Below are positions 1-64,000 of a stretch of DNA of 64,000 bases, one piece after another. The DNA lies in NCBI RefSeq assembly GCF_028463845.1, contig NZ_CP116805.1, forward strand, positions 1,736,001 to 1,800,000. Reading direction: 5' to 3'. The translations under genes and the position numbers were made by a program. The DNA comes from Gimibacter soli (GTDB lineage Bacteria; Pseudomonadota; Alphaproteobacteria; Sphingomonadales; Kordiimonadaceae). Position 1 is the stretch's first letter; each line of letters begins with the position of its first letter. Under the pieces are notes generated by a model, which saw only the letters and a list, made by a program, of their open reading frames with translations, did no database searches and was not told the origin of the DNA.

Positions 1-1959
1 GTCGATCCCCTTGCCGGGTTCACGCATGTCATCGGCATCGTTCGCAAAGGCCAGCGCCTTTTCGGTCGAGCGCGCGAGGAGCGCAGTGCGTTTGGCGGTA
101 TCGCTGACTGTCGGATCGTAGCCGAAGCGGATAGCCCAGATATCGTAGGCGCCGGGCTCTGTCGGGAAATAGTCACCCTGCGGCTTGCCGGGCGGCGCGA
201 AATTGATGGCAGGATAATCCATCACAGAGCCGAGCTTGACGCCGCCCGCCTGTTTGAAGGCATCGGCATAGGGCAGCGACTGGCTCGCCATCATATTGTG
301 GGTGAGGCCGAGCGTATGGCCAATCTCGTGGGTGACGAGATAGGCAACCGTTTGTTCCAGCAGCCGTTTGCGCTCGTCTTCCGGGCGGTCAAAAACGGCT
401 GAAAGCGCCATCGCATAGTTAAGATTCTGGTGCAGCATGGTGCCGACGTCGCACTGTGCCTGCATCTGGCGCGGGTCTGACTTTGCCGTTTCCACCGTCA
501 TCGGCAGCGGATCCGCCCAGACGGCAGCGGCCGTGTCGCCTTCAAACACATCGCGCATCTGTAAAAGCTGAGCGAGCGTGCTGTATTCAAGGATCACATC
601 GGCGCCAAGGATTTCGCCCGTCAGCGGGTTGGTGAAGCGTGGACCATAGCCCGAGAAAGGCGGCTGCGGGCTCGCTACCCAGCGGATGACATTGTAGCGG
701 ATATCATCGGCGTCCCAGTCGGCATCATCGGGCTGGGTTTTCACCACGATCACATTCGTGAAGCCTGCAGCTTCGAACGCCTTGTTCCAGCCAAGGGCCG
801 CCTTTTCGATGATGGGGCGCAGCTCCAGGGGCGTCGTATTTTCGATCCACCAGACGATGGACTTCACCGGATCGGAAAGCGGGGCTTCCGGGTCTTTCTT
901 GATGAGCCGCCAGCGCGAGATCATGTCGCGCCAGGGCGTGATATCGGTGCTGGTCAGGTCGTTCTGATAATCGACGAAATAGCCGACGCGCGGGTCATCA
1001 AGGCGTGGCTCGAACTTGTCGTCAGGTTTCGCCAGCAGCGTATGCGCCACCCGAACGGTCACAATACGTGGATCGGTGATCTCAAAACCCGCACCCGCAT
1101 TTTGCGGCACTGGATTGACGAATACATAGTCGACAACAACCGCGGTGTTTTCCGGATAGTTCCGGATCAGTGATACGCGGGAGCGTTCCTTGTCGAGCTT
1201 GCCGAGGCTGAAGCCGCCGTTGGCGCCACCGGGCAGGGGGGGCGGTTTCACGGGGTCGAAGCTTTCGTCAACGAACAGCGCGTCAGCGCGCACGAGGAAG
1301 CGCCGCTCGGCACCGGTGCCGCTTGCGGCCTCGATCCGCATCACATCGATCACGGCGGGGCTGACGTTGGCGCCGGCAGACCGCGCCAGCGGGCTCTTTT
1401 CATCGTAGTAGAAATAGGGGTTGCTCTCGACGATCTCGATCTTGTCGAAGCGGCGGATCAGGCGGAATACCTTCTTCTGGCGGTACTGGCCGCGGAAATG
1501 GCCACCTTCCACCACGCCGTCCGACACCTGAGACACATAGATGAAATCACGGTTCAGCTGGCTTGCCGCAATCTCCATCCTGAGGGCACCGGTCTTGGTG
1601 TCACGGTACAGCGGGAACAGGCCTTCCATCTTCTGCTGGCCCTTGACGCGGGCCTCGATGGTATTGGTCGGTTCTTTCGGCTTTTTCTCGGCCTTGTCGT
1701 CCGAATTTTCGTCTTTCTTGGGCGGTGCCTTCTTCTCGTCCTTCTTCGCCTCGTCGGGCTTTTCGTCCTTGGGCTCGTCCGGTTTCGGTGGTTCGTCCTT
1801 CGGCGGCTCGGCGGGCTTGGGCGGATTGGGGTCGTCAACCGGCGGCTTTTCCGGCTTCGGGTCGTCGGCAAAGGCAGCAGGCATGCCGATGCAGGCAGCG
1901 AGCGCCAGCCCGATGGTCCGGTGAAGGAGAAGAGAACGGAGGGAGCGCGGCACCGGCAT
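1..1959 (-). CDS. Secreted zinc-dependent metalloprotease, DUF5117/DUF4953 type (C-terminus outside window)
   Basis: Reading in from the ATG at 1959, the protein has a signal peptide (hydrophobic run ending near Ala-Phe-Ala), then a roughly 65-residue linker made almost only of P, K, D and E. A globular part follows. The gapped zinc site HEIGHTLGLTHN (HExxHxxGxxH) lies near position 330-350 and is followed by the met-turn-like VMDYP motif. This arrangement matches large secreted zinc metalloproteases with DUF5118/DUF5117/DUF4953 domains, which are probably periplasmic or surface peptidases. No stop occurs before the window edge, so the C-terminal part is missing. The linker may tether or space the enzyme from the membrane (inference). 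The substrate cannot be told. Confidence 0.88.
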   Translation of the reverse strand, partial: MPVPRSLRSLLLHRTIGLALAACIGMPAAFADDPKPEKPPVDDPNPPKPAEPPKDEPPKPDEPKDEKPDEAKKDEKKAPPKKDENSDDKAEKKPKEPTNTIEARVKGQQKMEGLFPLYRDTKTGALRMEIAASQLNRDFIYVSQVSDGVVEGGHFRGQYRQKKVFRLIRRFDKIEIVESNPYFYYDEKSPLARSAGANVSPAVIDVMRIEAASGTGAERRFLVRADALFVDESFDPVKPPPLPGGANGGFSLGKLDKERSRVSLIRNYPENTAVVVDYVFVNPVPQNAGAGFEITDPRIVTVRVAHTLLAKPDDKFEPRLDDPRVGYFVDYQNDLTSTDITPWRDMISRWRLIKKDPEAPLSDPVKSIVWWIENTTPLELRPIIEKAALGWNKAFEAAGFTNVIVVKTQPDDADWDADDIRYNVIRWVASPQPPFSGYGPRFTNPLTGEILGADVILEYSTLAQLLQMRDVFEGDTAAAVWADPLPMTVETAKSDPRQMQAQCDVGTMLHQNLNYAMALSAVFDRPEDERKRLLEQTVAYLVTHEIGHTLGLTHNMMASQSLPYADAFKQAGGVKLGSVMDYPAINFAPPGKPQGDYFPTEPGAYDIWAIRFGYDPTVSDTAKRTALLARSTEKALAFANDADDMREPGKGID

Positions 1960-1973
1960 GGTTTGGCTCCGGC

Positions 1974-2306
1974 TCAGCTCGGGCTTTTCAGCATTGTCTC
2001 AAAGCGGCTGAGGAAGGCGTCGCATCCGTCGCTCGGCGCTTTGGCAGAGGCCGCCGCCGACAGATTCTTGAACTCGATCCGCGCCATATGCTTCTCGAAA
2101 TCATCCTTGGCGAGGCGGGCGAAGCCACCCTCGGCGCGGGCGATATATTCGTCCGTCATGTCTTCGGGCGCGTCGCAATATTGGGCGGCGCCGAGGATAC
2201 GGGCGCTGTCGCGCACGGCGTCCATCAGGGAGTCTTCGGCCATCGCGGTGCCGGAAGCCAGCAGAAGGAAGGGCAACGCAAGAAGCGAAGGGGAGGCGAA
2301 TGTCAT
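1974..2306 (-). CDS. Small exported protein of unknown function
   Basis: A 110-residue protein with a clear signal peptide ending near Ala-Met-Ala-Glu. The mature part is alpha-helical and acidic, with two cysteines (in QYCDAP and DGCDAF) that could form a disulfide in the periplasm. I chose the ATG at 2306 because AAGGA sits about 10 bases upstream; the in-frame TTG at 2315 is too close to it. It lies just upstream of the metalloprotease gene (14 bases) on the same strand, so co-transcription is likely. I do not recognise the family. Confidence 0.65.
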   Translation of the reverse strand: MTFASPSLLALPFLLLASGTAMAEDSLMDAVRDSARILGAAQYCDAPEDMTDEYIARAEGGFARLAKDDFEKHMARIEFKNLSAAASAKAPSDGCDAFLSRFETMLKSPS

Positions 2307-2362
2307 CGTCAGCAAGTCCTTGAGAAGGTCAGGAGATCAAGCCTAGCGCCAATCGCGCCGGG

Positions 2363-2893
2363 TTAAAAGTCAAAGCTGAGGGAGGACGAGCCTTCACGGA
2401 TATCGCCGCCCTTGCGGTCGGCCCCGACACGGACAAGGACGCTGTTCGTCTGGCCCGGCAGATTGCCGATCAACATCTTATTCATGATGGTGACGTTTTT
2501 GGGGCGCGTCGGCCAATCGGCCTCAAGAAACAGCATCAGTGTCTGGCTTTCGAGCTTCATGCCGAGATATTTGAGCTTCACCGGTGTGCCGTCGAGCGAC
2601 AGTTCAAGGTCATCAAGGATCATCGGGCCGACAGCTTTTTCAAGCTCGGGAATATCCTTGTCGTCAAGGAAGCTCAGTCGTTTGCCGAGCTCGACAGAAA
2701 GATAGGCTTCGATTTCGTGGGCATGGGCCTCGATGACAAGCTCGACCGACTTGTCATCATCGTTCCAGAATACATCCGTGAAGCTGGCATAGACATTGTG
2801 CGCTGCCGCCGGCAGGGCAGCGATAAGGAGCGCAAGGCCCAAGACCAGCGCGCCTTTGAAGCGGGCAAAAAGCCGCTCAGTCAGTTTGTTCAT
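2363..2893 (-). CDS. Exported DUF6702-like protein
   Basis: About 176 residues: a hydrophobic N-terminal signal (ALVLGLALLIAALPAAA) followed at once by AHNVYASFTDVFWND and a beta-rich domain. An N-terminal His just after the signal and a sequence about a displayed, mostly beta domain recall the DUF6702 family of exported proteins of unknown role (family call from memory). The start at 2893 is the first ATG; upstream in-frame TTG codons exist. The first 17 bases overlap the end of the GGDEF gene, so translation is probably coupled. Confidence 0.6.
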   Translation of the reverse strand: MNKLTERLFARFKGALVLGLALLIAALPAAAHNVYASFTDVFWNDDDKSVELVIEAHAHEIEAYLSVELGKRLSFLDDKDIPELEKAVGPMILDDLELSLDGTPVKLKYLGMKLESQTLMLFLEADWPTRPKNVTIMNKMLIGNLPGQTNSVLVRVGADRKGGDIREGSSSLSFDF

Positions 2894-3878
2894 TATCAAG
2901 TTCAACCCGGTTGCGGCCGGATTCCTTGGCCTTGTATAGGGCGCGGTCGGCGCGACCGATCAGGAAATCCAGCGACTGGTCATACTGGCCAAATTCGGCG
3001 ACGCCGATACTGACCGTGAAATAGGGTGTTTCGATATCGGCACCTTTTTTGGGCGCCCGCATGGCAAGGCGGATCTTTTCGGCAAGCGGCAGCGCATCGG
3101 CGGCGGAATGGCCGGGCAGCAGCACCGCAAACTCCTCGCCCCCCATACGGCCGGAAATTGCGCCATCAGGCAGCAATTCGGTGATGCGCCGCGCGCAGTA
3201 GCAGATGGCGATGTCGCCGGCTGCATGGCCGAAGGTATCGTTGATTGCCTTGAAATGATCGATATCAACCATGATGGCGACAAGGTTGCCGCCGGCCTGC
3301 GCGTCTTCCAGCGTCCAGCGCCCGCAATCGGCAAAGCTGCGGCGATTGAGGAGCCCCGTCATCGGGTCGGTGGTCGCCAGGCGGGTGAGTTCGGTCTGCT
3401 GTGTTTCCAGCTCCTGCTTGGCGAGGTAAAGCTGGTCGGCGAGTTCGGTCACCCGCGCGGTTTCATCTTCCATCAGCGAGGCGTGCATCGCGCCGTCCTG
3501 CTGGGCCAGCATGTCGATCGTGCGGTCAAAGATCGTCCAGATGCGGCGGTCACCGGCAATCGGATGGCTGGCGCGTTCGAGGAGGCGCCCGTCCGTCAGG
3601 TGAAGCTTGTCGGAATAGGGCATGCCGGGGGCGGCAATCAGGGTTGCGACAATCTCGTTCGGGATTGTGGGATCACTGGTTTCAGCATGAAGGGGGGCGA
3701 AAGCCTCAAGGATGGGAAGTCCAGCCGCGTCCATGCCGATCACGGCAGTCATGGCCGCATTGGCAACAACGGCGAGGCCGTCCGCATCCGAGATGAGGAC
3801 AGGCCAAGGCAGCGCATCGATGTCGATCAGGCGTCCGGGCACGTCGGTCTGCTCCAGCGCGGCTCGCTGCGGCATCAT
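2877..3878 (-). CDS. PAS-GGDEF diguanylate cyclase
   Basis: About 333 residues. Residues 20-125 look like a PAS-type sensor (PWPVLISDADGLAVVAN start), 135-168 form a heptad-like coiled coil, and 170-333 form a GGDEF domain beginning DPMTGLLNRR. The catalytic loop is GGEEF at 246-250 and the Mg/GTP-binding MVDIDHFK is at 203-210, so the enzyme should make cyclic di-GMP. The RxxD inhibitory site normally placed five residues before GGEEF is absent. The open frame extends upstream to 4016, but that part crosses a terminator-like hairpin and low-quality sequence, so the double ATG at 3878/3875 is preferred. Confidence 0.88.
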   Translation of the reverse strand: MMPQRAALEQTDVPGRLIDIDALPWPVLISDADGLAVVANAAMTAVIGMDAAGLPILEAFAPLHAETSDPTIPNEIVATLIAAPGMPYSDKLHLTDGRLLERASHPIAGDRRIWTIFDRTIDMLAQQDGAMHASLMEDETARVTELADQLYLAKQELETQQTELTRLATTDPMTGLLNRRSFADCGRWTLEDAQAGGNLVAIMVDIDHFKAINDTFGHAAGDIAICYCARRITELLPDGAISGRMGGEEFAVLLPGHSAADALPLAEKIRLAMRAPKKGADIETPYFTVSIGVAEFGQYDQSLDFLIGRADRALYKAKESGRNRVELDNEQTD

Positions 3879-3979
3879 GTGGCCTCGTCTCCTCACTCCG
3901 TACGGTTTCCCCCTTCGTACGCGCCCCATAGAAAGGGGGTGGGGCGGCAAAGTCAAGCCGGGCGTGGGGCGGATATGCG

Positions 3980-4004
3980 AAAGGGCCGCACATCGCGGCC
4001 CTTT
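3980..4004 (-). terminator. Hairpin after the M1 peptidase gene
   Basis: A perfect 10-bp stem (AAAGGGCCGC / GCGGCCCTTT) around a 5-base loop lies 30 bases past the M1 peptidase stop, before the GGDEF start. The T-run is short, so it is a probable rather than a certain intrinsic terminator. Confidence 0.6.
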
Positions 4005-4033
4005 GCTGTTCTGCAAGGCTCGGGAAGAAAAGC

Positions 4034-6391
4034 CTATTTCTTGTCGGCTTCAGCTTTTTCGCCGTCCGCCACTTCTTTCATCAGATCGCGGGACTGTTCG
4101 CTCTTGAACAGTTCCACACGGCTTTCCTTCGCTTTGGCGGGCCATGCGTTGTTGCGGGTGTCCGCGTCGGCGATTTCGTGATGTGGGTCAAGCGTCACCG
4201 ATTTGATCTTCTTGGGGCGGACCAGAAGCTTCGTCACTTCATGGGCGTTCTGGCGCCAGATTTCAGCAGCGATGCGGACTTCCTCGTGCGAGCCGTCCTC
4301 ATACTCGACATCAAGCACAAGCGGCATCACAAGCCCGCCGATGTTGCGGAAGTCGATGAAATAAAGCTCGCGCCCGTATTTCAGCAGCTCTTTTTCCCAG
4401 TCTTTCAGGTCCTTGAGCGCACTTTGATACTTGTCACGCTGCTTCTTGGTGACGATGAAATCGTCGTTCTTGTTGTAGAAGTCCAGAAGCTCGGGGAAGC
4501 GTTCGGTGCGCATCGGCTTGCCGGTCGCACGCTCGCGCACCTCGCCGATATAGCCCTTCAGCTTGGCGTCTTCCTCGCGGTCCGTCGCATTCTCGATTTC
4601 GGGGTCCTGCGTATGGATGCGGGCATGGGTCACGCCGTCGATGGCGATATCAACGTGATCGGTGGTGTAGAACCAGCCGCGGAAGAACCAGTCCAGATCC
4701 TTTGCGGACGCGTCTTCCATGGTGCGGAAGAAATCGGCCGGGTAGGGGCGCTTGAATTTCCAGCGGCGGGCATATTCCTTCATGGCGAAGTCGAATAGCT
4801 CGCGGCCCATCACGGTCTCGCGCAGGATGTTCAGCGCGACGGCCGGCTTGGTATAGGCGTTGGGGCCATAACCGATGATGCTGTCCGACTGGGTCATGAT
4901 CGGGGTCTGGTCGACGCCGGTCATGTAGGGGATGGCCATCCGCGGTTCGCCGTAACGGCTCGGGTAATTGGCTTCCCACTCGCGCTCCGCCATTGACTGG
5001 AGGAAGCTGTTGATGCCTTCGTCCATCCAGGCCCAGTTGCGTTCGTCGGTATTGACGACCATCGGGAAATAGATATGGCCGATTTCGTGGATGATCACGG
5101 AAATGAGGCCGTATTTCACCCGTTTCGAATAGGTGCGGCTGCCGTCGTCATGCTGCTCGGGACGCGGACCGTTCGACGTGATCATCGGATATTCCATGCC
5201 ACCACCGATGGGGCCGTTCACCGACCAGGCATTGGGGTAGGGATATTCGAAACTGTAGCGGCTGTAGGTATCCAGTGTATGGGCGATCGCCTGCGTCGAA
5301 TATTTATCCCAAAGCGGCATGGCTTCTTCGGGGTACAGCGACTGCGCCATCACGGTGCGACCGGACGCCGGCAGTTTCACGCCCCATGCGTCCCACACAA
5401 ACTTGCGGGATGATGCGAAGGCGAAATCGCGCACATCCTTGGCCTTGAAGTGCCAGGTCTTGGTTGCGTCCGTTTTTTCGGCCTGATTGGCAAGGGCTTC
5501 CTCTGCGGTCACGATCATGACCGGACGGTCGGCGGTCGCGGCCTTTTTCAGGCGGTCGCGCTGGGTGGCGCTCAGCACGTCGGCAGGGTTCTGCAGTTCA
5601 CCCGTGGAGCCGATGACATGATCGGCGGGTGCTGTGATCTCCACATCGAAATCGCCGAACTCGAGGGTGAATTCGCCGGTGCCGTAAAACTGCTTGTGTT
5701 CCCAGCCCGTCAGGTCGGTATAGGCGGCGAGGCGCGGATACCATTGGGCGATGAAGAAGATGTCGTTGCCATCCTTTTCATAATGCTCGTAGCCGCCGCG
5801 GGCACCCATGGCCTTGCCTTCGGGGATATTGTACCACCAGTCGATGGCGAAGCTGGTGGAAGCACCGGGCTTCAGCGGCGTCTTCAGGTCGATCCGCATC
5901 ATGGTGTCGGACATGGCGTAGGAAAGCGCATTGCCCGATGCATCGGCAACCTTGGTCAGCTTGAAGCCGAAGTCATTGTCTTCGGTCATCGCGATTTCGC
6001 GCATCGCGGCGAAGCTCATCTTCTGCGCATCTTCCTTGGCAAGCGCCATGGTCTCGTACGCGTCCGAATGCTTCGAGAAACGGTTCTGGTCGAGCTGGAC
6101 CCAGAGATAGGTCAGCGTGTCAGGGCTGTTGTTCTTGTAGCTGACGTTCTGGCTGCCGGTGATGCGGCGGTTCTTCTCATCAAGCGTCACCTTGATCCGG
6201 TAATCAACCTGCTGCTGCCAGTAGGCGTGGCCCGGCGCACCCGACGCGGTACGATACACGTTCGGTGTCGGCAGGCTTTCTTCCAGTTGGCGGAACTTGT
6301 CGACGAAGGTGCCCTTCGTCTGCTGGATCGGTTCGGCCGCGGCCTCGATGCTCACTGCGGCCAATACGGCCACGCACAACACTCTGATCAC
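4034..6391 (-). CDS. Secreted M1 family metallopeptidase
   Basis: 785 residues from the GTG at 6391, which directly gives a signal peptide (RVLCVAVLAAVSIEAAAEP) and has AGGGGG five bases upstream. The zinc site HEIGH is at residues 435-439 and the third ligand Glu is at 458 (HEIGH-x18-E). GGGMEYPM upstream is the substrate-binding exopeptidase-type motif of the M1/aminopeptidase N clan. The role is probably cleavage of peptides in the periplasm. The open frame runs on to 7123, but that extension crosses the divergent EF-hand gene and is not coding. The C-terminus is Lys/Glu/Asp-rich. Confidence 0.9.
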   Translation of the reverse strand: MIRVLCVAVLAAVSIEAAAEPIQQTKGTFVDKFRQLEESLPTPNVYRTASGAPGHAYWQQQVDYRIKVTLDEKNRRITGSQNVSYKNNSPDTLTYLWVQLDQNRFSKHSDAYETMALAKEDAQKMSFAAMREIAMTEDNDFGFKLTKVADASGNALSYAMSDTMMRIDLKTPLKPGASTSFAIDWWYNIPEGKAMGARGGYEHYEKDGNDIFFIAQWYPRLAAYTDLTGWEHKQFYGTGEFTLEFGDFDVEITAPADHVIGSTGELQNPADVLSATQRDRLKKAATADRPVMIVTAEEALANQAEKTDATKTWHFKAKDVRDFAFASSRKFVWDAWGVKLPASGRTVMAQSLYPEEAMPLWDKYSTQAIAHTLDTYSRYSFEYPYPNAWSVNGPIGGGMEYPMITSNGPRPEQHDDGSRTYSKRVKYGLISVIIHEIGHIYFPMVVNTDERNWAWMDEGINSFLQSMAEREWEANYPSRYGEPRMAIPYMTGVDQTPIMTQSDSIIGYGPNAYTKPAVALNILRETVMGRELFDFAMKEYARRWKFKRPYPADFFRTMEDASAKDLDWFFRGWFYTTDHVDIAIDGVTHARIHTQDPEIENATDREEDAKLKGYIGEVRERATGKPMRTERFPELLDFYNKNDDFIVTKKQRDKYQSALKDLKDWEKELLKYGRELYFIDFRNIGGLVMPLVLDVEYEDGSHEEVRIAAEIWRQNAHEVTKLLVRPKKIKSVTLDPHHEIADADTRNNAWPAKAKESRVELFKSEQSRDLMKEVADGEKAEADKK

Positions 6392-6480
6392 ACATACCCC
6401 CTGAGGCTGTTCTTTTTTTGAATGCGAATGGCAGACATTAGGAAAGCTGCGGGGTGCGCGCAACAAGGATCGCATCAACT

Positions 6481-6520
6481 TTCGTTCAAGGAAACGAAGG
6501 GTGCCTGAATGACCCTTCGT
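6481..6520 (+). promoter_or_regulatory. Two overlapping, mutually exclusive hairpins upstream of the EF-hand gene
   Basis: ACGAAGGGT (6494-6502) pairs perfectly with ACCCTTCGT (6512-6520). The same ACGAA bases can instead pair with TTCGTT at 6481-6486. Both lie in the 190-base gap between the divergent M1 peptidase and EF-hand genes. This could be an operator or a leader switch; nothing in the sequence proves either. Confidence 0.35.
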
Positions 6521-6580
6521 AGAAGAAGGACAAGACAGTCCAAACGTCCGTGCAGGACAAACGGTAAAGGAGACATAGTC

Positions 6581-7168
6581 ATGACAGCCAAAACAACCCT
6601 CGCAGCGACGATCGCAATAGCCCTTCTGGCCACCGCAGGCGCCAGCGCCGGCGAACACGGCAAGCATGGCATGCGCGGCGGCTTCGATCATTTCGCCAAA
6701 GCCGATGCGAACGGCGACGGTGCCGTATCGAAAGACGAAATGACCGCCGCACTTCAGGCGCATTTCGGCAAGTATGACGCCAACAAGGATGGCAAGATCG
6801 TCCTCGGCGAGCTGCCGAAGGAAATGCCGGTGCCGGAAGAAGCCAAGGCAAAAATGCAAGAACACTACGACCGGATGGTTGAAAAGCGCGGCAAGGAAAA
6901 GGCCGACAAGATGATGGAACGTGCCTCGAAGGGGCAGAGCCGCATCGATTTCATGAGCCGGTTCGACCGCGACAATGACGAAGCCATCTCGTTCGCCGAA
7001 TTCTCGGCAAAGCCGCTGAAGCATTTCGAGAAAGCCGATGGCAATGGCGACGGCACAGTGACGGCTGCCGAGAAGGAAGAAGCCATGAAAAAGATGCGCG
7101 AGCATATGAAGGAGCGCGGCCACGGCAAGTGGGGCAAGCGCGGTGACGACGAAAAAGACCCTGAATAA
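6581..7168 (+). CDS. Exported EF-hand calcium-binding protein
   Basis: 195 residues from the ATG at 6581, with AAAGGAG nine bases upstream. A signal peptide (TTLAATIAIALLATAGASA) is followed by a His/Lys/Gly patch and four EF-hand loops: DANGDGAVSKDE, DANKDGKIVLGE, DRDNDEAISFAE and DGNGDGTVTAAE. The loops have Asp at 1, Asp/Asn at 3 and 5, and Glu at 12, as needed for Ca2+. The tail is a basic helix rich in Met, Lys and Glu. Probable periplasmic calcium sensor or buffer. It is followed by a second EF-hand gene separated by a hairpin. Confidence 0.88.
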   Translation: MTAKTTLAATIAIALLATAGASAGEHGKHGMRGGFDHFAKADANGDGAVSKDEMTAALQAHFGKYDANKDGKIVLGELPKEMPVPEEAKAKMQEHYDRMVEKRGKEKADKMMERASKGQSRIDFMSRFDRDNDEAISFAEFSAKPLKHFEKADGNGDGTVTAAEKEEAMKKMREHMKERGHGKWGKRGDDEKDPE

Positions 7169-7202
7169 GTATTGATCAGACTACTGGTTTGCCAGTGATT
7201 TC

Positions 7203-7242
7203 GGGCCTCTGCCTTCCTCTTGGGCGGAGGCCCGTCTGTTTC
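7203..7242 (+). terminator. Hairpin after first EF-hand gene
   Basis: GGGCCTCTGCC (7203-7213) pairs with GGCGGAGGCCC (7223-7233) with one G-T pair around a 9-base loop, 35 bases past the stop codon. The following bases are only moderately T-rich. Confidence 0.5.
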
Positions 7243-7400
7243 TGGCGCCCGGAAAAGGCCTGCTCGCTGTCGCTTTTTGACCATATTGAACCCCGACCAT
7301 GAAAACTCCCAAACGGGAGCCGGAGGGGGCTCCGGGCCAGACGCAAGGCGGACGGCCCACGACCGGGCACAGGTGTCCGGAACAGGAAAGGAGCTGAACC

Positions 7401-7835
7401 ATGTTTGGAAATAAAAGCACGATCGGCGTTTTCACCGTTGCGGCCCTGTTTGCAACATCGGGTGCCATTGCAGGCGGCCAGATGGGCCAAACGAGGGCTC
7501 AAAGCGGCATGCTGCCGTATCTCGAGGTCGCTGACGCCAACAAGGACAATTCCATCACCGAAGCGGAATTCAGCCGCTATCTGCAATCGCGGTTCAAGGA
7601 GCTTGATACCAACAGCGACGGCAGTGTGGCTAAGGTTGAGCTGAAAGAGGAAGTGAAGGGCGCTGATGGTGCTGACCAGACGGCTGCCACCTTCCTCGCG
7701 CTGAATGATCTCAACCGCGACAACAAATTGACCTATGACGAATATGTCAAGGACCCCATGTCCGAATTCGCGCTCGCCGACAGTAACGGCGACCGCAAGG
7801 TCTCGATGGAGGAGGCTAAGCCGAACAAGCGCTAA
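7401..7835 (+). CDS. Exported EF-hand calcium-binding protein
   Basis: 144 residues with AGGAAAGGAG upstream of the ATG and a signal peptide ending near Ala-Ile-Ala-Gly. Four EF-hand loops can be read: DANKDNSITEAE, DTNSDGSVAKVE, DLNRDNKLTYDE and DSNGDRKVSMEE. It is a shorter relative of the protein encoded just upstream and is probably also periplasmic. The first and third loops have Asn at position 6 where Gly is usual, so they may bind calcium less well (inference). Confidence 0.85.
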   Translation: MFGNKSTIGVFTVAALFATSGAIAGGQMGQTRAQSGMLPYLEVADANKDNSITEAEFSRYLQSRFKELDTNSDGSVAKVELKEEVKGADGADQTAATFLALNDLNRDNKLTYDEYVKDPMSEFALADSNGDRKVSMEEAKPNKR

Positions 7836-7925
7836 GGCGCTTCAGGGGCCAACACCAATCAACGCGTCGGGCCTGCGGGCCCACCGCACCTCACATGTCC
7901 CCTCTACCTGAGGCGCACCCGAGGC

Positions 7926-7954
7926 TTGCCCTTTTGCAGGGCTGGCGCTAGGGT
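7926..7954 (+). promoter_or_regulatory. Candidate sigma70 promoter of dapA
   Basis: TTGCCC (7926-7931), a 17-base spacer and TAGGGT (7949-7954) lie 37 bases before the dapA ATG. Found by eye. Confidence 0.45.
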
Positions 7955-7990
7955 GCGCCGATTTTCATCTGCCACATAAAGGTTCGCATC

Positions 7991-8881
7991 ATGTTTCAAG
8001 GTTCGATCACAGCCCTGATCACTCCCTTCACCGAAGACGGTTCGGTGGATGCGAAACGCTATCAGAAGTTTGTCGACTGGCAGATAAAGGAAGGCACGCA
8101 CGGGCTTGTACCGGTTGGCACCACGGGTGAATCGCCGACCCTGACGCACGAGGAACACCATCATGTGGTGGAGCTGTGCATCGAGGCCGCTGGCGGCCGC
8201 GTACCGGTGATGGCCGGGACGGGCTCGAACTCGACGCGGGAAGCGATCAGCCTGACGCAGGCCGCCCAGAAAATGGGGGCCGACGCCGCGCTCATCGTGA
8301 CGCCCTATTATAACAAGCCAAACCAGGCGGGGCTTTACGCGCATTTCAAGGCGATCCATGACGCCACCGACCTGCCGATCTATATCTACAATATCCCCGG
8401 CCGCTCGGTGATCGACATGGGCGTTGAAACCATGGCCGCCCTTGCCGAACTGCCGCGTATTGCGGGCGTCAAGGACGCAACGGGCGATCTGGAACGCGCG
8501 GCCCAGCAGTATCGTGCGATGGGCCCTGATTTCATCATGCTGTCGGGCGACGACCCGACCTCGCTGGCCTTCTATGCAACGGGCGGACGTGGCACCATTT
8601 CGGTGACCTCCAACATCGCGCCCAAGCTTTGCTCTGATTTCCACAAGGCATGCCTCGCCGGTGATTATAAAACCGCACTCGCACTGCAGAACCGCCTGCT
8701 GCCGCTGCACCGTGCCATGTTCATCGAACCGAGCCCGGCGCCTGCCAAGTTCGTCGGGTCGCTTCTTGGCATCTGCACCGACCGGGTTCGCCTGCCGCTC
8801 TTGCCGCTGACAGATGTTGGCCGCGCGACGCTCGCCTCGCTCGTGTCCGAAGTCGGGCTTGGCCCCGTGAATTTCGACTGA
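7991..8881 (+). CDS. dapA: 4-hydroxy-tetrahydrodipicolinate synthase
   Basis: 296 residues, the usual length. The enzyme condenses pyruvate with aspartate semialdehyde, the first committed step of the diaminopimelate/lysine pathway, in the cytoplasm. Visible family motifs are [10 protein letters not shown] at the N-terminus, GTTGESPTL (binding of the pyruvate carboxylate), [10 protein letters not shown] with the catalytic Tyr, YNIPGRS, and the Schiff-base Lys in AGVKDATGD. smpB starts four bases after its stop, so the two are likely one transcript. Confidence 0.97.
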
Positions 8882-8885
8882 ACCG

Positions 8886-9368
8886 ATGGCGGCCAAGGCG
8901 AAAAGCGGTGGCCTGAAGGGACGCATTGCGGCTGATAACCGCAAGGCGCGGCACCTCTATTTCATTGAACAGGAATATGAGGCAGGTCTTGCGCTGACGG
9001 GGACCGAGATCAAGTCCCTGCGGGACGGCAAGGCCAACATCACCGAATCCTACGCTGAAGTGCGGGACGGGGAAGTGTGGTTGGTGAACGCCTATATTCC
9101 CGAGTTCTCACACGGCAACCGCTTCAATCACGAGCCGCGCCGGCCGCGCAAGCTGCTTCTGCACAAGCGCGAGATCAACCGTATGGGCGGTGCCGTGAAG
9201 CTGGACGGCATGACGCTGGTGCCCCTGAAGATTTTCTTCAACGATCGCGGCCGCGCCAAGCTCGATCTCGGCCTTGGCAAGGGCAAGAAGCTGCATGACA
9301 AGCGCGAGACCGAAAAGCAGCGTGACTGGGACCGCCAGAAATCCCGCCTGATGAAGGATCTGGGCTAG
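8886..9368 (+). CDS. smpB: SsrA-binding protein SmpB
   Basis: 160 residues. SmpB binds tmRNA and brings it to stalled ribosomes for trans-translation. Recognised by the N-terminal [17 protein letters not shown], the [15 protein letters not shown] segment, and the basic tail [20 protein letters not shown] that enters the empty mRNA channel. It follows dapA by four bases, a common alphaproteobacterial order. The tmRNA gene itself is not in this window. Confidence 0.97.
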
Positions 9369-9371
9369 GCC

Positions 9372-10142
9372 TCAGCCGCTCGGCGGCAGGGTGATGGCGA
9401 ACCGGGCTGGGCTTTCGATGCTGCCGGCAATCACCGAATTTTTCCCCACATGCAGGCGCGCCGTTGCGGTTTGCCCGTATTTCGACAGCTTCTGGCCGTT
9501 GACGATGGTGCCCGACGGGGCTCCAAGATCCTTGATCCAGAGAAGGCCATCACGGCGGACAATCTCGAAATGGCGATGGGCAAGTTCGGTCATGCCGATC
9601 ATCGGCAGTTGCAACTGGTTGACGCTGATAACCGGCCCCTCGCTCGGCGCCGTTACGTTACCCACAACAAACGGAAAATTGCTGATCGGCAGGCCCGAGG
9701 GCAACAGCCCCGCGACCTGCGGCGAATAACCTTCGATCAGGATGGCGTCGCGCCCGATTGCGCTGGCGTCCGCGCCGGCCTTCGCGGCATTGAAGGCGTA
9801 GCTTGAGCGCAGCCGCGCGGCGAGCGTGTGCAGCACATGCCGGACGAGCGGATCGTTGAAGCTTTTGCGGAAGTCCTCGGCCGGGATGAACAGCGCCTTT
9901 GTGTCCATCGATGCCTTGGCAGTCACCGAATGGGGCCGGCCCTCTATGACGCTGACCTCGCCCAGAAGCTCACCGCCGCCAATGAAGGCGATATGGGTCT
10001 CGGCGCCTTTCTCCTCGCGCCAGAGGTTGATCTGGCCCTCGAGGATCAAAAAAGCCCCCTTGGTGGGGGAGCCCTGGCGGTAAACTACATCGCCGGCCTT
10101 GAAGGCAACCTGATTGTCTTCCATCCCATTGTCCTCGGGCAT
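9372..10142 (-). CDS. Cyclic-nucleotide-binding-like domain fused to FHA domain
   Basis: 256 residues from the ATG at 10142, which has AGGAG about seven bases upstream; an in-frame ATG at 10181 is less likely. Residues 10-115 form a cNMP-binding beta-barrel (FLILEGQINLW, GELLGEVSVIEG). Residues 150-250 form an FHA domain with the conserved SGTIVNGQ turn. There is no DNA-binding helix-turn-helix, so it is a signalling adaptor rather than a CRP-type regulator. In the phosphate cassette the usual PR is PH, and in the FHA the usual GR and S-x-x-H positions read GN and A-x-x-H. Ligand binding in both modules is therefore doubtful. Confidence 0.8.
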   Translation of the reverse strand: MPEDNGMEDNQVAFKAGDVVYRQGSPTKGAFLILEGQINLWREEKGAETHIAFIGGGELLGEVSVIEGRPHSVTAKASMDTKALFIPAEDFRKSFNDPLVRHVLHTLAARLRSSYAFNAAKAGADASAIGRDAILIEGYSPQVAGLLPSGLPISNFPFVVGNVTAPSEGPVISVNQLQLPMIGMTELAHRHFEIVRRDGLLWIKDLGAPSGTIVNGQKLSKYGQTATARLHVGKNSVIAGSIESPARFAITLPPSG

Positions 10143-10267
10143 AAGCGCGCTCCTGCTCCAGTCAGACGCATCATATATCAATGAGTTAGGCTCCGCAAAT
10201 GTCTCCGTGTGGCGGGGCTGTCGGGATTTCTTGCAGGCTATTAAGTGGAATGTTAGATGAGAGGCAC

Positions 10268-10287
10268 AATCATAATCATTCTCATTC
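10268..10287 (+). promoter_or_regulatory. Fur-type iron box upstream of the TonB receptor
   Basis: AATCATAATCATTCTCATTC is a run of NAT-type hexamers matching the classical Fur box and ends 10 bases before the receptor's ATG. It predicts iron-repressed expression. The short distance means it would overlap the transcription start or leader. Confidence 0.65.
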
Positions 10288-10297
10288 AGGGTGTGCC

Positions 10298-12535
10298 ATG
10301 TCCACGAAAACCTTCCCCGTACTTGCTACTCTTACGGCCATCTGTGCGCTCACCGTCGGCGCTTCCGCGGATGTGGCGTCGGAGGCTGGCTCGGCTGAAG
10401 ATATTGCCTTTATCGAGCCCGCCATTGAGCGCATCCAGGTCATTGGCCGGAAGACAGAACGCAGTTCCATCGCCGGTTCGGCCACGCGCCTTGATGAAGA
10501 AGATCTGCAAGTTTTCCGTCATACGGATATCCAGCGTGTGCTGCGTGCTGTGCCTGGCGTCAGCATTCAGGAAGAAGATGGATATGGCCTTCGTCCCAAT
10601 ATCGGGATGCGCGGCACCGGCACCGACCGTTCCGCGAAAATCACACTGATGGAAGATGGGGTGCTTATCGCCCCAGCGCCTTATGCGGCTCCGGCGGCCT
10701 ATTATTTCCCGACCACGGCGCGCATGGAAGCGATCGAGGTCCGCAAGGGCTCTTCGGCGGTCAAGTTTGGTCCCCGTACGGTGGGCGGCGCCTTGAATCT
10801 TGTCAGCCGCTCGATCCCGGACGATGTCGCCGGCTTTCTTGACGCACGTGGCGGCAGCGACAGTTTCTATGCCCTGCACGGTGCCATCGGAGGCACCCTC
10901 GATAATCTGGGCGGCCTGATCGAGGCCTATCGTTCGAACAATGACGGCTTCAAGACGCTGGCGAATGGCGGCGACACCGGCTTCGAAGTTGAGGACTATC
11001 TGGCCAAAGCACGTATCACGACCAGCGAGGACGCAACGGTCTTCCAGTCGCTCGAAATCAAACTCAGCAAGACAAAGAACGATTCAAACGAAACCTATCT
11101 TGGGCTGTCGCGCGAGGACTTCGAAGCCGATCCCTATCAGCGCTATGCGGCCAGCGAACGTGACCGGATGGAAACGGACCACGAGCAGATCGCTTTGACC
11201 CACGTGCTGCGTGTTGCCGACATCGAATTGGTGACCACGGCATATCAAAATGATTTTGAGCGCGACTGGTTCAAGTTCGATGATCTGTTCCTGAACGGTG
11301 CTTCGGTGTCGGCTGCCGGCGTGCTTGCCAACCCGGCGTCCAATCCGCTGGCTTACGCCTACCTCCGTGGAACGGCGGACAGCCCGGCTGGCGCTATCCG
11401 CTTGCAGCACAATGCCCGCACCTACGGGGCCAAGGGTGTGCAGAGCCTTCTGGCGCTGCCTTTCACGACGGGCGCTGCGTCGCACGATCTGGAAGTATCT
11501 GTTCGCTATCATGAGGATTATGAAAGCCGTCTGCAGTATCGTGAATCCTTCACGATGAAAGACGGGCATCTGTCGTTCGCCTCTGCCGGCGCTCCGGGCT
11601 CGTCGGGTAACCGCAAGGTTGCCGCCAATGCCTGGGCGGCGATGGTGCAGGACACGATCACGTTCGGGTCTCTGACCCTTGTACCCGGCGTGCGGTTCGA
11701 AACGATCGAACTCAGCCGTACTGACTGGGCATCGAACGATCCGGGCCGCACCGGCACTGCCACGACCCTGCCAGCCAAGCGGATCAAAGCGGCTGTCCCC
11801 GGCCTTGGTATTTCCTACGATCTTGACAACGGGGTGACGCTTACCGGGGGCGTTTTCAAAGGTTTCAATCCGCCGGCAGTCGGGGAGGGCGACGTCCGCG
11901 AGGAGGAAAGCCTGAACATCGAAGCCGGGGCCATCGTCGATCTTGGCGCATTCCACGGCGAAGCGATCATCTATGTGAATGACTATGACAATATCCTTGG
12001 CACCTGTACGGCGTCCGTCGCGTGCAACACTGGTGATATTGGCGACCAGTTCAATGGCGGCAAGGCCGTGATCAAGGGCCTCGAAGTCGCTGGCGGCTAC
12101 AGTTTCGTTGTAGCTGACGGTTTCACCGTGCCCGTTTCGCTTACCTATACCTTTACGGACGCGGAGTTTCGCACCAGCTTCTCCAGCGGTTTCTGGGGCA
12201 GCGTCGAGAAGGGCGATGCGCTGCCCTATGTCGCTCGCCACCAGGTGACGGTAGGCGCTTCTGTGGTGACCGAACCTTTCACCGTGTCGCTACAGGGCAA
12301 TTATGTGAACGCCGCCCGCACCACTGCTGGCCAAGGGGCTATCCCGGCGGATGAAAAAGTGGACGGCCGCTTCGTTCTTGATGCATCAGCCCAGTGGCGG
12401 GTCACGGAGCATGTAGAGCTCTATGCCATAGCCCAAAACCTGCTTGACGCCACCTATGCGGTTTCGGTGCATCCCATTGGGCTGCGGCCGGGCGCGCCGC
12501 GCACTTTAATCGGGGGTGTCAAGTTCAGTTTCTAA
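10298..12535 (+). CDS. TonB-dependent receptor, FecA-like
   Basis: 745 residues from the ATG at 10298. A signal peptide is followed by a TonB-box-like IERIQVIG, a plug domain (LRAVPGVSIQEEDGYGLRPN, then the iron-siderophore-type GMRGTGTDRSAKITLMEDG and APAPYAAPAAYYFP), and a 22-strand-type barrel ending in the aromatic KFSF. The plug is closest to ferric citrate receptors, but the N-terminal signalling domain of FecA is absent and no fecI/fecR is nearby. It is therefore predicted to be a plain iron-chelate importer. The Fur box just upstream supports an iron role. The exact ligand is not known. Confidence 0.88.
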   Translation: MSTKTFPVLATLTAICALTVGASADVASEAGSAEDIAFIEPAIERIQVIGRKTERSSIAGSATRLDEEDLQVFRHTDIQRVLRAVPGVSIQEEDGYGLRPNIGMRGTGTDRSAKITLMEDGVLIAPAPYAAPAAYYFPTTARMEAIEVRKGSSAVKFGPRTVGGALNLVSRSIPDDVAGFLDARGGSDSFYALHGAIGGTLDNLGGLIEAYRSNNDGFKTLANGGDTGFEVEDYLAKARITTSEDATVFQSLEIKLSKTKNDSNETYLGLSREDFEADPYQRYAASERDRMETDHEQIALTHVLRVADIELVTTAYQNDFERDWFKFDDLFLNGASVSAAGVLANPASNPLAYAYLRGTADSPAGAIRLQHNARTYGAKGVQSLLALPFTTGAASHDLEVSVRYHEDYESRLQYRESFTMKDGHLSFASAGAPGSSGNRKVAANAWAAMVQDTITFGSLTLVPGVRFETIELSRTDWASNDPGRTGTATTLPAKRIKAAVPGLGISYDLDNGVTLTGGVFKGFNPPAVGEGDVREEESLNIEAGAIVDLGAFHGEAIIYVNDYDNILGTCTASVACNTGDIGDQFNGGKAVIKGLEVAGGYSFVVADGFTVPVSLTYTFTDAEFRTSFSSGFWGSVEKGDALPYVARHQVTVGASVVTEPFTVSLQGNYVNAARTTAGQGAIPADEKVDGRFVLDASAQWRVTEHVELYAIAQNLLDATYAVSVHPIGLRPGAPRTLIGGVKFSF

Positions 12536-12568
12536 GGAATTGGAATCCTGACTGAATCGGCAAAAGGA

Positions 12569-12592
12569 GGGGTGCTTCGGCACCCCTTTTCT
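12569..12592 (+). terminator. Intrinsic terminator of the TonB receptor gene
   Basis: GGGGTGC (12569-12575), loop TTCG, GCACCCC (12580-12586), then TTTTCTTT. A perfect stem with a tetraloop and T-run 33 bases past the stop codon. Confidence 0.9.
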
Positions 12593-12599
12593 TTGGTTA

Positions 12600-12767
12600 A
12601 ATTGTGGTAAATATTGGTCGGACCACAAGATATTGGGTCATGTTCAGTCTGTGTTAACGATTTGCGACTATATTGGTTTTCGCAAAAGAGTTCGGAGTAC
12701 CGGGCGGCGGCACAGTTTCGAGTAAGTGTTTCGAGTTCTGTTCCGAGTATTTTGCAAGCCGCCGCCC
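12600..12767. other. Structured intergenic region
   Basis: Between the receptor terminator and terC are three inverted repeats: TGTGGT / ACCACA near 12604-12627, TTTGCG (12661-12666) / CGCAAA (12681-12686), and GGGCGGCGGC (12702-12711) / GCCGCCGCCC (12758-12767). The 46-base loop of the last holds three imperfect copies of a T(T/C)CGAGT word. No coding sequence is convincing here. It may be a small RNA or a palindromic repeat unit. Confidence 0.35.
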
Positions 12768-12802
12768 AATATCCCTTTCCGGGCTGATCCCCAAACAATC
12801 CG

Positions 12803-13537
12803 TCAGTTCTTCTCCGTCGCTGTGTCGCGCGCTGCCTTCCGGTTGCGCGCCGTCATGTTCAGCACCTCGACGAAGAAGGAGAAGGCCATGGCGAAATAGA
12901 GATATCCTTTGGGGATATGCTGGCCGAGGCCATCACCGATGAGGGTGAGGCCAATGAGCAGCATATAGCTGAGGCCAAGGATCTTCACCGTCGGATGCCG
13001 GTTGATGAAGCCGGCCACCTGATTGACCGCCAGCACCATGATGATCATCGAAATGAGGATCGCGGCGACCATCACGCTCAGATGATCGGCGATGCCGACG
13101 GCAGTCATCACGCTGTCGAACGAGAAGACGATATCCATCACCGCAATCTGGAAGATCACTGCCATGAAAGCAGCGTGGCGCACGCGGCGCTCGTCGGCTT
13201 CCTTGTCTTCGATATTATGGTGAATCTCGAGCGTGCCCTTGGCCAGCAGGAAAAGGCCGCCTGCGATCAGCAGGAGATCGCGCCACGAAAACTCTTCGCC
13301 GAACGCGGTGAAAAGCGGGGCTTCCATCTGGGCGATGAAGAAAGCAAGCGACAGAAGCATCAGCCGGGTGACGAGCGCAGCCGCGAGGCCAAGCTTACGG
13401 GCTGATGCCTGCTCCTCGGGTTTCAGGCGGTCGGTGAGGATCGAGATGACGATCAGATTGTCGATCCCGAGCACGATTTCGAGGGCCGTCAGGGTGATGA
13501 AGGCAGCCCAGACGGCGGGGTCGAGAAGGAAGTCCAT
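12803..13537 (-). CDS. TerC family integral membrane protein
   Basis: 244 residues with about seven hydrophobic segments. The family signature ALEIVLGIDNLIVISILTDRL near the N-terminus and IVFSFDSVMTAVGI in the middle carry the conserved Asp residues (EIVLGIDN, DIVFSFDS). TerC/YoaE proteins are inner-membrane proteins linked to tellurite resistance and to manganese export or metal loading of secreted enzymes (family knowledge). No other ter genes are nearby, so a metal-homeostasis role is more likely than tellurite resistance (inference). It stands alone, divergent from the M13 peptidase gene. Confidence 0.92.
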   Translation of the reverse strand: MDFLLDPAVWAAFITLTALEIVLGIDNLIVISILTDRLKPEEQASARKLGLAAALVTRLMLLSLAFFIAQMEAPLFTAFGEEFSWRDLLLIAGGLFLLAKGTLEIHHNIEDKEADERRVRHAAFMAVIFQIAVMDIVFSFDSVMTAVGIADHLSVMVAAILISMIIMVLAVNQVAGFINRHPTVKILGLSYMLLIGLTLIGDGLGQHIPKGYLYFAMAFSFFVEVLNMTARNRKAARDTATEKN

Positions 13538-13668
13538 GGAATATCTCCAGCAGGAAGGCAGGCCCTGGCGCCTGCATCCCTGATATGATTGGGGGGCGGG
13601 TCCGGTTTTGCAATGGCCCGGCCCCTCTAAACCCCGGGTTTTTTAAACGAAAGTCGAAAACATCCCGC

Positions 13669-13697
13669 ATGACAGCCGGATTGGCGCTGGCTAGAGT
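13669..13697 (+). promoter_or_regulatory. Candidate sigma70 promoter of the M13 peptidase gene
   Basis: ATGACA (13669-13674), a 17-base spacer and TAGAGT (13692-13697), 31 bases before the GTG start. Confidence 0.45.
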
Positions 13698-13728
13698 GAG
13701 CGTCTGTTTCAATTCGAGGGGATTTTCC

Positions 13729-15807
13729 GTGACTCACTTCAAACGCAACATCAGCATGATCGCTGTGGCTGCTGTCCTGCTGGCCGCCTGCGGCGAGAAG
13801 CCGAAAGAGGCTGGCACCGCCGACAAGCCGGCAGCCGAAGCGGCTGTGCTCGTTGGTTTCGACCGCGCGACGATGGACACCAGCATCCGCCCGCAAGACG
13901 ATTTCTGGTCCTATGTGAACGGCACCTGGAACAGGACCACGGAGATCGAGGGCGAATTCACCAGCGCTGGCGTCAGCCTCGAGCTCTTCAAGGCAGCGGA
14001 AGAAAACCAGCGCCTGCTGATCGAGGAAGCCGCCAAGTCGCTGTCGGCTGACAAGTCGAGCGAAGCCTACAAGATCGGCGCCATGTATAGCGCCTATATG
14101 GATGAAACCGCCGCCAACGCCAAAGGCATCAGCCCGATTTCCGGCGACCTTGAAACCATCGCGGCCCTTTCCAGCACGGCTGATGTTTCAGCCTTTATCA
14201 CCAAGGCAACAGCCGCGGGCGAGGGTGATCTTATCGATGTCCAGATTTTCCCGGACCTCAAGGACAGCACCCGCTATCTCGCCTATTTCTTCCAGGACGG
14301 CCTGACGCTCCCGGACCGCGATTATTATCTGAAAGACGATAACGAAGCCTTCGTGAAGGCACGCGGCGACCTGAAAGAATACGCGACGAAGCTCTTCACG
14401 CTCGCGGGCGACGATGCCGAAACGGCTGCGAAGAAAGGTGAGGCTGTCCTCGCGTTCGAAACCAAGCTTGCCGGTTATCACTGGACGGCGATCGAGAACC
14501 GTGACCTTGAAAAGCTCTATAACCCGCGCACCCGCGATGAAGCGTCGGAGTTCGGCGCCAATTTCAATTGGGCGGGCTTCATGGAAGGTATCGGCGCACC
14601 GGCGGACCTGCCGGTCGTTTACGGCCAACCGGGCTTCTTCTCGGGCGTTGATGCCATGCTCGGTGAAGCATCGCTTGATGACTGGAAAACCTATCTCGCT
14701 TTCCACGCCATCCATGGTGCGGCTGACTATCTGTCGACCGATTTCTCGGATGCGCGCTTCGATTTCGTCGGCCGCAAGCTCAATGGCCGTACCGAACAGC
14801 CGCCGCGCTGGAAACGCGCCGTGCGTGAAGTGAACGGTGGCCTTGGTGAAGCCGTCGGCAAGCTTTATGTCGAAAAGCATTTCCCGCCGGAAGCCAAAGC
14901 CGCCATCACCGATCTTGTCGGCAACCTGCGCACCGCCTTTGCAAACGGCATCGACGACCTCACCTGGATGAGCGACGTGACCAAGAAGCAGGCGCACGAG
15001 AAGCTTTCCAAATTCACCGTGAAGGTCGGCTATCCGGATGTGTGGCGCGATTATGCGGCCCTTAGCCTGTCGCCGGATGACCTTGTCGGCAATGCGCGCG
15101 CCGTGGCGAAATATGCCTATGATTTCGAAATGTCGAAACTCGGCAAGCCGATCGACCGCAACGAATGGGGCATGACGCCGCAAACCGTGAATGCCTATTA
15201 CGACCCGACGAAGAACGAAATCGTCTTCCCGGCCGCCATCCTGCAGCCACCCTTCTTCAACCCGGCTGCTGACGATGCCTTCAACTATGGCGCCATCGGC
15301 GGCGTGATCGGCCACGAAATCAGCCATGGCTTCGACGATCAGGGCAGCACCTTCGACGGCGACGGCAACATGCGCAGCTGGTGGACGGACGAAGACCGCA
15401 AGGCCTTCGAAGCCCAGACCGCGAAGCTTGTTGGCCAGTATGACGGCTACGAGGGCCTGCCGGGCGTGAATGTGCAGGGCAAACTGACGCTTGGCGAAAA
15501 CATCGGGGACCTTTCGGGCCTCACTGCCGCCTACCGCGCCTACAAGCTTTCGCTCAAGGGGCAGGAAGCACCGGTGATCGACGGCCTGACCGGCGACCAG
15601 CGCTTCTTCCTTGGCTGGGCGCAGGCATGGCGCGCGAAATACCGCCCCGAGGCCCTGCAGCAGCGTCTGGCCGCTGATCCGCATTCGCCCGCTTACTGGC
15701 GCGCGAACGGCGTGGTCCGCAACATGCCGGCCTTCTATGACGCCTACGAGGTGAAAGACGGCGACAAGCTCTATCTGCCGGAAGAAGAGCGCGTCACCAT
15801 CTGGTAA
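13729..15807 (+). CDS. M13 family metallopeptidase, lipoprotein
   Basis: 692 residues from the GTG at 13729 (GAGGGG seven bases upstream). The start gives a lipoprotein signal with lipobox LLAAC. The rest is a full-length neprilysin/PepO-type peptidase: NAYYDPTKNEIVFPAAILQ, the zinc site HEISH at 529-533 inside GGVIGHEISHGFDDQG, and the third ligand Glu590 in GENIGD (GENxAD is usual). The C-terminal region ends VTIW. Predicted to cleave short peptides at the periplasmic face of a membrane. The open frame starts at 13585, but the lipobox and ribosome site fix the later start. Confidence 0.95.
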   Translation: MTHFKRNISMIAVAAVLLAACGEKPKEAGTADKPAAEAAVLVGFDRATMDTSIRPQDDFWSYVNGTWNRTTEIEGEFTSAGVSLELFKAAEENQRLLIEEAAKSLSADKSSEAYKIGAMYSAYMDETAANAKGISPISGDLETIAALSSTADVSAFITKATAAGEGDLIDVQIFPDLKDSTRYLAYFFQDGLTLPDRDYYLKDDNEAFVKARGDLKEYATKLFTLAGDDAETAAKKGEAVLAFETKLAGYHWTAIENRDLEKLYNPRTRDEASEFGANFNWAGFMEGIGAPADLPVVYGQPGFFSGVDAMLGEASLDDWKTYLAFHAIHGAADYLSTDFSDARFDFVGRKLNGRTEQPPRWKRAVREVNGGLGEAVGKLYVEKHFPPEAKAAITDLVGNLRTAFANGIDDLTWMSDVTKKQAHEKLSKFTVKVGYPDVWRDYAALSLSPDDLVGNARAVAKYAYDFEMSKLGKPIDRNEWGMTPQTVNAYYDPTKNEIVFPAAILQPPFFNPAADDAFNYGAIGGVIGHEISHGFDDQGSTFDGDGNMRSWWTDEDRKAFEAQTAKLVGQYDGYEGLPGVNVQGKLTLGENIGDLSGLTAAYRAYKLSLKGQEAPVIDGLTGDQRFFLGWAQAWRAKYRPEALQQRLAADPHSPAYWRANGVVRNMPAFYDAYEVKDGDKLYLPEEERVTIW

Positions 15808-15830
15808 GCGAAACTCTCGCTGAAAACGGA

Positions 15831-15857
15831 AAAGGGCGCCTGATGGCGCCCTTTTTT
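15831..15857 (+). terminator. Intrinsic terminator of the M13 gene
   Basis: AAAGGGCGCC (15831-15840), loop TGAT, GGCGCCCTTT (15845-15854) then more T. A perfect 10-bp stem 23 bases past the stop. Confidence 0.9.
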
Positions 15858-15883
15858 GTGATGCTTCAAATGTTTCCTTGAAA

Positions 15884-15912
15884 TTGACTCTCGTGCCGCT
15901 TCGGCATAGAGG
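15884..15912 (+). promoter_or_regulatory. Candidate promoter of first entericidin gene
   Basis: TTGACT (15884-15889), a 17-base spacer and TAGAGG (15907-15912), about 50 bases before the ATG. Confidence 0.4.
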
Positions 15913-15963
15913 AAACCTCATACGGGGGCATCACGGCGATGCCTTCATGACCGGAGATGATCC

Positions 15964-16092
15964 ATGCGCAAAATCGCCCAAATCCTTTTTCCGCTTGTAG
16001 CTCTTTTCGCCATCTCTGCCTGCAACACGATTGAAGGCGTTGGCGAGGATCTGGAATCGGTCGGCAAAACGGTTTCCCGCGAAGCCAAGTAA
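15964..16092 (+). CDS. Entericidin A/B family lipoprotein
   Basis: A 42-residue lipoprotein: a basic start, a hydrophobic stretch, lipobox AISAC at Cys20, then the family core CNTIEGVGEDLESVGKTV. Entericidins are tiny envelope lipoproteins first described as an E. coli toxin/antidote pair linked to osmotic stress and stationary-phase lysis; in alphaproteobacteria they are usually general-stress genes (family knowledge). A second, similar gene lies 195 bases downstream behind a terminator, so the two are separately transcribed. Confidence 0.85.
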   Translation: MRKIAQILFPLVALFAISACNTIEGVGEDLESVGKTVSREAK

Positions 16093-16124
16093 GGCTCCGG
16101 CACAGCCGATATCCTGAAACGAAG

Positions 16125-16154
16125 AGCGCCCGTGCAGATTGCCGGGCGCTTTTT
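16125..16154 (+). terminator. Intrinsic terminator between the entericidin genes
   Basis: AGCGCCCG (16125-16132) pairs with CGGGCGCT (16143-16150), followed by TTTT. It lies 33 bases past the first entericidin stop. Confidence 0.85.
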
Positions 16155-16287
16155 GCATGCGCGTTAACCATTAAGGCAGGTGGGCGCGAAATCGCCCATC
16201 AATCGCCATATGGGACGTGCAGTCTTCTCCTTGCGGACGGGCAGGTGCCCTTGCCGCGATTGCTTCAACAGTGTTCAGGAGAACATC

Positions 16288-16419
16288 GTGAAAAAGACCC
16301 TGTTCATCCTTCTGATGCCTTTGATGGCGCTTTTTGCCGTTGCGGGCTGCAACACAATCGAAGGTGCCGGCGAAGACCTTGAATCCGCAGGCGATGCCAT
16401 TTCGGACGCAGCGAAATAG
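16288..16419 (+). CDS. Entericidin A/B family lipoprotein, second copy
   Basis: 43 residues from the GTG at 16288 (CAGGAG eight bases upstream). A hydrophobic stretch leads to lipobox AVAGC at Cys21, then CNTIEGAGEDLESAGDAI. The core is nearly the same as in the first copy (CNTIEG-x-GEDLES-x-G), so the pair arose by duplication, while the tails differ (acidic DAAK here, basic SREAK there). It ends four bases before the stop of the convergent glycosylase gene. Confidence 0.85.
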   Translation: MKKTLFILLMPLMALFAVAGCNTIEGAGEDLESAGDAISDAAK

Positions 16420-16423
16420 CCCC

Positions 16424-17068
16424 CTAGAGCCGTTCCCGGCAGATATCCAGCACATTGAGGAACATCTCGGTCGTCAGGCGGCCGGTGTTCACATTGTAGC
16501 GGCTGCAATGGTAGCTATCCACCAGCGTGCGGCCATCCGGGAGCGTGTGCACGGCGGCGTGGCCGAAGGGATAGGCCGAAAGCTTCAGGCCCATCGCTTT
16601 CACCGCGCTGTCGTGGGCGATCTTGCCAAGGGCCAGCATCACCTTCACCTGTGGCATCGCCTGCATGCGCGAGATCAGGAACGGGCGGCAGGTGTTGATC
16701 TCGGCCGGGGTCGGCTTGTTTTCGGGCGGCACACAGCGCACCGAATTTGAAATCAGCACGTCCTTTAACGTGAAGCCGTCGTCCGGGCGCTTGTCATAGG
16801 TGCCGGTTGCGAAGCCCTTTTCCTTCAGCGCGAAATACAGAAGGTCGCCCGCATAGTCGCCGGTGAAGGGGCGGCCTGTCTGGTTGGCTCCGTGCAGGCC
16901 GGGCGCAAGGCCGACGACCAGCAGACGAGCCTTCTCGTCGCCGAAGCTTTCAACGGCGCCGTTGAAATAGGACGGGAACTTTTCCCTATTGGCCTCGCGG
17001 AAGGCCACAAGGCGCGGGCACAGCGGGCAGTCCCGCGGTGCCTCGGCAGGTACGGACTGCGCAGCCAT
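16424..17068 (-). CDS. Family 5 uracil-DNA glycosylase (UDGb type)
   Basis: 214 residues. Removes uracil and other deaminated bases from DNA. Motif A is GLAPGLHGANQTGRPFTGDY, the hallmark of family 5, which lacks the polar Asp/Asn of other uracil glycosylases. Motif B is YHCSRYNVNTGRLT. Cysteines in CPLCPRL near the N-terminus and in SVRCVPPEN with NTCRPF fit the 4Fe-4S cluster. Its ATG shares one base with the stop codon of the upstream NYN-domain gene (TGATG), so translation is coupled. Confidence 0.9.
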   Translation of the reverse strand: MAAQSVPAEAPRDCPLCPRLVAFREANREKFPSYFNGAVESFGDEKARLLVVGLAPGLHGANQTGRPFTGDYAGDLLYFALKEKGFATGTYDKRPDDGFTLKDVLISNSVRCVPPENKPTPAEINTCRPFLISRMQAMPQVKVMLALGKIAHDSAVKAMGLKLSAYPFGHAAVHTLPDGRTLVDSYHCSRYNVNTGRLTTEMFLNVLDICRERL

Positions 17069-17670
17069 CAGTCTTCGGCGTCTTCGAATTCGCGCGTCGT
17101 TTCCTCGCGCTCGTCATAATGCGCATGATGCTGGCGGCGCGGGCCTTTGCGACCAATGATGGGGGCAAGATCCACGATATCGATAAACTGGTCGGCCTGG
17201 CGGCGCAGTTCGTCCGCGATCATCGACGGCTGGGTCGAGTTCGAGCTGACAACCGTCACCCGCACACCGCGGCGCTGCACGGCTTCCAGGAGCCGGCGGA
17301 AATCGCCGTCGCCCGAGAATAGTACGATATGGTCGACATTCTCGGCGATATTCAGCATATCGACCGCAATCTCGATATCCATATTGCCCTTGATCTTGCG
17401 GCGGCCATGTTCGTCGGTGAATTCCTTCACCGGCTTCGTCACCAGCGTGAAACCGTTATAGTCCAGCCAGTCGATCAGCGGACGCAGGGGCGAATATTCC
17501 TGATCTTCCAAAATCGCGGTGTAATAGAAGGTGCGCACCAGCCGGGACTGTTCGGCAAAGTGGGCGCGCAGGGCTTTGTAATCGATTTCAATTTCAAGCG
17601 CACGGGCAGTGGCGTAAAGATTTGCGCCATCAATAAAAACGGCCAACCGTTCATCCGGGTAAATGAGCAT
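17068..17670 (-). CDS. NYN domain (LabA/DUF88) protein, putative RNase
   Basis: 200 residues. The N-terminal 160 residues form a PIN-like NYN nuclease fold: VFIDGANLY with the first catalytic Asp, KGNMDIEIAVDML in the middle, and LFSGDGDFRRLLEAVQRRG with the second acidic pair, all in place. The C-terminal 35 residues are charged and disordered-looking (HHAHYDEREET). NYN proteins are predicted RNases or RNA-processing factors. It overlaps the glycosylase gene by one base, which hints at a shared function, though the link between the two is unexplained. Confidence 0.85.
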   Translation of the reverse strand: MLIYPDERLAVFIDGANLYATARALEIEIDYKALRAHFAEQSRLVRTFYYTAILEDQEYSPLRPLIDWLDYNGFTLVTKPVKEFTDEHGRRKIKGNMDIEIAVDMLNIAENVDHIVLFSGDGDFRRLLEAVQRRGVRVTVVSSNSTQPSMIADELRRQADQFIDIVDLAPIIGRKGPRRQHHAHYDEREETTREFEDAED

Positions 17671-17775
17671 GATGCAGGTCCAATCGTGTCAAGTATGGTC
17701 GGGGCGTGCTAAAGGCACCGTCCCAGAGAGTATGGATATGGGGTTTAACCTAGCATGAACGGAAGGGCCAGCGAT

Positions 17776-18360
17776 ATGCCGCACGAAATTTTGATCGGCC
17801 TTGGCGGCAACCTGCCATCGGGTGCAGGCGCGCCGATCGACACGCTGAGAGCTGCCTTGCGCGAGCTGCAGGAGAGGGGGTTGACGCTGAAAGCCGTCTC
17901 GCGGGCCTACTGCACAACGCCGGTGCCGCCCTCCGGCCAGCCCGATTTTGTGAATGCCGTGGCCGCATTCGAGACAACCCTCTCGCCAGACGAATGCCTC
18001 GATATCCTGAAGACGGTTGAAACGGCCCTTGGTCGCCAGCGCGGCGAACGCTGGAGCGCGCGGACGCTTGATCTCGATCTCCTCGCTGCTGGCGACACCG
18101 TGGCGCCGGACGCGACGACATGGCGGCATCTGGCCTTCGAGGCTGACCCCATGGCGGTGCATGAGCCGCTTGTATTGCCGCATCCGCGCCTACACGGGCG
18201 GGGCTTTGTGCTGATGCCGCTGATGGATATTGCGCCGGGCTGGCTGCATCCCGTGACAGGTGAGACCGTAGCGGCGATGGCAGCCGCCTGCGAGAAAGCG
18301 GGCGGATTTGAAGGCGTTCGGCCAATCGGGGCTTTACTTGGGAAAGGTGCATCGCTATAA
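17776..18360 (+). CDS. folK: 2-amino-4-hydroxy-6-hydroxymethyldihydropteridine pyrophosphokinase
   Basis: 194 residues from the ATG at 17776 (GGAAGG nine bases upstream); an ATG at 17755 in the same frame has no ribosome site. Transfers pyrophosphate from ATP to the pterin in folate synthesis. Motifs seen: LIGLGGNLP at the N-terminus, GQPDFVNAV, the ATP/Mg loop RTLDLDLLAAG, and PHPRLHGRGFVLMPL. The tail is longer than in E. coli HPPK. It is followed by rpoZ with its own promoter. Confidence 0.95.
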   Translation: MPHEILIGLGGNLPSGAGAPIDTLRAALRELQERGLTLKAVSRAYCTTPVPPSGQPDFVNAVAAFETTLSPDECLDILKTVETALGRQRGERWSARTLDLDLLAAGDTVAPDATTWRHLAFEADPMAVHEPLVLPHPRLHGRGFVLMPLMDIAPGWLHPVTGETVAAMAAACEKAGGFEGVRPIGALLGKGASL

Positions 18361-18368
18361 GCGGGCGC

Positions 18369-18398
18369 TTGAATGAACCCCTGCCTATCCTGTAGGCT
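18369..18398 (+). promoter_or_regulatory. Candidate sigma70 promoter of rpoZ
   Basis: TTGAAT (18369-18374), an 18-base spacer and TAGGCT (18393-18398), 32 bases before the ATG. Confidence 0.4.
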
Positions 18399-18430
18399 CT
18401 GGGGCAACTGCGAATTTTTGGAGAAGATAC

Positions 18431-18757
18431 ATGGCTCGCGTCACCGTAGAGGATTGCGTCGACAAGGTCACCAACCGCTTCGATCTCGTGCTTGTGGCTG
18501 CCCAGCGCGCCCGTCAGATTTCGTCCGGCGCGCCGCTTCTCGTTGAGCGTGACAACGACAAGAACCCGGTTGTGGCCCTGCGCGAAATCGCTGAAGAAAA
18601 GGTCGAAGCTTACGATCTGACCGAAGCGCTCATCCAGGGCATGCGCAAGGTTGTCGAATCCGACGAGCCGGAAGAGGTCGATATGTCGATCCTGATGGCC
18701 GGTATGGACACGAGCGCCGCTGGCGTTGCGGCTTCGCAGGAACCGACCGGCGAGTGA
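18431..18757 (+). CDS. rpoZ: RNA polymerase subunit omega
   Basis: 108 residues with the omega signature [29 protein letters not shown] at the N-terminus. Omega binds the beta-prime subunit, aids polymerase assembly, and in proteobacteria forms part of a ppGpp site. It lies directly before the ppGpp synthetase/hydrolase gene, a conserved pairing that makes functional sense, though a terminator separates the two. Confidence 0.97.
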
Positions 18758-18807
18758 TCGGATGCCTGGCGCGGCATTCCTGCCGCAGCCCGCACAAAAG
18801 TTTTAAG

Positions 18808-18834
18808 ACCCGGCCTTCCATGGCCGGGTTTTTT
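18808..18834 (+). terminator. Intrinsic terminator of rpoZ
   Basis: ACCCGGCC (18808-18815), loop TTCCAT, GGCCGGGT (18822-18829), then TTTTT. Perfect 8-bp stem. Confidence 0.9.
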
Positions 18835-18934
18835 AATGTCTTTTAACATCTGGTCCGGTTAACTATATCTCTGCGGGGGGCAGCACGCAGACATGCGTGG
18901 CTGCCCGATTTCTTGATTGATTGGAAATAGTGGC

Positions 18935-21073
18935 GTGATTCGTCAGTTCGAGCTTGTGGAAACGGTGAAGGCCTATGATCCGGACGCGGACGAGACCTTG
19001 CTGAACCGCGCCTATGTGTTTGCCATGAAGGCGCACGGCACCCAGACGCGCGCCTCGGGCGACCCCTATTTCTCGCACCCCCTGGAAGTGGCCGGCATCC
19101 TGACCTCGCTGAAGCTGGACGGCGATACGATCGCGACCGCCCTTCTGCATGACGTGGTCGAGGATACGCTTTCGACGCTTGAGGAAATCGAGGAGCTTTT
19201 CGGCACCAAGATCCGCGAGATGGTCGACGGGGTGACCAAGCTCTCGAAAATCGAACTGCAAACCGAAAGCGTCCGGCAGGCCGAGAACTTCCGCAAGTTC
19301 CTTCTTGCCATGTCGAACGACATTCGCGTGCTTCTGGTGAAGCTGGCCGACCGGCTGCACAATATGCGCACCCTCCATTACATCAAGAAGGAGGAGAAGC
19401 GCCGCCGCATCGCGCTCGAGACGCTGGAGATTTACGCGCCGCTCGCCGAACGCATCGGCATGCATGAAATGAAGGACGAGCTGGAGCATCTGGCTTTCCA
19501 GCAGCTTGATCCCGAAGCCATGCAGTCGATCACCGCGCGGCTTCATTATCTGATCGAGCAGAATCCGACCCTTGAAATGGATATGTCGGAAGCGCTCAAA
19601 GGCCTGATGCGCAAGAACGGGCTCGAGGCCGATATCTCCGGCCGGATCAAACGGCCCTATTCGATCTGGCGCAAGATGGAGCGCCGCAACATCAGCTTCG
19701 AGGAACTGTCCGACGTGATGGCCTTCCGGGTCATCGTCAACGACACGGATGCCTGCTACCGCGCCCTTGGCGTGGTGCATCAGGAATTCGCCATGATCCC
19801 GGGTCGCTTCAAGGATTATATCTCGACCCCGAAGCGCAACTATTACCGTTCGCTCCACACCACGGTGATCGGGCCGCACAAGCGCCGGCTGGAAATCCAG
19901 ATCCGCACCCGTCGTATGCATGAAGAAGCCGAGCTCGGCGTGGCCGCGCACTGGCAATACAAGCAGACGGCAGATGGCGTCGAGGGCTCGCAGTTCCGCT
20001 GGCTGCGCGAGCTGCTTGAAATCCTCGAGCATGCGTCGGACCCCGAGGAATTCCTCGAGCACACCAAGCTTGCCATGTATCAGGAGACGGTCTTCTGCTT
20101 CACGCCGAAGGGGGAGCTGATTTCCCTGCCGCGCGGGGCCTCGCCCGTCGATTTCGCCTATGCGGTCCACACGCAGGTAGGCGACCGCTGCGTGGGCGCC
20201 AAGGTAAACGGCCGCATGGTGCCGCTGCGCCACCAGCTGCAGAACGGCGATCAGGTTGAAATCCTGACTTCCAAGGGGCAGACGCCATCACCGCGCTGGG
20301 AGAATTTCGTGGTGACCGGCAAGGCGCGTTCGGCGATCCGCCGGCACATGCGCCACCAGCGCGATGCCGAGTTTTCGCAGCTGGGTGTCACGCTTGTCTC
20401 CAAGGCGTTCCGCCGGCACGGTCTCGATTATTCCGACAAGGTGCTGTCTGAAGCCGCCAAGGTCCTGAAGGTGGAAGACGCCCACGATCTGTACACGCTG
20501 GTGGGGCAGGGCACGCTTTCCGAGGAAGACGTGTTGAAGGCCGCGTACCCGGGCTTCCAGATGGATGCGCGCGCCGAAGGGCTGCCGAAGGTGCATCAGG
20601 GTGTCGAGGATGTGGTCGCAGGCGCCATGCCGATCCAGGGCGTGGGTGACGGCGCCGCCGTGCATCTGGCCGATTGCTGCCATCCGGTGCGCGGTGACCG
20701 CATCGTCGGCATCCGCATCGCGGACGTGGGCGTTGAAATCCACCGGATCGATTGCCGCAAGCTTGACCTTTATGATGACCGCCCGGCCATCTGGCTTGAT
20801 CTCGCGTGGCAGGATTCCCGCGCCGACGACGCCTTCTATGTGGGGCGGCTGCGGCTTGAGGTCGTGAACGAGATGGGCGCACTTGCCAACATCACCGCGA
20901 TGGTGGCGAAGGCGGGCGGCAATATCTCGAACCTGCAGATGACGGAACGCGACCCGGAATTCTATACGATGCTCGTGGATGTCGAGGTGCGCGACGTGAA
21001 GCACCTGACCGATATCGTCCGCGCCCTGCGCGTGAACCGGGTGATCAGCAATGTGGAACGCGTAAGCGGCTGA
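18935..21073 (+). CDS. rsh: Bifunctional (p)ppGpp synthetase/hydrolase, RelA/SpoT type
   Basis: 712 residues from the GTG at 18935; GGAAA lies seven bases upstream and the N-terminus MIRQFELVE matches family starts, unlike the upstream TTG at 18917. Domain order: HD hydrolase with HPLEVAGILTSL and LLHDVVEDT (HD metal pair intact), synthetase with GRIKRPYSIWRKM and DVMAFRVIV, TGS domain from FCFTPKGELISLPRGASPVDFAYA, then a C-terminal ACT domain. Both catalytic halves look intact, so it should make and degrade the alarmone during starvation. It is the only such gene in the window. Confidence 0.97.
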   Translation: MIRQFELVETVKAYDPDADETLLNRAYVFAMKAHGTQTRASGDPYFSHPLEVAGILTSLKLDGDTIATALLHDVVEDTLSTLEEIEELFGTKIREMVDGVTKLSKIELQTESVRQAENFRKFLLAMSNDIRVLLVKLADRLHNMRTLHYIKKEEKRRRIALETLEIYAPLAERIGMHEMKDELEHLAFQQLDPEAMQSITARLHYLIEQNPTLEMDMSEALKGLMRKNGLEADISGRIKRPYSIWRKMERRNISFEELSDVMAFRVIVNDTDACYRALGVVHQEFAMIPGRFKDYISTPKRNYYRSLHTTVIGPHKRRLEIQIRTRRMHEEAELGVAAHWQYKQTADGVEGSQFRWLRELLEILEHASDPEEFLEHTKLAMYQETVFCFTPKGELISLPRGASPVDFAYAVHTQVGDRCVGAKVNGRMVPLRHQLQNGDQVEILTSKGQTPSPRWENFVVTGKARSAIRRHMRHQRDAEFSQLGVTLVSKAFRRHGLDYSDKVLSEAAKVLKVEDAHDLYTLVGQGTLSEEDVLKAAYPGFQMDARAEGLPKVHQGVEDVVAGAMPIQGVGDGAAVHLADCCHPVRGDRIVGIRIADVGVEIHRIDCRKLDLYDDRPAIWLDLAWQDSRADDAFYVGRLRLEVVNEMGALANITAMVAKAGGNISNLQMTERDPEFYTMLVDVEVRDVKHLTDIVRALRVNRVISNVERVSG

Positions 21074-21170
21074 TTGCGGCGCTTCTGCGCCGAATTGACT
21101 TGACGCCACGGGGGTGTGGGACTATCCGCCGTGGCAAGGACTTAAAGACCAACAAAAAAAGGACCAGGCG

Positions 21171-21755
21171 ATGGACCGCGAGACCGTATTGCAGGAATTC
21201 CGTGACGCAGGTGCGCTTCTCGAAGGGCATTTCAAGCTGTCGTCCGGGCTTCATTCGACCGTCTATCTGCAGTGCGCTCGCGTCCTGATGGACCCCAAGC
21301 GTGCCGACCGGCTGTGCAAGGCCTTCGCTGACAAGTTCCGCGCCACAGGCGTGGACGTCGACATGGTCGTCAGCCCCGCCATGGGCGGTGTGATCGTCGG
21401 CTATGAAGTGGCCCGCCAGCTGGGGGTGCCCGGCATTTTCACCGAGCGCGTGGATGGCAGCTTTGCGCTGCGCCGCGGGTTTGAGATTCCGGCCGGTGCG
21501 CGGGTCCTGATGATGGAAGATGTGGTCACTACCGGTCTTTCGTCGCGTGAGTGTATCGAAACCATCGAAAGCCTTGGCGGCAAGGTTGTGGCGGCGGGTT
21601 GCCTCGTCAACCGGTCCGGCGGGAAAGCCGATGTCGGTGTACCGCTCACTGCCCTTGTCGAAATCGAGGCGCCAACGTTCAGCGAAGAAAATATCCCCGC
21701 GCATCTGAAAGATGTGCCCGCCGTGAAACCCGGCAGTCGGGGTCTGAAAGCGTAA
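21171..21755 (+). CDS. pyrE: Orotate phosphoribosyltransferase
   Basis: 194 residues from the ATG at 21171 (AGGA nine bases upstream). Makes orotidine monophosphate from orotate and PRPP in pyrimidine synthesis. The PRPP loop is VLMMEDVVTTGLSSRECIE, and the N-terminal GHFKLSSGLHSTVYLQCA is typical. The short form with a C-terminal extension is usual in alphaproteobacteria. Four bases separate it from the DUF2062 gene, which begins a tight run of genes through recO. Confidence 0.96.
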   Translation: MDRETVLQEFRDAGALLEGHFKLSSGLHSTVYLQCARVLMDPKRADRLCKAFADKFRATGVDVDMVVSPAMGGVIVGYEVARQLGVPGIFTERVDGSFALRRGFEIPAGARVLMMEDVVTTGLSSRECIETIESLGGKVVAAGCLVNRSGGKADVGVPLTALVEIEAPTFSEENIPAHLKDVPAVKPGSRGLKA

Positions 21756-21759
21756 GGTC

Positions 21760-22392
21760 ATGCTCTTCAAAAGCCGCACCAGGAAAAGCTTCTGGCGCAG
21801 GGTTGCGGACTTCTTCTGGCCCCGGACAGGTATTGTCCGGTCGTCCAAATATATCTGGCACCGGGTGGCCCGGCTGCCCGGCACGCCGCACAGCATTGCC
21901 GCCGGTTTTGCCTCGGGCGCGGCCGTTTCCTTCACGCCTTTCCTCGGTTTCCATTTCCTGCTGGCCTTCGGGCTTGCATGGGCGACACGCGGCAATCTGC
22001 TGGCGGCCGCCATCGGCACGGCAGTCGGCAACCCCTGGACCTTCCCGATCTTCTTCGCCATGACGGCGAAAATCGGCACATCGATCCTTGGCGGCAATCC
22101 GAACCTGATCCCGATGCCGAGCTGGTCTTGGGGGGCGTTCCTTGATGCGCCGCTCGATTATGCAGCGGCGCTTTTCTCGTTGCTGTTCCCGATGATCATC
22201 GGCGGCCTGCCGATGGCGATCATCGCGTGGATCATCTTCTATGCCGTCATCAAGACCTTTCTGGTAAAGTATCGGTCGCGCCGCGCCCTTCGCCTGAAGG
22301 CGCGGAGCGAACGGCTGGCTGCCGCCGTCGCCTCGATGGAGCGGCAATCCGAAATTCTGGCGAAAGCGACGTATGACGAGACCAACAGCTAG
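21760..22392 (+). CDS. DUF2062 membrane protein
   Basis: 210 residues with two or three membrane helices. The family core [19 protein letters not shown] and [14 protein letters not shown] is present. The function of DUF2062 is not established. A long basic helix ([20 protein letters not shown]) follows the last membrane segment. It lies between pyrE and pdxJ as in many alphaproteobacteria and overlaps pdxJ by 20 bases. Confidence 0.88.
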
Positions 22393-23134
22393 TTCCCGTG
22401 CCCTCCGGCTGGGTGTCAATATCGACCATGTGGCCACCATCCGGAACGCACGCGGCATCATGATGCCCGATCCGGTGCGAGCGGCACTTCTGTCTGTCGA
22501 GGCGGGTGCTGACGGCATCACTGCGCACCTGCGCGAAGATCGCCGCCATATCACCGACCGCGATATCGATGCACTGATGGAAAAGCTGACCGTTCCGCTC
22601 AATCTCGAAATGGCGGCGACGGAAGAGATGCTGGCCATCGCCCTGCGCCACAAGCCGCATGCCGTGTGCCTGGTGCCCGAAAAGCGGCAGGAACTGACCA
22701 CCGAAGGCGGGCTCGATATCGTTGGCCAATATGACCGGCTGGTGCCCTATGTGGACGCCCTGAATGCTGCCGGTTGCCGTGTCAGCCTGTTCATCGACCC
22801 GGACGAAGCGCAGATCGAGGCATCGGTCCGCATCGGTGCGCCGGTCGTTGAACTGCACACCGGCACTTACTGCGAGCATGAAGGTGCTGCACGCGAGCAC
22901 GAACTGGCCCGGATCGCCAAGGCCGCCGGCATGGGCACTGCCCTCGGGCTTGAGGTTCACGCGGGCCATGGCCTTGCTTACGATACGGTCGGTGCGGTGG
23001 CGGCTATCCGTGAAATCCGCGAGCTGAATATCGGCCACTTCCTGATCGGTGAGGCGATCTTTGTGGGGCTTGCGGCCTCCATCGCTGAAATGCGCCGCCT
23101 GATGGATATCGCGCGCGATGGTGCGGAGGGCTGA
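22373..23134 (+). CDS. pdxJ: Pyridoxine 5'-phosphate synthase
   Basis: 253 residues. Closes the pyridoxine ring from 1-deoxy-D-xylulose 5-phosphate and 3-amino-1-hydroxyacetone phosphate in vitamin B6 synthesis. Motifs seen: [45 protein letters not shown] and [11 protein letters not shown], ending IGEAIFVGL. In many relatives acpS and lepB come next; here rnc begins directly after the stop codon. Confidence 0.97.
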
Positions 23135-23135
23135 G

Positions 23136-23801
23136 ATGAGCCTTCACAGCAAAGTCGCCGGATACACTTTCACCAAGGTCAGCCTGCTGGATGAAGCGCT
23201 GACCCATCCCTCCCTTTCGGGCAGCAGCAATTACCAGCGGCTCGAATTCCTGGGGGACAGGGTTTTGGGCCTTGTGATCGCCGAATGGCTCCTGGACCTG
23301 TTTCCGGGCGAAGCCGAAGGCAAGATCAACCGCCGCTTCACCGGCCTCGTGCGCCGCGAGACGCTGGCGGACATGGCCGAAACGCTGGGCCTTGTGCCGC
23401 TGATCAAGCTCAATCCGGGGGCCGAGCAGGAAGGCACGCGCGACAAGGCCGCGATCCGCGCCGATATCACCGAAGCGGTGATCGGGGCATTGTATCTGGA
23501 TGGCGGATTTCCCGCTGCCAAGGCCTTCATCCGCAAACACTGGAAGCCGCTTCTGGACGGCGTGCCGAGTGCGGCGAAGGACAACAAGACCCAGCTGCAG
23601 GAATGGGCGCAGGCGCGCTCCCTGCCGCTGCCGACCTATGAAGTGGTGAGCTGTGATGGCCCTGACCACAGCCCCGTTTTCACCATCCGCGCCTCAATCG
23701 ACGGCGTGGGTGCGGCGGAAGCGAGCGGCACCTCGAAACGTATTGCCCAGCAGTCAGCCGCAGAGGCCCTGCTGGAAACCATTGATGGAGACGCAGCATG
23801 A
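23136..23801 (+). CDS. rnc: Ribonuclease III
   Basis: 221 residues from the ATG at 23136 (GGAGG seven bases upstream, inside the end of pdxJ). Cuts double-stranded RNA such as rRNA precursors. The nuclease domain has the signature YQRLEFLGDRVLGLVIA with the catalytic acidic residues; the downstream Asp/Glu pair is in DITEAVIGALYLDGG. Residues 150-220 form a dsRNA-binding domain (DNKTQLQEWAQ ... GTSKRIAQQSAAEALLE). It overlaps era by four bases (ATGA). Confidence 0.97.
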   Translation: MSLHSKVAGYTFTKVSLLDEALTHPSLSGSSNYQRLEFLGDRVLGLVIAEWLLDLFPGEAEGKINRRFTGLVRRETLADMAETLGLVPLIKLNPGAEQEGTRDKAAIRADITEAVIGALYLDGGFPAAKAFIRKHWKPLLDGVPSAAKDNKTQLQEWAQARSLPLPTYEVVSCDGPDHSPVFTIRASIDGVGAAEASGTSKRIAQQSAAEALLETIDGDAA

Positions 23802-24712
23802 CTGACATTCAGGACGATGACGTCGAGCGCTGCGGCTTCGTGGCGGTGATCGGCGCCCCGAATGCCGGCAAATCGACGCTTGTGAACGCGCTTGTCGGCG
23901 CCAAGGTGGCGATTGTGTCGCACAAGGTGCAAACCACCCGTACGCGGGTCACCGGCATCGGCATGGAAGGCCGCACCCAGCTTGTCTTCCTCGATACCCC
24001 CGGTATTTTCGCACCGAAGCGCCGGCTGGACCGCGCGATGGTTTCCGCTGCCTGGAAGGGGGCGGATGATGCCGAACAGGTCGTCCTGATGATCGATGTC
24101 AAGAAAGGCGTGACCGAAGAGGTTGAGGCCATCATCGAGAATCTGAAGGACGCCAAGCGCAAGGTTATCCTCGCGCTCAACAAGATTGACCTCGTGAAGC
24201 GCGACAGCCTCCTCGCCATGGCGCAGGACCTGCACGAAACTGGCGTTTTCACCGATGTCTTCATGATTTCGGCCATGAATGGTTCGGGTGTGGCTGACCT
24301 CAAGAAGCATCTGGCGTCGCTCGCGCCCGTCGGGCCCTATATGTACCCCGAAGACCAGATCGCCGATGTGACGATGCGCCTTCTGGCCGCTGAAATCACC
24401 CGCGAGAAGATCTATCTGCGCCTGCATGACGAGCTTCCCTATGCCACCACGGTCGAGACCGAGCAGTGGGAAGAAAAGAAGGATGGCTCCGTGCGTATCG
24501 CGCAGGTCATCCATGTGGAGCGCGACAGCCAGAAAGGCATCGTCATCGGCAAGGGCGGCCAGATGCTGAAGCTTCTGGGCCAGATGGCGCGCGAGGACAT
24601 GGAAGAAAACTTCGGCCGCAAGGTCCACCTGTTCCTGCATGTGCGCGTCACCGAACGCTGGGCCGACGACCGCACCGTTTACAAGGACATGGGCCTTGAT
24701 TATGTCGACTGA
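23798..24712 (+). CDS. era: GTPase Era
   Basis: 304 residues. Ribosome-assembly GTPase that binds 16S rRNA near its 3' end. G motifs: GAPNAGKS (P-loop), DTPG, NKID; the switch segment is TRTRVTGI. The C-terminal KH domain carries VIGKGGQMLKLLG. Its place after rnc is conserved and links two rRNA maturation steps in one transcript. Confidence 0.97.
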   Translation: MTDIQDDDVERCGFVAVIGAPNAGKSTLVNALVGAKVAIVSHKVQTTRTRVTGIGMEGRTQLVFLDTPGIFAPKRRLDRAMVSAAWKGADDAEQVVLMIDVKKGVTEEVEAIIENLKDAKRKVILALNKIDLVKRDSLLAMAQDLHETGVFTDVFMISAMNGSGVADLKKHLASLAPVGPYMYPEDQIADVTMRLLAAEITREKIYLRLHDELPYATTVETEQWEEKKDGSVRIAQVIHVERDSQKGIVIGKGGQMLKLLGQMAREDMEENFGRKVHLFLHVRVTERWADDRTVYKDMGLDYVD

Positions 24713-24725
24713 TCGGACCTGATCG

Positions 24726-25475
24726 TTGGACTGGCAGGACAGCGGCATCATCCTTTCGCTCGCCCGGCACGGCGAGCATGACGCCGTGCTTGAAGTGCTG
24801 ACCGCCGACCATGGCCGTCACCGCGGTTTTGTGAAGGCAGGTATGAGCCGCCGCCAGAAGGGCCACCTGCAGCCCGGCAGCCGTGTCGAGGTCAGCTGGT
24901 ATTCCCGCCTTGAGGAAGGCCTTGGCCGCTTCACGGCAGAACCCGTGCATAATCCGCTCGGCGTACTGATGGGCGATGGTGCCCGGCTCGCTGCCCTTTC
25001 CGCCATGGTCGCCGTTGTTGCTGCCACGCTGCCTGAGCGTGAGCCGCACGGGCGGGTGTATGAAGGGCTCGTCGCCCTTCTCGACCTGCTTGAAGACGAT
25101 GCTTCCGCGCTCGTTCACTGGGGGGAAGGCCTTGTACGGCTGGAGCTTGGCGTACTTGCCGATCTTGGCTACGGGCTCGACCTTTCCGAATGCGCCGCGA
25201 CCGGTGACAATGACAATCTGACCTATGTTTCCCCGAAATCGGGCCGGGCTGTCAGCGCGTCTGCCGGGGCACCTTATGCCGAGCGGCTTCTGGTGCTGCC
25301 GCCCTTCCTGATCGATACGGCGGCGGGCCGGCCATCGCTGCGGGAAGTGGCCAACGGTTTGGCGCTTACCGGCTTTTTCCTTGGCCGCAATGTGTGGGAC
25401 GTGCAGGGGCAGGGGCAACCCCCGGCGCGGGAGCGCTTCACGGCCACACTATCGGCTGAAATTTCCCGTGGATAA
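24726..25475 (+). CDS. recO: DNA repair protein RecO
   Basis: 249 residues from a TTG start at 24726, which gives the family N-terminus MDWQDSGIILSLARHGE; no ATG lies in frame between it and the era stop. RecO loads RecA on SSB-coated DNA with RecR. The N-terminal OB fold includes GMSRRQKGHLQPGSRVEV. The four zinc cysteines seen in some RecO proteins are mostly absent (only Cys in SECAATG), as is common in alphaproteobacteria. The ribosome site is weak, so it may be coupled to era. Confidence 0.92.
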   Translation: MDWQDSGIILSLARHGEHDAVLEVLTADHGRHRGFVKAGMSRRQKGHLQPGSRVEVSWYSRLEEGLGRFTAEPVHNPLGVLMGDGARLAALSAMVAVVAATLPEREPHGRVYEGLVALLDLLEDDASALVHWGEGLVRLELGVLADLGYGLDLSECAATGDNDNLTYVSPKSGRAVSASAGAPYAERLLVLPPFLIDTAAGRPSLREVANGLALTGFFLGRNVWDVQGQGQPPARERFTATLSAEISRG

Positions 25476-25535
25476 CTTTGGCCGGGGCGTCACTCCCGGC
25501 TAGCCAAGTGCGGATGGATCGTTATAGTCGCGATC

Positions 25536-27785
25536 ATGAGCACGCATTCCGAATTCACCGAAAATATCGTCGAGGCCCCGTTTGGCAACGCCCTTAGCGA
25601 GCGTTACTTGGCCTATGCCCTGTCCACCATCATGTCGCGGTCGCTGCCTGATGTGCGCGACGGCCTGAAGCCGGTTCACCGCCGGCTCCTGTACGCCATG
25701 CGCCTGCTGAAGCTTGACCCCAACACGGGCTACAAGAAATGCGCCCGCGTGGTGGGTGACGTGATCGGTAAATATCACCCGCACGGCGACCAGTCGGTTT
25801 ATGACGCGCTCGTGCGCCTTGCGCAGGATTTCTCCGTCCGCATGCCGCTCATCGACGGGCAGGGGAACTTCGGCAATATCGACGGCGATAACGCGGCCGC
25901 CATGCGTTACACCGAAGCCCGGATGACCGAAATCGCCGCCGTGCTGATGGACGGCCTTGATGAAGATGCCGTCGATTACCGCGCCACCTATGACGGCGAG
26001 GATCACGAGCCGGTCGTCTTCCCCGGCATGTTCCCGAACCTTATGGTCAACGGCTCCAACGGTATCGCCGTGGGCATGGCGACGAACATTCCGCCGCACA
26101 ACCTGGGCGAACTGATCGAAGGCCTGCAGCTCCTTATCGAAGCGCGCCGCGACAAGTCGAAGGAAGTGACGGTCGCGGACCTCGTGAAGCTGATCCCCGC
26201 CCCGGATTTCCCGACGGGCGGTGTGATCGTGGAGCCGGCGGAAAGCCTTCTCAATACCTATGAAACCGGGCGCGGGTCGATCCGTGTGCGGGCGCGCTGG
26301 GAAAAGGAAGAGCTGAAGCACGGCCTTTACCAGATCGTCATCACCGAGATCCCCTATCAGGTGCAGAAGTCGAAGCTGATCGAGCGCATCGCCGAACTGA
26401 TCGCCGACAAGAAACTGCCGATCCTGAATGACGTGCGCGACGAATCGTCCGAGGATATCCGCGTGGTGCTGGAGCCCCGCAACCGCAGCGTGGAACCGGA
26501 AATCCTGATGGAAAGCCTTTTCAAGCTGACCGAGCTTGAGATCCGCTTCGCCGTTAATATGAACGTCATCGCGCTTGACCAGCGCCCGCGCGTTTTGAAC
26601 CTCAAGGAAATGCTCGAAAGCTTCCTCGACCATCAGGTCGAGGTGCTGATCCGCAAGAGCAAGTTCCGCCTCGACAAGATCGACAAGCGCCTCGAAATCC
26701 TTGATGGCTTCCTGAAGGCCTACCTGAACCTCGATGAGGTGATCCGCATCATCCGCGAGGAAGACGAGGTCAAGGAATGCCTGATGAAAACCTTCGACCT
26801 GACGGAAAATCAGGCCGAAGCCATCCTCAACATGCGCCTGCGGTCGCTGCGCAAACTTGAAGAGATGGAAATCAAGGGCGAGCACGAGGCCCTGACGAAA
26901 GAGAAAGCCGGTCTCGAACAGCTGATCGCCAGCCCGGCGCGGCAATGGACGCGCGTGAGCGGTGACCTTGCCGCCCTCATGAAGAAATTCGGGCCGGACA
27001 GCGTGCTCGGTAAGCGCCGTACCGGCTTTGGCGAGGCACCGACCGCCGAGATCGTGCCGATCGAAGCCATGATCGAGAAAGAGCCGATCACGGTTGTCTG
27101 CTCGAAGCGCGGCTGGATCAGGGCGATGAAGGGCCATATGAAGCCCGAGGACGTGATCACCTACAAGGAAGGGGACGAGGAAAAGTTCCGCTTCCATGCG
27201 CAAACGACCGACAAGCTGTTCCTCTTCTCCACCGCCGGCAAAATGTATACGCTCGGTGCTGACAAGCTCCCCGGCGGGCGCGGCCACGGCGAGCCGGTGC
27301 GCCTGATGGTGGATATGGATGCGAACGACGAGATCATTTCGCTGATCCCCTATGTGCAGGGTAGCCAGCTTCTGGTCGCGTCCTCCATCGGCAAGGGCTT
27401 CATCGCGGCAGCAGACGATGCCATCGCCATGAAGAAGGGCGGCAAGCAGCTGTTGAACCTGCCCGACAAGGCGGTGGCGACCCACTGCCTGCCGGTCACC
27501 GGTGACAGCGTCGCCGTGATCGGCGAGAACCGCAAACTCTTGGTGTTCGAGCTTTCGGAAATCCCCACCATGGCGCGCGGGCAGGGCGTTACCCTGCAGC
27601 GTTACAAGGATGGCGGCATGGCCGACCTGCTGCTGTTCGCGCGTGAGGAAGGCCTTACCTGGCCGATGGGCGGCTCGACCGACCGCTGGCGGACAGAGAC
27701 CGCGCTCGAGCCATGGTCGGGCAAACGCGGCAACACCGGCCGTCTGCCCCCGATGGGCTTCCCGCGGAACAACAAGTTCAGGTAA
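25536..27785 (+). CDS. parC: DNA topoisomerase IV subunit A
   Basis: 749 residues. Forms the DNA-cutting subunit that decatenates chromosomes with ParE. The active Tyr is Tyr125 in RYTEAR. The QRDR region reads YHPHGDQSVYDALVR, with Gln and Asp at the positions of E. coli Ser80 and Glu84. QGNFGNIDGDNAAAMR and NGSNGIAVGMATNIPPHN are standard GyrA/ParC motifs. The shorter C-terminal beta-propeller without a GyrA box supports ParC over GyrA. The gene ends three bases before the stop of the convergent dioxygenase gene. Confidence 0.96.
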   Translation: MSTHSEFTENIVEAPFGNALSERYLAYALSTIMSRSLPDVRDGLKPVHRRLLYAMRLLKLDPNTGYKKCARVVGDVIGKYHPHGDQSVYDALVRLAQDFSVRMPLIDGQGNFGNIDGDNAAAMRYTEARMTEIAAVLMDGLDEDAVDYRATYDGEDHEPVVFPGMFPNLMVNGSNGIAVGMATNIPPHNLGELIEGLQLLIEARRDKSKEVTVADLVKLIPAPDFPTGGVIVEPAESLLNTYETGRGSIRVRARWEKEELKHGLYQIVITEIPYQVQKSKLIERIAELIADKKLPILNDVRDESSEDIRVVLEPRNRSVEPEILMESLFKLTELEIRFAVNMNVIALDQRPRVLNLKEMLESFLDHQVEVLIRKSKFRLDKIDKRLEILDGFLKAYLNLDEVIRIIREEDEVKECLMKTFDLTENQAEAILNMRLRSLRKLEEMEIKGEHEALTKEKAGLEQLIASPARQWTRVSGDLAALMKKFGPDSVLGKRRTGFGEAPTAEIVPIEAMIEKEPITVVCSKRGWIRAMKGHMKPEDVITYKEGDEEKFRFHAQTTDKLFLFSTAGKMYTLGADKLPGGRGHGEPVRLMVDMDANDEIISLIPYVQGSQLLVASSIGKGFIAAADDAIAMKKGGKQLLNLPDKAVATHCLPVTGDSVAVIGENRKLLVFELSEIPTMARGQGVTLQRYKDGGMADLLLFAREEGLTWPMGGSTDRWRTETALEPWSGKRGNTGRLPPMGFPRNNKFR

Positions 27786-27788
27786 GGG

Positions 27789-28664
27789 CTACCCCAGCAC
27801 CTTTTTCGGATGCACGCCGTCCACATAGCCCATGAAGGGCGGATGGATGGAGTAGCCGAGCAGTTCCTGTGCGCGCTCGGGCATGGTTTTCGCCAGCTCG
27901 TGCGGGACGGCGAGGCTCATGTTCTCTAGCGTTCTGGCCCATCCGATCACATATTGCGGGGTGACAATCAGGCGCGGCGCGTCTGACCGGTTGGCGCCGC
28001 CCCGGTGCCAGAGCGTGCCCTTGGCGACCATGAAGGAACCCGACGGCATCACCGCTTTCACGGCATCGGGCCGCGCGCCGGGGTCATCGCTCACGTCACG
28101 CACGCGGCGGTCGGAGAAGCTTTCGGGCTTGTTGGCGCCGGCGATCTCCACGCTGCCCCATTTGTGACTGCGGGGGATGATCTCGGTCGCGCCGTTCGTT
28201 TCGGTCGTGTCGTCAATCGCCCAGAAGGTGGAGGTGCCGTATGTGGGGCGCGGCATCGGCGCGTCGATATGGCTGTCGTCATAATGCCAGGGCTGCACGG
28301 TTTCGCCCGGATGCAGCTTGATGGCAAGGCAGGCGGACAGGAGGCACGAGCGGCCAAGGTCATGCTCGGCAAAGGCCAGCGCCAGCGGATGGGTGGCCAT
28401 TTCCACAAAGACCGGCGATTTGGCGAGAAGCGCATAAACGCGGTTCGATTTCAGGCCTTCGAAATCGTTGCGTCCTGCCTTGTTGCCCTGCATGTAGGGC
28501 TCGAGGGCTTCCCGCACGCGTGCCACGCCGTCTGCGGGCATCACATGCGGGAAAATCACATAGCCTTCCTCGTCATACTGGTCGAACCAGCTGGCGAGGC
28601 TGCGGCCCTGCAGCCACGGCTTCAGGGCTTCTTCGGTGTAAGATACGGTCGCTTCCCGCAGCAT
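27789..28664 (-). CDS. Phytanoyl-CoA dioxygenase (PhyH) family protein
   Basis: 291 residues with GGAGGGGAG upstream of the ATG. A Fe(II)/2-oxoglutarate-type jelly-roll: WHYDDSHIDAP carries the first two iron ligands (HxD), and the distal His is in LWHRGGANRS, followed by the Arg for 2-oxoglutarate in PRLIVTPQYV. The substrate is unknown; PhyH-family members act on lipids and small molecules. A VOC protein and a TRAP transporter lie upstream on the same strand, so it may take part in catabolism of the transported acid (inference). Confidence 0.85.
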   Translation of the reverse strand: MLREATVSYTEEALKPWLQGRSLASWFDQYDEEGYVIFPHVMPADGVARVREALEPYMQGNKAGRNDFEGLKSNRVYALLAKSPVFVEMATHPLALAFAEHDLGRSCLLSACLAIKLHPGETVQPWHYDDSHIDAPMPRPTYGTSTFWAIDDTTETNGATEIIPRSHKWGSVEIAGANKPESFSDRRVRDVSDDPGARPDAVKAVMPSGSFMVAKGTLWHRGGANRSDAPRLIVTPQYVIGWARTLENMSLAVPHELAKTMPERAQELLGYSIHPPFMGYVDGVHPKKVLG

Positions 28665-28715
28665 GGCTCCCCTCCCGCAACGGTGTTCAGAACGGCGACG
28701 GGAGGGCAGGTTGCC

Positions 28716-29102
28716 TCAGCCGGCCGATGCCATATTGAAGCAGTTTAGCTTGTTGCCGTCCAGATCGCGGAAATAGCCGGCGTAAAAAGTGCTGGTGTCG
28801 CCGCCGCGGATGCCGGGCTTGCCTTCGCAGGTGCCGCCAAGCTCGATGGCCTTGGCATAGACCTTGTCAACCGTGGCGCGGTCGGGGGCGAAAAGGGCGA
28901 TCATCACGCCGTTGCCAACCGTTGCCTTGTTGCCGTCGAAGGGTTTGGCGATGCCGAAGCCGGGGCCGGATGCGCTGTTGCCCCAGGCTTTGAAACTGTC
29001 CATGTCCCACGAGCGTTTCGCGCCCAGAAGGCTCAGAAGCTCGTCATAGAAGGCTGCTGCCTTATCGATATCGTTAGTACCCACTGTCGTATAGCCAATC
29101 AT
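28716..29102 (-). CDS. VOC (glyoxalase/bleomycin resistance) family protein
   Basis: 128 residues with GGAGGAAAT before the ATG. Two beta-alpha-beta-beta-beta units typical of the vicinal oxygen chelate fold: MIGYTTVGTNDIDKAAAFYDELL at the start and YAGYFRDLDGNKLNCFNM at the end. The metal-ligand pattern is incomplete by eye, so it may be a binding protein or an uncharacterised enzyme. Substrate unknown. Confidence 0.85.
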   Translation of the reverse strand: MIGYTTVGTNDIDKAAAFYDELLSLLGAKRSWDMDSFKAWGNSASGPGFGIAKPFDGNKATVGNGVMIALFAPDRATVDKVYAKAIELGGTCEGKPGIRGGDTSTFYAGYFRDLDGNKLNCFNMASAG

Positions 29103-29205
29103 GATTTCCTCCGCTCATTTCGGGTTGGCCGCGCAATCTTAGGCCAGCAAAAAGGCCTGCCCAATTTACATTGCCGTATGGCTACCCACCAGAAATGTAT
29201 AGGTC

Positions 29206-30792
29206 TCAGCCCTTGAAAAGGAGATCCGGCAGCCATGTCACGAGGCCGGGGTCGAGCGCGATGATGATCAGCGCCACCAGCTGGATGATGATGAAAGGAA
29301 TGACGCCCTTGTACATGGTTGACGTCTTCACTTCATCGGGCACCACGCTTCTGAGGTAGAAGAGCGCGAAGCCGAAGGGCGGGGTCAGGAAGCTCGTTTG
29401 CAGGTTCATGGCCATGAGGACAGCAAGCCACACGGGGCCGTGCACGCCGTCCATGGCGAGAAGGGCGGGGGCCACCACCGGCACCACCACGAAGCAGATT
29501 TCGATGAAATCGAGGAAGAAGCCGAGCACGAACATCAAGACCATCACAAGGATGATGGCGCCTGCGGTGCCGCCGGGCAGGTTCGTCAGCCAGTGTTCAA
29601 TCACCTCGTCGCCGCCAAGGCCGCGGAAGACGAGCGAGAAAAGCGATGCGCCGATCAGGATCGTATAGACCATGGTGGAAATGCGCAGCGTGGCGCGGCT
29701 GACATCCACAAGGACGCCGCTTTTCCAGGTGGCGCGGATGGCAAGGCCGACGGTCGCAACAAAGACGATGCTGAGTACGATGGCGGCGTAGAATGCCGCT
29801 GTGTCGGCCATCGGCACCTCGGCGCGGGCCATGCGCAGGTCAAAGCCTGCAGCAATGCCGAGAAGCACTGCAAGGCTGGCGACCGCCACAATCACGAGGC
29901 GCGGCCCGGTGCCGCCGACCCGCGTGGCGCCCAGAAGGATGGCGCCGATGGCGCCCACACTGGCGGCCTCTGTGGGGGTCGCTATGCCGCCGAGGATCGC
30001 ACCGAGTACGGCCACAATCAGCAGCAAGGGCGGCAGGAGGGCGCCAAGGGTATGCAGCAGGAAAGCGGCGTCGATCACGGTGCCTTCCTCGCGCGGCACA
30101 GCGGGGCTTGCCTCCGGCTTCAGGATTGCCACGGCACCCTGATAGAGCATGTAAAGCAGCACCAGCACGAGGCCCGGCAAAAGGGCGCCCGCAAAAATCT
30201 CGCCAGCGCTGACGGGCGTCGGCGAGAAAATGCCCTGTGTCAGCTGTGCCTGTTGCCATGCCGACGACATCACGTCCGCCAGCAGGATCAGCACGATCGA
30301 TGGCGGGATGATCTGGCCGAGCGTGCCGGCAGCGGCAATCGCGCCGGTCGCGAGCGCCGGATCATAGCCGCGCTTCAGCATGGTCGGCAGGCTGAGGAGC
30401 CCCATGGTGACGACCGTGGCGCCCACGATGCCGGTGGATGCGGCAAGGAGCGCGCCCACCAGCGTGACCGAAAGCCCGATCCCGCCGCGCATGGAGCCAA
30501 AGAGCTTGCCCATGCTTTCGAGAAGATCCTCAGCGACCTTGGAGCGTTCCAGCATCACGCCCATCAGCACGAACAGCGGCACGGCGAAAAGTAGCTCGTT
30601 GCGGATGACGTTTGAATAAAGACGGTTCGGCAGCAGCTCCATGAAACCTGCGTCCAGCACGCCCATTTCCATGCCGATGAAACCGAACAGGAGGCCAGTA
30701 CCGGCCAGCGTGAAGGCCACCGGGAAACCGGCCATCATCAGGACAACAAGGCCGGCGAACATCGCCGCCGTCAGCATCATATGCGGGTCCAT
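29206..30792 (-). CDS. TRAP transporter large permease (DctM type)
   Basis: 528 residues with at least 12 hydrophobic segments. Family features: MMAGFPVAFTLAGTGLLFGF near the start, PLFVLMGVMLERSKVAEDLL, and GALLAASTGIVGATVVTMG and GTLGQIIPPSIVLILLAD, which form the transport core. Its length (about 100 above the 425 minimum) reflects extra helices in the middle, seen in TRAP permeases for keto acids and similar. Its ATG shares one base with the stop of the small permease gene. Confidence 0.93.
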   Translation of the reverse strand: MDPHMMLTAAMFAGLVVLMMAGFPVAFTLAGTGLLFGFIGMEMGVLDAGFMELLPNRLYSNVIRNELLFAVPLFVLMGVMLERSKVAEDLLESMGKLFGSMRGGIGLSVTLVGALLAASTGIVGATVVTMGLLSLPTMLKRGYDPALATGAIAAAGTLGQIIPPSIVLILLADVMSSAWQQAQLTQGIFSPTPVSAGEIFAGALLPGLVLVLLYMLYQGAVAILKPEASPAVPREEGTVIDAAFLLHTLGALLPPLLLIVAVLGAILGGIATPTEAASVGAIGAILLGATRVGGTGPRLVIVAVASLAVLLGIAAGFDLRMARAEVPMADTAAFYAAIVLSIVFVATVGLAIRATWKSGVLVDVSRATLRISTMVYTILIGASLFSLVFRGLGGDEVIEHWLTNLPGGTAGAIILVMVLMFVLGFFLDFIEICFVVVPVVAPALLAMDGVHGPVWLAVLMAMNLQTSFLTPPFGFALFYLRSVVPDEVKTSTMYKGVIPFIIIQLVALIIIALDPGLVTWLPDLLFKG

Positions 30793-31298
30793 CAGGCGGC
30801 TCCCTTCCTGAGGGTGAGCGCAGACCGGATGAGGATCGATGTCGCCTGCAATGAAAGCGTGAGGGCAAAGAGCAGGAGCGTTGCCTTGAGGATATAGACA
30901 AACGGCAGGCCACCGGCGTCCACACTCGCCTCACGGATCGTCCAGCTCATCTCGACGAAGGGCAGGGCCGTCATCCAGAAAAGGATGAGGAAGGGGATGA
31001 GCATGAAGAGCGTGCCAAACAGATTGACCATCGCTTTGCCGCGGGGCCCCAAGCGGCTGTAGAAGATATCCACCCGTACATGCTCGTCATGAAGCGCCGT
31101 GTAGCCGGCAGCACCCAGGAACATCAGCGCGTTGATATATTGCAGGCTTTCCTGCAGCTCGATGGAGCCAAGGCGGAAGATATAGACACTGAGGACGACC
31201 GCGAACTGGACGAGCACCAGAATAAGCGGCAGAAGCCCGAGGACCTTGCCGGTGGTTTCGGCAAACCCGTCGAGAAGCGAGGCAAGGCGCGTGAGCAT
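30792..31298 (-). CDS. TRAP transporter small permease (DctQ type)
   Basis: 168 residues with four membrane helices. Residues near DEHVRVDIFYSRL after helix 2 are the DctQ hallmark. It sits one base after the binding-protein gene and overlaps the large permease gene, giving the order SBP - small - large. Together they form a sodium-driven solute importer with no ATP use. Confidence 0.92.
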   Translation of the reverse strand: MLTRLASLLDGFAETTGKVLGLLPLILVLVQFAVVLSVYIFRLGSIELQESLQYINALMFLGAAGYTALHDEHVRVDIFYSRLGPRGKAMVNLFGTLFMLIPFLILFWMTALPFVEMSWTIREASVDAGGLPFVYILKATLLLFALTLSLQATSILIRSALTLRKGAA

Positions 31299-31299
31299 G

Positions 31300-32487
31300 C
31301 TACTCGGCGGCGCTCAAGGCGCGGGCTTCGGCGAAGGCGCGTTCGCCGATCTCGCCCCAGCGCATGCCATCCTTGCGGGAGGCGGCATAGCTTTCGAAAA
31401 TGCGGCGGGAAATATCGTCGGTCGCGGCCACTTCGGCGATCACATCGGTTGAAAGCTCGCCAAGGCGCTTGAGGATTTCGTCGCTGAAGCGTTTGAGTTT
31501 CACACCATGTTCGCGGATGAGGGTATCCAGCGCGCGGGCGTTATTGGCGTTGAATTCGGCCAGCATGATGTCGTTCTCGGCGGCGGCCGAAGCTTCGATG
31601 ATCGCGCGGTCCTGCGCCGAGAGGTCATCCCAGAGCTTCTTGTTGAGGCCGAGCGACAACGCCGAGCCGGGCTCATGGATGCCGGGATAATAGTAATTCT
31701 TCACGATGGTGTGGAAACCGAAGGCGAGGTCGTTCCAGGGGCCGACCCATTCGGTCGCGTCGATATTGCCCTGGCTCAGCGCCTGGAAAATCTCGCCGCC
31801 CTGTTTGGTGATCGGCGTGGCGCCCAGCCGGCGCATCACTTCGCCGCCGAGGCCCGGCATGCGGATACGCAGGCCCTGGAAATCCTCGACCGAATTGATG
31901 TCTTTCTGGAACCAGCCGCCCATCTGCACGCCGGAATTGCCGGCGAGCATGGCCTTGACGCCGAAGGGTGCGGCGAGTTCGTCCCACAGTTCCTGCCCGC
32001 CGCCAAAGCGTACCCAGGCGCTGATCTCGCTGCCGGTCATGCCCATCGGCACAGCAGCGAAGAAGTTGAAGGCGGGGGATTTGCCCTGCCAGTAATATTC
32101 GGCGGCGTGATACATATCCGCCTGTCCCTGCGCCACGGCATCGAAGCCGCCAAGCGCACCGACAAGCTCGCCCGCTGCATAAAGCTTCACACCGATACGG
32201 CCATCCGACAGTGCCTCGATCCGGCGAGCCAGCCGCTCGGCGCCCGTACCAAGGCCCGGGAAATTCTTGGGCCAGGCGGTAACCATCTTGAGGCTGCGTT
32301 TCTTGGAAAGGATCGCGGGGGCGCCGTCCACCGGCGCGCAGGCCTGATCACTGTTGCCGCCACAGGCGGTGAGGAGGGCAGCAGCGCCGACAAGACCGGC
32401 ACCCCTGAGGAGCGCACGACGGTCGAGAGAAGGATCGTTTTCCCGAGCTTCGCTCGTTGTTCCACGGTCAAACTTCTTGTCGGCCAC
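31300..32487 (-). CDS. TRAP transporter substrate-binding protein with Tat-type lipoprotein signal
   Basis: 395 residues from the GTG at 32487 (GGGAGGG upstream). The N-terminus has a twin-arginine motif DRRALLRGAG, a hydrophobic stretch and a lipobox LLTAC, so it may be exported folded and lipid-anchored. The mature part is a DctP-type binding protein (MVTAWPKNFPGLGTGAERLARRI; LRIRMPGLGGEVMRRLG). It resembles the alpha-keto-acid binding TakP group in being Tat-linked and having GxTPI-type ligand loops, but the ligand is not proven. Confidence 0.9.
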   Translation of the reverse strand: MADKKFDRGTTSEARENDPSLDRRALLRGAGLVGAAALLTACGGNSDQACAPVDGAPAILSKKRSLKMVTAWPKNFPGLGTGAERLARRIEALSDGRIGVKLYAAGELVGALGGFDAVAQGQADMYHAAEYYWQGKSPAFNFFAAVPMGMTGSEISAWVRFGGGQELWDELAAPFGVKAMLAGNSGVQMGGWFQKDINSVEDFQGLRIRMPGLGGEVMRRLGATPITKQGGEIFQALSQGNIDATEWVGPWNDLAFGFHTIVKNYYYPGIHEPGSALSLGLNKKLWDDLSAQDRAIIEASAAAENDIMLAEFNANNARALDTLIREHGVKLKRFSDEILKRLGELSTDVIAEVAATDDISRRIFESYAASRKDGMRWGEIGERAFAEARALSAAE

Positions 32488-32599
32488 ACATCCCTCCCGA
32501 TACTTCCGATAAACAAGGCGCCGCCCTTCCCCGGAGCGGCGCGATTCGCGAGACGACAGTATAGGGTGAGGGGCGCTCTCGGCAAGCCCTTCAAGGCAT

Positions 32600-33319
32600 T
32601 CAGGGCATCAGGCTCCAGCCATCGGTGCCAAGGCGCTCCAGCGGCTTGAAGCGCCGCTTGTAAGCCATCTTGCCGCTGCCCTCGACCCAGTAGCCGAGAT
32701 AGACATACGGCAGCCCTGCCGTGCGGGCGCGGGCGATGTGGTCTGCGATGATATAGGTGCCAAGGCTGCGGCCCGGGTCTTCCGTGTCGAAGAAGCTGTA
32801 GACCATCGACAGCCCGTCGGAGAGTTCGTCCGTCAGCGCCACCGCCATCAGCTTGCGGTCCAGCATGCGGCGATATTCGATCAGCACGGTGGTGACGGGG
32901 CTTGTCTCCACCATGTCGATATATTCAGGCATGCCCATCCCGGCCATCGAACCGTCGCTGTGGCGGTCCTGCAGATAGCTTGAGAGAAGCGAGAACTGTT
33001 CTTCGGTGACGATCGGCGGGCAGACTTCGGAGGTGAGGTCCGCATTGCGGCGCACCGTCCGGCGTTCGGATTTGGCGGGGCTGTGTTCGAGGGCGCGTAC
33101 ACGTACCGAAACGCAGGCCGAACAGTTTTCGCAAGCTGGCCGGTACACGACCGACTGGCTGCGGCGGAAGCCTACGCGGCCAAGCGCTTCGTTCAGCGCG
33201 CCGGCCTCAGGGCCGATCAGTTCAGTGAAAACCTTGCGCTCGACCTTGTTCGACAGATAGGGGCACGGCGCGGGCGCCGTGACGAAGAATTTCGGAAACT
33301 GCAAGGACTGATCGGTCAT
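32600..33319 (-). CDS. bpt: Aspartate/glutamate leucyltransferase (N-end rule)
   Basis: 239 residues. Adds leucine from Leu-tRNA to N-terminal Asp or Glu, marking proteins for ClpS-ClpAP degradation. Signature features: PCPYLSNKVERKVFTEL, the Cys cluster RPACENCSACVSVRVRAL, and YLGYWVEGSGKMAYKRRFKPLE near the end. The Bpt name follows the bacterial family; eukaryotic-type Ate1 adds Arg instead. motB lies 75 bases upstream. Confidence 0.92.
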   Translation of the reverse strand: MTDQSLQFPKFFVTAPAPCPYLSNKVERKVFTELIGPEAGALNEALGRVGFRRSQSVVYRPACENCSACVSVRVRALEHSPAKSERRTVRRNADLTSEVCPPIVTEEQFSLLSSYLQDRHSDGSMAGMGMPEYIDMVETSPVTTVLIEYRRMLDRKLMAVALTDELSDGLSMVYSFFDTEDPGRSLGTYIIADHIARARTAGLPYVYLGYWVEGSGKMAYKRRFKPLERLGTDGWSLMP

Positions 33320-33393
33320 CGCTTTCCACTGCCGGTCGAAACTGGCCTTATCATATCACGACGAATGTTAAGGAAAAGTAGGCAAAACCGGCC

Positions 33394-34284
33394 TCAGTTG
33401 CCGGCTGATGGCGGCACCACGGGGGCTTCGCGCAGCACCAGAATGGTGATCCGGCGGTTTTCCGACTTGAAGGGATTGTCCGGGAAAATCGGGTCGGTGG
33501 AGGCCTTGCCGATCACTTCGGCGATCCGGTCGTTCGTCACACCGGTTTCATCCAGCACGCGGCGGGCGGCATTGGCGCGGTCGGCGCTCAGTTCCCAGTT
33601 GGTCGATCCGTTCGGGCCAGAGAAAGCGCCGCCGTCCGTGTGGCCTTCGATGGTCAGCCGGTTGGGCAGGGTGGCGACGGAATCACCCACCGCCGCAATC
33701 ATCGCCTTGGCATAACCGTAAAGATCGTCGGTGCCGCTTTTGAACATGGCGCGGCGGTCCTTGTCCACAAGCTGGATTTTCATGCCTTCATCGGTGATTT
33801 CCATGATCACCTGATCGGACATTTCGGAAAGCTGCGGCGACTGCTGGATGGCGAGGCGAAGCTGTTCCTGAAGGTCCTCGAAGGCGAGGTCTTCCTGATC
33901 CTTGATCCGCTCGGCCAGTTCATCGAGCTTGCTGTCACCCTTGCCACCCTTTTCCTTGCCCTCGGACGGGCCGGTCTGGGGCTTGCCGGGGTCGCTGATG
34001 ATGACAAGCGGGGAGGGGTTCATACCCTCGGCGTCTTCGCTGGGCGGATTGATCGAATCCGAACCGGTATTGCCGATGACGGCAGCGGAGGTTGGCGAGA
34101 AATAGTCGGCAAGGCCCGCGAGCGTTTCGGGCGGGGCCACGTTCAGGAGCCACAGCAGCATGAAGAAAGCCATCATCGCGGTCACGAAGTCGGCATAGGC
34201 AACTTTCCACGCGCCGCCATGGGCACCGCCGCCTTCAACCTTCTTCACCTTCTTGATGATTGGCTTCTTGTCGTCGTCCGCCAA
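33394..34284 (-). CDS. motB: Flagellar motor protein MotB
   Basis: 296 residues from a TTG at 34284 (GGAG upstream); no earlier in-frame ATG is likely. The basic N-tail KKVKKVEGGGAHGG leads into one membrane helix with Asp32 in YADFVTAMMAFFMLLWLLN, the proton-carrying residue, then a plug-like segment. The C-terminal OmpA-like domain has TIEGHTDGGAFSGPNG and ELSADRANAARRVL for peptidoglycan binding. motA is not adjacent on either side; bpt and a hydrolase flank it. Confidence 0.94.
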   Translation of the reverse strand: MADDDKKPIIKKVKKVEGGGAHGGAWKVAYADFVTAMMAFFMLLWLLNVAPPETLAGLADYFSPTSAAVIGNTGSDSINPPSEDAEGMNPSPLVIISDPGKPQTGPSEGKEKGGKGDSKLDELAERIKDQEDLAFEDLQEQLRLAIQQSPQLSEMSDQVIMEITDEGMKIQLVDKDRRAMFKSGTDDLYGYAKAMIAAVGDSVATLPNRLTIEGHTDGGAFSGPNGSTNWELSADRANAARRVLDETGVTNDRIAEVIGKASTDPIFPDNPFKSENRRITILVLREAPVVPPSAGN

Positions 34285-34331
34285 GCCTGTCGCTCCTGCA
34301 CTTGCGCCCGGAATTGCCTACGCCGGATGCG

Positions 34332-34361
34332 AAAAAGGCGCCGCCCTGATGGCAGCGCCTT
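34332..34361 (-). terminator. Intrinsic terminator of the penicillin-acylase-like gene
   Basis: On the minus strand, AAGGCGCTGCC and GGCGGCGCC pair around ATCAGG with one mismatch, followed by TTTTT. It lies 50 bases past the hydrolase stop and before motB. Confidence 0.75.
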
Positions 34362-34409
34362 CTCATGTTGGCCAAGAACGGCCTCGATTTCAACGATTTA
34401 CTGCGGGCG

Positions 34410-36851
34410 CTATTTCGCCGGTTTCAGTGTCAGCACATCCGCACCCGCCGGGATCACATCCTTGGTCGGGATCGTGAAGGATTTTGTCTCCCGCCACAGG
34501 TCGAAAAGATCGCCATAGTGGGGCGAAAGCGGATTGCCCGACTGACCGGTTGGCTGCACGAAACGGCTGTTGTCGAGGTCCGCGAGGTCGAAAATGCCGC
34601 GGTAGCTGGCGCCGAAGTCGGAACCGTGTTTGCCCTTGGCGTTACCGTTGCCCGCCACGTTCACCGTATACTGGCTGCCGGTCTGTTCTGCCGACAGCGC
34701 AAAGATACCGGCAAGTTGCGGCACGTTGCTCAGGGGGCGGTGGGTTTGCTCGAGCCGGTGGGCAGTACCCCAGCGCCAGGCTTTCATGTCGGCGCCGTAT
34801 TCAGTGGTAAGTTCTGCCACAGCGTCGGCGAGTGCCGTGGTGGCAAGGTCGGCGCAGGTTTCTGCCGTGTCTGTCGTCGTCACATTATCGCACCATGCAA
34901 GCGATGCTGCTTGATCGAGCGCGGGCAGGGCGTAATAGGCGTCGTCCCTGGGGTCGGCACCTGCTGCCACCGCCGTCCAGTAAAGCGAGCTTTTCAGAAG
35001 CTCGGGCTTCTGGCGGCGGTATTTGTCGGCAATGTCATCCAGTTCATCGGCGATCAGCATGGGCTGATAGTGATTGAGGAAGGTCTCGAAGAGAAGGGCA
35101 GCGGCGGAATCGACGGTCATGGCGCCGTCCCAGTCAGCCAGCAGCTTTTTCGCCGCCGTGTCATCCTTCAGGCTGGCGATCAGCCACGGCTGGATATCAC
35201 GGGCGAGGTCCGAGACGATGTCGCTGTGGATGGCCGCGAAGCTGTCCACATCGTGCGGCGCCTTTTCATCCAGCAGATGACGGATACGGTTGCCACGATA
35301 GGGCAGCGACCAGTCCCGCGTGATGAAATAGGGATAGTCGCCATCGACGATCTTCTCGTTCGCGGTGGCGATAACCCCGCCTTCGGGATTGTAGCGGGTC
35401 GGCAGCTCGCCATAAGGGATGAAGCCGTTCCAGTCGTATGTATCAACCCAGCCGGGCGAGGGCAGGCGGCCATTGATGCCGTTGCCGCCGCTGCGGATCG
35501 GCACGAGCGCCGGGGCGTAATAGCCGATGTTGCCGTCCACATCGGCATAGATCATGTTCTGCTCCGGCCCGGCATAATCGAGCCCGGCAGCCTTGAAGTC
35601 CTCGAAGTTTTTGGCGTCGCCAAGGTTCATCATGGCAACAACAGCGCGGTCTTCGTCCATCAGGGCTGTCCATTGCAGGGCGACAACATAGCCGTCCTTC
35701 AGGATGCCTTCGGCGTCTTTCGAGACGTCGGAAAGGACAGGGCCATGGCGGGATTCACGCACATTCAGCGCCACGTCATCGCCGCCTTTCACCTTGATCA
35801 CTTCAGGGCGGACCTTGAACTCGGCCACACCTTCGGGCGTCAGATAGCCTTTGCCGTCTTCGGTCAGCTTTTCGATGAAAAGGTCCTGAATGTCGGGCGC
35901 GGTGTTCGTGAAACCCCACGCGATGCGGTCGTTGCGGCCGAGCACGATCGACGGCGCACCGGGGAAGCTGACGCCCACAAGATTGCTGTCGGTCGTATTG
36001 TCATGCAGGCGCACCAGATACCAGATCGACGGCGTGGTGAGGCCGAGGTGCGGGTCGTTCGCCAGCATCGGCTTGCCCGATTTGGTCATCTCGCCCGATA
36101 CCACCCAGTTGTTGGAGCCAAGCGCGATTTGTGGCTCGGGGCCGACCACAGCCGCAAGTTCCGTCAGGCCTGCCTGACCGTAAATGGCGGCAAGGTCGGG
36201 GTAAGCGGGTTCGCTGTCGCCGGGGTAAGAAGGATAAAGTGTTGCAAGCTGATCAGGCGTGAGTTTGGAGAGCGCGCGGGCGCGGGCAATCTCGTAGCTC
36301 ATGTTGCCCGAGAGATCGAGCCACATCAGCTTCATCCAGACGAGCGTGTCGGAAGGTGTCCAGGGCTCAGGCTCCACGCCCGTCAGCAGGAATTCCGGCG
36401 GCAGGGCACCGGTGCGGGTGGCGAGGAAGGCGTTCACGCCGGCGGCATAGGCCTGCAAGGCGGCCTTGGCATCGTCCGGCAGGCGCTCGTAAGCGATTTC
36501 GGATTTCACGCCAAAGCCGAGCGTGCGCATATATTTATCGATGCCGAGGCCGTCAGCCCCCACCGCTTCCGACAGCCGCCCGCGCCCGATGCGGCGGTTC
36601 ATGTCCATCTGCCACAGACGATCCTGCGCGTGCACGAAGCCGAGCCCGAAGGCGAGGTCGTTGCGGCCGCTGGCGCTGATATGCGGCACTCCGTGCGCGT
36701 CGCGAGCGATGGTGATTTCGCCCTTGAGGCCGGCGAGGCTGAGTTCGCCTTCGGTTTGCGGCAGGCTCGACCGCAGCCAGCCATAGCCGATGGCCAGTGT
36801 GGCAACGACAAGCGCCCCGATCACCAGTGCGAGTTTACCGACAAAACGCAT
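34410..36851 (-). CDS. Penicillin acylase family (Ntn hydrolase), possible AHL/peptide acylase
   Basis: 813 residues. An N-terminal membrane anchor or signal (LALVIGALVVATLAIGYGW) is followed by the alpha-chain core with GVPHISASGRNDLAFGLGFVHAQDRLWQM. The N-terminal nucleophile is Ser246 in GSNNW, where self-cleavage would create the beta chain. GHTEALK-like regions at the end match the family. Such enzymes cleave amides such as penicillins, acyl-homoserine lactones or acyl-peptides; the specificity cannot be told from sequence. Confidence 0.9.
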   Translation of the reverse strand: MRFVGKLALVIGALVVATLAIGYGWLRSSLPQTEGELSLAGLKGEITIARDAHGVPHISASGRNDLAFGLGFVHAQDRLWQMDMNRRIGRGRLSEAVGADGLGIDKYMRTLGFGVKSEIAYERLPDDAKAALQAYAAGVNAFLATRTGALPPEFLLTGVEPEPWTPSDTLVWMKLMWLDLSGNMSYEIARARALSKLTPDQLATLYPSYPGDSEPAYPDLAAIYGQAGLTELAAVVGPEPQIALGSNNWVVSGEMTKSGKPMLANDPHLGLTTPSIWYLVRLHDNTTDSNLVGVSFPGAPSIVLGRNDRIAWGFTNTAPDIQDLFIEKLTEDGKGYLTPEGVAEFKVRPEVIKVKGGDDVALNVRESRHGPVLSDVSKDAEGILKDGYVVALQWTALMDEDRAVVAMMNLGDAKNFEDFKAAGLDYAGPEQNMIYADVDGNIGYYAPALVPIRSGGNGINGRLPSPGWVDTYDWNGFIPYGELPTRYNPEGGVIATANEKIVDGDYPYFITRDWSLPYRGNRIRHLLDEKAPHDVDSFAAIHSDIVSDLARDIQPWLIASLKDDTAAKKLLADWDGAMTVDSAAALLFETFLNHYQPMLIADELDDIADKYRRQKPELLKSSLYWTAVAAGADPRDDAYYALPALDQAASLAWCDNVTTTDTAETCADLATTALADAVAELTTEYGADMKAWRWGTAHRLEQTHRPLSNVPQLAGIFALSAEQTGSQYTVNVAGNGNAKGKHGSDFGASYRGIFDLADLDNSRFVQPTGQSGNPLSPHYGDLFDLWRETKSFTIPTKDVIPAGADVLTLKPAK

Positions 36852-37058
36852 ATCCCCAGTCTCCCTGAACCATTGTGGCGCCGGCTCCCCGCTGCGCGCC
36901 TTTTCATGGTTGGCATCATTGGCATTTTTAGACCGGCTCGTCCAGCATGTGTGGCGCGCATCCGGCGGTTAAAATTTTACCCGTTCCTTAAGGCCTTCGT
37001 CATGGCTTGGCCCTAAGATTGGCTCACCCTGAAGAAATCGGGTTGTTTGGAGGATCTG

Positions 37059-37232
37059 ATGAGTAATGCAGTACAGCAAGCCGCCGTTGCGGCAATCAGC
37101 AACAATGTGAAACTGTCTGTCGCACAAGACATGGCGGAAAACACGAAGAAGATCCAGGCTCAGGCCTCGCAGGCCAGCAGTCCTTCGCCGGTGATAGAAG
37201 GTGCCGGCACGCAGGTGGACGTGAAAGTCTGA
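37059..37232 (+). CDS. Small Gln/Ala-rich protein of unknown function
   Basis: 57 residues from the ATG at 37059, with a strong GGAGG five bases upstream; an in-frame ATG at 37047 has none. Helical first 35 residues (SNAVQQAAVAAISNNVKLSV), then Ser/Pro-rich and a VDVKV tail. No cysteines and no signal. The pattern recalls small YjfB-like putative motility proteins, but that is a weak resemblance from memory. A terminator follows directly, so this looks like a real, independently expressed gene. Confidence 0.6.
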   Translation: MSNAVQQAAVAAISNNVKLSVAQDMAENTKKIQAQASQASSPSPVIEGAGTQVDVKV

Positions 37233-37249
37233 CTGCTGACCGAATAGAA

Positions 37250-37279
37250 AGCCCGCCCTGACCGGCGGGTTTTCTTTTT
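37250..37279 (+). terminator. Intrinsic terminator of the small 57-residue gene
   Basis: CCCGCC (37252-37257), loop CTGACC, GGCGGG (37264-37269), then TTTTCTTTTT. Confidence 0.85.
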
Positions 37280-37364
37280 CCCGCCACAAGAATTTTCTGT
37301 TTCGCACCTGCCCGCCTGCCTTCTATAACTCGGCACCAACCGATAGTTTTGACAGGGGGGAACG

Positions 37365-38246
37365 ATGGCAAAAGTCGCATTTCTGGGCCTTGGTGTGATG
37401 GGGTATCCGATGGCGGGCCATCTGGCGCGCGCGGGCCATGATGTCACCGTCTATAACCGCACGGGCGAGAAGGCGGAACGCTGGCTTGAAGCCTACGAAG
37501 ATGCCTCCGGCGAACTGTTCGCAGCCCCCACCCCTGCAGGTGCGGCAGCGGACGCCGATATCGTTTTCGCCTGTGTGGGCGCCGACAAGGATGTCGAAGA
37601 GGTTTGCACCGGCCCCGAGGGTGCCTTTGACGCCATGAAGAAGGGTGCCGTGTTCGTGGATCACACCACGGCATCGGCCGATCTCGCCCGCCGCATGGCG
37701 GCAGAGGCCGAAAAGCGCGGCCTTGGTTTCATCGATGCGCCAGTTTCGGGCGGGCAGGCGGGCGCTGAAAACGGCGTGCTCACCATCATGTGCGGCGGCG
37801 ACGCGGCGGCCTATGCAAAGGCCGAGCCCGTGATGGCGGCCTATGCCCGCATGTGTCGCCTTCTGGGCGATAGTGGCGCCGGGCAGCTTGCCAAAATGGT
37901 CAATCAGGTTTGCATCGCCGGAATCGTGCAGGGGCTTTCGGAAGCGCTGCACCTTGCCATGTCTGCCGGGCTTGACGCCAAGGCGGTTGTGGATGTGATT
38001 TCCAAAGGGGCAGCGCAGAGCTGGCAGATGGAAAACCGCGCCCCCACCATGATCGACGGCAAGTTCGACTTCGGCTTCGCGGTCGACTGGATGCGCAAGG
38101 ACCTCGGCATCGTGCTCGAGGAAGCCAAGCGCCTTGGCATCAGCCTGCCTGTCACTGCCCTTGTCGACCAGTTCTACGGCGACGTGCAGGCTATGGGCGG
38201 CAAGCGGCAGGATACATCCAGCCTCATCCGGCGGTTCCGGGGCTGA
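37365..38246 (+). CDS. NAD(P)-dependent 3-hydroxyisobutyrate dehydrogenase-type oxidoreductase
   Basis: 293 residues. The Rossmann motif GLGVMGYPMAGHLARAGHDV is followed by the substrate loop DAPVSGGQAGAENG and the catalytic Lys in GQLAKMVNQ. This places it in the beta-hydroxyacid dehydrogenase family (3-hydroxyisobutyrate, tartronate semialdehyde, glyoxylate reductases). The active-site residues are intact but do not settle the substrate. It stands alone after the small-gene terminator. Confidence 0.9.
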   Translation: MAKVAFLGLGVMGYPMAGHLARAGHDVTVYNRTGEKAERWLEAYEDASGELFAAPTPAGAAADADIVFACVGADKDVEEVCTGPEGAFDAMKKGAVFVDHTTASADLARRMAAEAEKRGLGFIDAPVSGGQAGAENGVLTIMCGGDAAAYAKAEPVMAAYARMCRLLGDSGAGQLAKMVNQVCIAGIVQGLSEALHLAMSAGLDAKAVVDVISKGAAQSWQMENRAPTMIDGKFDFGFAVDWMRKDLGIVLEEAKRLGISLPVTALVDQFYGDVQAMGGKRQDTSSLIRRFRG

Positions 38247-38403
38247 TGCCGTTCACGAATTTCTGGCCTCGGCGTTGTATGTTAGCATGCGGCTGGCTTC
38301 ATTGAATTTTCGTAAAACTATAACTTGATAACCTCCGATAGCTGCGATCATACTACCCTCGGTTATTTGATGATCGGGTTTGTTCACAATCGGGGGTTAT
38401 TTG

Positions 38404-39135
38404 ATGGTTCGTCGCATTCTTTCGGCAGCTTTGATTTCTGTCGGTCTCACGGCCAGCGCGTCAGCTGCTGTTACGGTTTTTGAATTTTCAGGTAGTGCCC
38501 ATTTCAGGGATTCCGATGCCGGGCTTTTCGGACTGTCAGTTGCTGAAAACGGCGGCAGCAACTTTTTCGAGAATGTCGTCACAGCAACGCTTCGCATCGA
38601 TATGGATGCCGCTCCCTATAGCTATAATGTGAATGAGAACCAAAAGAGCGCGGTATACTTTTATGACTCGTTCTCGGTGACGATCGGGGACAAGACTTTC
38701 CTGTCCAGTAGCCTTGATGGTGCGCTGAACAGTGTCACCGTGTTTAGCGGTATTCCGGACGGCTTCAACGAAACCACCGATTTCGTGAGGGTAAGGATGT
38801 GGGACGTGACGGACACGATGTCCCTTGTCCATGGCTTCAATATCAATCTTGAGGCAGCCAACTCGTCCGGCGAGACATTTGATGAGCCGGCGCTTGAAGA
38901 GCTTTATGCCTTCAACAGCATCAACGAGTACGACTATCACTTCACGGACGGCGAATTTGCCTTGGGTGACAATCCGGGCAACCCCGAGCGCAACTGGTTC
39001 TACGGCGTTCGCCTTGTCAGCGTCACTTCTGCGGTGCCCGAGCCATCGACCTGGCTCATGATGCTGGGTGGATTCGGTGCTGCCGGCGCCGCTGCCCGTC
39101 GGCGGGGTCGTCGTCTGGTCAAGGCAGCAATATAG
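38404..39135 (+). CDS. PEP-CTERM sorting-domain exported protein
   Basis: 243 residues from the ATG at 38404 (GGGGG eight bases upstream). A signal peptide (LSAALISVGLTASASAA) leads to a beta-rich domain with few cysteines. The C-terminus is a full sorting tail: VPEPSTW, then a hydrophobic segment LMMLGGFGAAGAAA and RRRGRR. Such tails are recognised by exosortase, which moves proteins to the surface or exopolysaccharide. No exosortase or polysaccharide genes are in this window. The mature domain is not recognised. Confidence 0.85.
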   Translation: MVRRILSAALISVGLTASASAAVTVFEFSGSAHFRDSDAGLFGLSVAENGGSNFFENVVTATLRIDMDAAPYSYNVNENQKSAVYFYDSFSVTIGDKTFLSSSLDGALNSVTVFSGIPDGFNETTDFVRVRMWDVTDTMSLVHGFNINLEAANSSGETFDEPALEELYAFNSINEYDYHFTDGEFALGDNPGNPERNWFYGVRLVSVTSAVPEPSTWLMMLGGFGAAGAAARRRGRRLVKAAI

Positions 39136-39156
39136 TCTTCCTCATTCCATAGCGTC

Positions 39157-39182
39157 GTCAGGCCCCGGTAACGAGGCCTGAC
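39157..39182 (+). terminator. Hairpin after the PEP-CTERM gene
   Basis: GTCAGGCC (39157-39164) pairs perfectly with GGCCTGAC (39175-39182) around a 10-base loop, 21 bases past the stop. No T-run follows, so termination is uncertain. Confidence 0.5.
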
Positions 39183-39217
39183 ATAAGGCCGTTTCCAACG
39201 GTTTCCGCGCTTTTCCG

Positions 39218-39246
39218 TTGACTCTCACCCCCAAACCCACTATCTC
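39218..39246 (+). promoter_or_regulatory. Sigma70 promoter of rpsD
   Basis: TTGACT (39218-39223), a 17-base spacer and TATCTC (39241-39246), 127 bases before the rpsD ATG, leaving a long leader that could hold an S4 autoregulatory site. Confidence 0.5.
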
Positions 39247-39372
39247 CCGCCCGTTAACGAATGGTCAGGGCAATGGTGTCCCTGTCCGCACGGACAATAT
39301 ACGTGTCAGCAAACCGGCTGTTTTCGGGGCTTTCACAGCGTCCGTGGCGCAATAACTTAAGGAGCGATTCGC

Positions 39373-39984
39373 ATGTCGAAACGTATTCAAGCGAAATATA
39401 AAATTGACCGCCGTATGGGCGAGAATATCTGGGGCCGCGCCAAGTCCCCGGTTAACGCTCGCGAATATGGTCCGGGCCAGCATGGCCAGCGCCGCAAAGG
39501 CAAGCTTTCGGACTTCGGCATTCAGCTGCGCGCCAAGCAGAAGCTGAAAGGCTACTACGGCAACATCACCGAGAAGCAGTTCCGTCGTTATTACGACGAA
39601 GCTTCGCGCCGCAAGGGCGATACCGGTGAGAACCTCGTTGGTATTCTCGAATCGCGTCTCGACGCCGTCGTGTACCGAGCCAAGTTCGTACCGACCGTCT
39701 TCACCGCCCGTCAGTTCGTCAGCCACGGCCACGTTCTCGTGAACGGCCGCCGCTGCAACGTACCGTCGGCCATGATCAAGCCGGGTGACGTTGTCGAGAT
39801 CCGTCAGCGCAGCCGCGAGATCCAGCCGGTTGTCCAGGCGACTCAGAGCGCCGAGCGTGAAGTGCCGGAATATGTGGCTGTAGAAGGCCACAAGGCAACC
39901 TTCGTTCGCGTTCCGACGCTTGACGAAGTGCCGTACCCGGTCATCATGGAACCGAACCTCGTGGTCGAATTCTACTCGCGTTAA
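39373..39984 (+). CDS. rpsD: 30S ribosomal protein S4
   Basis: 203 residues with AAGGAG upstream of the ATG. Assembly protein that binds 16S rRNA and shapes the decoding region. The S4 RNA-binding fold is clear: [33 protein letters not shown] followed by [11 protein letters not shown]. The N-terminus lacks the four zinc Cys of some S4 proteins, so it is the zinc-free form. A monocistronic unit with its own promoter and terminator, as is common in this class. Confidence 0.97.
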
Positions 39985-40009
39985 TCCGCGGGTAATCGAG
40001 CAGGCTTTC

Positions 40010-40040
40010 AAAGGGCTGCGCCGCAAGGCGCGGCCCTTTT
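40010..40040 (+). terminator. Intrinsic terminator of rpsD
   Basis: AAAGGGCTGCGCC (40010-40022), loop GCAA, GGCGCGGCCCTTTT (40027-40040) with one G-T pair. Confidence 0.88.
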
Positions 40041-40112
40041 GTTTATTCTGGACAAGCGAGCCATTGCACTATTACTTAAAGTGGTATTTTTGAAGCGTTT
40101 GAGCGGTATTTT

Positions 40113-40553
40113 ATGACAGAGAAACGAGAGAGCCGGAAGTATGCTCCGATTGCGGCGGTGGCAGCGACAATAGGCGCCATTGCAGGCAGTTTTATCGTCA
40201 ACAAACTTTTCGAAGATAGCAATAATCCGGACTTGGAAGTGCAAGTTGCAGAAGCAGCGGCGGAGTTGCGGAAACAGCTTCCGATGAAAGTGGACGACCA
40301 GACAACTTTGCAAAGCGTCGTATCTGCGGGAAATTCGTTCGTCTACCATTATACGGTTTCGGTGAATGGTTCAGATGTGGATTTGCCGACGTTCAGTGCA
40401 ACAATGCAAAAGCAGCTCACTGCCTATGTTTGCGAGAGTCCGACGATGGCGCCGTCCGTCAAGAAAGGCGTCGAATACATATACATCCATATGAGTGCTG
40501 ATGCTGTTCGCCTGAGCGAGGTTGCTATCGACAAGGCGGATTGCGGATTTTAG
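40113..40553 (+). CDS. Single-pass membrane protein of unknown function
   Basis: 146 residues. A basic start (MTEKRESRKY) leads into one membrane helix (IAAVAATIGAIAGSFIV), then a periplasmic alpha/beta domain with two Cys (in YVCESP and ADCGF at the very end) that could pair. I do not recognise the family. The ribosome site is weak. Base composition is visibly more A+T-rich than in rpsD before it. Neighbours give no clear hint. Confidence 0.6.
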   Translation: MTEKRESRKYAPIAAVAATIGAIAGSFIVNKLFEDSNNPDLEVQVAEAAAELRKQLPMKVDDQTTLQSVVSAGNSFVYHYTVSVNGSDVDLPTFSATMQKQLTAYVCESPTMAPSVKKGVEYIYIHMSADAVRLSEVAIDKADCGF

Positions 40554-40681
40554 CAGACGGGTCCCCGTCAGCAATAATCGCATCACGACGGCCACTTTTT
40601 GGCGAAGCTCTTTTTAACCCGTTGATTGCGGCCTGAAAGATTGCAATGAATGGGGCAGTCAGGAAGGCAAAGGGGCAGCGC

Positions 40682-41167
40682 GTGACCTTGAACGAATTGC
40701 ATGTCAGGCCGGTGAAGGATTCGGATGCGGACGGGCTTATCAAGCTTGTCGATGGCTGTTTCAGCGAATATCCGGGCTGCCACATCGATCTCGAAGACCT
40801 CGATACTGACCTTCTTGCCTGGGAGACCTACCTGCGGGCCAAGGACGGCGAAGGCTTCGTCGTTGAGGAGCAAGGCAAGGTTGTGGCGAGTGTGGGCTAT
40901 GTCCCCCTTGGCCACGAAGTATTCGAAATCCGCCGTCTTTATGTGGATGCCGCCTTGCGCGGCAGTGGCATTGCACAGGCGCTGATCCAGCTTGTCGAGA
41001 ACCGTATCAAGGGCCGGGGCGGGGTGACCGCCGAATGCTGGTCCGACACAAGGTTCGAGCGCGCCCACCGCTTTTACGAGCGCGAAGGATATGCCCGCCT
41101 GCCTGAAACGCGCGACCTGCACGATGTTTCCAACACCACGGAATATCAGTTCCGCAAGAGCTTATAA
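40682..41167 (+). CDS. GNAT family N-acetyltransferase
   Basis: 161 residues from the GTG at 40682, which has AGGGG six bases upstream; an ATG at 40646 in the same frame has no clear ribosome site. The acetyl-CoA site is seen as EIRRLYVDAALRGSGIAQALIQ (motif A, with the R/G-x-x-G-x-A/G loop). YEREGYARLPETRDL near the end is typical. The acyl acceptor is unknown. The TPP riboswitch and thiC follow on the same strand with their own promoter. Confidence 0.85.
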   Translation: MTLNELHVRPVKDSDADGLIKLVDGCFSEYPGCHIDLEDLDTDLLAWETYLRAKDGEGFVVEEQGKVVASVGYVPLGHEVFEIRRLYVDAALRGSGIAQALIQLVENRIKGRGGVTAECWSDTRFERAHRFYEREGYARLPETRDLHDVSNTTEYQFRKSL

Positions 41168-41187
41168 CAGCCACCCACCTTTCGCCC

Positions 41188-41216
41188 TTGTTTGTCCTTG
41201 AACGGACGGCTATAGC
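41188..41216 (+). promoter_or_regulatory. Candidate sigma70 promoter of the TPP riboswitch/thiC unit
   Basis: TTGTTT (41188-41193), a 17-base spacer and TATAGC (41211-41216), placing the transcript start just ahead of the riboswitch. Confidence 0.45.
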
Positions 41217-41238
41217 GGCGCACATTACTGACCTTGTC

Positions 41239-43189
<1,951 letters not shown>

Positions 43190-43194
43190 AACAT

Positions 43195-43272
43195 CACCGT
43201 CATGCCGGGCCCGACCCAGCATCCAGCGGCGCTGGCATCAATCGTGGACCCCGGATCGGGTCCGGGGTGACG
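43195..43272. repeat. Dispersed palindromic intergenic repeat, copy 1
   Basis: Begins CACCGTCATGCCGGGC and ends TCCGGGGTGACG, with inverted ends (GTCATGCCGG against CCGGGGTGAC). A close copy lies at 44956-45021. It resembles REP-type elements found between alphaproteobacterial genes. Confidence 0.65.
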
Positions 43273-43281
43273 GAAGAATAG

Positions 43282-43312
43282 AGAAGGCGGCCTTGGTGCC
43301 GCCTTCTGCTTT
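43282..43312 (+). terminator. Terminator-like hairpin after thiC and repeat
   Basis: AGAAGGCGGC (43282-43291), loop CTTGGT, GCCGCCTTCT (43298-43307 approx.) then GCTTTT. Perfect 10-bp stem. Confidence 0.7.
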
Positions 43313-43529
43313 TAAAGCCCGAACCTCCCTTATCCACCGGTCGGCGACGAGGCCTTTGGGGACATAGTTACCGGGATGCCAGCCGCAGCCTGCGCCCGCC
43401 TATCGCCCCGCCTGGCTTCCTTATGCTGCTGGTGGTGCTTTTCGCACTGCCGGTGGGTGAGACACAGAAAGCGCTTTCCTTTGAGCGTCGGTTGATACAA
43501 TCCTGAATGGCATTCATTTGGGGGAAATC
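43313..43529. other. Non-coding stretch before the thioredoxin-like gene
   Basis: With the repeat and hairpin before it, this completes the 340-base gap after thiC. Only short frames without family likeness are found (one 27-codon frame MLLVVLFALPVGE lacks a ribosome site). It probably holds the promoter of the TlpA-like gene, but I see no clear -35/-10 pair. Confidence 0.4.
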
Positions 43530-44060
43530 ATGCGCATTCTGTTATCGGTGCTTTTCGCGCTCGTCTGGCTTTCGGGCACAGCTGCCAATGCCGGGGCGCC
43601 GCTGGAAGTCGGTGAAGTGCCGCCGGATATGGTTGGCTACGATCAGGATGGCAATGAACTGCGGCTCAGCAATTACAAGGGGCAGGTGGTGATCGTCACC
43701 TTCTGGGCCACATGGTGCCCGCCCTGCCTGCAGGAGTTGCCCATTCTGGAGGGTATGCAGCGGCAAGTGCCTGAAGGACAGCTCAAGGTCATTGCCGTGA
43801 ATTTCAAACAGCGCCGCCAAACCTATGCGCGGGCGGTGAAATATATGGAAGATTATCAGCTGACCTTTTCCTACGACAAAGGCAACAAGGCAGTCCGGGC
43901 CTACGGCGTCAAGTCGTTGCCGCATATGTTCATGATCACCAAGGAAGGCAGGATTGGCAGGATCCATCTTGGCTACGGGGAGGGGATGATTCCCAAACTT
44001 GTGGACGAAGTGAACGAGCTGCTCCGCTGGAAGCGCATCGAGATGCCGCAGGCTGAATGA
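43530..44060 (+). CDS. TlpA/ResA-like exported thioredoxin
   Basis: 176 residues from the ATG at 43530 (GGGGGA five bases upstream). A signal peptide (SVLFALVWLSGTAANAG) is followed by a thioredoxin fold with WCPPC in FWATWCPPCLQELP and the cis-Pro in KSLPHMFMI. The TlpA/ResA type works in the periplasm as a thiol reductant, for example in cytochrome c maturation. No cytochrome genes are adjacent, so the partner is unknown. Confidence 0.9.
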   Translation: MRILLSVLFALVWLSGTAANAGAPLEVGEVPPDMVGYDQDGNELRLSNYKGQVVIVTFWATWCPPCLQELPILEGMQRQVPEGQLKVIAVNFKQRRQTYARAVKYMEDYQLTFSYDKGNKAVRAYGVKSLPHMFMITKEGRIGRIHLGYGEGMIPKLVDEVNELLRWKRIEMPQAE

Positions 44061-44186
44061 TCTCCCCTTCCGCTCGCCGCACCTCGCGCGCGTCTCACCG
44101 CATGGTGAATTGCCATTAACCATAAGATGGCGCGACGATTGCGGCCTTGCACCCGAAGGGTGACATAATAAGCGAGGGGATTATCA

Positions 44187-44948
44187 ATGACGAAATACTG
44201 GATGCGCGGTGCCGTGCTCGGCGCTGTGGTTGCAGCCTTTGCCGTGCCGGCACTGGCCGATCATCACAAGGCGGTGGAAGCAGCGCTGATGGCGCCGGAC
44301 CGTCCGGCCGCCGACAAGGAACGCGACGGTGATCGCAAACCGGGCGAGGTGCTTGCCTTTGCCGGAATCAAGCCGGGGATGACCGTGATCGATGTGAACT
44401 CGGGCGGCGGCTATTATACCGAAATCCTGTCGCACCTTGTGGGGGCGAAGGGCAAGGTGATCGCCCATAACGATCAGGTCTATTATCCCTTTGTGGAAAA
44501 AGACCTGCCGGGGCGCGGCTATGGCAGCCGGCTCGCTAACGTGACCGAAGTGCACGGCATGGCCGAGCCGCTGGAGCAGCCGGCGGAAAGCGCCGACGCT
44601 GCCATCATCGTGCTCGCCTATCACGACTATTTCTTCCATACCAAAAACCGCCCGAACGATGCCGATATCGGCGCGGTGCTGGCCTCGATCCGTTCGGCGC
44701 TGAAACCGGGCGGCAGCTTCATCATCATCGATCACGTGGCGCCGGCGGGCTCGGGCCATGAAGCAGGTGACAAGCTGCACCGGATCGACCCGATGCTGGT
44801 GCGCGCCGAAGTGGAGGCCGCGGGCTTCACCTTTGACGGGGAAACCGACGTGCTGCGGAACTCGGCTGATAACCACACCGACAGCCCCTTCAAGGAAGGA
44901 CTGCGCGGCAAGACGGACCGGTTCGTCTATAAGTTCGTGAAGAAGTGA
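44187..44948 (+). CDS. Exported SAM-methyltransferase-like protein (COG4798 type)
   Basis: 253 residues. A signal peptide (GAVLGAVVAAFAVPALA) is followed by a class I methyltransferase fold: VIDVNSGGGYYTEILSH (SAM motif I, with Asn for the usual Gly), AIIVLAYHDYFF and LKPGGSFIIIDHVA. Predicted to lie in the periplasm, where SAM is normally absent, so it may not be a methyltransferase in practice. The family is common in alphaproteobacteria but uncharacterised. TTAACCAT, a CtrA-like half site, occurs about 70 bases upstream. Confidence 0.83.
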   Translation: MTKYWMRGAVLGAVVAAFAVPALADHHKAVEAALMAPDRPAADKERDGDRKPGEVLAFAGIKPGMTVIDVNSGGGYYTEILSHLVGAKGKVIAHNDQVYYPFVEKDLPGRGYGSRLANVTEVHGMAEPLEQPAESADAAIIVLAYHDYFFHTKNRPNDADIGAVLASIRSALKPGGSFIIIDHVAPAGSGHEAGDKLHRIDPMLVRAEVEAAGFTFDGETDVLRNSADNHTDSPFKEGLRGKTDRFVYKFVKK

Positions 44949-44955
44949 AGACCCT

Positions 44956-45021
44956 CACACCGTCATGCCGGGCTTGACCCTGCATTCAGAACTGGACCCC
45001 GGGTCATGGCCCGGGGTGACG
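44956..45021. repeat. Dispersed palindromic intergenic repeat, copy 2
   Basis: Begins CACACCGTCATGCCGGGC and ends GGCCCGGGGTGACG, followed by CTTTTTATA. It is the same element as at 43195-43272 but shorter inside. It lies between convergent genes and may act as a two-way terminator. Confidence 0.65.
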
Positions 45022-45025
45022 CTTT

Positions 45026-45523
45026 TTATAGGGCCATCGACATATGCCGGGCGTGGCCGGCATAGGTGGCGAGCTTGGCGGCGAGCGCCGGGCTTTCGTC
45101 GATTGTGAAGCCGAAGCGGCTCCAGAAGGGTACGGTATCATTCACGGCCACAAGCGTCATGCGCTGGAAGCCGAGCGCCCTGGCATGGTCGATGATGGCC
45201 TGCACACCTGCACTTGCCGCCCCCGTGCCGCGCGCGGTCGATAGAAGCGCCACATCATGGATATGGTAGCAGTCGGCATTTGCCGGGATGGCTTCCAGCA
45301 TCACATCAAGTGCCGGTGGTGCCCCGTAGATCCACGGATGGGTGAGGGCATAGCCCGAGGGCTCGCCATTGAGTTCGAGGATCAGGCAGCCGCCCGGATG
45401 CAGGCGCTGCCGTTCCGCGAACACGGCGGGGTCTTCGGGGTGATCTTCATGGATCACATCGGCCATCGCCTCTACAAGGGCCACTTCATCCGCCGTCATT
45501 TCCCGCCATTGCATGCTGGTCAT
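45026..45523 (-). CDS. GNAT family N-acetyltransferase
   Basis: 165 residues with GAGGAA upstream. The GNAT fold is seen in LILELNGEPSGYALTHPW and in IHDVALLSTARGTGAASAGVQAIIDHARALGFQRMTLVAVN (motif A, with ARGTGAA as the pyrophosphate loop). The substrate is unknown. It starts 12 bases after the stop of the aldo/keto reductase gene on the same strand, so the two are probably co-transcribed. Confidence 0.85.
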   Translation of the reverse strand: MTSMQWREMTADEVALVEAMADVIHEDHPEDPAVFAERQRLHPGGCLILELNGEPSGYALTHPWIYGAPPALDVMLEAIPANADCYHIHDVALLSTARGTGAASAGVQAIIDHARALGFQRMTLVAVNDTVPFWSRFGFTIDESPALAAKLATYAGHARHMSMAL

Positions 45524-45534
45524 GTCGCTGTTCC

Positions 45535-46599
45535 TCAGGGGCAGGGGAAGGTGATGTCGTTATCGATGGCGTCGAGCGCCGCCAGATGTTCCGCCGTCAG
45601 CCCCGCCTTGCGGGCATCAAGGGCTGCCTGAAGCTGGTCGACGCTGGTGGCGCCCACGATTGACGAGGTCACGAACGGCTGGGAAAGCACAAAGGCATGT
45701 GCCTGCGTGGTGGCGTCCATGCCGAACGCGCGGGCGGTGGCCACATAGCGCTCGATCGCCTTCTTGGCGTTCGCACCCTGATAGCGCGGGAAAATGTCAC
45801 CAAAAAGGGTCAGCCGCGCGCCGGCAGGCTTGGCGCCGCCAATATATTTGCCGGTGAGCGTGCCGAAGGCGAGGGGCGAGTAGGCGAGAAGCGATACCTC
45901 GGCCTTGATCGCCATTTCAGCAAGCCCCACCTCGAACGAGCGATTGAGGAGGCTGTAGGGGTTCTGGATCGAGGCAATGCGCGGCAGGCCCATCTGGTCC
46001 GCGAGGCGCAGGCATTCCATCACGCCCCACGGGGTTTCGTTCGATAGCCCCACGGCGCGCACCTTGCCGGCGTCCACCAGTTCCTTCAGCGCTGACAGCG
46101 ATTCTTCCAATGGCGTCGACTTGTCGTCCGGGTCATGCTTGTAACGCAGGCGGCCGAAGCAATTGGTCGGGCGCTCGGGCCAGTGCAGCTGGTAAAGGTC
46201 GATATAGTCGGTTTTCAGCCGTTTCAGGCTGGCGTCGCAGGCGTCCAGGATCGAGGCGCGGTCGAGCTTCGTTTCGCCGCCATTGAGGTGCGGGCGCATA
46301 TAATCGAAGCTGCGCCCGCCGCGCGATCCGCTGGCGATCTTGGTGGCGAGGATGATGTCCTGCCGCCGGCCGGTTTTCTGGAGCCAGCTGCCGATGATGC
46401 GCTCAGTAGCGCCGTAGGTCTCCTTGCGGCCCGGTACGGCATACATTTCGGCGGTATCGACAAAATTGATGCCGTTTGCGAGCGCATGGTCAAGCTGGGC
46501 ATGGCCATCGGCTTCGCTGTTCTGTTCGCCCCAGGTCATGGTGCCGAGGCAGATTTCGGATACGCGAATCCCCGTCCGCCCGAGCTCATTGATGCGCAT
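45535..46599 (-). CDS. tas: Tas-like aldo/keto reductase
   Basis: 354 residues with AAGGAG upstream. Close to E. coli Tas in the N-terminal GRTGIRVSEICLGTMTWGEQNSEADGHAQLD and in VDTAEMYAVPGRKETYG, which holds the catalytic Asp and Tyr; the Lys is in LATKIAS and the His in YQLHWPER. It should reduce carbonyl compounds with NADPH. The physiological substrate is unknown (Tas was found as a suppressor of tyrosine auxotrophy). Confidence 0.88.
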   Translation of the reverse strand: MRINELGRTGIRVSEICLGTMTWGEQNSEADGHAQLDHALANGINFVDTAEMYAVPGRKETYGATERIIGSWLQKTGRRQDIILATKIASGSRGGRSFDYMRPHLNGGETKLDRASILDACDASLKRLKTDYIDLYQLHWPERPTNCFGRLRYKHDPDDKSTPLEESLSALKELVDAGKVRAVGLSNETPWGVMECLRLADQMGLPRIASIQNPYSLLNRSFEVGLAEMAIKAEVSLLAYSPLAFGTLTGKYIGGAKPAGARLTLFGDIFPRYQGANAKKAIERYVATARAFGMDATTQAHAFVLSQPFVTSSIVGATSVDQLQAALDARKAGLTAEHLAALDAIDNDITFPCP

Positions 46600-46637
46600 C
46601 GGTGACTGCTCCTTTTAGGGAAACCGGAAGAGAAGGA

Positions 46638-46967
46638 TCAGGCGGCGACGCCTTTTTCCGTGAAGAGCGACTGAAGTTCGCCCGTCTGGAACATTTCCTT
46701 CACGATATCGCAGCCGCCAACGAATTCACCCTTCACATAAAGCTGGGGAATGGTCGGCCAGTCGGAATAGGCCTTGATGCCTTCGCGCAGTTCCATGTCT
46801 TCAAGGACGTTGTAGGACTGGTATTTGACATCGAGGTGATTGAGAACCTGCGACACAACGGACGAGAAGCCGCACTGCGGGAAGACCGGGGTGCCCTTCA
46901 TGAACAGGACAACATCGTCCTTGGTCACATAGTCGCGGATACGCTCGAAAATCGGCTGGTCGGTCAT
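46638..46967 (-). CDS. grxD: Monothiol glutaredoxin, Grx4 family
   Basis: 109 residues with the monothiol site PQCGFS and the glutathione-binding WPTIPQLYVKGEFVGGCDI. Carries and delivers 2Fe-2S clusters, usually as a dimer or as a complex with a BolA protein. The bolA gene lies 122 bases upstream on the same strand, the standard pairing. Confidence 0.96.
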   Translation of the reverse strand: MTDQPIFERIRDYVTKDDVVLFMKGTPVFPQCGFSSVVSQVLNHLDVKYQSYNVLEDMELREGIKAYSDWPTIPQLYVKGEFVGGCDIVKEMFQTGELQSLFTEKGVAA

Positions 46968-47089
46968 TTTGGTCTTCCTTCAACAGGTCACATCGGGCGG
47001 CCATGCGCCCGTACTTGGCAGGAAATAAGCCTTTTCGGCGCATATTCCAAGGGGCAGGCGGCAATTCTCGTCAAAAAGTGATGGGCCGC

Positions 47090-47323
47090 TCAGTCCGGCA
47101 CCGAGGTTTGCAGGGCAAGCGCGTGCAGTTCGTTCCCCATGCGGCCCTTCAGGCTCTGGTACACCATCTGGTGCTGCTGCACCCGCGATTTGCCCCTGAA
47201 GCCTTCATAGATCACATGGGCCGCATAATGGTCGCCGTCGCCACGCAGGTCATCGATTTGCACCTTGGCGCCGGGCAGCGCTTCCTGGATGAATTCGGTG
47301 ATGGCTTCTGCGGTCATGGCCAT
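47090..47323 (-). CDS. bolA: BolA/IbaG family iron-sulfur protein
   Basis: 77 residues from the ATG at 47323 (GAGGGG eight bases upstream); the frame runs on to 47344 but that start has no ribosome site. The BolA core HYAAHVIYEGFRGKSRVQQHQMVY includes the invariant His used to bind the 2Fe-2S cluster with Grx4, followed by the family tail HALALQTSVPD. Works with the adjacent grxD in iron sensing or cluster delivery. Confidence 0.93.
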   Translation of the reverse strand: MAMTAEAITEFIQEALPGAKVQIDDLRGDGDHYAAHVIYEGFRGKSRVQQHQMVYQSLKGRMGNELHALALQTSVPD

Positions 47324-47439
47324 GGCTTTGTCCCCTCTCGGCAAGGCACCCCGCGACGGGGGCGCTTTTCTTCAAACATATCTCTTTATATGGTGGCAGG
47401 CGGGGCCAATGCAATCGGCCTTCAAGGGGGGAGACGACG

Positions 47440-48285
47440 ATGGCGGGAAGCTGGACCGAAACAGCGGCGGCAGGCGGCAATATCGTGCCGCTTTTCCATG
47501 TGGCGGCAGAAGGCGAGCGGCGCGGCGGTATCCTGATGCTGCCGGCGCTTGGCGTGGAAGGCGCCTTCTATGAACGCTTCGCCGAGGGGCTGGGCGCTGC
47601 GGGCTTCGAGGTCGCGGTGATGGAAATGCGCGGCAACGGCCGCAGCAACCGCCGGCCGGGCCGGGCCGAGGCGTTCGGCTACCGCGAGTATGTGACCGAA
47701 GACATGGCCGCCGTCAGCCTGTGGCTCCGTGCGAAACTGGCGCCGGGGCAGAAGCTGATCGCGCTTGGCCATTCGCTCGGCGCCCATATGGCGGTGGCGG
47801 CAGCGGCTATTGCACCCAGCCTGCATGACGGCATCGTCACCATCGCAGCGGGCACGCCGTGGCATGGCGCCTTCAAGGGCAAGGTGGCGAAGCAGGTGAA
47901 ATTCCTGTGCCGCATCATGCCGCTGCTGCATCTGGTGTACGGCTATTTCCCGGGCCACAAGCTTGGATTCGCGGGGCGCGAATATCGCGGCATCATGGCA
48001 GACTGGAAACATCTGGCCGCGCGCAACGAGTTCCGCATCAAGGGCGAGGCCGAAGCGCTGGAGCCGCGCCTCGCCGCATGGCCGGGCCGTGTGCTCGCCA
48101 TCACCCTCGCCGACGACAAGCTCGCCCCCGCCCCCGCCGCCAAGGGGCTGGTCGGCAAGCTGACTGCTGCTGAGGTCGACCACCGCATCCTGACGGGGGA
48201 TGACACCGCCACCCGCGCCGACCATTTCAAATGGGCCCGCGACGTTGGCAACCTGCCGCAGATCGTGGCGGAATGGGTGGGGTGA
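47440..48285 (+). CDS. Alpha/beta hydrolase (COG4757 type)
   Basis: 281 residues with GGGGGGAGA upstream. The nucleophile elbow is GHSLG in IALGHSLGAHMAVAA; an oxyanion segment LPALGVEGAFYERFA lies near the start, and the last His is probably in TRADHFKWARD. No signal peptide, so cytoplasmic. Esterase or hydrolase activity is likely, substrate unknown. It is convergent with the unknown Cys protein. Confidence 0.88.
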   Translation: MAGSWTETAAAGGNIVPLFHVAAEGERRGGILMLPALGVEGAFYERFAEGLGAAGFEVAVMEMRGNGRSNRRPGRAEAFGYREYVTEDMAAVSLWLRAKLAPGQKLIALGHSLGAHMAVAAAAIAPSLHDGIVTIAAGTPWHGAFKGKVAKQVKFLCRIMPLLHLVYGYFPGHKLGFAGREYRGIMADWKHLAARNEFRIKGEAEALEPRLAAWPGRVLAITLADDKLAPAPAAKGLVGKLTAAEVDHRILTGDDTATRADHFKWARDVGNLPQIVAEWVG

Positions 48286-48291
48286 TTTCGC

Positions 48292-48828
48292 CTAGTGAAT
48301 AGTCACGCCCGTATTGTCTGCGAGCACGGCGATGGTGAGCGAGCGGGTCTCATGGTCGGTGGGCGGGCTGAGGCGGTAGCCGCTGCCTGAAAGGTGATCC
48401 ACAAACAGGATCAGGGCGTGTTCGGCCAGTGCCATGCCGTCGCCCTTGAACCAGTGGCCAAGGATCGTGCGGCCACGTTCCACCTGGGCATTCTGGTAGG
48501 CGCCGGCGGCGGCGATGATGCGGCGTTCGTCCATCGTCATCTGTTGGCAGGCGCAGCATTTCACATTCACCTTGCGGGCGGAGCGCCGGGCGACAAGGCC
48601 CATGAACTGGTCCCAGTGGCGCGAGGCCATCGGGCCGCCGGCAACACAAAAGGCGCGGTGCCAGGCATCGATATGACGGGCAAGTCGGGCGCTGCCGGCC
48701 TCGGCCGTCAGCGCCCCCACCCATTGCCGCGTCACGTGCAACACAAACCTTTCCGCGGCTCCGGAGGGGAGGGTAGAGAGGGTGGAAACCTGCGGCAGGC
48801 TTGTGTTGGATACGGAACGTTCGGGCAT
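48292..48828 (-). CDS. Unknown cytoplasmic protein with CCxC motif, Fur-box associated
   Basis: 178 residues from the ATG at 48828 (GGAG eight bases upstream); an in-frame ATG at 48858 lies closer to the operator and has no ribosome site. Mostly helical with a cysteine cluster VKCCACQQMTMDE at the centre, then AAAGAYQNAQVERGR and WFKGDGMALAEHALIL. Similar short proteins with CCxC-x-x-DE exist in alphaproteobacteria (memory, weak). A Fur-like palindrome lies 40 bases upstream, so an iron-linked role is possible. Function unknown. Confidence 0.7.
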   Translation of the reverse strand: MPERSVSNTSLPQVSTLSTLPSGAAERFVLHVTRQWVGALTAEAGSARLARHIDAWHRAFCVAGGPMASRHWDQFMGLVARRSARKVNVKCCACQQMTMDERRIIAAAGAYQNAQVERGRTILGHWFKGDGMALAEHALILFVDHLSGSGYRLSPPTDHETRSLTIAVLADNTGVTIH

Positions 48829-48867
48829 GGTGTCAGCTCCCTTGCTGTCGTTGCCCATGTAGTGTAA

Positions 48868-48884
48868 TTGCGAATCATTCGCAA
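48868..48884 (-). promoter_or_regulatory. Perfect Fur-like palindrome
   Basis: TTGCGAATCATTCGCAA is a perfect 17-bp palindrome of 8-1-8 form and fits the Fur 7-1-7 consensus TGANAAT-N-ATTNTCA in its core, with C/G at the variable positions as in several alphaproteobacterial Fur sites. It lies 40 bases upstream of the unknown CCxC protein gene. Confidence 0.6.
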
Positions 48885-48963
48885 TATCAAGATAAAAATC
48901 AGATAACAGGAAAGACGAAAAAGGGCAGGGGGTTACAGGCTGATGGTGCCCGAATTTGCGGTG

Positions 48964-49743
48964 CTAAAGCTTACCCGTGCGAAACCGGTACAGAAGCGCG
49001 TCGCGCGCTGCAGGGTCGGCTGGCACTTCGCCTGCTGCATGCAAGGCCTGCCAGCGGGCGAGCGCTTCTGGGCTCATGCGGGCATTGGCGCGTTCGGGCG
49101 TCAGGGCTTCGGTGATCGCCGGGTTCACCGGCAGGCCAAGGAATCGGGCGAGGCCTTCGCCGCCCTCATCCATCAGCGTGCCAAGCCCGATTGCTGCAAC
49201 ATGCTGCACGCCGGCGGCGGTCAGTTTTGCTGCAATCTTTTCGGGGTCGGGCAGGGGCTGCGGGTAGGGCGCCAAAAAATCGGCGAGGCTGCCCTGATAG
49301 CCCCGGATGGCCCGGAACATATGGACCGATTCCCACCATGCGTCTGCCGCGCGGGTCACCAGCCGCACCTCGATCCGCCGCTTTGCCTTCGCCTGCAGCA
49401 TGGCAAGCGAGGCACCGAAACGGTCGAGATCGGGATAGAAGCGCGCGGCGAGCGTGCCGGGCATGGTGCCGATCAGGTTTTCATAGCTGACGACCACGCC
49501 GCGTTCCTCGCGGTCGATCGCGCGCACCAGCCGCGCAAGGCGAACTTTATCGAGAAGCGGGGCCGCGGGCCGGTGCAGGCGGCGCAGGTGCGCCCATGCC
49601 CGGTCGGTCATCAGCTCGTCGCGCAGCATCACCCGCCAGCCAGCGGCCTCAAGCGGGGCGCGTGCCTTCGCCAGCGCCTTCTGGATGCTGGTGGAGCCGC
49701 AGCGGTGCAGGCCGATATGCAGGATGACAGGTGTGTCGCTCAT
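48964..49743 (-). CDS. Sulfotransferase-like P-loop protein
   Basis: 259 residues beginning VILHIGLHRCGSTSIQKAL, the 5'-phosphosulfate-binding P-loop typical of sulfotransferases (H-x-G-x-x-K/R-x-G-[ST]-[ST]). VVSYENLIG and RLVTRAADAWWESVHMFR (the 3'-phosphate-binding Arg/Ser region) follow. It is smaller than classical sulfotransferases and may modify sugars or lipids. The acceptor is unknown. Confidence 0.8.
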   Translation of the reverse strand: MSDTPVILHIGLHRCGSTSIQKALAKARAPLEAAGWRVMLRDELMTDRAWAHLRRLHRPAAPLLDKVRLARLVRAIDREERGVVVSYENLIGTMPGTLAARFYPDLDRFGASLAMLQAKAKRRIEVRLVTRAADAWWESVHMFRAIRGYQGSLADFLAPYPQPLPDPEKIAAKLTAAGVQHVAAIGLGTLMDEGGEGLARFLGLPVNPAITEALTPERANARMSPEALARWQALHAAGEVPADPAARDALLYRFRTGKL

Positions 49744-49861
49744 GGCGGCATTTAGGGGGAGTCAGATGGGTTTGTCCAGAATACAAAAAGGGGCGCCCTC
49801 GCGTTGCTCGGGTCCTGCGTGACGCGCCGCTCAAACGCCGCGCGGGCTTGTGGCACCCCAA

Positions 49862-49892
49862 AGAAAAAGGGGCGCCAATCGCTTGGCACCCC
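49862..49892 (-). terminator. Intrinsic terminator of the purine operon
   Basis: On the minus strand, GGGGTGCC, loop AAGCGATT, GGCGCCCC, then TTTTT. It lies 25 bases past the purL stop. One G-T pair. Confidence 0.85.
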
Positions 49893-49916
49893 TTCCGCTT
49901 TCAAGCTGGGTAGGGC

Positions 49917-52112
49917 TTAAAGTTCGTTTTTCATGAAGGCCGGGAACCAGCCTTCGTGTGCTGCGGTGAGGGCTGCGAGCGGCAGGTCAAGCGCACCGCC
50001 GTTTACCGTGATGCTGTCACCGCCCGTGGTGCCGAGAACGGCAACGGCGAGGCCGGCATCGCGGGCTTCCTGACGGATCGTCTCGGCCTCGTCGGCCTCG
50101 GCGGCGATCAGGTAGCGCGACTGGCTTTCGCTGAACAGGTGAACATGCAGCGGCAGGCTGTCGTCAAGCGTGATGGTGGCGCCCGTCTTGCCCGAGATTG
50201 CCATATCGGCAAGGGCAGCGATCAGGCCGCCGTCCGACAGGTCATGCACGGTTGTCAGCTGGCCGTTCTCGATGAGCGCGCGGACGAAATCGCCGTTGCG
50301 GCGCTCGACAGCGAGATCAACAACCGGCGGCAGGCCTTCGTCCTTTTTCAGGATTTCACGCTGGTAAAGCGACGCGCCAAGCTCGTTTTTGGTTTCGCCA
50401 AACAGCATGATCACCTGGCCGTCGCCCTTGAAGGGCACGGTTGCCATATGTTTCGACTGCTTCAGGATGCCGACACCGCCGATGGCGGGCGTAGGCAGGA
50501 TGCCCTTGCCGTTCGTCTCGTTATAAAGCGAGACGTTGCCCGAAACGATGGGGTAATCAAGCGCGACGCAGGCTTCCGCCATGCCTTCAAGGCAGCCGAC
50601 GATCTGGCCCATGATCTCGGGCCGCTCGGGGTTGCCGAAGTTGAGGCAGTTGGTGATGGCAAGCGGCAGGCCGCCGGTGGCCGTGATGTTCCGCCACGTT
50701 TCAGCCACGGCCTGTTTGCCGCCTTCAACCGGATCGGCATAGCAGTAGCGCGGGGTTACGTCCGTGCTGATCGCCAGCGCCTTTTCGGTGCCATGCACGC
50801 GCACGACAGCAGCGTCGCCGCCCGGGCGCTGGACGGTGTCGCCCATGACCATATGGTCATACTGCGACCAGATCCAGCGACGCGAGGCGAGGTTCGGCCC
50901 GCCGATCAGGTCCATAACCGCCTTTTTCAGGTCCTTGGGCGCTTCCACGTCCACAGCCTTGCGCTTCGGCGTTGCCGTGTGCGGGCGGTCATATTCCGGC
51001 GCATCGTCCACAAGCGTGTTGAGCGGGATATCGCCCACCGTTTCGCCCTTGAACTTCAGCGTCAGGTTGCCCGTATCGGTGATGTGGCCGATCACGGCGA
51101 AATCAAGTTCCCACTTTTCGAAGATGGCTTTCGCCATTTCCTCGCGGCCGGGCTTCAGGACCATGAGCATGCGCTCCTGGCTTTCCGACAGCATCATCTC
51201 GTAGGGGAGCATGTTTTCTTCGCGCTGGGGCACGTTATCGAGGATCAGCTCGAAGCCAACGCCGCCTTTCGACGCCATCTCGACGGACGACGAGGTGAGG
51301 CCAGCCGCCCCCATGTCCTGAATGGCGACGATCGCGTCGGTAGCCATCAGCTCGAGGCAGGCTTCGATCAGGAGTTTCTCGGTGAAGGGGTCACCCACCT
51401 GTACGGTCGGGCGTTTCTCTTCACTGTCGTCCGTGAATTCGGCCGACGCCATGGTGGCACCGTGGATGCCGTCGCGGCCGGTTTTGGAGCCGACATATAC
51501 GACGGGGTTACCCACACCAGCAGCTGCCGAATAGAAGATCTTCTCGGCGTCGGCGAGGCCAACGGTCATGGCGTTTACAAGGATGTTGCCATTGTAGGAC
51601 GGGTCGAAGTTCGTCTCGCCGCCCACGGTCGGCACACCCACGCAGTTGCCGTAGCCACCGATGCCCGAAACCACGCCAGCCACAAGGTGGCGGGTCTTCG
51701 GATGATCAGGCTCGCCAAAGCGCAGCGCGTTCATGTTGGCCACGGGGCGTGCGCCCATGGTGAAGACATCGCGCAGGATGCCGCCCACGCCCGTCGCCGC
51801 GCCCTGATAGGGCTCGATGAAGGACGGGTGGTTGTGGCTTTCCATCTTGAAGATGGCTGCCTGCCCGTCACCGATATCGATGACGCCGGCATTCTCGCCG
51901 GGGCCGCAGATAACCCACGGGGCTTTCGTCGGCAGTTTCTTCAGGTGGATTTTCGAGGATTTGTAGGAGCAATGCTCCGACCACATCACGGAATAGATCC
52001 CGAGTTCCGTCAGGTTCGGCTCGCGGCCGAGGCCTTTCAGGATCAGGTCATATTCCTTCGGCGTCAGGCCGTGATCGCGGACGATTTCGGGGGTGATCTT
52101 GGTGTCGGTCAT
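49917..52112 (-). CDS. purL: Phosphoribosylformylglycinamidine synthase subunit PurL (small form)
   Basis: 731 residues, the short form that works with separate PurQ and PurS. The ATP-dependent amidation of FGAR takes place here. Motifs: [38 protein letters not shown], and [21 protein letters not shown]. It is the last gene of the purC-purS-purQ-purL run on the minus strand, 11 bases after purQ. Confidence 0.97.
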
Positions 52113-52123
52113 CTCTTTTCCCC

Positions 52124-52786
52124 TCAGCCCAGACGGTTCATGACGGATTCGAACAGGACGCGGCCGTCGGAGCCGCCGAGCGCGGGTTCGATCATCCGCT
52201 CGGGGTGCGGCATCATGCCAAGCACGTTGCCTTTTTTGTTCAGCACACCGGCGATGCGGCGCTGGGCGCCATTGATATCCTCGGCATAGCGGAAGGCAAC
52301 CTGACCTTCGCCTTCGAGGGCATCGAGCGTTTCCTTGTCGGCATAATAGTTGCCGTCATGGTGCGCGACCGGGATGGTGATGTTGCTGCCGGCGGTGTAG
52401 CCGTTGGTGAAGAGGCTGGCGTCGTTCGCCACTTCCAGTTCCACATCGCGGCACACGAAATGGAGGCTGGCGTTGCGCATCAGCGCACCCGGCAGGAGGC
52501 CGGTTTCAGTCAGAACCTGGAAACCGTTGCAGACGCCGAGGACCGGAACACCGGCTTCGGCGCGCTTGATGACCTCTTTCATGACGGTCGAACGTGCTGA
52601 CATGGCGCCGCAGCGCAGATAGTCGCCGTAGGAGAAACCGCCGGGCAGGGCGATGAAGTCGACCTTCTCGAAATCGGCCGACTGGTGCCAGACCATTTCA
52701 GGTTTTTTACCCGTCACCTTTTCAAGGGCGACGGCCATATCCCGGTCGCAGTTCGAACCGGGAAAGACGATGACCGCGGATTTCAT
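52124..52786 (-). CDS. purQ: Phosphoribosylformylglycinamidine synthase glutaminase PurQ
   Basis: 220 residues. Class I glutamine amidotransferase that feeds ammonia to PurL. The nucleophile Cys is in [13 protein letters not shown], the oxyanion segment is [12 protein letters not shown], and the His/Glu pair is in [15 protein letters not shown]. Six bases separate it from purS. Confidence 0.97.
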
Positions 52787-52792
52787 GGGCGC

Positions 52793-53023
52793 TTACTCCA
52801 GCTCGATGCTGTAGTTTTCGATCACCGTGTTGGCGAGCAGCTTGCGGCACATCTCGTCAACCGCTTCCTTGGAGGTGCCTGCCGCGAGGTCCAGCTCGAT
52901 ATATTTGCCCTGGCGGGCGGCTTCGACGCCGTCAAAACCCATGTTGCCGAGTGCGTGTTCGATGGCTTTGCCCTGGGGGTCCAGAACGCCATTCTTGAGG
53001 GTAACGTGAATACGGGCTTTCAT
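52793..53023 (-). CDS. purS: Phosphoribosylformylglycinamidine synthase subunit PurS
   Basis: 76 residues. PurS bridges PurL and PurQ in the three-protein FGAR synthase. The family sequence KARIHVTLKNGVLDPQGKAIEHAL is present. It lies between purC and purQ with gaps of five and six bases. Confidence 0.96.
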   Translation of the reverse strand: MKARIHVTLKNGVLDPQGKAIEHALGNMGFDGVEAARQGKYIELDLAAGTSKEAVDEMCRKLLANTVIENYSIELE

Positions 53024-53028
53024 GGGTC

Positions 53029-53799
53029 TCAGCCTTCCTTCTTCTGCTGGTGTTCGGCAAGTTCGGTGATGTCGGCGCTCGGCAGGATGCCGAGGCGGCG
53101 GGCCACTTCCATATAGGCTTCCATTTCACCGCCGAGATCGCGGCGGAAACGGTCCTTGTCGAGCTTCTCGCCCGTTTTCATGTCCCACAGGCGGCAGCCA
53201 TCGGGGCTGATTTCATCAGCCAGCACAGTCATGACTTCCTCGCCTTCGTAAAGGCGGCCGAACTCCAGCTTGAAGTCGATGAGGCGGATGCCGATGCCGG
53301 CGAAGAGGCCGGACATGAAATCGTTCACGCGCAGGGCATAATGGGTGATGTCGTCAAGCTCGTCTTCCGAAGCCCAGCCGAAGGTCAGCACATGCTCTTC
53401 GGCGATCAGCGGGTCGCCAAGCTCGTCCGACTTGAAGCAGAACTCAACGAGCGGGCGGGGCAGCGGCGTGCCTTCCTCGATCCCGAGGCGCTTGGAGAGG
53501 CCACCGGCGGCAACGTTGCGGACGATCACTTCCACGGGGATGATCTCGACCGCTTTCACCAGCTGTTCCCGCATCGACATACGGCGCACGAAGTGAGTCG
53601 GGATGCCGATGTTGCCAAGGGCGGCGAAGATATATTCGGAGATGTGGTTGTTCACCACGCCCTTGCCCGAAAGCGTGCCCTTTTTCTGGTTGTTGAATGC
53701 GGTGGCGTCATCCTTGAAATACTGGATGATCGTGCCCGGCTCGGGGCCTTCATACAGGATCTTGGCTTTGCCTTCGTAAATCTTGTTGCGGCGGGACAT
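53029..53799 (-). CDS. purC: SAICAR synthetase
   Basis: 256 residues with GAAGGAG upstream. Joins CAIR and aspartate in purine synthesis. Motifs: [30 protein letters not shown] at the start and [10 protein letters not shown] with [12 protein letters not shown]. First gene of the purC-S-Q-L unit. Divergent from the DUF1476 gene, with 210 bases between them for two promoters. Confidence 0.97.
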
Positions 53800-54009
53800 C
53801 TGAGGCCTGCTCCTTCGACATGCAGGGAGGGGGTGAATCGCGCGCGGACAATAGCGGATGAAGTCCGGCCCGACAATCTTTCTGTCATAAAACGCAATAA
53901 CCGGTTTTTGCTCTTGACCAGCGGCGCACAGATATTACCTGAATGTGCGCTATAATCGTTGCCTGTGCCTCCTGCAGGTGACAAGAATCGGGATGAAAGG
54001 ACCACGCCC

Positions 54010-54333
54010 ATGACCACGTTCGACAGCCGCGAAAAGGCCTTTGAAGACAAGTTCGCCCACGATGAGGCGCTGCTGTTCAAGGCGCGGGCTCGCCGTAATC
54101 GCCTGCTTGGCGAATGGCTGGCCGCCGAGATGGGCCTTTCGGGCGACGCCGTGAAAGAATATGCCGGTGATGTGGTCGCCTCCGACCTTGAAGAAGAAGG
54201 TGACGGCGACGTGATCCGCAAGGTGATGGCCGATATCGCTGCCAAGGGCCTCGATATCTCGCAGCACCGCATTGAAAAGCGCCTCGACGAGCTGTTCGAC
54301 GAAGCCAAGCGTCAGATCATGTCCGAATCCTGA
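54010..54333 (+). CDS. DUF1476, F1-ATPase inhibitor zeta subunit
   Basis: 107 residues from the ATG at 54010. The family sequence TFDSREKAFEDKFAHDEALLFKARARRN is present, with a helical body and KRLDELFDEAKRQIM at the end. In Paracoccus and other alphaproteobacteria this protein is the zeta subunit that inhibits F1-ATPase hydrolysis. Its place divergent from purC is conserved. A FNR-type box lies between its end and hemN. Confidence 0.9.
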   Translation: MTTFDSREKAFEDKFAHDEALLFKARARRNRLLGEWLAAEMGLSGDAVKEYAGDVVASDLEEEGDGDVIRKVMADIAAKGLDISQHRIEKRLDELFDEAKRQIMSES

Positions 54334-54350
54334 GCCCTTGGTGGCCGGGC

Positions 54351-54364
54351 TTGATTTCGATCAA
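54351..54364 (+). promoter_or_regulatory. FNR/FixK-type box upstream of hemN
   Basis: TTGATTTCGATCAA is a perfect TTGAT-N4-ATCAA site, 61 bases before the hemN ATG, so anaerobic or low-oxygen activation of hemN is predicted. The flanks GGGCTTGAT and ATCAATAAGCCC also form a hairpin that may end DUF1476 transcripts. Confidence 0.8.
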
Positions 54365-54424
54365 TAAGCCCGTCGCCTGAAGGGGTTAAAATGCTCCGGT
54401 AGCCGCCAGAAGGAATACCGGAGC

Positions 54425-55795
54425 ATGCCCCAGACTATCGACCCCATTTTTCAGAACTTCCGCCACTATAATACCGCGCGCGTGCCCCGCTACACGAGCT
54501 ACCCGACGGCTGTGCAGTTCCATGACGGCATCACGGCTGACGACCAGCAGCGGTGGCTGATGGAAGTCGGGCCAGACCAGAGCCTTTCCCTCTATTTCCA
54601 CATTCCTTTCTGCCAACAGCTTTGCTGGTATTGCGGCTGCAACACGACGGTGACGCAGAACACGGGCCGCATGACCCGCAACACGCGTGCGCTGGTGATG
54701 GAAATTGAAAGGGTCGCGGACCTTCTGCCGCCGAAAATGGCGGTGCGGCACCTGCATTTCGGGGGCGGCACGCCGACATGGTTGCCGATGAGCGACATGG
54801 CAGCACTCGTCGCCCTCGTGCGCAAGCGCTTCAACCTGTTGCCGGATGCCGAGCTTGCCATCGAGATCGATCCCCGCACCATGTCGCGGCAAAAGGCCGG
54901 GGCACTTGCCGTGATGGGCTTCAACCGCGCAAGCCTTGGCGTGCAGGATTTCAATCCGGCTGTTCAGGCGCTGATCAATCGTATCCAGCCACCGCAGATG
55001 GTGGCTGATTGCATCACCTGGCTGCGCGACGCCGGGATCGATGCGATCAGTATGGACCTGATTTATGGCCTGCCGGGGCAAACCACCGAGGGACTGGTTG
55101 AAACCGTGCGTCAGGCTGTGCGCATGAAGCCGCAGCGCGTGGCGCTTTTCGGCTATGCGCACCTGCCATCGCGGCTGAAACACCAGCGCATGATCGCGAA
55201 CGATGCATTGCCCGGCGCCGAAGCGCGGCAAGATGCTGCCGAGGCCGCCGCCGCCGCACTGGTCGCCGCAGGCTATGATGCCATCGGCTTCGATCACTTT
55301 GCGCTGCTTGAGGACACATTGGCCGTTGCCGCGCGAGAAGGACACCTGCGCCGCAATTTCCAGGGCTATACAAACGACCCGGCCGATGTGCTGATCGGCT
55401 TTGGCGCTTCGGCGATCAGTGAACTGCCGGGCGGATACATCCAGAACAGTGCCCACATTGGCCAGTATGAAGCGGCGATTGAGGCGGGCGGCCTTGCCGG
55501 TGATCGCGGCGTGGCGATCACGGCGGATGACCGATTGCGCCGGGCGGTGATCGAGGCGCTCCTTTGCCAGTTCACGGCGGATGTCGGTGCGATCTGCAAG
55601 GCGCAGGGCCGGGCCGAAACAGCCCTTGATTCCGAAATCCTGCGGCTGACGCCCTTGCGCGCCGACGGGCTTTGCAGTGTGAAGGGCCGCACGGTGACCA
55701 TCCCGCCCGTCGCCCGCAACCATGCCCGCGTCGTTGCCGCCACGTTCGATGCTTACCTTGTGCCGGAAGCGGCAAGACATAGCGTTGCAGTCTGA
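54425..55795 (+). CDS. hemN: Oxygen-independent coproporphyrinogen III oxidase
   Basis: 456 residues with AGAAGGA upstream. Radical-SAM enzyme that makes protoporphyrinogen without oxygen. The cluster Cys are 63, 67 and 70 in CQQLCWYCGC, a CxxxCxxCxC motif typical of true HemN rather than of HemW. SMDLIYGLPGQT and the N-terminal RYTSYPTAVQF are also HemN-like. The FNR-type box upstream fits its use at low oxygen. Confidence 0.95.
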   Translation: MPQTIDPIFQNFRHYNTARVPRYTSYPTAVQFHDGITADDQQRWLMEVGPDQSLSLYFHIPFCQQLCWYCGCNTTVTQNTGRMTRNTRALVMEIERVADLLPPKMAVRHLHFGGGTPTWLPMSDMAALVALVRKRFNLLPDAELAIEIDPRTMSRQKAGALAVMGFNRASLGVQDFNPAVQALINRIQPPQMVADCITWLRDAGIDAISMDLIYGLPGQTTEGLVETVRQAVRMKPQRVALFGYAHLPSRLKHQRMIANDALPGAEARQDAAEAAAAALVAAGYDAIGFDHFALLEDTLAVAAREGHLRRNFQGYTNDPADVLIGFGASAISELPGGYIQNSAHIGQYEAAIEAGGLAGDRGVAITADDRLRRAVIEALLCQFTADVGAICKAQGRAETALDSEILRLTPLRADGLCSVKGRTVTIPPVARNHARVVAATFDAYLVPEAARHSVAV

Positions 55796-55843
55796 TCAAA
55801 GTCGCGCTACTTTGTGATCACATTTCCAAACGGGGGATAGATC

Positions 55844-57610
55844 ATGCGGTATGTGACGAAGACTTTCGGTGCGGGCGTGGCGCTCGCAGCCCTTCTGGTG
55901 GCCGGTTGCGGCGAGAAGGCGGGCGACAATGACGCAGCGAAAGGCCCGGTCGCCGACCGGGTGATCGTCGGCGCCACTATCTACACGGTTGACGGTGACA
56001 ATCGCGTTGCCGATGCGATGGCTGTGCGGGAAGGCAAAATCCTTTATGTCGGCGACCGCGCCGGCGCGCAGGCCTATGTGGGCGATGGCACGCAGGTTGA
56101 CGTGCTGGACGGCAAGGTCATCTTCCCCGGTTTCACCGATACCCACGCTCATGTGGCTTCGGGCGGCGAGGAACTGAACGGCCTGTCGCTCACCGGCGTT
56201 GGCTCGGTTGAAGAGATCATCGCCAAGGTCAAGGCCTATGCCGATGCGCACCCGGACCTTGATATCATCGTCGGCCGTGGCTGGGACCTAACCCTGTTCC
56301 CCGGCGCCAACCCCTCGAAAGACCTTCTGGACGCCATCGTGCCGGACCGCCCGGTTTATCTTGAAGGCGCTGACGGCCATAACGGCTGGGCCAACTCGAA
56401 AGCGTTTGAAGCCGCCGGTATCACCAAGGATACGCCGGACCCGGCCAAGGGCAGCTTCGCCCGCCTTGCCGACGGTACGCCTTCGGGTGCGCTGCGCGAG
56501 GAAGCAAACGGTGCCATCTCGGCCCTGTTGCCCGCGCCGACGAAAGACGGTGTGATGGGCGATATCCGCCGCGGCATGGCCTTCCAGAATATGCAGGGCA
56601 TGACAGCGATGGTGGACGCATCCGTCACCGACAGCATTTATAACGAGGCTTTCCTTGATCTCGCCAAAGACCCCGCGCTGCCGCTCCGCATGAAGCTCTC
56701 CTTCCTGCCGGGCAAGACGTGGGAAGACAGCTTCACGACCATGGAAACCGTTGACGAGCATGTCGCCGCCGTGGTGAAGCGCCGTGACGCGTTCCGCGCT
56801 GTGAATGCGGGCCGCGTGGACGGCGACGGCATCAAGATTTTCGTCGATGGTGTGGCGGAAAACTTCACCGCTGCGGTTATCGAGCCCTATGTGAATATCC
56901 CGGACGGCCATGATCATCACGGTGTGATGAACCTGACGCCCGAAGCCCTGACAGCATTCGTGACCGGTGTGGACAAGGAAGGCTTCAATGTCCTTTTCCA
57001 CTCACTCGGCGATCAGGCCGTGCGGTCGGCCCTTGATGCGGTCGAGAATGCGGAAAAGGTGAACGGCCCGCGTGACCGCCGCCATCATCTGTCGCACCTT
57101 GAGTTCGTCGATCCCGCCGATATCCCGCGCTTCAAGGAAATCGGTGCGGTCGCCAACCTGCAGGCCCTGTGGCACTTTGCCGATACCTATATTACCGACC
57201 TGACCCTGCCGCATATCAAGGAGGATCGTCAGCGCTGGATCTATCCGGCCAAGAGCTTCAAGGATGCAGGCGTGAAGCTTTCGTGGGGCAGCGACTGGCC
57301 GGTTTCAACCTCCGACCCGTTCGACAGCATCGAAGTTGCCGTTACCCGGCAGGATCCGCGCGATGCCACCAGCACGCCTTTCATCCCGGAAGAGGCCCTG
57401 ACGGTGGACGACATGATCCATGCGCTGACCATCAATGGTGCCTGGATCATGGGGCAGGATACGGTGCGTGGCAGCCTCGAGGAAGGCAAGCTCGCCGATT
57501 ATATCGTCGTGACCGCCGACCCCTATAAGGTCGCCCCCGCCGATATTTCGGAAATCGAGGTGCTGGAAACCGTTGTGGAAGGTGTTACGGTTTACACGAA
57601 ATCGAACTGA
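55844..57610 (+). CDS. YtcJ-type amidohydrolase, lipoprotein
   Basis: 588 residues with GGGGG upstream. Lipobox LLVAGC is at the start. The metal site HAHV in FTDTHAHVASGGEELN, the carboxyl-Lys region and the DWPVSTSDPFDSI end match the YtcJ/YP_ family of amidohydrolases. Hydrolysis of amides or cyclic compounds is predicted at the outer membrane or periplasm. The dipeptidase gene follows after 19 bases, suggesting joint action on peptide-like substrates (inference). Confidence 0.9.
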   Translation: MRYVTKTFGAGVALAALLVAGCGEKAGDNDAAKGPVADRVIVGATIYTVDGDNRVADAMAVREGKILYVGDRAGAQAYVGDGTQVDVLDGKVIFPGFTDTHAHVASGGEELNGLSLTGVGSVEEIIAKVKAYADAHPDLDIIVGRGWDLTLFPGANPSKDLLDAIVPDRPVYLEGADGHNGWANSKAFEAAGITKDTPDPAKGSFARLADGTPSGALREEANGAISALLPAPTKDGVMGDIRRGMAFQNMQGMTAMVDASVTDSIYNEAFLDLAKDPALPLRMKLSFLPGKTWEDSFTTMETVDEHVAAVVKRRDAFRAVNAGRVDGDGIKIFVDGVAENFTAAVIEPYVNIPDGHDHHGVMNLTPEALTAFVTGVDKEGFNVLFHSLGDQAVRSALDAVENAEKVNGPRDRRHHLSHLEFVDPADIPRFKEIGAVANLQALWHFADTYITDLTLPHIKEDRQRWIYPAKSFKDAGVKLSWGSDWPVSTSDPFDSIEVAVTRQDPRDATSTPFIPEEALTVDDMIHALTINGAWIMGQDTVRGSLEEGKLADYIVVTADPYKVAPADISEIEVLETVVEGVTVYTKSN

Positions 57611-57629
57611 CAGGCCGGGGAGGGCCGCG

Positions 57630-58799
57630 ATGAAGAAACTGGCGCTTGGCCTCGCGGCCCTTTTTTCGATTGTCCTGATTGCCGTGCTCGCGCTCGGTCC
57701 TGAATATGCCGACAAAAGCATTAACCGGGTGGTGCAGGGGCGCCAGCCGGTGACGGTGACGGCAGAGGCGAAAGCGCTGAACGACCGGCTCACCATCATG
57801 GACTGGCATGCCGATACGCTTCTGTGGGATGCGCGGCGCAACATGCTGCGCTCCCACGATTATGGCCATGTGGATGTGCCGAAGCTGAAGGCCGGCAACA
57901 TCGCGCTGCAGATGTTCACCACCGTCACTAAATCTCCCGAAGGCCAGAATTACGAGGAGAACGACGCTGACAGCGACACGATCACGCTGCTCGCCAAAAT
58001 CCAGCGTTGGCCGCTCCGCACCTGGGACAGCCTGCTGGAGCGCGCTCTTTTCCAGGCGCAGCTTCTGGCACAGCGGGTGGATGAAAGCGGTGGCGACATG
58101 ATTTTCGTGCGGAGCCGGGACGACCTTGAAGCCGTGCTGACCGCACGTAGCGACGGCCGCCGCGTGATCGGCGCGCTTCTCGGCACCGAAGGCCTGCATC
58201 CGCTGGAAGGCGAGCTTGAAAATCTGGACAAGATGGAAGCCGTGGGCTTCCGCATGTTCGGCCTCACCCACTTTTTCGATAACGAACTTGGTGGGTCGTT
58301 GCACGGCAAAACCAAAGCCGGGCTCACCGATTTCGGCCGCGCCGTGGTGCAGAAACTGACAGCAGACGGCATGATCATTGATCTCGCCCACGCCAGCGAA
58401 CAGATGGCGTGGGATACGCTTGCGATCTCGGACGGTCCTTTCGTTGTTTCCCACACCGGCTTCAAGGGCCACTGCGAGACCCAGCGCAATTTCCCCGATG
58501 ACCTGATGAAAGCCATCGTCGCCAAGGGCGGCCTGATTGCAGTGGGCGCGTGGGACGAGGTGACCTGCGCCCGCACGGTGGAATCCGTGGCTGCGTCCAT
58601 CCGCTACGGGGTCACTCTGGTGGGCGAGGACAATGTCGTCCTCGGCTCCGACTGGGACGGCGCCACCGAAGCCATCTTCACCGCCGACCAGATGGCCGAA
58701 CTCACCGCCGCCCTGCTGGACGTGGGCCTCACCCCCTCCCAGATCGAAAAGGTGATGGGCGGGAACAGCGTGGCTTTCCTGCGGAAGGCGTTGAGGTAG
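57630..58799 (+). CDS. Membrane dipeptidase, M19 (renal dipeptidase) family
   Basis: 389 residues from the ATG at 57630 (GGGGAGGG upstream); earlier in-frame ATG at 57573 lies inside the amidohydrolase gene. A membrane anchor (LALGLAALFSIVLIAVLAL) is followed by IMDWHADTLLWD (metal His and Asp), the bridging Glu in LGTEGLHPLEG, DLAHASEQM and SHTGFKGHC. Zinc dipeptidase of the M19 family, able to split dipeptides, including D-amino-acid ones. Probably in one transcript with the amidohydrolase. Confidence 0.93.
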   Translation: MKKLALGLAALFSIVLIAVLALGPEYADKSINRVVQGRQPVTVTAEAKALNDRLTIMDWHADTLLWDARRNMLRSHDYGHVDVPKLKAGNIALQMFTTVTKSPEGQNYEENDADSDTITLLAKIQRWPLRTWDSLLERALFQAQLLAQRVDESGGDMIFVRSRDDLEAVLTARSDGRRVIGALLGTEGLHPLEGELENLDKMEAVGFRMFGLTHFFDNELGGSLHGKTKAGLTDFGRAVVQKLTADGMIIDLAHASEQMAWDTLAISDGPFVVSHTGFKGHCETQRNFPDDLMKAIVAKGGLIAVGAWDEVTCARTVESVAASIRYGVTLVGEDNVVLGSDWDGATEAIFTADQMAELTAALLDVGLTPSQIEKVMGGNSVAFLRKALR

Positions 58800-59119
58800 A
58801 ATTGATCCGCTTCGAGTATGACCAGACCTAGCTCGCCGGCTCGCCCTATTCGGCTCTTGAGGCTGTGGCAGACCGTACATTGAGGGCATTTCCGCCATGA
58901 GGCTTCTCATCCGCAGCGATGTGGAAGGTGGTCTGAACGGCATATGCCCGGCGTGGGTGTAGGTATGGCTTCTGCAGTATGTGCGCTAAAGGTAGATAGG
59001 CCGCTCCGCATTTTCACCTTGCAGCGTTCCCTAGTGTAACTACATTGCATCTGGTTGTATCGCTAATCGTTTGGCGATACAGGAGATATTGAACCGGGTG
59101 AGCAGGGATATTTTCAAGT
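58800..59119. other. Intergenic stretch with no recognised gene
   Basis: Only short frames occur here, such as a 21-codon one from about 58898, and they match nothing I know. A perfect inverted repeat TGTATCGC (59056-59063) / GCGATACA (59074-59081) lies 40 bases before the next start and could be an operator or leader hairpin. The stretch may contain decayed coding sequence. Confidence 0.4.
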
Positions 59120-59965
59120 ATGTTGAAAATGAAGATGAAGGAAGTCTCTCAGGAGATTCGGGTTGCGTCCCAGATTTTGTTTGTTTTTTTGGCCATTTTT
59201 TCGTCTTCAAGTTGTGCGAAAGACGATCAAGGCGGCGACAGCCACCTTCGTGTTACGGATGAATTTGTGCGGCTATATATGGAGGGGAAACCGCGAGAAG
59301 CGATCCGCCAGACGTTCGACCGAAGGGACTTTCTGACGACCCGGAAACAGGAAATTGAACTCGTGATCCTGAATGCCGAACAGGCCCTTGAGAAGCTCGG
59401 TAAAATAAGCGCTTTTGAAATGGCTTGGGAGCAGAAACTATCTGAACACGTCTATTATGTGGCCTATCAGATGTTTACGGATCGCTTTCCCATATACATC
59501 ACGTTCTTTCTTTTTAAATCGCAGGACGGCTGGGTCATCTCCCATTTCAACATGAATAATGTTCGGTATCTTCTGGATCCCGTCGCCAACGGGGCAGATG
59601 AAGTGCCGGACGCTGTTCAAAACCTGACGGATGCCATGATGCAGGAATTTGTCGTCGGCAATTATGAAGATGGCCTAGAAAAGGGCTTCGTCGGTGCGGA
59701 AGAAATCCTGACTGATACCTTCAAATCAGGTACGCGAAAGCAGATGGAATTCCTCGAAAGTATTCTGGGCGAGCCCACAGCCTACGAATTGGCGAGTGCC
59801 GAACGCCTTTCCAGCAGAAGCATTCGGCTTGTGTATTTCCTGCTCCTTGAGTCCCATCCGCTGGCGTTTGAATTCAACTTCTTCGAGAAGGCCGACGGGA
59901 CTTGGGTGATCGCAGATTTTAATTACAACGACCAATTCAAAGGGATTGTGGCGCTGAAGCCCTAG
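59120..59965 (+). CDS. Lipoprotein with internal duplication, function unknown
   Basis: 281 residues. A hydrophobic segment ends in the lipobox-like SSSSC at Cys32. Residues about 44-148 and 168-274 are two copies of one domain: each starts with a helix after V/LTD, and ends in a beta hairpin, GWVISHFNMNNV in the first and TWVIADFNYNDQ in the second. This recalls NTF2-like or DUF4878-type folds (weak). The base composition is visibly more A+T-rich than its neighbours. The start could also be one of two later ATGs; the ribosome site is poor. Confidence 0.7.
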   Translation: MLKMKMKEVSQEIRVASQILFVFLAIFSSSSCAKDDQGGDSHLRVTDEFVRLYMEGKPREAIRQTFDRRDFLTTRKQEIELVILNAEQALEKLGKISAFEMAWEQKLSEHVYYVAYQMFTDRFPIYITFFLFKSQDGWVISHFNMNNVRYLLDPVANGADEVPDAVQNLTDAMMQEFVVGNYEDGLEKGFVGAEEILTDTFKSGTRKQMEFLESILGEPTAYELASAERLSSRSIRLVYFLLLESHPLAFEFNFFEKADGTWVIADFNYNDQFKGIVALKP

Positions 59966-59975
59966 GCTTCGGCAG

Positions 59976-61205
59976 TCACTCTCGCGTCAGTTTCACAGTT
60001 GCCTGTTTGCTGTCGGGCAGGACGACCATGGCGTCGTGGCCGTGCACATAGGCGCGCAGGCGCAGGCCGTCGGCTTCTTCGGGCAGCTGTTTGGCGAGCA
60101 GGCCTGAGATCGGCTGCAGCGGGGTGAAGTCGACGATGATCGGGGTGCCCGGCTTCACATCGGGCAGCATCGGGCGCATCCACACAGGGATATCTTCCCA
60201 CTTCATCTCGCCGATCGCGATCACATCAAGCCCCACGGCTTTCGATCCGTTGGCGATGGCAAATTCATGGGCGAAATTGCCGATGGTGAAGCCGCGCACC
60301 GGGCTCATGCCCCGATACATATGATAGCTGCCCATCTTGAACATGGCCTTCACCGGATGCTTCTTCGCGGCCACGCTGTAGCGCGCCATGAACTGTTTCT
60401 TGAACAGGGCCTCGCGCCAGGTGTTGTTATAAAGCCCCACATATTCGCCCTCCATGCCGCGGCGGTTGAAGGAATAGATTTCAGCACTGTGGATGAGGCG
60501 TGCGAGCAGGATGTCGCCTTCTGATCCGGCTTTCAGGCCAAGTGCAGCCTGCAGCGCCTGCAGGCGGCCGAGCGTGCCTTCGTCGTCATGGATATAGCCG
60601 CCGAGGTTCGTGAAGCTTTCCTTCTCGCGGGCGACTGCAAGTTCGGCTTCCACAAGCGGACGTTTTGCCTTGGGCGCAAGGGCAGCGATGCGCTCCAGAT
60701 ACCGGATCGCACCTTGTGCCTGCTCGATCCCCCACAGGTCGGCGATTTCAGTGACACGGGCATAAAGCGCCAGATCCTGATCGGACGAGAAGCCGATATG
60801 GAAGGGATAGTCTTTGGCGAGCTTGGCGATTGCCGGCAGGTTGCCGCGATATCCCTTGCCGCTGATCGTTTCCATGGCGAGCGGATCATTCTCCACCACG
60901 AAGGTATTGAAGCCTTCCTGCGCCTTCAGGTCGCGGAACAGGCCTTCGGCGAAGCGGGGGATTTCATGATCGAAATGTTCCTCGCCCAGCAGCACGAACT
61001 GCGCACCTTTGACGAGGGTGGCAAGATGCGTGGCACCGGGGCCGGAAAGGCCTTCCTCGGAATAGGTGAAGGAGAGTGTGGCGGCGGCAACGACGGCTTT
61101 CGTGTCGGGCGGTGGCAGCTTTTCATCATGGGCCTCTGCTGGCAGGCCGGTTATCAGTAACAGGCCAAGGAAACCGGCAACGCGAACGCCTTGAAAAAGC
61201 TTCAT
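59976..61205 (-). CDS. Exported ChaN/EreA-like (TIKI superfamily) protein
   Basis: 409 residues from the ATG at 61205, which gives a signal peptide (VRVAGFLGLLLITGLPAEA); the frame runs on to 61277. The motif FVLLGEEHFDHEIPRFAEGL and FVVENDPLAME recall the GE-x-H active or metal sites of the ChaN/erythromycin-esterase/TIKI group. KMGSYHMYRGMSP in the second half holds another His cluster. Predicted to be periplasmic. Hydrolase activity is possible, substrate unknown. Confidence 0.75.
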   Translation of the reverse strand: MKLFQGVRVAGFLGLLLITGLPAEAHDEKLPPPDTKAVVAAATLSFTYSEEGLSGPGATHLATLVKGAQFVLLGEEHFDHEIPRFAEGLFRDLKAQEGFNTFVVENDPLAMETISGKGYRGNLPAIAKLAKDYPFHIGFSSDQDLALYARVTEIADLWGIEQAQGAIRYLERIAALAPKAKRPLVEAELAVAREKESFTNLGGYIHDDEGTLGRLQALQAALGLKAGSEGDILLARLIHSAEIYSFNRRGMEGEYVGLYNNTWREALFKKQFMARYSVAAKKHPVKAMFKMGSYHMYRGMSPVRGFTIGNFAHEFAIANGSKAVGLDVIAIGEMKWEDIPVWMRPMLPDVKPGTPIIVDFTPLQPISGLLAKQLPEEADGLRLRAYVHGHDAMVVLPDSKQATVKLTRE

Positions 61206-61371
61206 CCCACTCACCCCCGAAATGTGGTCCCGCCGAAGTCTATGCTGGCGCGCAGGAAAAGGCGAGGGGGCAGACACTGCGGATGAAGGGTGCGCAGCGC
61301 GCTCCTTTCAGGATTCGCTTGCAGCGCGAATTGCGGCGTGGCTAACTCTGGGCGTGAGCCTGGAGGATGCC

Positions 61372-63252
61372 ATGTCCATTCGTTCCCTCAGGCGGCCATT
61401 TCTTTGTTCATTGTTGATGTTGTTCCTGTCGGGCTGCCTGCTTGAAAGCTTCCGTCTGCCGGAAGACTATCGTGCTGCCAACATCGGGGCTGTGCTGCCC
61501 TGGGATGCCGCAACGCTGTTTGCCGAAGATGGCGGGCAGGGCCTTTATCTGCGTTTTGTGCCGGTCGGGAAGACTTCCTACGCGCTGGAGCAGGTGGCGA
61601 CCGACCCGAAATCCGGCGATGCCGCCATGACGGTGCTGACCGCCCACCTCAATCCCCTTGGCGGGGACTGGTATGCGCTGCACTGGGTGAGCCACGACCG
61701 CACTTCGCAGGGCTATAACCTGCTGCATGTGGGCAAGGATTTGCTGCGTGTCGTGGTGCCTGCGGGCGCCATGCAACGGATTGCTGAAACTGCGGCCACG
61801 TACGGTGGCAAGGCGGAGGTTGCAGGGAGCGACATCGGCATCAGCGGCATGGAGGAGCGGCAGGTGCTTGCCCTTCTCGGGGTAGCCAAAAACTTCGCCG
61901 GCTACAGCTTCCGAAACTTCAGGCACGCCGATGCTTACCCGGCAGATGTGGCCAGCAAAGCCTATGCCTCGATCGTCGAACCCGTCATGCGGCTGAAGCC
62001 GGCGGACTTTGGCGGCAGTGCCGGGCTTTACCGGATGACCCGCTATTTCTTTGCACTCGCCGAAGAGGAAAGGGCAGTCGGCTATTATGCACTCGCCCGT
62101 TTCGCAGCAAGCGGCTGGGGCCTCACCCGCGACGAGGCGTTCGCCGATGACATGGCCGCGAAGGCGGTGGCGGGCGGTGTGGCACAAGCAACAACCGTTC
62201 GCGGTTATCTGCGTCTGTTTGGCCGAACGACGCCTGCAGACTATCCCGCAGCGGTCGACTTTTTGCGGGCGGGGATGGCTGCGGGCGAAAGCCGGGCACC
62301 CGCCTATCTGGGCTTCGCTTACCGGAACGAGCTTGGCGTCGACTATGACGAGGCAGAGGCAATCCGCCTTTATGAGGCGGGCGCCGCGCGCGCGGACCCG
62401 TTTGCCTTGACCGAGCGGGCCGACATGATGATTGCCGACCCTGGCCGCAGCCGGAACAAGGCACGCATAATCGAACTGCTGGAACGCGCGGCAGCGCACG
62501 ACAGTCTTCATGCCATGTATATGCTTGGCGAGGTTTACGAGTGGGAGCCGGAAACATGGCCGAAGGCAGTGGGCTGGTATCGCCGTGCGGCATTCGGCGG
62601 CCATGCGGAGGCGCAGGCCGCTTACGGACGAATGCTCGATATGGGGATCGGGGGAACGCCTGATCCCGCAGCCGCACGCCACTGGATACGGCTCGCGGCA
62701 GTAGGGGGCAGCGAGACAGCGGCGGATGAAATGGTGCTGAATGACTGGTCGCCGCTTGTCACGATGCCGGGCGCCGGTGCTGTGCCGCCGAAACTTCATC
62801 TTTACGAGCTTCAGGACTGGGGCGTGCCTGCCGACGCGCGTGACAAGCCCGACTACCGGGAAAGCCCGCAAACCCCGCTCGTCGCGCCGGGGGCGCGCAC
62901 CATCGCGACCTATCAGCTGAAAGCGTTGATTGATGAGGGCGGACGTCCATTGCTCATCGATGTCAACCGGACGGCCCAGCACGGGCGGATGCCGGGCGCC
63001 GTTATCAAACCAGACCTTGGCTATTGGCCATCGGATGGGCGGCTGGTCTCGGCTGCCCTTGAGGGCCTGACAAGCGGTGACCGCACCCGGCCGCTGGTCT
63101 TTTTCTGTGCCGGTTCCGAATGCTGGTACAGCTGGTTTGCCGCGCGCGCGGCGGTCGAGCTCGGGTACGAGGACGTTCTTTGGTATCGCGGCGGGATTTC
63201 TTCGTGGCGGGCGGCAGGACACGCGGTCACAGACATCCCGAAATCGGAATGA
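61372..63252 (+). CDS. Lipoprotein with Sel1-type repeats and a C-terminal rhodanese-like domain
   Basis: 626 residues from the ATG at 61372 (GGAGG six bases upstream), with lipobox LSGC at Cys22. The middle has Sel1/TPR-like repeats (APAYLGFAYRNELGVDYDEA, LHAMYMLGEVYEWEPETWP, EAQAAYGRMLDMGIGG). The last 120 residues form a rhodanese-like domain with Cys579 and Cys584 in FFCAGSECWYSWFAA. This CxxxxCW pattern, followed by WYRGG and W, is like the CXXCW rhodanese proteins linked to PQQ-dependent catabolism (from memory). A periplasmic sulfur or thiol role is possible. Joining the two modules is unusual. Confidence 0.82.
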   Translation: MSIRSLRRPFLCSLLMLFLSGCLLESFRLPEDYRAANIGAVLPWDAATLFAEDGGQGLYLRFVPVGKTSYALEQVATDPKSGDAAMTVLTAHLNPLGGDWYALHWVSHDRTSQGYNLLHVGKDLLRVVVPAGAMQRIAETAATYGGKAEVAGSDIGISGMEERQVLALLGVAKNFAGYSFRNFRHADAYPADVASKAYASIVEPVMRLKPADFGGSAGLYRMTRYFFALAEEERAVGYYALARFAASGWGLTRDEAFADDMAAKAVAGGVAQATTVRGYLRLFGRTTPADYPAAVDFLRAGMAAGESRAPAYLGFAYRNELGVDYDEAEAIRLYEAGAARADPFALTERADMMIADPGRSRNKARIIELLERAAAHDSLHAMYMLGEVYEWEPETWPKAVGWYRRAAFGGHAEAQAAYGRMLDMGIGGTPDPAAARHWIRLAAVGGSETAADEMVLNDWSPLVTMPGAGAVPPKLHLYELQDWGVPADARDKPDYRESPQTPLVAPGARTIATYQLKALIDEGGRPLLIDVNRTAQHGRMPGAVIKPDLGYWPSDGRLVSAALEGLTSGDRTRPLVFFCAGSECWYSWFAARAAVELGYEDVLWYRGGISSWRAAGHAVTDIPKSE

Positions 63253-63278
63253 GAAGCGTCATGGAAGCGGAGAAAGCC

Positions 63279-63929
63279 ATGAGGAAGATATCGTTGATCC
63301 TTGTTTTCGCTATTGCATCATTCGCTTCGCCGGCCACGCCGGATGCTGCGGCCCAGTCGCGGGAAATTACCGAACGGGGCAAGGCCTGCGAGGCCTATGC
63401 GCTGGCGAACCTGCCGAAATTCCGGCACGGCGCTTTCATTACGCGCTGCCGGATGGGCAAGCAGCCGGTCGAGGAAATGGGCGCCAAGGAGCAGGAAGGG
63501 GTGCAGCGGATGCGCGAAGACAACGCAAGACGCTTCCCAACCGAAACGGTCGTTCCAGGCGCGATCAGCAACTGCGAACGATCTTCGGCCATGCCGGGGC
63601 TGCCAACCTACGACTGTGCCTGCATCAAGGGCGCGGCGGAGGGGCATCTGGCGGCAGGTATTCTGTTCAACGAACAGATCCGCGACCTGCAGTTCGACCG
63701 GGCAGCCTGTCTCGACCGCAAGGCAACCTTCGAAAAATATGCGATGTATGAGGCCAACAGCCCGCTGTTCCAGCGCAAGACGGACGGCATCGCCCTCGCC
63801 AAATGCCGCGAAGGCCTTTATGACGAGGCGCTGGATGGGTGGCTTTTCGAGAAGGTCGAAGACATGCGGACGCATCTTTTCGAGAAGGGCTGCCCGATGC
63901 GCAAGTTCCCGGTCGGCAAGGCCTCCTGA
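63279..63929 (+). CDS. Exported Cys-rich protein of unknown function
   Basis: 216 residues from the ATG at 63279 (GGAG upstream; a second ATG at 63261 is possible). A signal peptide (ISLILVFAIASFASPATP) is followed by a helical protein with at least eight cysteines (in KACEAY, TRCRMG, SNCERSS, YDCACIKG, AACLDRK, AKCREG, KGCPMR), enough for four disulfides. It begins 26 bases after the rhodanese lipoprotein gene, so the two are likely one transcript. I do not recognise the family. Confidence 0.72.
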   Translation: MRKISLILVFAIASFASPATPDAAAQSREITERGKACEAYALANLPKFRHGAFITRCRMGKQPVEEMGAKEQEGVQRMREDNARRFPTETVVPGAISNCERSSAMPGLPTYDCACIKGAAEGHLAAGILFNEQIRDLQFDRAACLDRKATFEKYAMYEANSPLFQRKTDGIALAKCREGLYDEALDGWLFEKVEDMRTHLFEKGCPMRKFPVGKAS

Positions 63930-63938
63930 CGGAAAGCC

Positions 63939-64000
63939 TCAGTCGAACAGCTTGTCGATGTCAGCCTGTGTCTGGGCTGCTTCTTCCTCGGCATGATCCA
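63939..64000 (-). CDS. C-terminus of a further minus-strand gene (cut by window edge)
   Basis: Reading on the minus strand from the window edge, an open frame ends ...AQTQADIDKLFD before a TGA. The tail ADIDKLF resembles the short peptide at the ends of flagellar/chemotaxis proteins such as CheZ or FliM (SQxDIDxLL). The match is too short to call. Confidence 0.4.
   Translation of the reverse strand, partial: DHAEEEAAQTQADIDKLFD

Follow-up and report, generated by a model that had tools for sequence, protein, structure and literature searches.

The described systems that come closest to the gene studied here are Fur-box operons with an Fpr-type reductase, the HemP/HmuP hemin-uptake proteins, and the iron mobilization proteins Bfd and Bfr. 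For Sphingobium SYK-6, the section of PMC7376174 dealing with SLG_04320-04360 reports that these genes form one operon by RT-PCR, that a Fur-box-like sequence lies at its head, that SLG_04340 encodes a TonB receptor and SLG_04360 an FprA-like ferric reductase, and that Fur1 bound the promoter region tested for SLG_04340. For Caulobacter, the Fur-repressed genes named in PMC3751524 include bfd and several hypothetical proteins.

We compared these systems with a gene found in a 64-kb window, by which we mean the whole stretch of DNA analyzed. Below, X denotes the protein encoded in the window or any member of its family, G numbers denote genomes, and L numbers denote loci. Like the FprA/Fpr operon of SYK-6, two X loci (G122 and G892) are Fur-box iron operons combining a receptor with a reductase, but X itself is not an Fpr. 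SLG_04350, which lies between SLG_04340 and SLG_04360 in the operon, would be the natural place for an X member and is a candidate by position. Like HemP/HmuP, X is a small protein of heme operons, and hemP adjoins it in several loci; unlike X, however, HemP/HmuP is encoded by a separate gene of 50-60 aa, and X has no match to the Pfam hemP model. X shares its type of box with bfd and bfr in its own genome and neighbors them in other loci, but by Pfam it is neither a BFD-like ferredoxin (Fer2_BFD) nor a ferritin. Our literature search found no description of the X family as iron-regulated, although the 2006 reconstruction of alphaproteobacterial Fur regulation may mention it. We propose that this family very probably represents an overlooked component of the alphaproteobacterial response to iron shortage.

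The gene and its upstream region have the following features.

48295-48828 (48292-48828 with the stop codon), minus strand: coding sequence of X, 178 aa, from the open reading frame and its translation
48526-48558, minus strand: CCxC-x5-DE motif (C91 C92 A C94 x5 D100 E101), from the translation
48721-48729, minus strand: R34-x-W36, a second conserved site, from the family alignment
48837-48843, minus strand: ribosome-binding-like AAGGGAG, 8 nt upstream of ATG 48828, by reading the sequence
48861-48866, minus strand: -10-like hexamer TACACT of a promoter-like pair
48867-48885, strandless: predicted Fur-type operator ATTGCGAATCATTCGCAAT, a perfect 19-bp odd palindrome with a single central base, from the sequence and homologue comparison
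48885-48890, minus strand: -35-like hexamer TTGATA of the same promoter-like pair

The original prediction described a perfect 17-bp palindrome of Fur form some 40 bases before an unrecognized protein with a central CCxC-x5-DE cluster, and each of these elements is borne out. The 17-mer TTGCGAATCATTCGCAA at 48868-48884 is the core of the perfect 19-bp palindrome and lies 39 nt from ATG 48828, and the cluster spans C91 to E101. ATG 48828 is probably the start codon, because the alternative ATG at 48858 lacks a ribosome-binding-like sequence and is upstream of the expected transcript start. The operator occupies the 18-nt spacer of the TTGATA/TACACT pair, whose two hexamers together match 9 of 12 consensus positions (shuffles averaged 0.2), so that, as expected for a member of a Fur regulon, an inverted repeat overlaps the promoter. 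It also has the highest score (25.8) among 63,984 window positions under a Fur matrix learned from homologues. No second site with up to 3 mismatches to the palindrome was found in the 64-kb window, where shuffled sequences averaged 0.27 matches; the search lists one and the same site twice, once per strand.

Profile look-ups assigned the 178-aa protein to no Pfam family, no PADLOC family and no credible NCBIfam model. When the protein and its relatives were compared with Pfam, NCBIfam, PADLOC and PDB sequences, matches were weak and scattered, except for DUF6628 in 3 of 65 members. A two-row AlphaFold model is all-helical, with a pLDDT of only 42. The nearest relative, in Pseudokordiimonas caeni, is 98% identical in protein sequence and its coding region differs by 18 synonymous and 4 non-synonymous changes (dN/dS ~0.07). 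Between the two upstream regions, identity is lost just above the -35/box region, and the box is unchanged. A chance palindrome next to a spurious ORF is accordingly an exceedingly improbable account of the locus: the genome of 3,591,784 bp holds no other perfect copy of the palindrome, it is kept in relatives, and the dN/dS value together with the box conservation in homologues rules out a spurious reading frame.

Other Fur-type sites in the same genome place this palindrome among iron genes. The original prediction also held that a palindrome of the same type, a Fur box close to the start, precedes the TonB receptor in the window. That receptor does have a Fur-like box 12 nt before its start, but the palindrome is a different one. 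A search of the genome for TTGCGAATNATTCGCAA with up to 3 mismatches gave 7 sites, 5 of which precede the X gene, bfd, bfr, a heme-type receptor/DUF6607 pair and another TonB receptor. The window box and the genomic sites other than the X operator are as follows.

Window 10269-10285, strandless: second-best Fur-type box ATCATAATCATTCTCAT (score 18.4), 12 nt before a TonB-dependent receptor gene (10298-12535, identified by Pfam)
Genome 145929: site of the divergent heme-type TonB receptor/DUF6607 pair (L134)
Genome 718952: bfd site
Genome 719808: bfr site
Genome 3563916: site of a TonB receptor recognized by eye
Genome 2300490 and 3029616: sites with no recognized iron gene nearby

Since sites of the same type stand before bfd, bfr and receptors, we regard the palindrome before X as the best copy of the operator that this genome would use for iron genes. 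The genome encodes one strong FUR-family protein (141 bits, C1:123069-123428) and one weak one (33.5 bits), and thus has both a candidate regulator and the box before known iron genes, as expected if X belongs to a Fur regulon. The second, weak FUR-family gene could suggest that the palindrome belongs instead to another regulator of the family, of the Mur, Zur or Irr type, but the occurrence of the same box type before bfd, bfr and TonB receptors makes this very unlikely. From the operator sequence, its conservation before homologues and its company, the X gene is almost certainly a direct Fur target.

Two of these sites merit separate mention. At 145929, the heme-type receptor gene and the DUF6607 gene diverge from one shared Fur-type palindrome; this arrangement, along with the presence of DUF6607 in the X-fpr operon of G122, makes DUF6607 look like an iron or heme gene. 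The site at 2300490 (L133), TTGCGAAAAATTCGCAA, is 1 mismatch from the pattern and lies 67 nt upstream of a gene that looks AsnC/Lrp-like by eye; it may be either a Fur target or a chance occurrence.

Absence of the palindrome before homologues would have counted against the original prediction of an iron-responsive gene under a Fur-type operator. We scanned homologues with a 17-bp Fur matrix that was seeded from an E. coli-type consensus, learned on one half of the sequences and tested on the other. We took the conserved domain, not the start codon, as the anchor of this test, because starts chosen by script are partly wrong (e.g., G311, G355, G312, L189), and G001, near-identical to the window genome, was removed from the counts of both sets. 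In the first set (75 genes, 74 after this removal), 58/74 homologues have a box by cross-validation, at a cut-off that lets through 5% of 853 neighbor-gene upstream regions and ~1.8% of 3472 windows; 37/74 pass at the 1% neighbor threshold. We quote the 5% threshold since the controls include upstream regions of real iron genes, which raises the 1% threshold. In a second set of 60 loci outside the training data, 52 have a box at a cut-off that 1% of 2483 windows reach. With this conservation, and with the same operator type before bfd, bfr and receptors, the predicted iron-responsive control appears well founded.

Several misses have a box elsewhere. In G013, G033, G044, G122 and L198, it lies either at the start of the operon's leading gene or ahead of that start, and in G461 it precedes the tandem partner. 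The tandem partners in G380 and G280 (G380b and G280b) exceed the 5% threshold by themselves, and a box was seen by eye before the long ORF of the fused G477. Where X follows hemP in L189, L190 and L195, no box was found before X or upstream of hemP, and no box accounts for G521, G521b, G503, G662, G818, G840, G173, G807, G844, L187, L192 or G053. Control by RirA or Irr, which PMC7376174 describes for iron genes of Rhizobiales and Rhodobacterales, may explain lineages that lack the box. In L187, X, bfr, bfd and a fur-family gene all lie within 2 kb, yet no Fur-type box was found. Plasmid homologues in Azospirillum (L127-L129) have TGCGAATGACTTGCA-type sites, and L200 has a related one.

The family itself is widespread. 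A search with the single protein matched 10 of 147 close genomes, the window genome included, and a 10-row profile matched 81/385 Alphaproteobacteria genomes and 16/398 genomes of a phylum-wide sample, G807 being the sole non-alphaproteobacterial genome among those 16. A 65-row profile, built from an alignment (A3) from which 10 of 75 rows had been excluded, matched 111/385 sampled alphaproteobacterial genomes, a count that is partly circular since members from the class sample went into the profile, and 67/196 genomes in the order. A hand count of labels gives about 50 taxonomic families among genomes with X. Tandem copies occur in G461, G380 and G280 and a divergent pair in G292, while two X domains appear to be fused in G477. 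Plasmid relatives were found in four Azospirillum records and one Novosphingobium record (two other queries gave none), and the annotated plasmid copies are labeled 'hypothetical protein'. Scans of viral contigs found no relative of X. Judged by sequence comparison, X is a real, widespread family without known function that lies behind predicted Fur-type operators, and the presence of such an operator before most tested copies, in a family found in 111/385 alphaproteobacterial genomes, suggests a conserved part of the iron response.

Conservation within the family argues against the cysteine cluster as its defining feature, as had originally been supposed. Across 76 aligned rows, Glu (E101) is present in 76 and Arg (R34) in 75, followed by Gln (66), Trp (65) and Asp (63), whereas the CxxC cysteines are present in only 46 and 57. 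The ligand cysteines expected of a CxxC zinc or Fe-S protein are thus not conserved, a metal site common to the family is unproven, and we dropped a cysteine-centered mechanism. There is no invariant His in the family alignment.

Profile comparison moderately supports common ancestry of X with DUF6628 (PF20333), a Pfam family that has no assigned function and for which our literature search found no paper. The relation is clearer for a group that includes fpr-linked members (probability 97.6, E 5e-12) than for Kordiimonadaceae members (probability 85, E 6e-6). The Pfam model matches the same genes as the X profile in 6 of 22 genomes searched; its matches among the aligned members are weak and confined to 3/65, and the window protein does not reach the Pfam cut-off. 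A previously unexplained family would thereby be tied to iron.

What X does can be approached through its neighbors. We counted genes of the families listed below around 130 loci in bins of 0-2.5, 2.5-5 and 5-8 kb (641, 599 and 640 kb scanned), ignoring the relatedness of loci and excluding G001, G292c, G461, G380 and G280 as near-identical genomes or second copies in one locus. The numbers of loci per bin, in that order, are as follows.

Fpr: 7, 0, 0
Bfr: 9, 0, 4
Bfd: 7, 3, 3
Fur: 3, 0, 0
TonB receptor: 12, 7, 2
HemS: 1, 2, 1
DUF6607: 2, 0, 0
imelysin: 0, 3, 0
DUF4198: 1, 0, 0

The majority of family members stand alone. The original prediction of a stand-alone gene therefore holds for the window locus but fails for the family as a whole, part of which is found in iron operons. 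Same-strand X-fpr neighbors occur in G888, G892, G122, G066, G044 and the Novosphingobium resinovorum plasmid pSA1, where the box scores 23 bits. The most informative arrangements are given below.

G122: heme receptor-DUF6607-X-fpr
G892: siderophore-type receptor-X-fpr
G888: X-fpr
G044 (L113, 3012-10710): nine-gene same-strand cluster, receptor-tonB-DUF4198-EF hand-X-X-fpr-X-fur, the last X at only E 2e-4 by the first profile
G003, second copy: fpr divergent, X, then fur directly
G347: X, bfd 13 nt on, then bfr

Because fpr, bfd/bfr, and heme receptors with hemP have in common that they provide electrons or carriers for intracellular extraction of iron from heme, ferric complexes or ferritin, these close partners lead us to favor X as an accessory of Fpr-type iron release. 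When iron is replete, Fur-Fe would cover the operator between -35 and -10 and keep the X gene off; under iron starvation, X would be made along with bfd, bfr and TonB receptors. X would then act as a small helical factor, probably in the cytosol, after iron import or on remobilization, assisting the ferredoxin/ferric reductase Fpr either directly or via Bfd, with iron released or reduced from carriers such as heme, ferric complexes or bacterioferritin. The conserved Arg and Glu may form a structural or docking core, and the CxxC, where present, could be an optional metal or redox site. We hold this explanation as a whole, a Fur-repressed cytosolic protein that helps Fpr to release or reduce iron, tentatively and at somewhat less than an even chance. 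Its biochemical half, that X aids Fpr-driven iron release or reduction, is possible but on balance doubtful: Fpr is near X in just 7/130 loci, and the 4 Bfr matches at 5-8 kb weaken the distance contrast. An obligate Fpr partnership finds no support, since most members stand alone and Fpr is so rarely near. Members of the family, including those of Azospirillum and Novosphingobium, offer a ready test set for the intracellular release of imported iron.

The solitary majority and the variety of linked iron systems (FTR1, imelysin, hemP, heme and siderophore receptors, fpr, bfr and fur) make a close rival of the idea that X regulates the iron-starvation response in general or serves it as an adaptor, binding, for example, Fur, TonB, mRNA or an iron enzyme and standing outside iron chemistry. 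Tandem and fused copies would fit such a role, as would the position of X directly before fur in G003 and inside the fur operon of G044. However, profile searches recognized no nucleic-acid-binding or known regulator family, and fur neighbors X in only 3/130 loci, so we consider this rather unlikely. In G844, X is flanked by genes for an extracellular solute-binding protein and an inner-membrane permease; at L189 it is accompanied by a solute-binding protein and imelysin, and at L197 by FTR1 and a receptor. The solute-binding proteins of G844 and L189 presumably carry iron.

Receptors and hemP also raise the possibility that X is specific to heme, as a cytosolic heme carrier or a part of heme degradation, supplied by heme TonB receptors and with Fpr as its reductant. 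X immediately follows a receptor in G013 and G033, and receptors adjoining X score above the TIGR01785 or TIGR01786 heme cut-offs in G033 (TIGR01785), G122, G236 and G500. hemP closely precedes X in L189, L190 and L195, with its stop overlapping the X start in the latter two, and is near X in five more loci (G236, G500, L170, L173 and L188); Pfam confirmed hemP in 6/6 peptides tested. G236 has HemS too, and the gene order of G122 fits a heme role. In a search of 24 genomes, Pfam heme oxygenase was found in 0/10 genomes with X and 3/14 without it. Against this, the family lacks an invariant His, hemP is missing from the window genome and 20/23 others searched, the best NCBIfam models point to siderophore-like receptors next to X in G892, G003b and G013 (only G892 above cut-off), and further neighbors are unrelated to heme. 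A heme-specific role is unlikely, and ranks third, behind the Fpr accessory and the general regulator or adaptor.

A bolder form of the favored Fpr-accessory reading would make X a new cytosolic iron-release protein that receives imported heme or ferric iron and passes it on to Fpr. If true, X would take the place of classical heme oxygenases or ferric-siderophore reductases across many Alphaproteobacteria. X itself does not match Pfam heme oxygenase (PF01126), and the distribution of that enzyme is compatible with replacement but argues for it weakly, since 11/14 genomes without X also lack it. We judge this form improbable.

The surroundings of the X gene in the window include other genes of potential interest. 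Glutaredoxin and BolA-like genes (Pfam; 46638-46967 and 47090-47344, minus strand) lie ~1 kb beyond X, separated from it by an alpha/beta hydrolase on the opposite strand; Grx4-BolA pairs are known in iron signaling. A radical SAM gene (Pfam) at 54425-55795 on the plus strand resembles one for an oxygen-independent coproporphyrinogen oxidase of heme synthesis.
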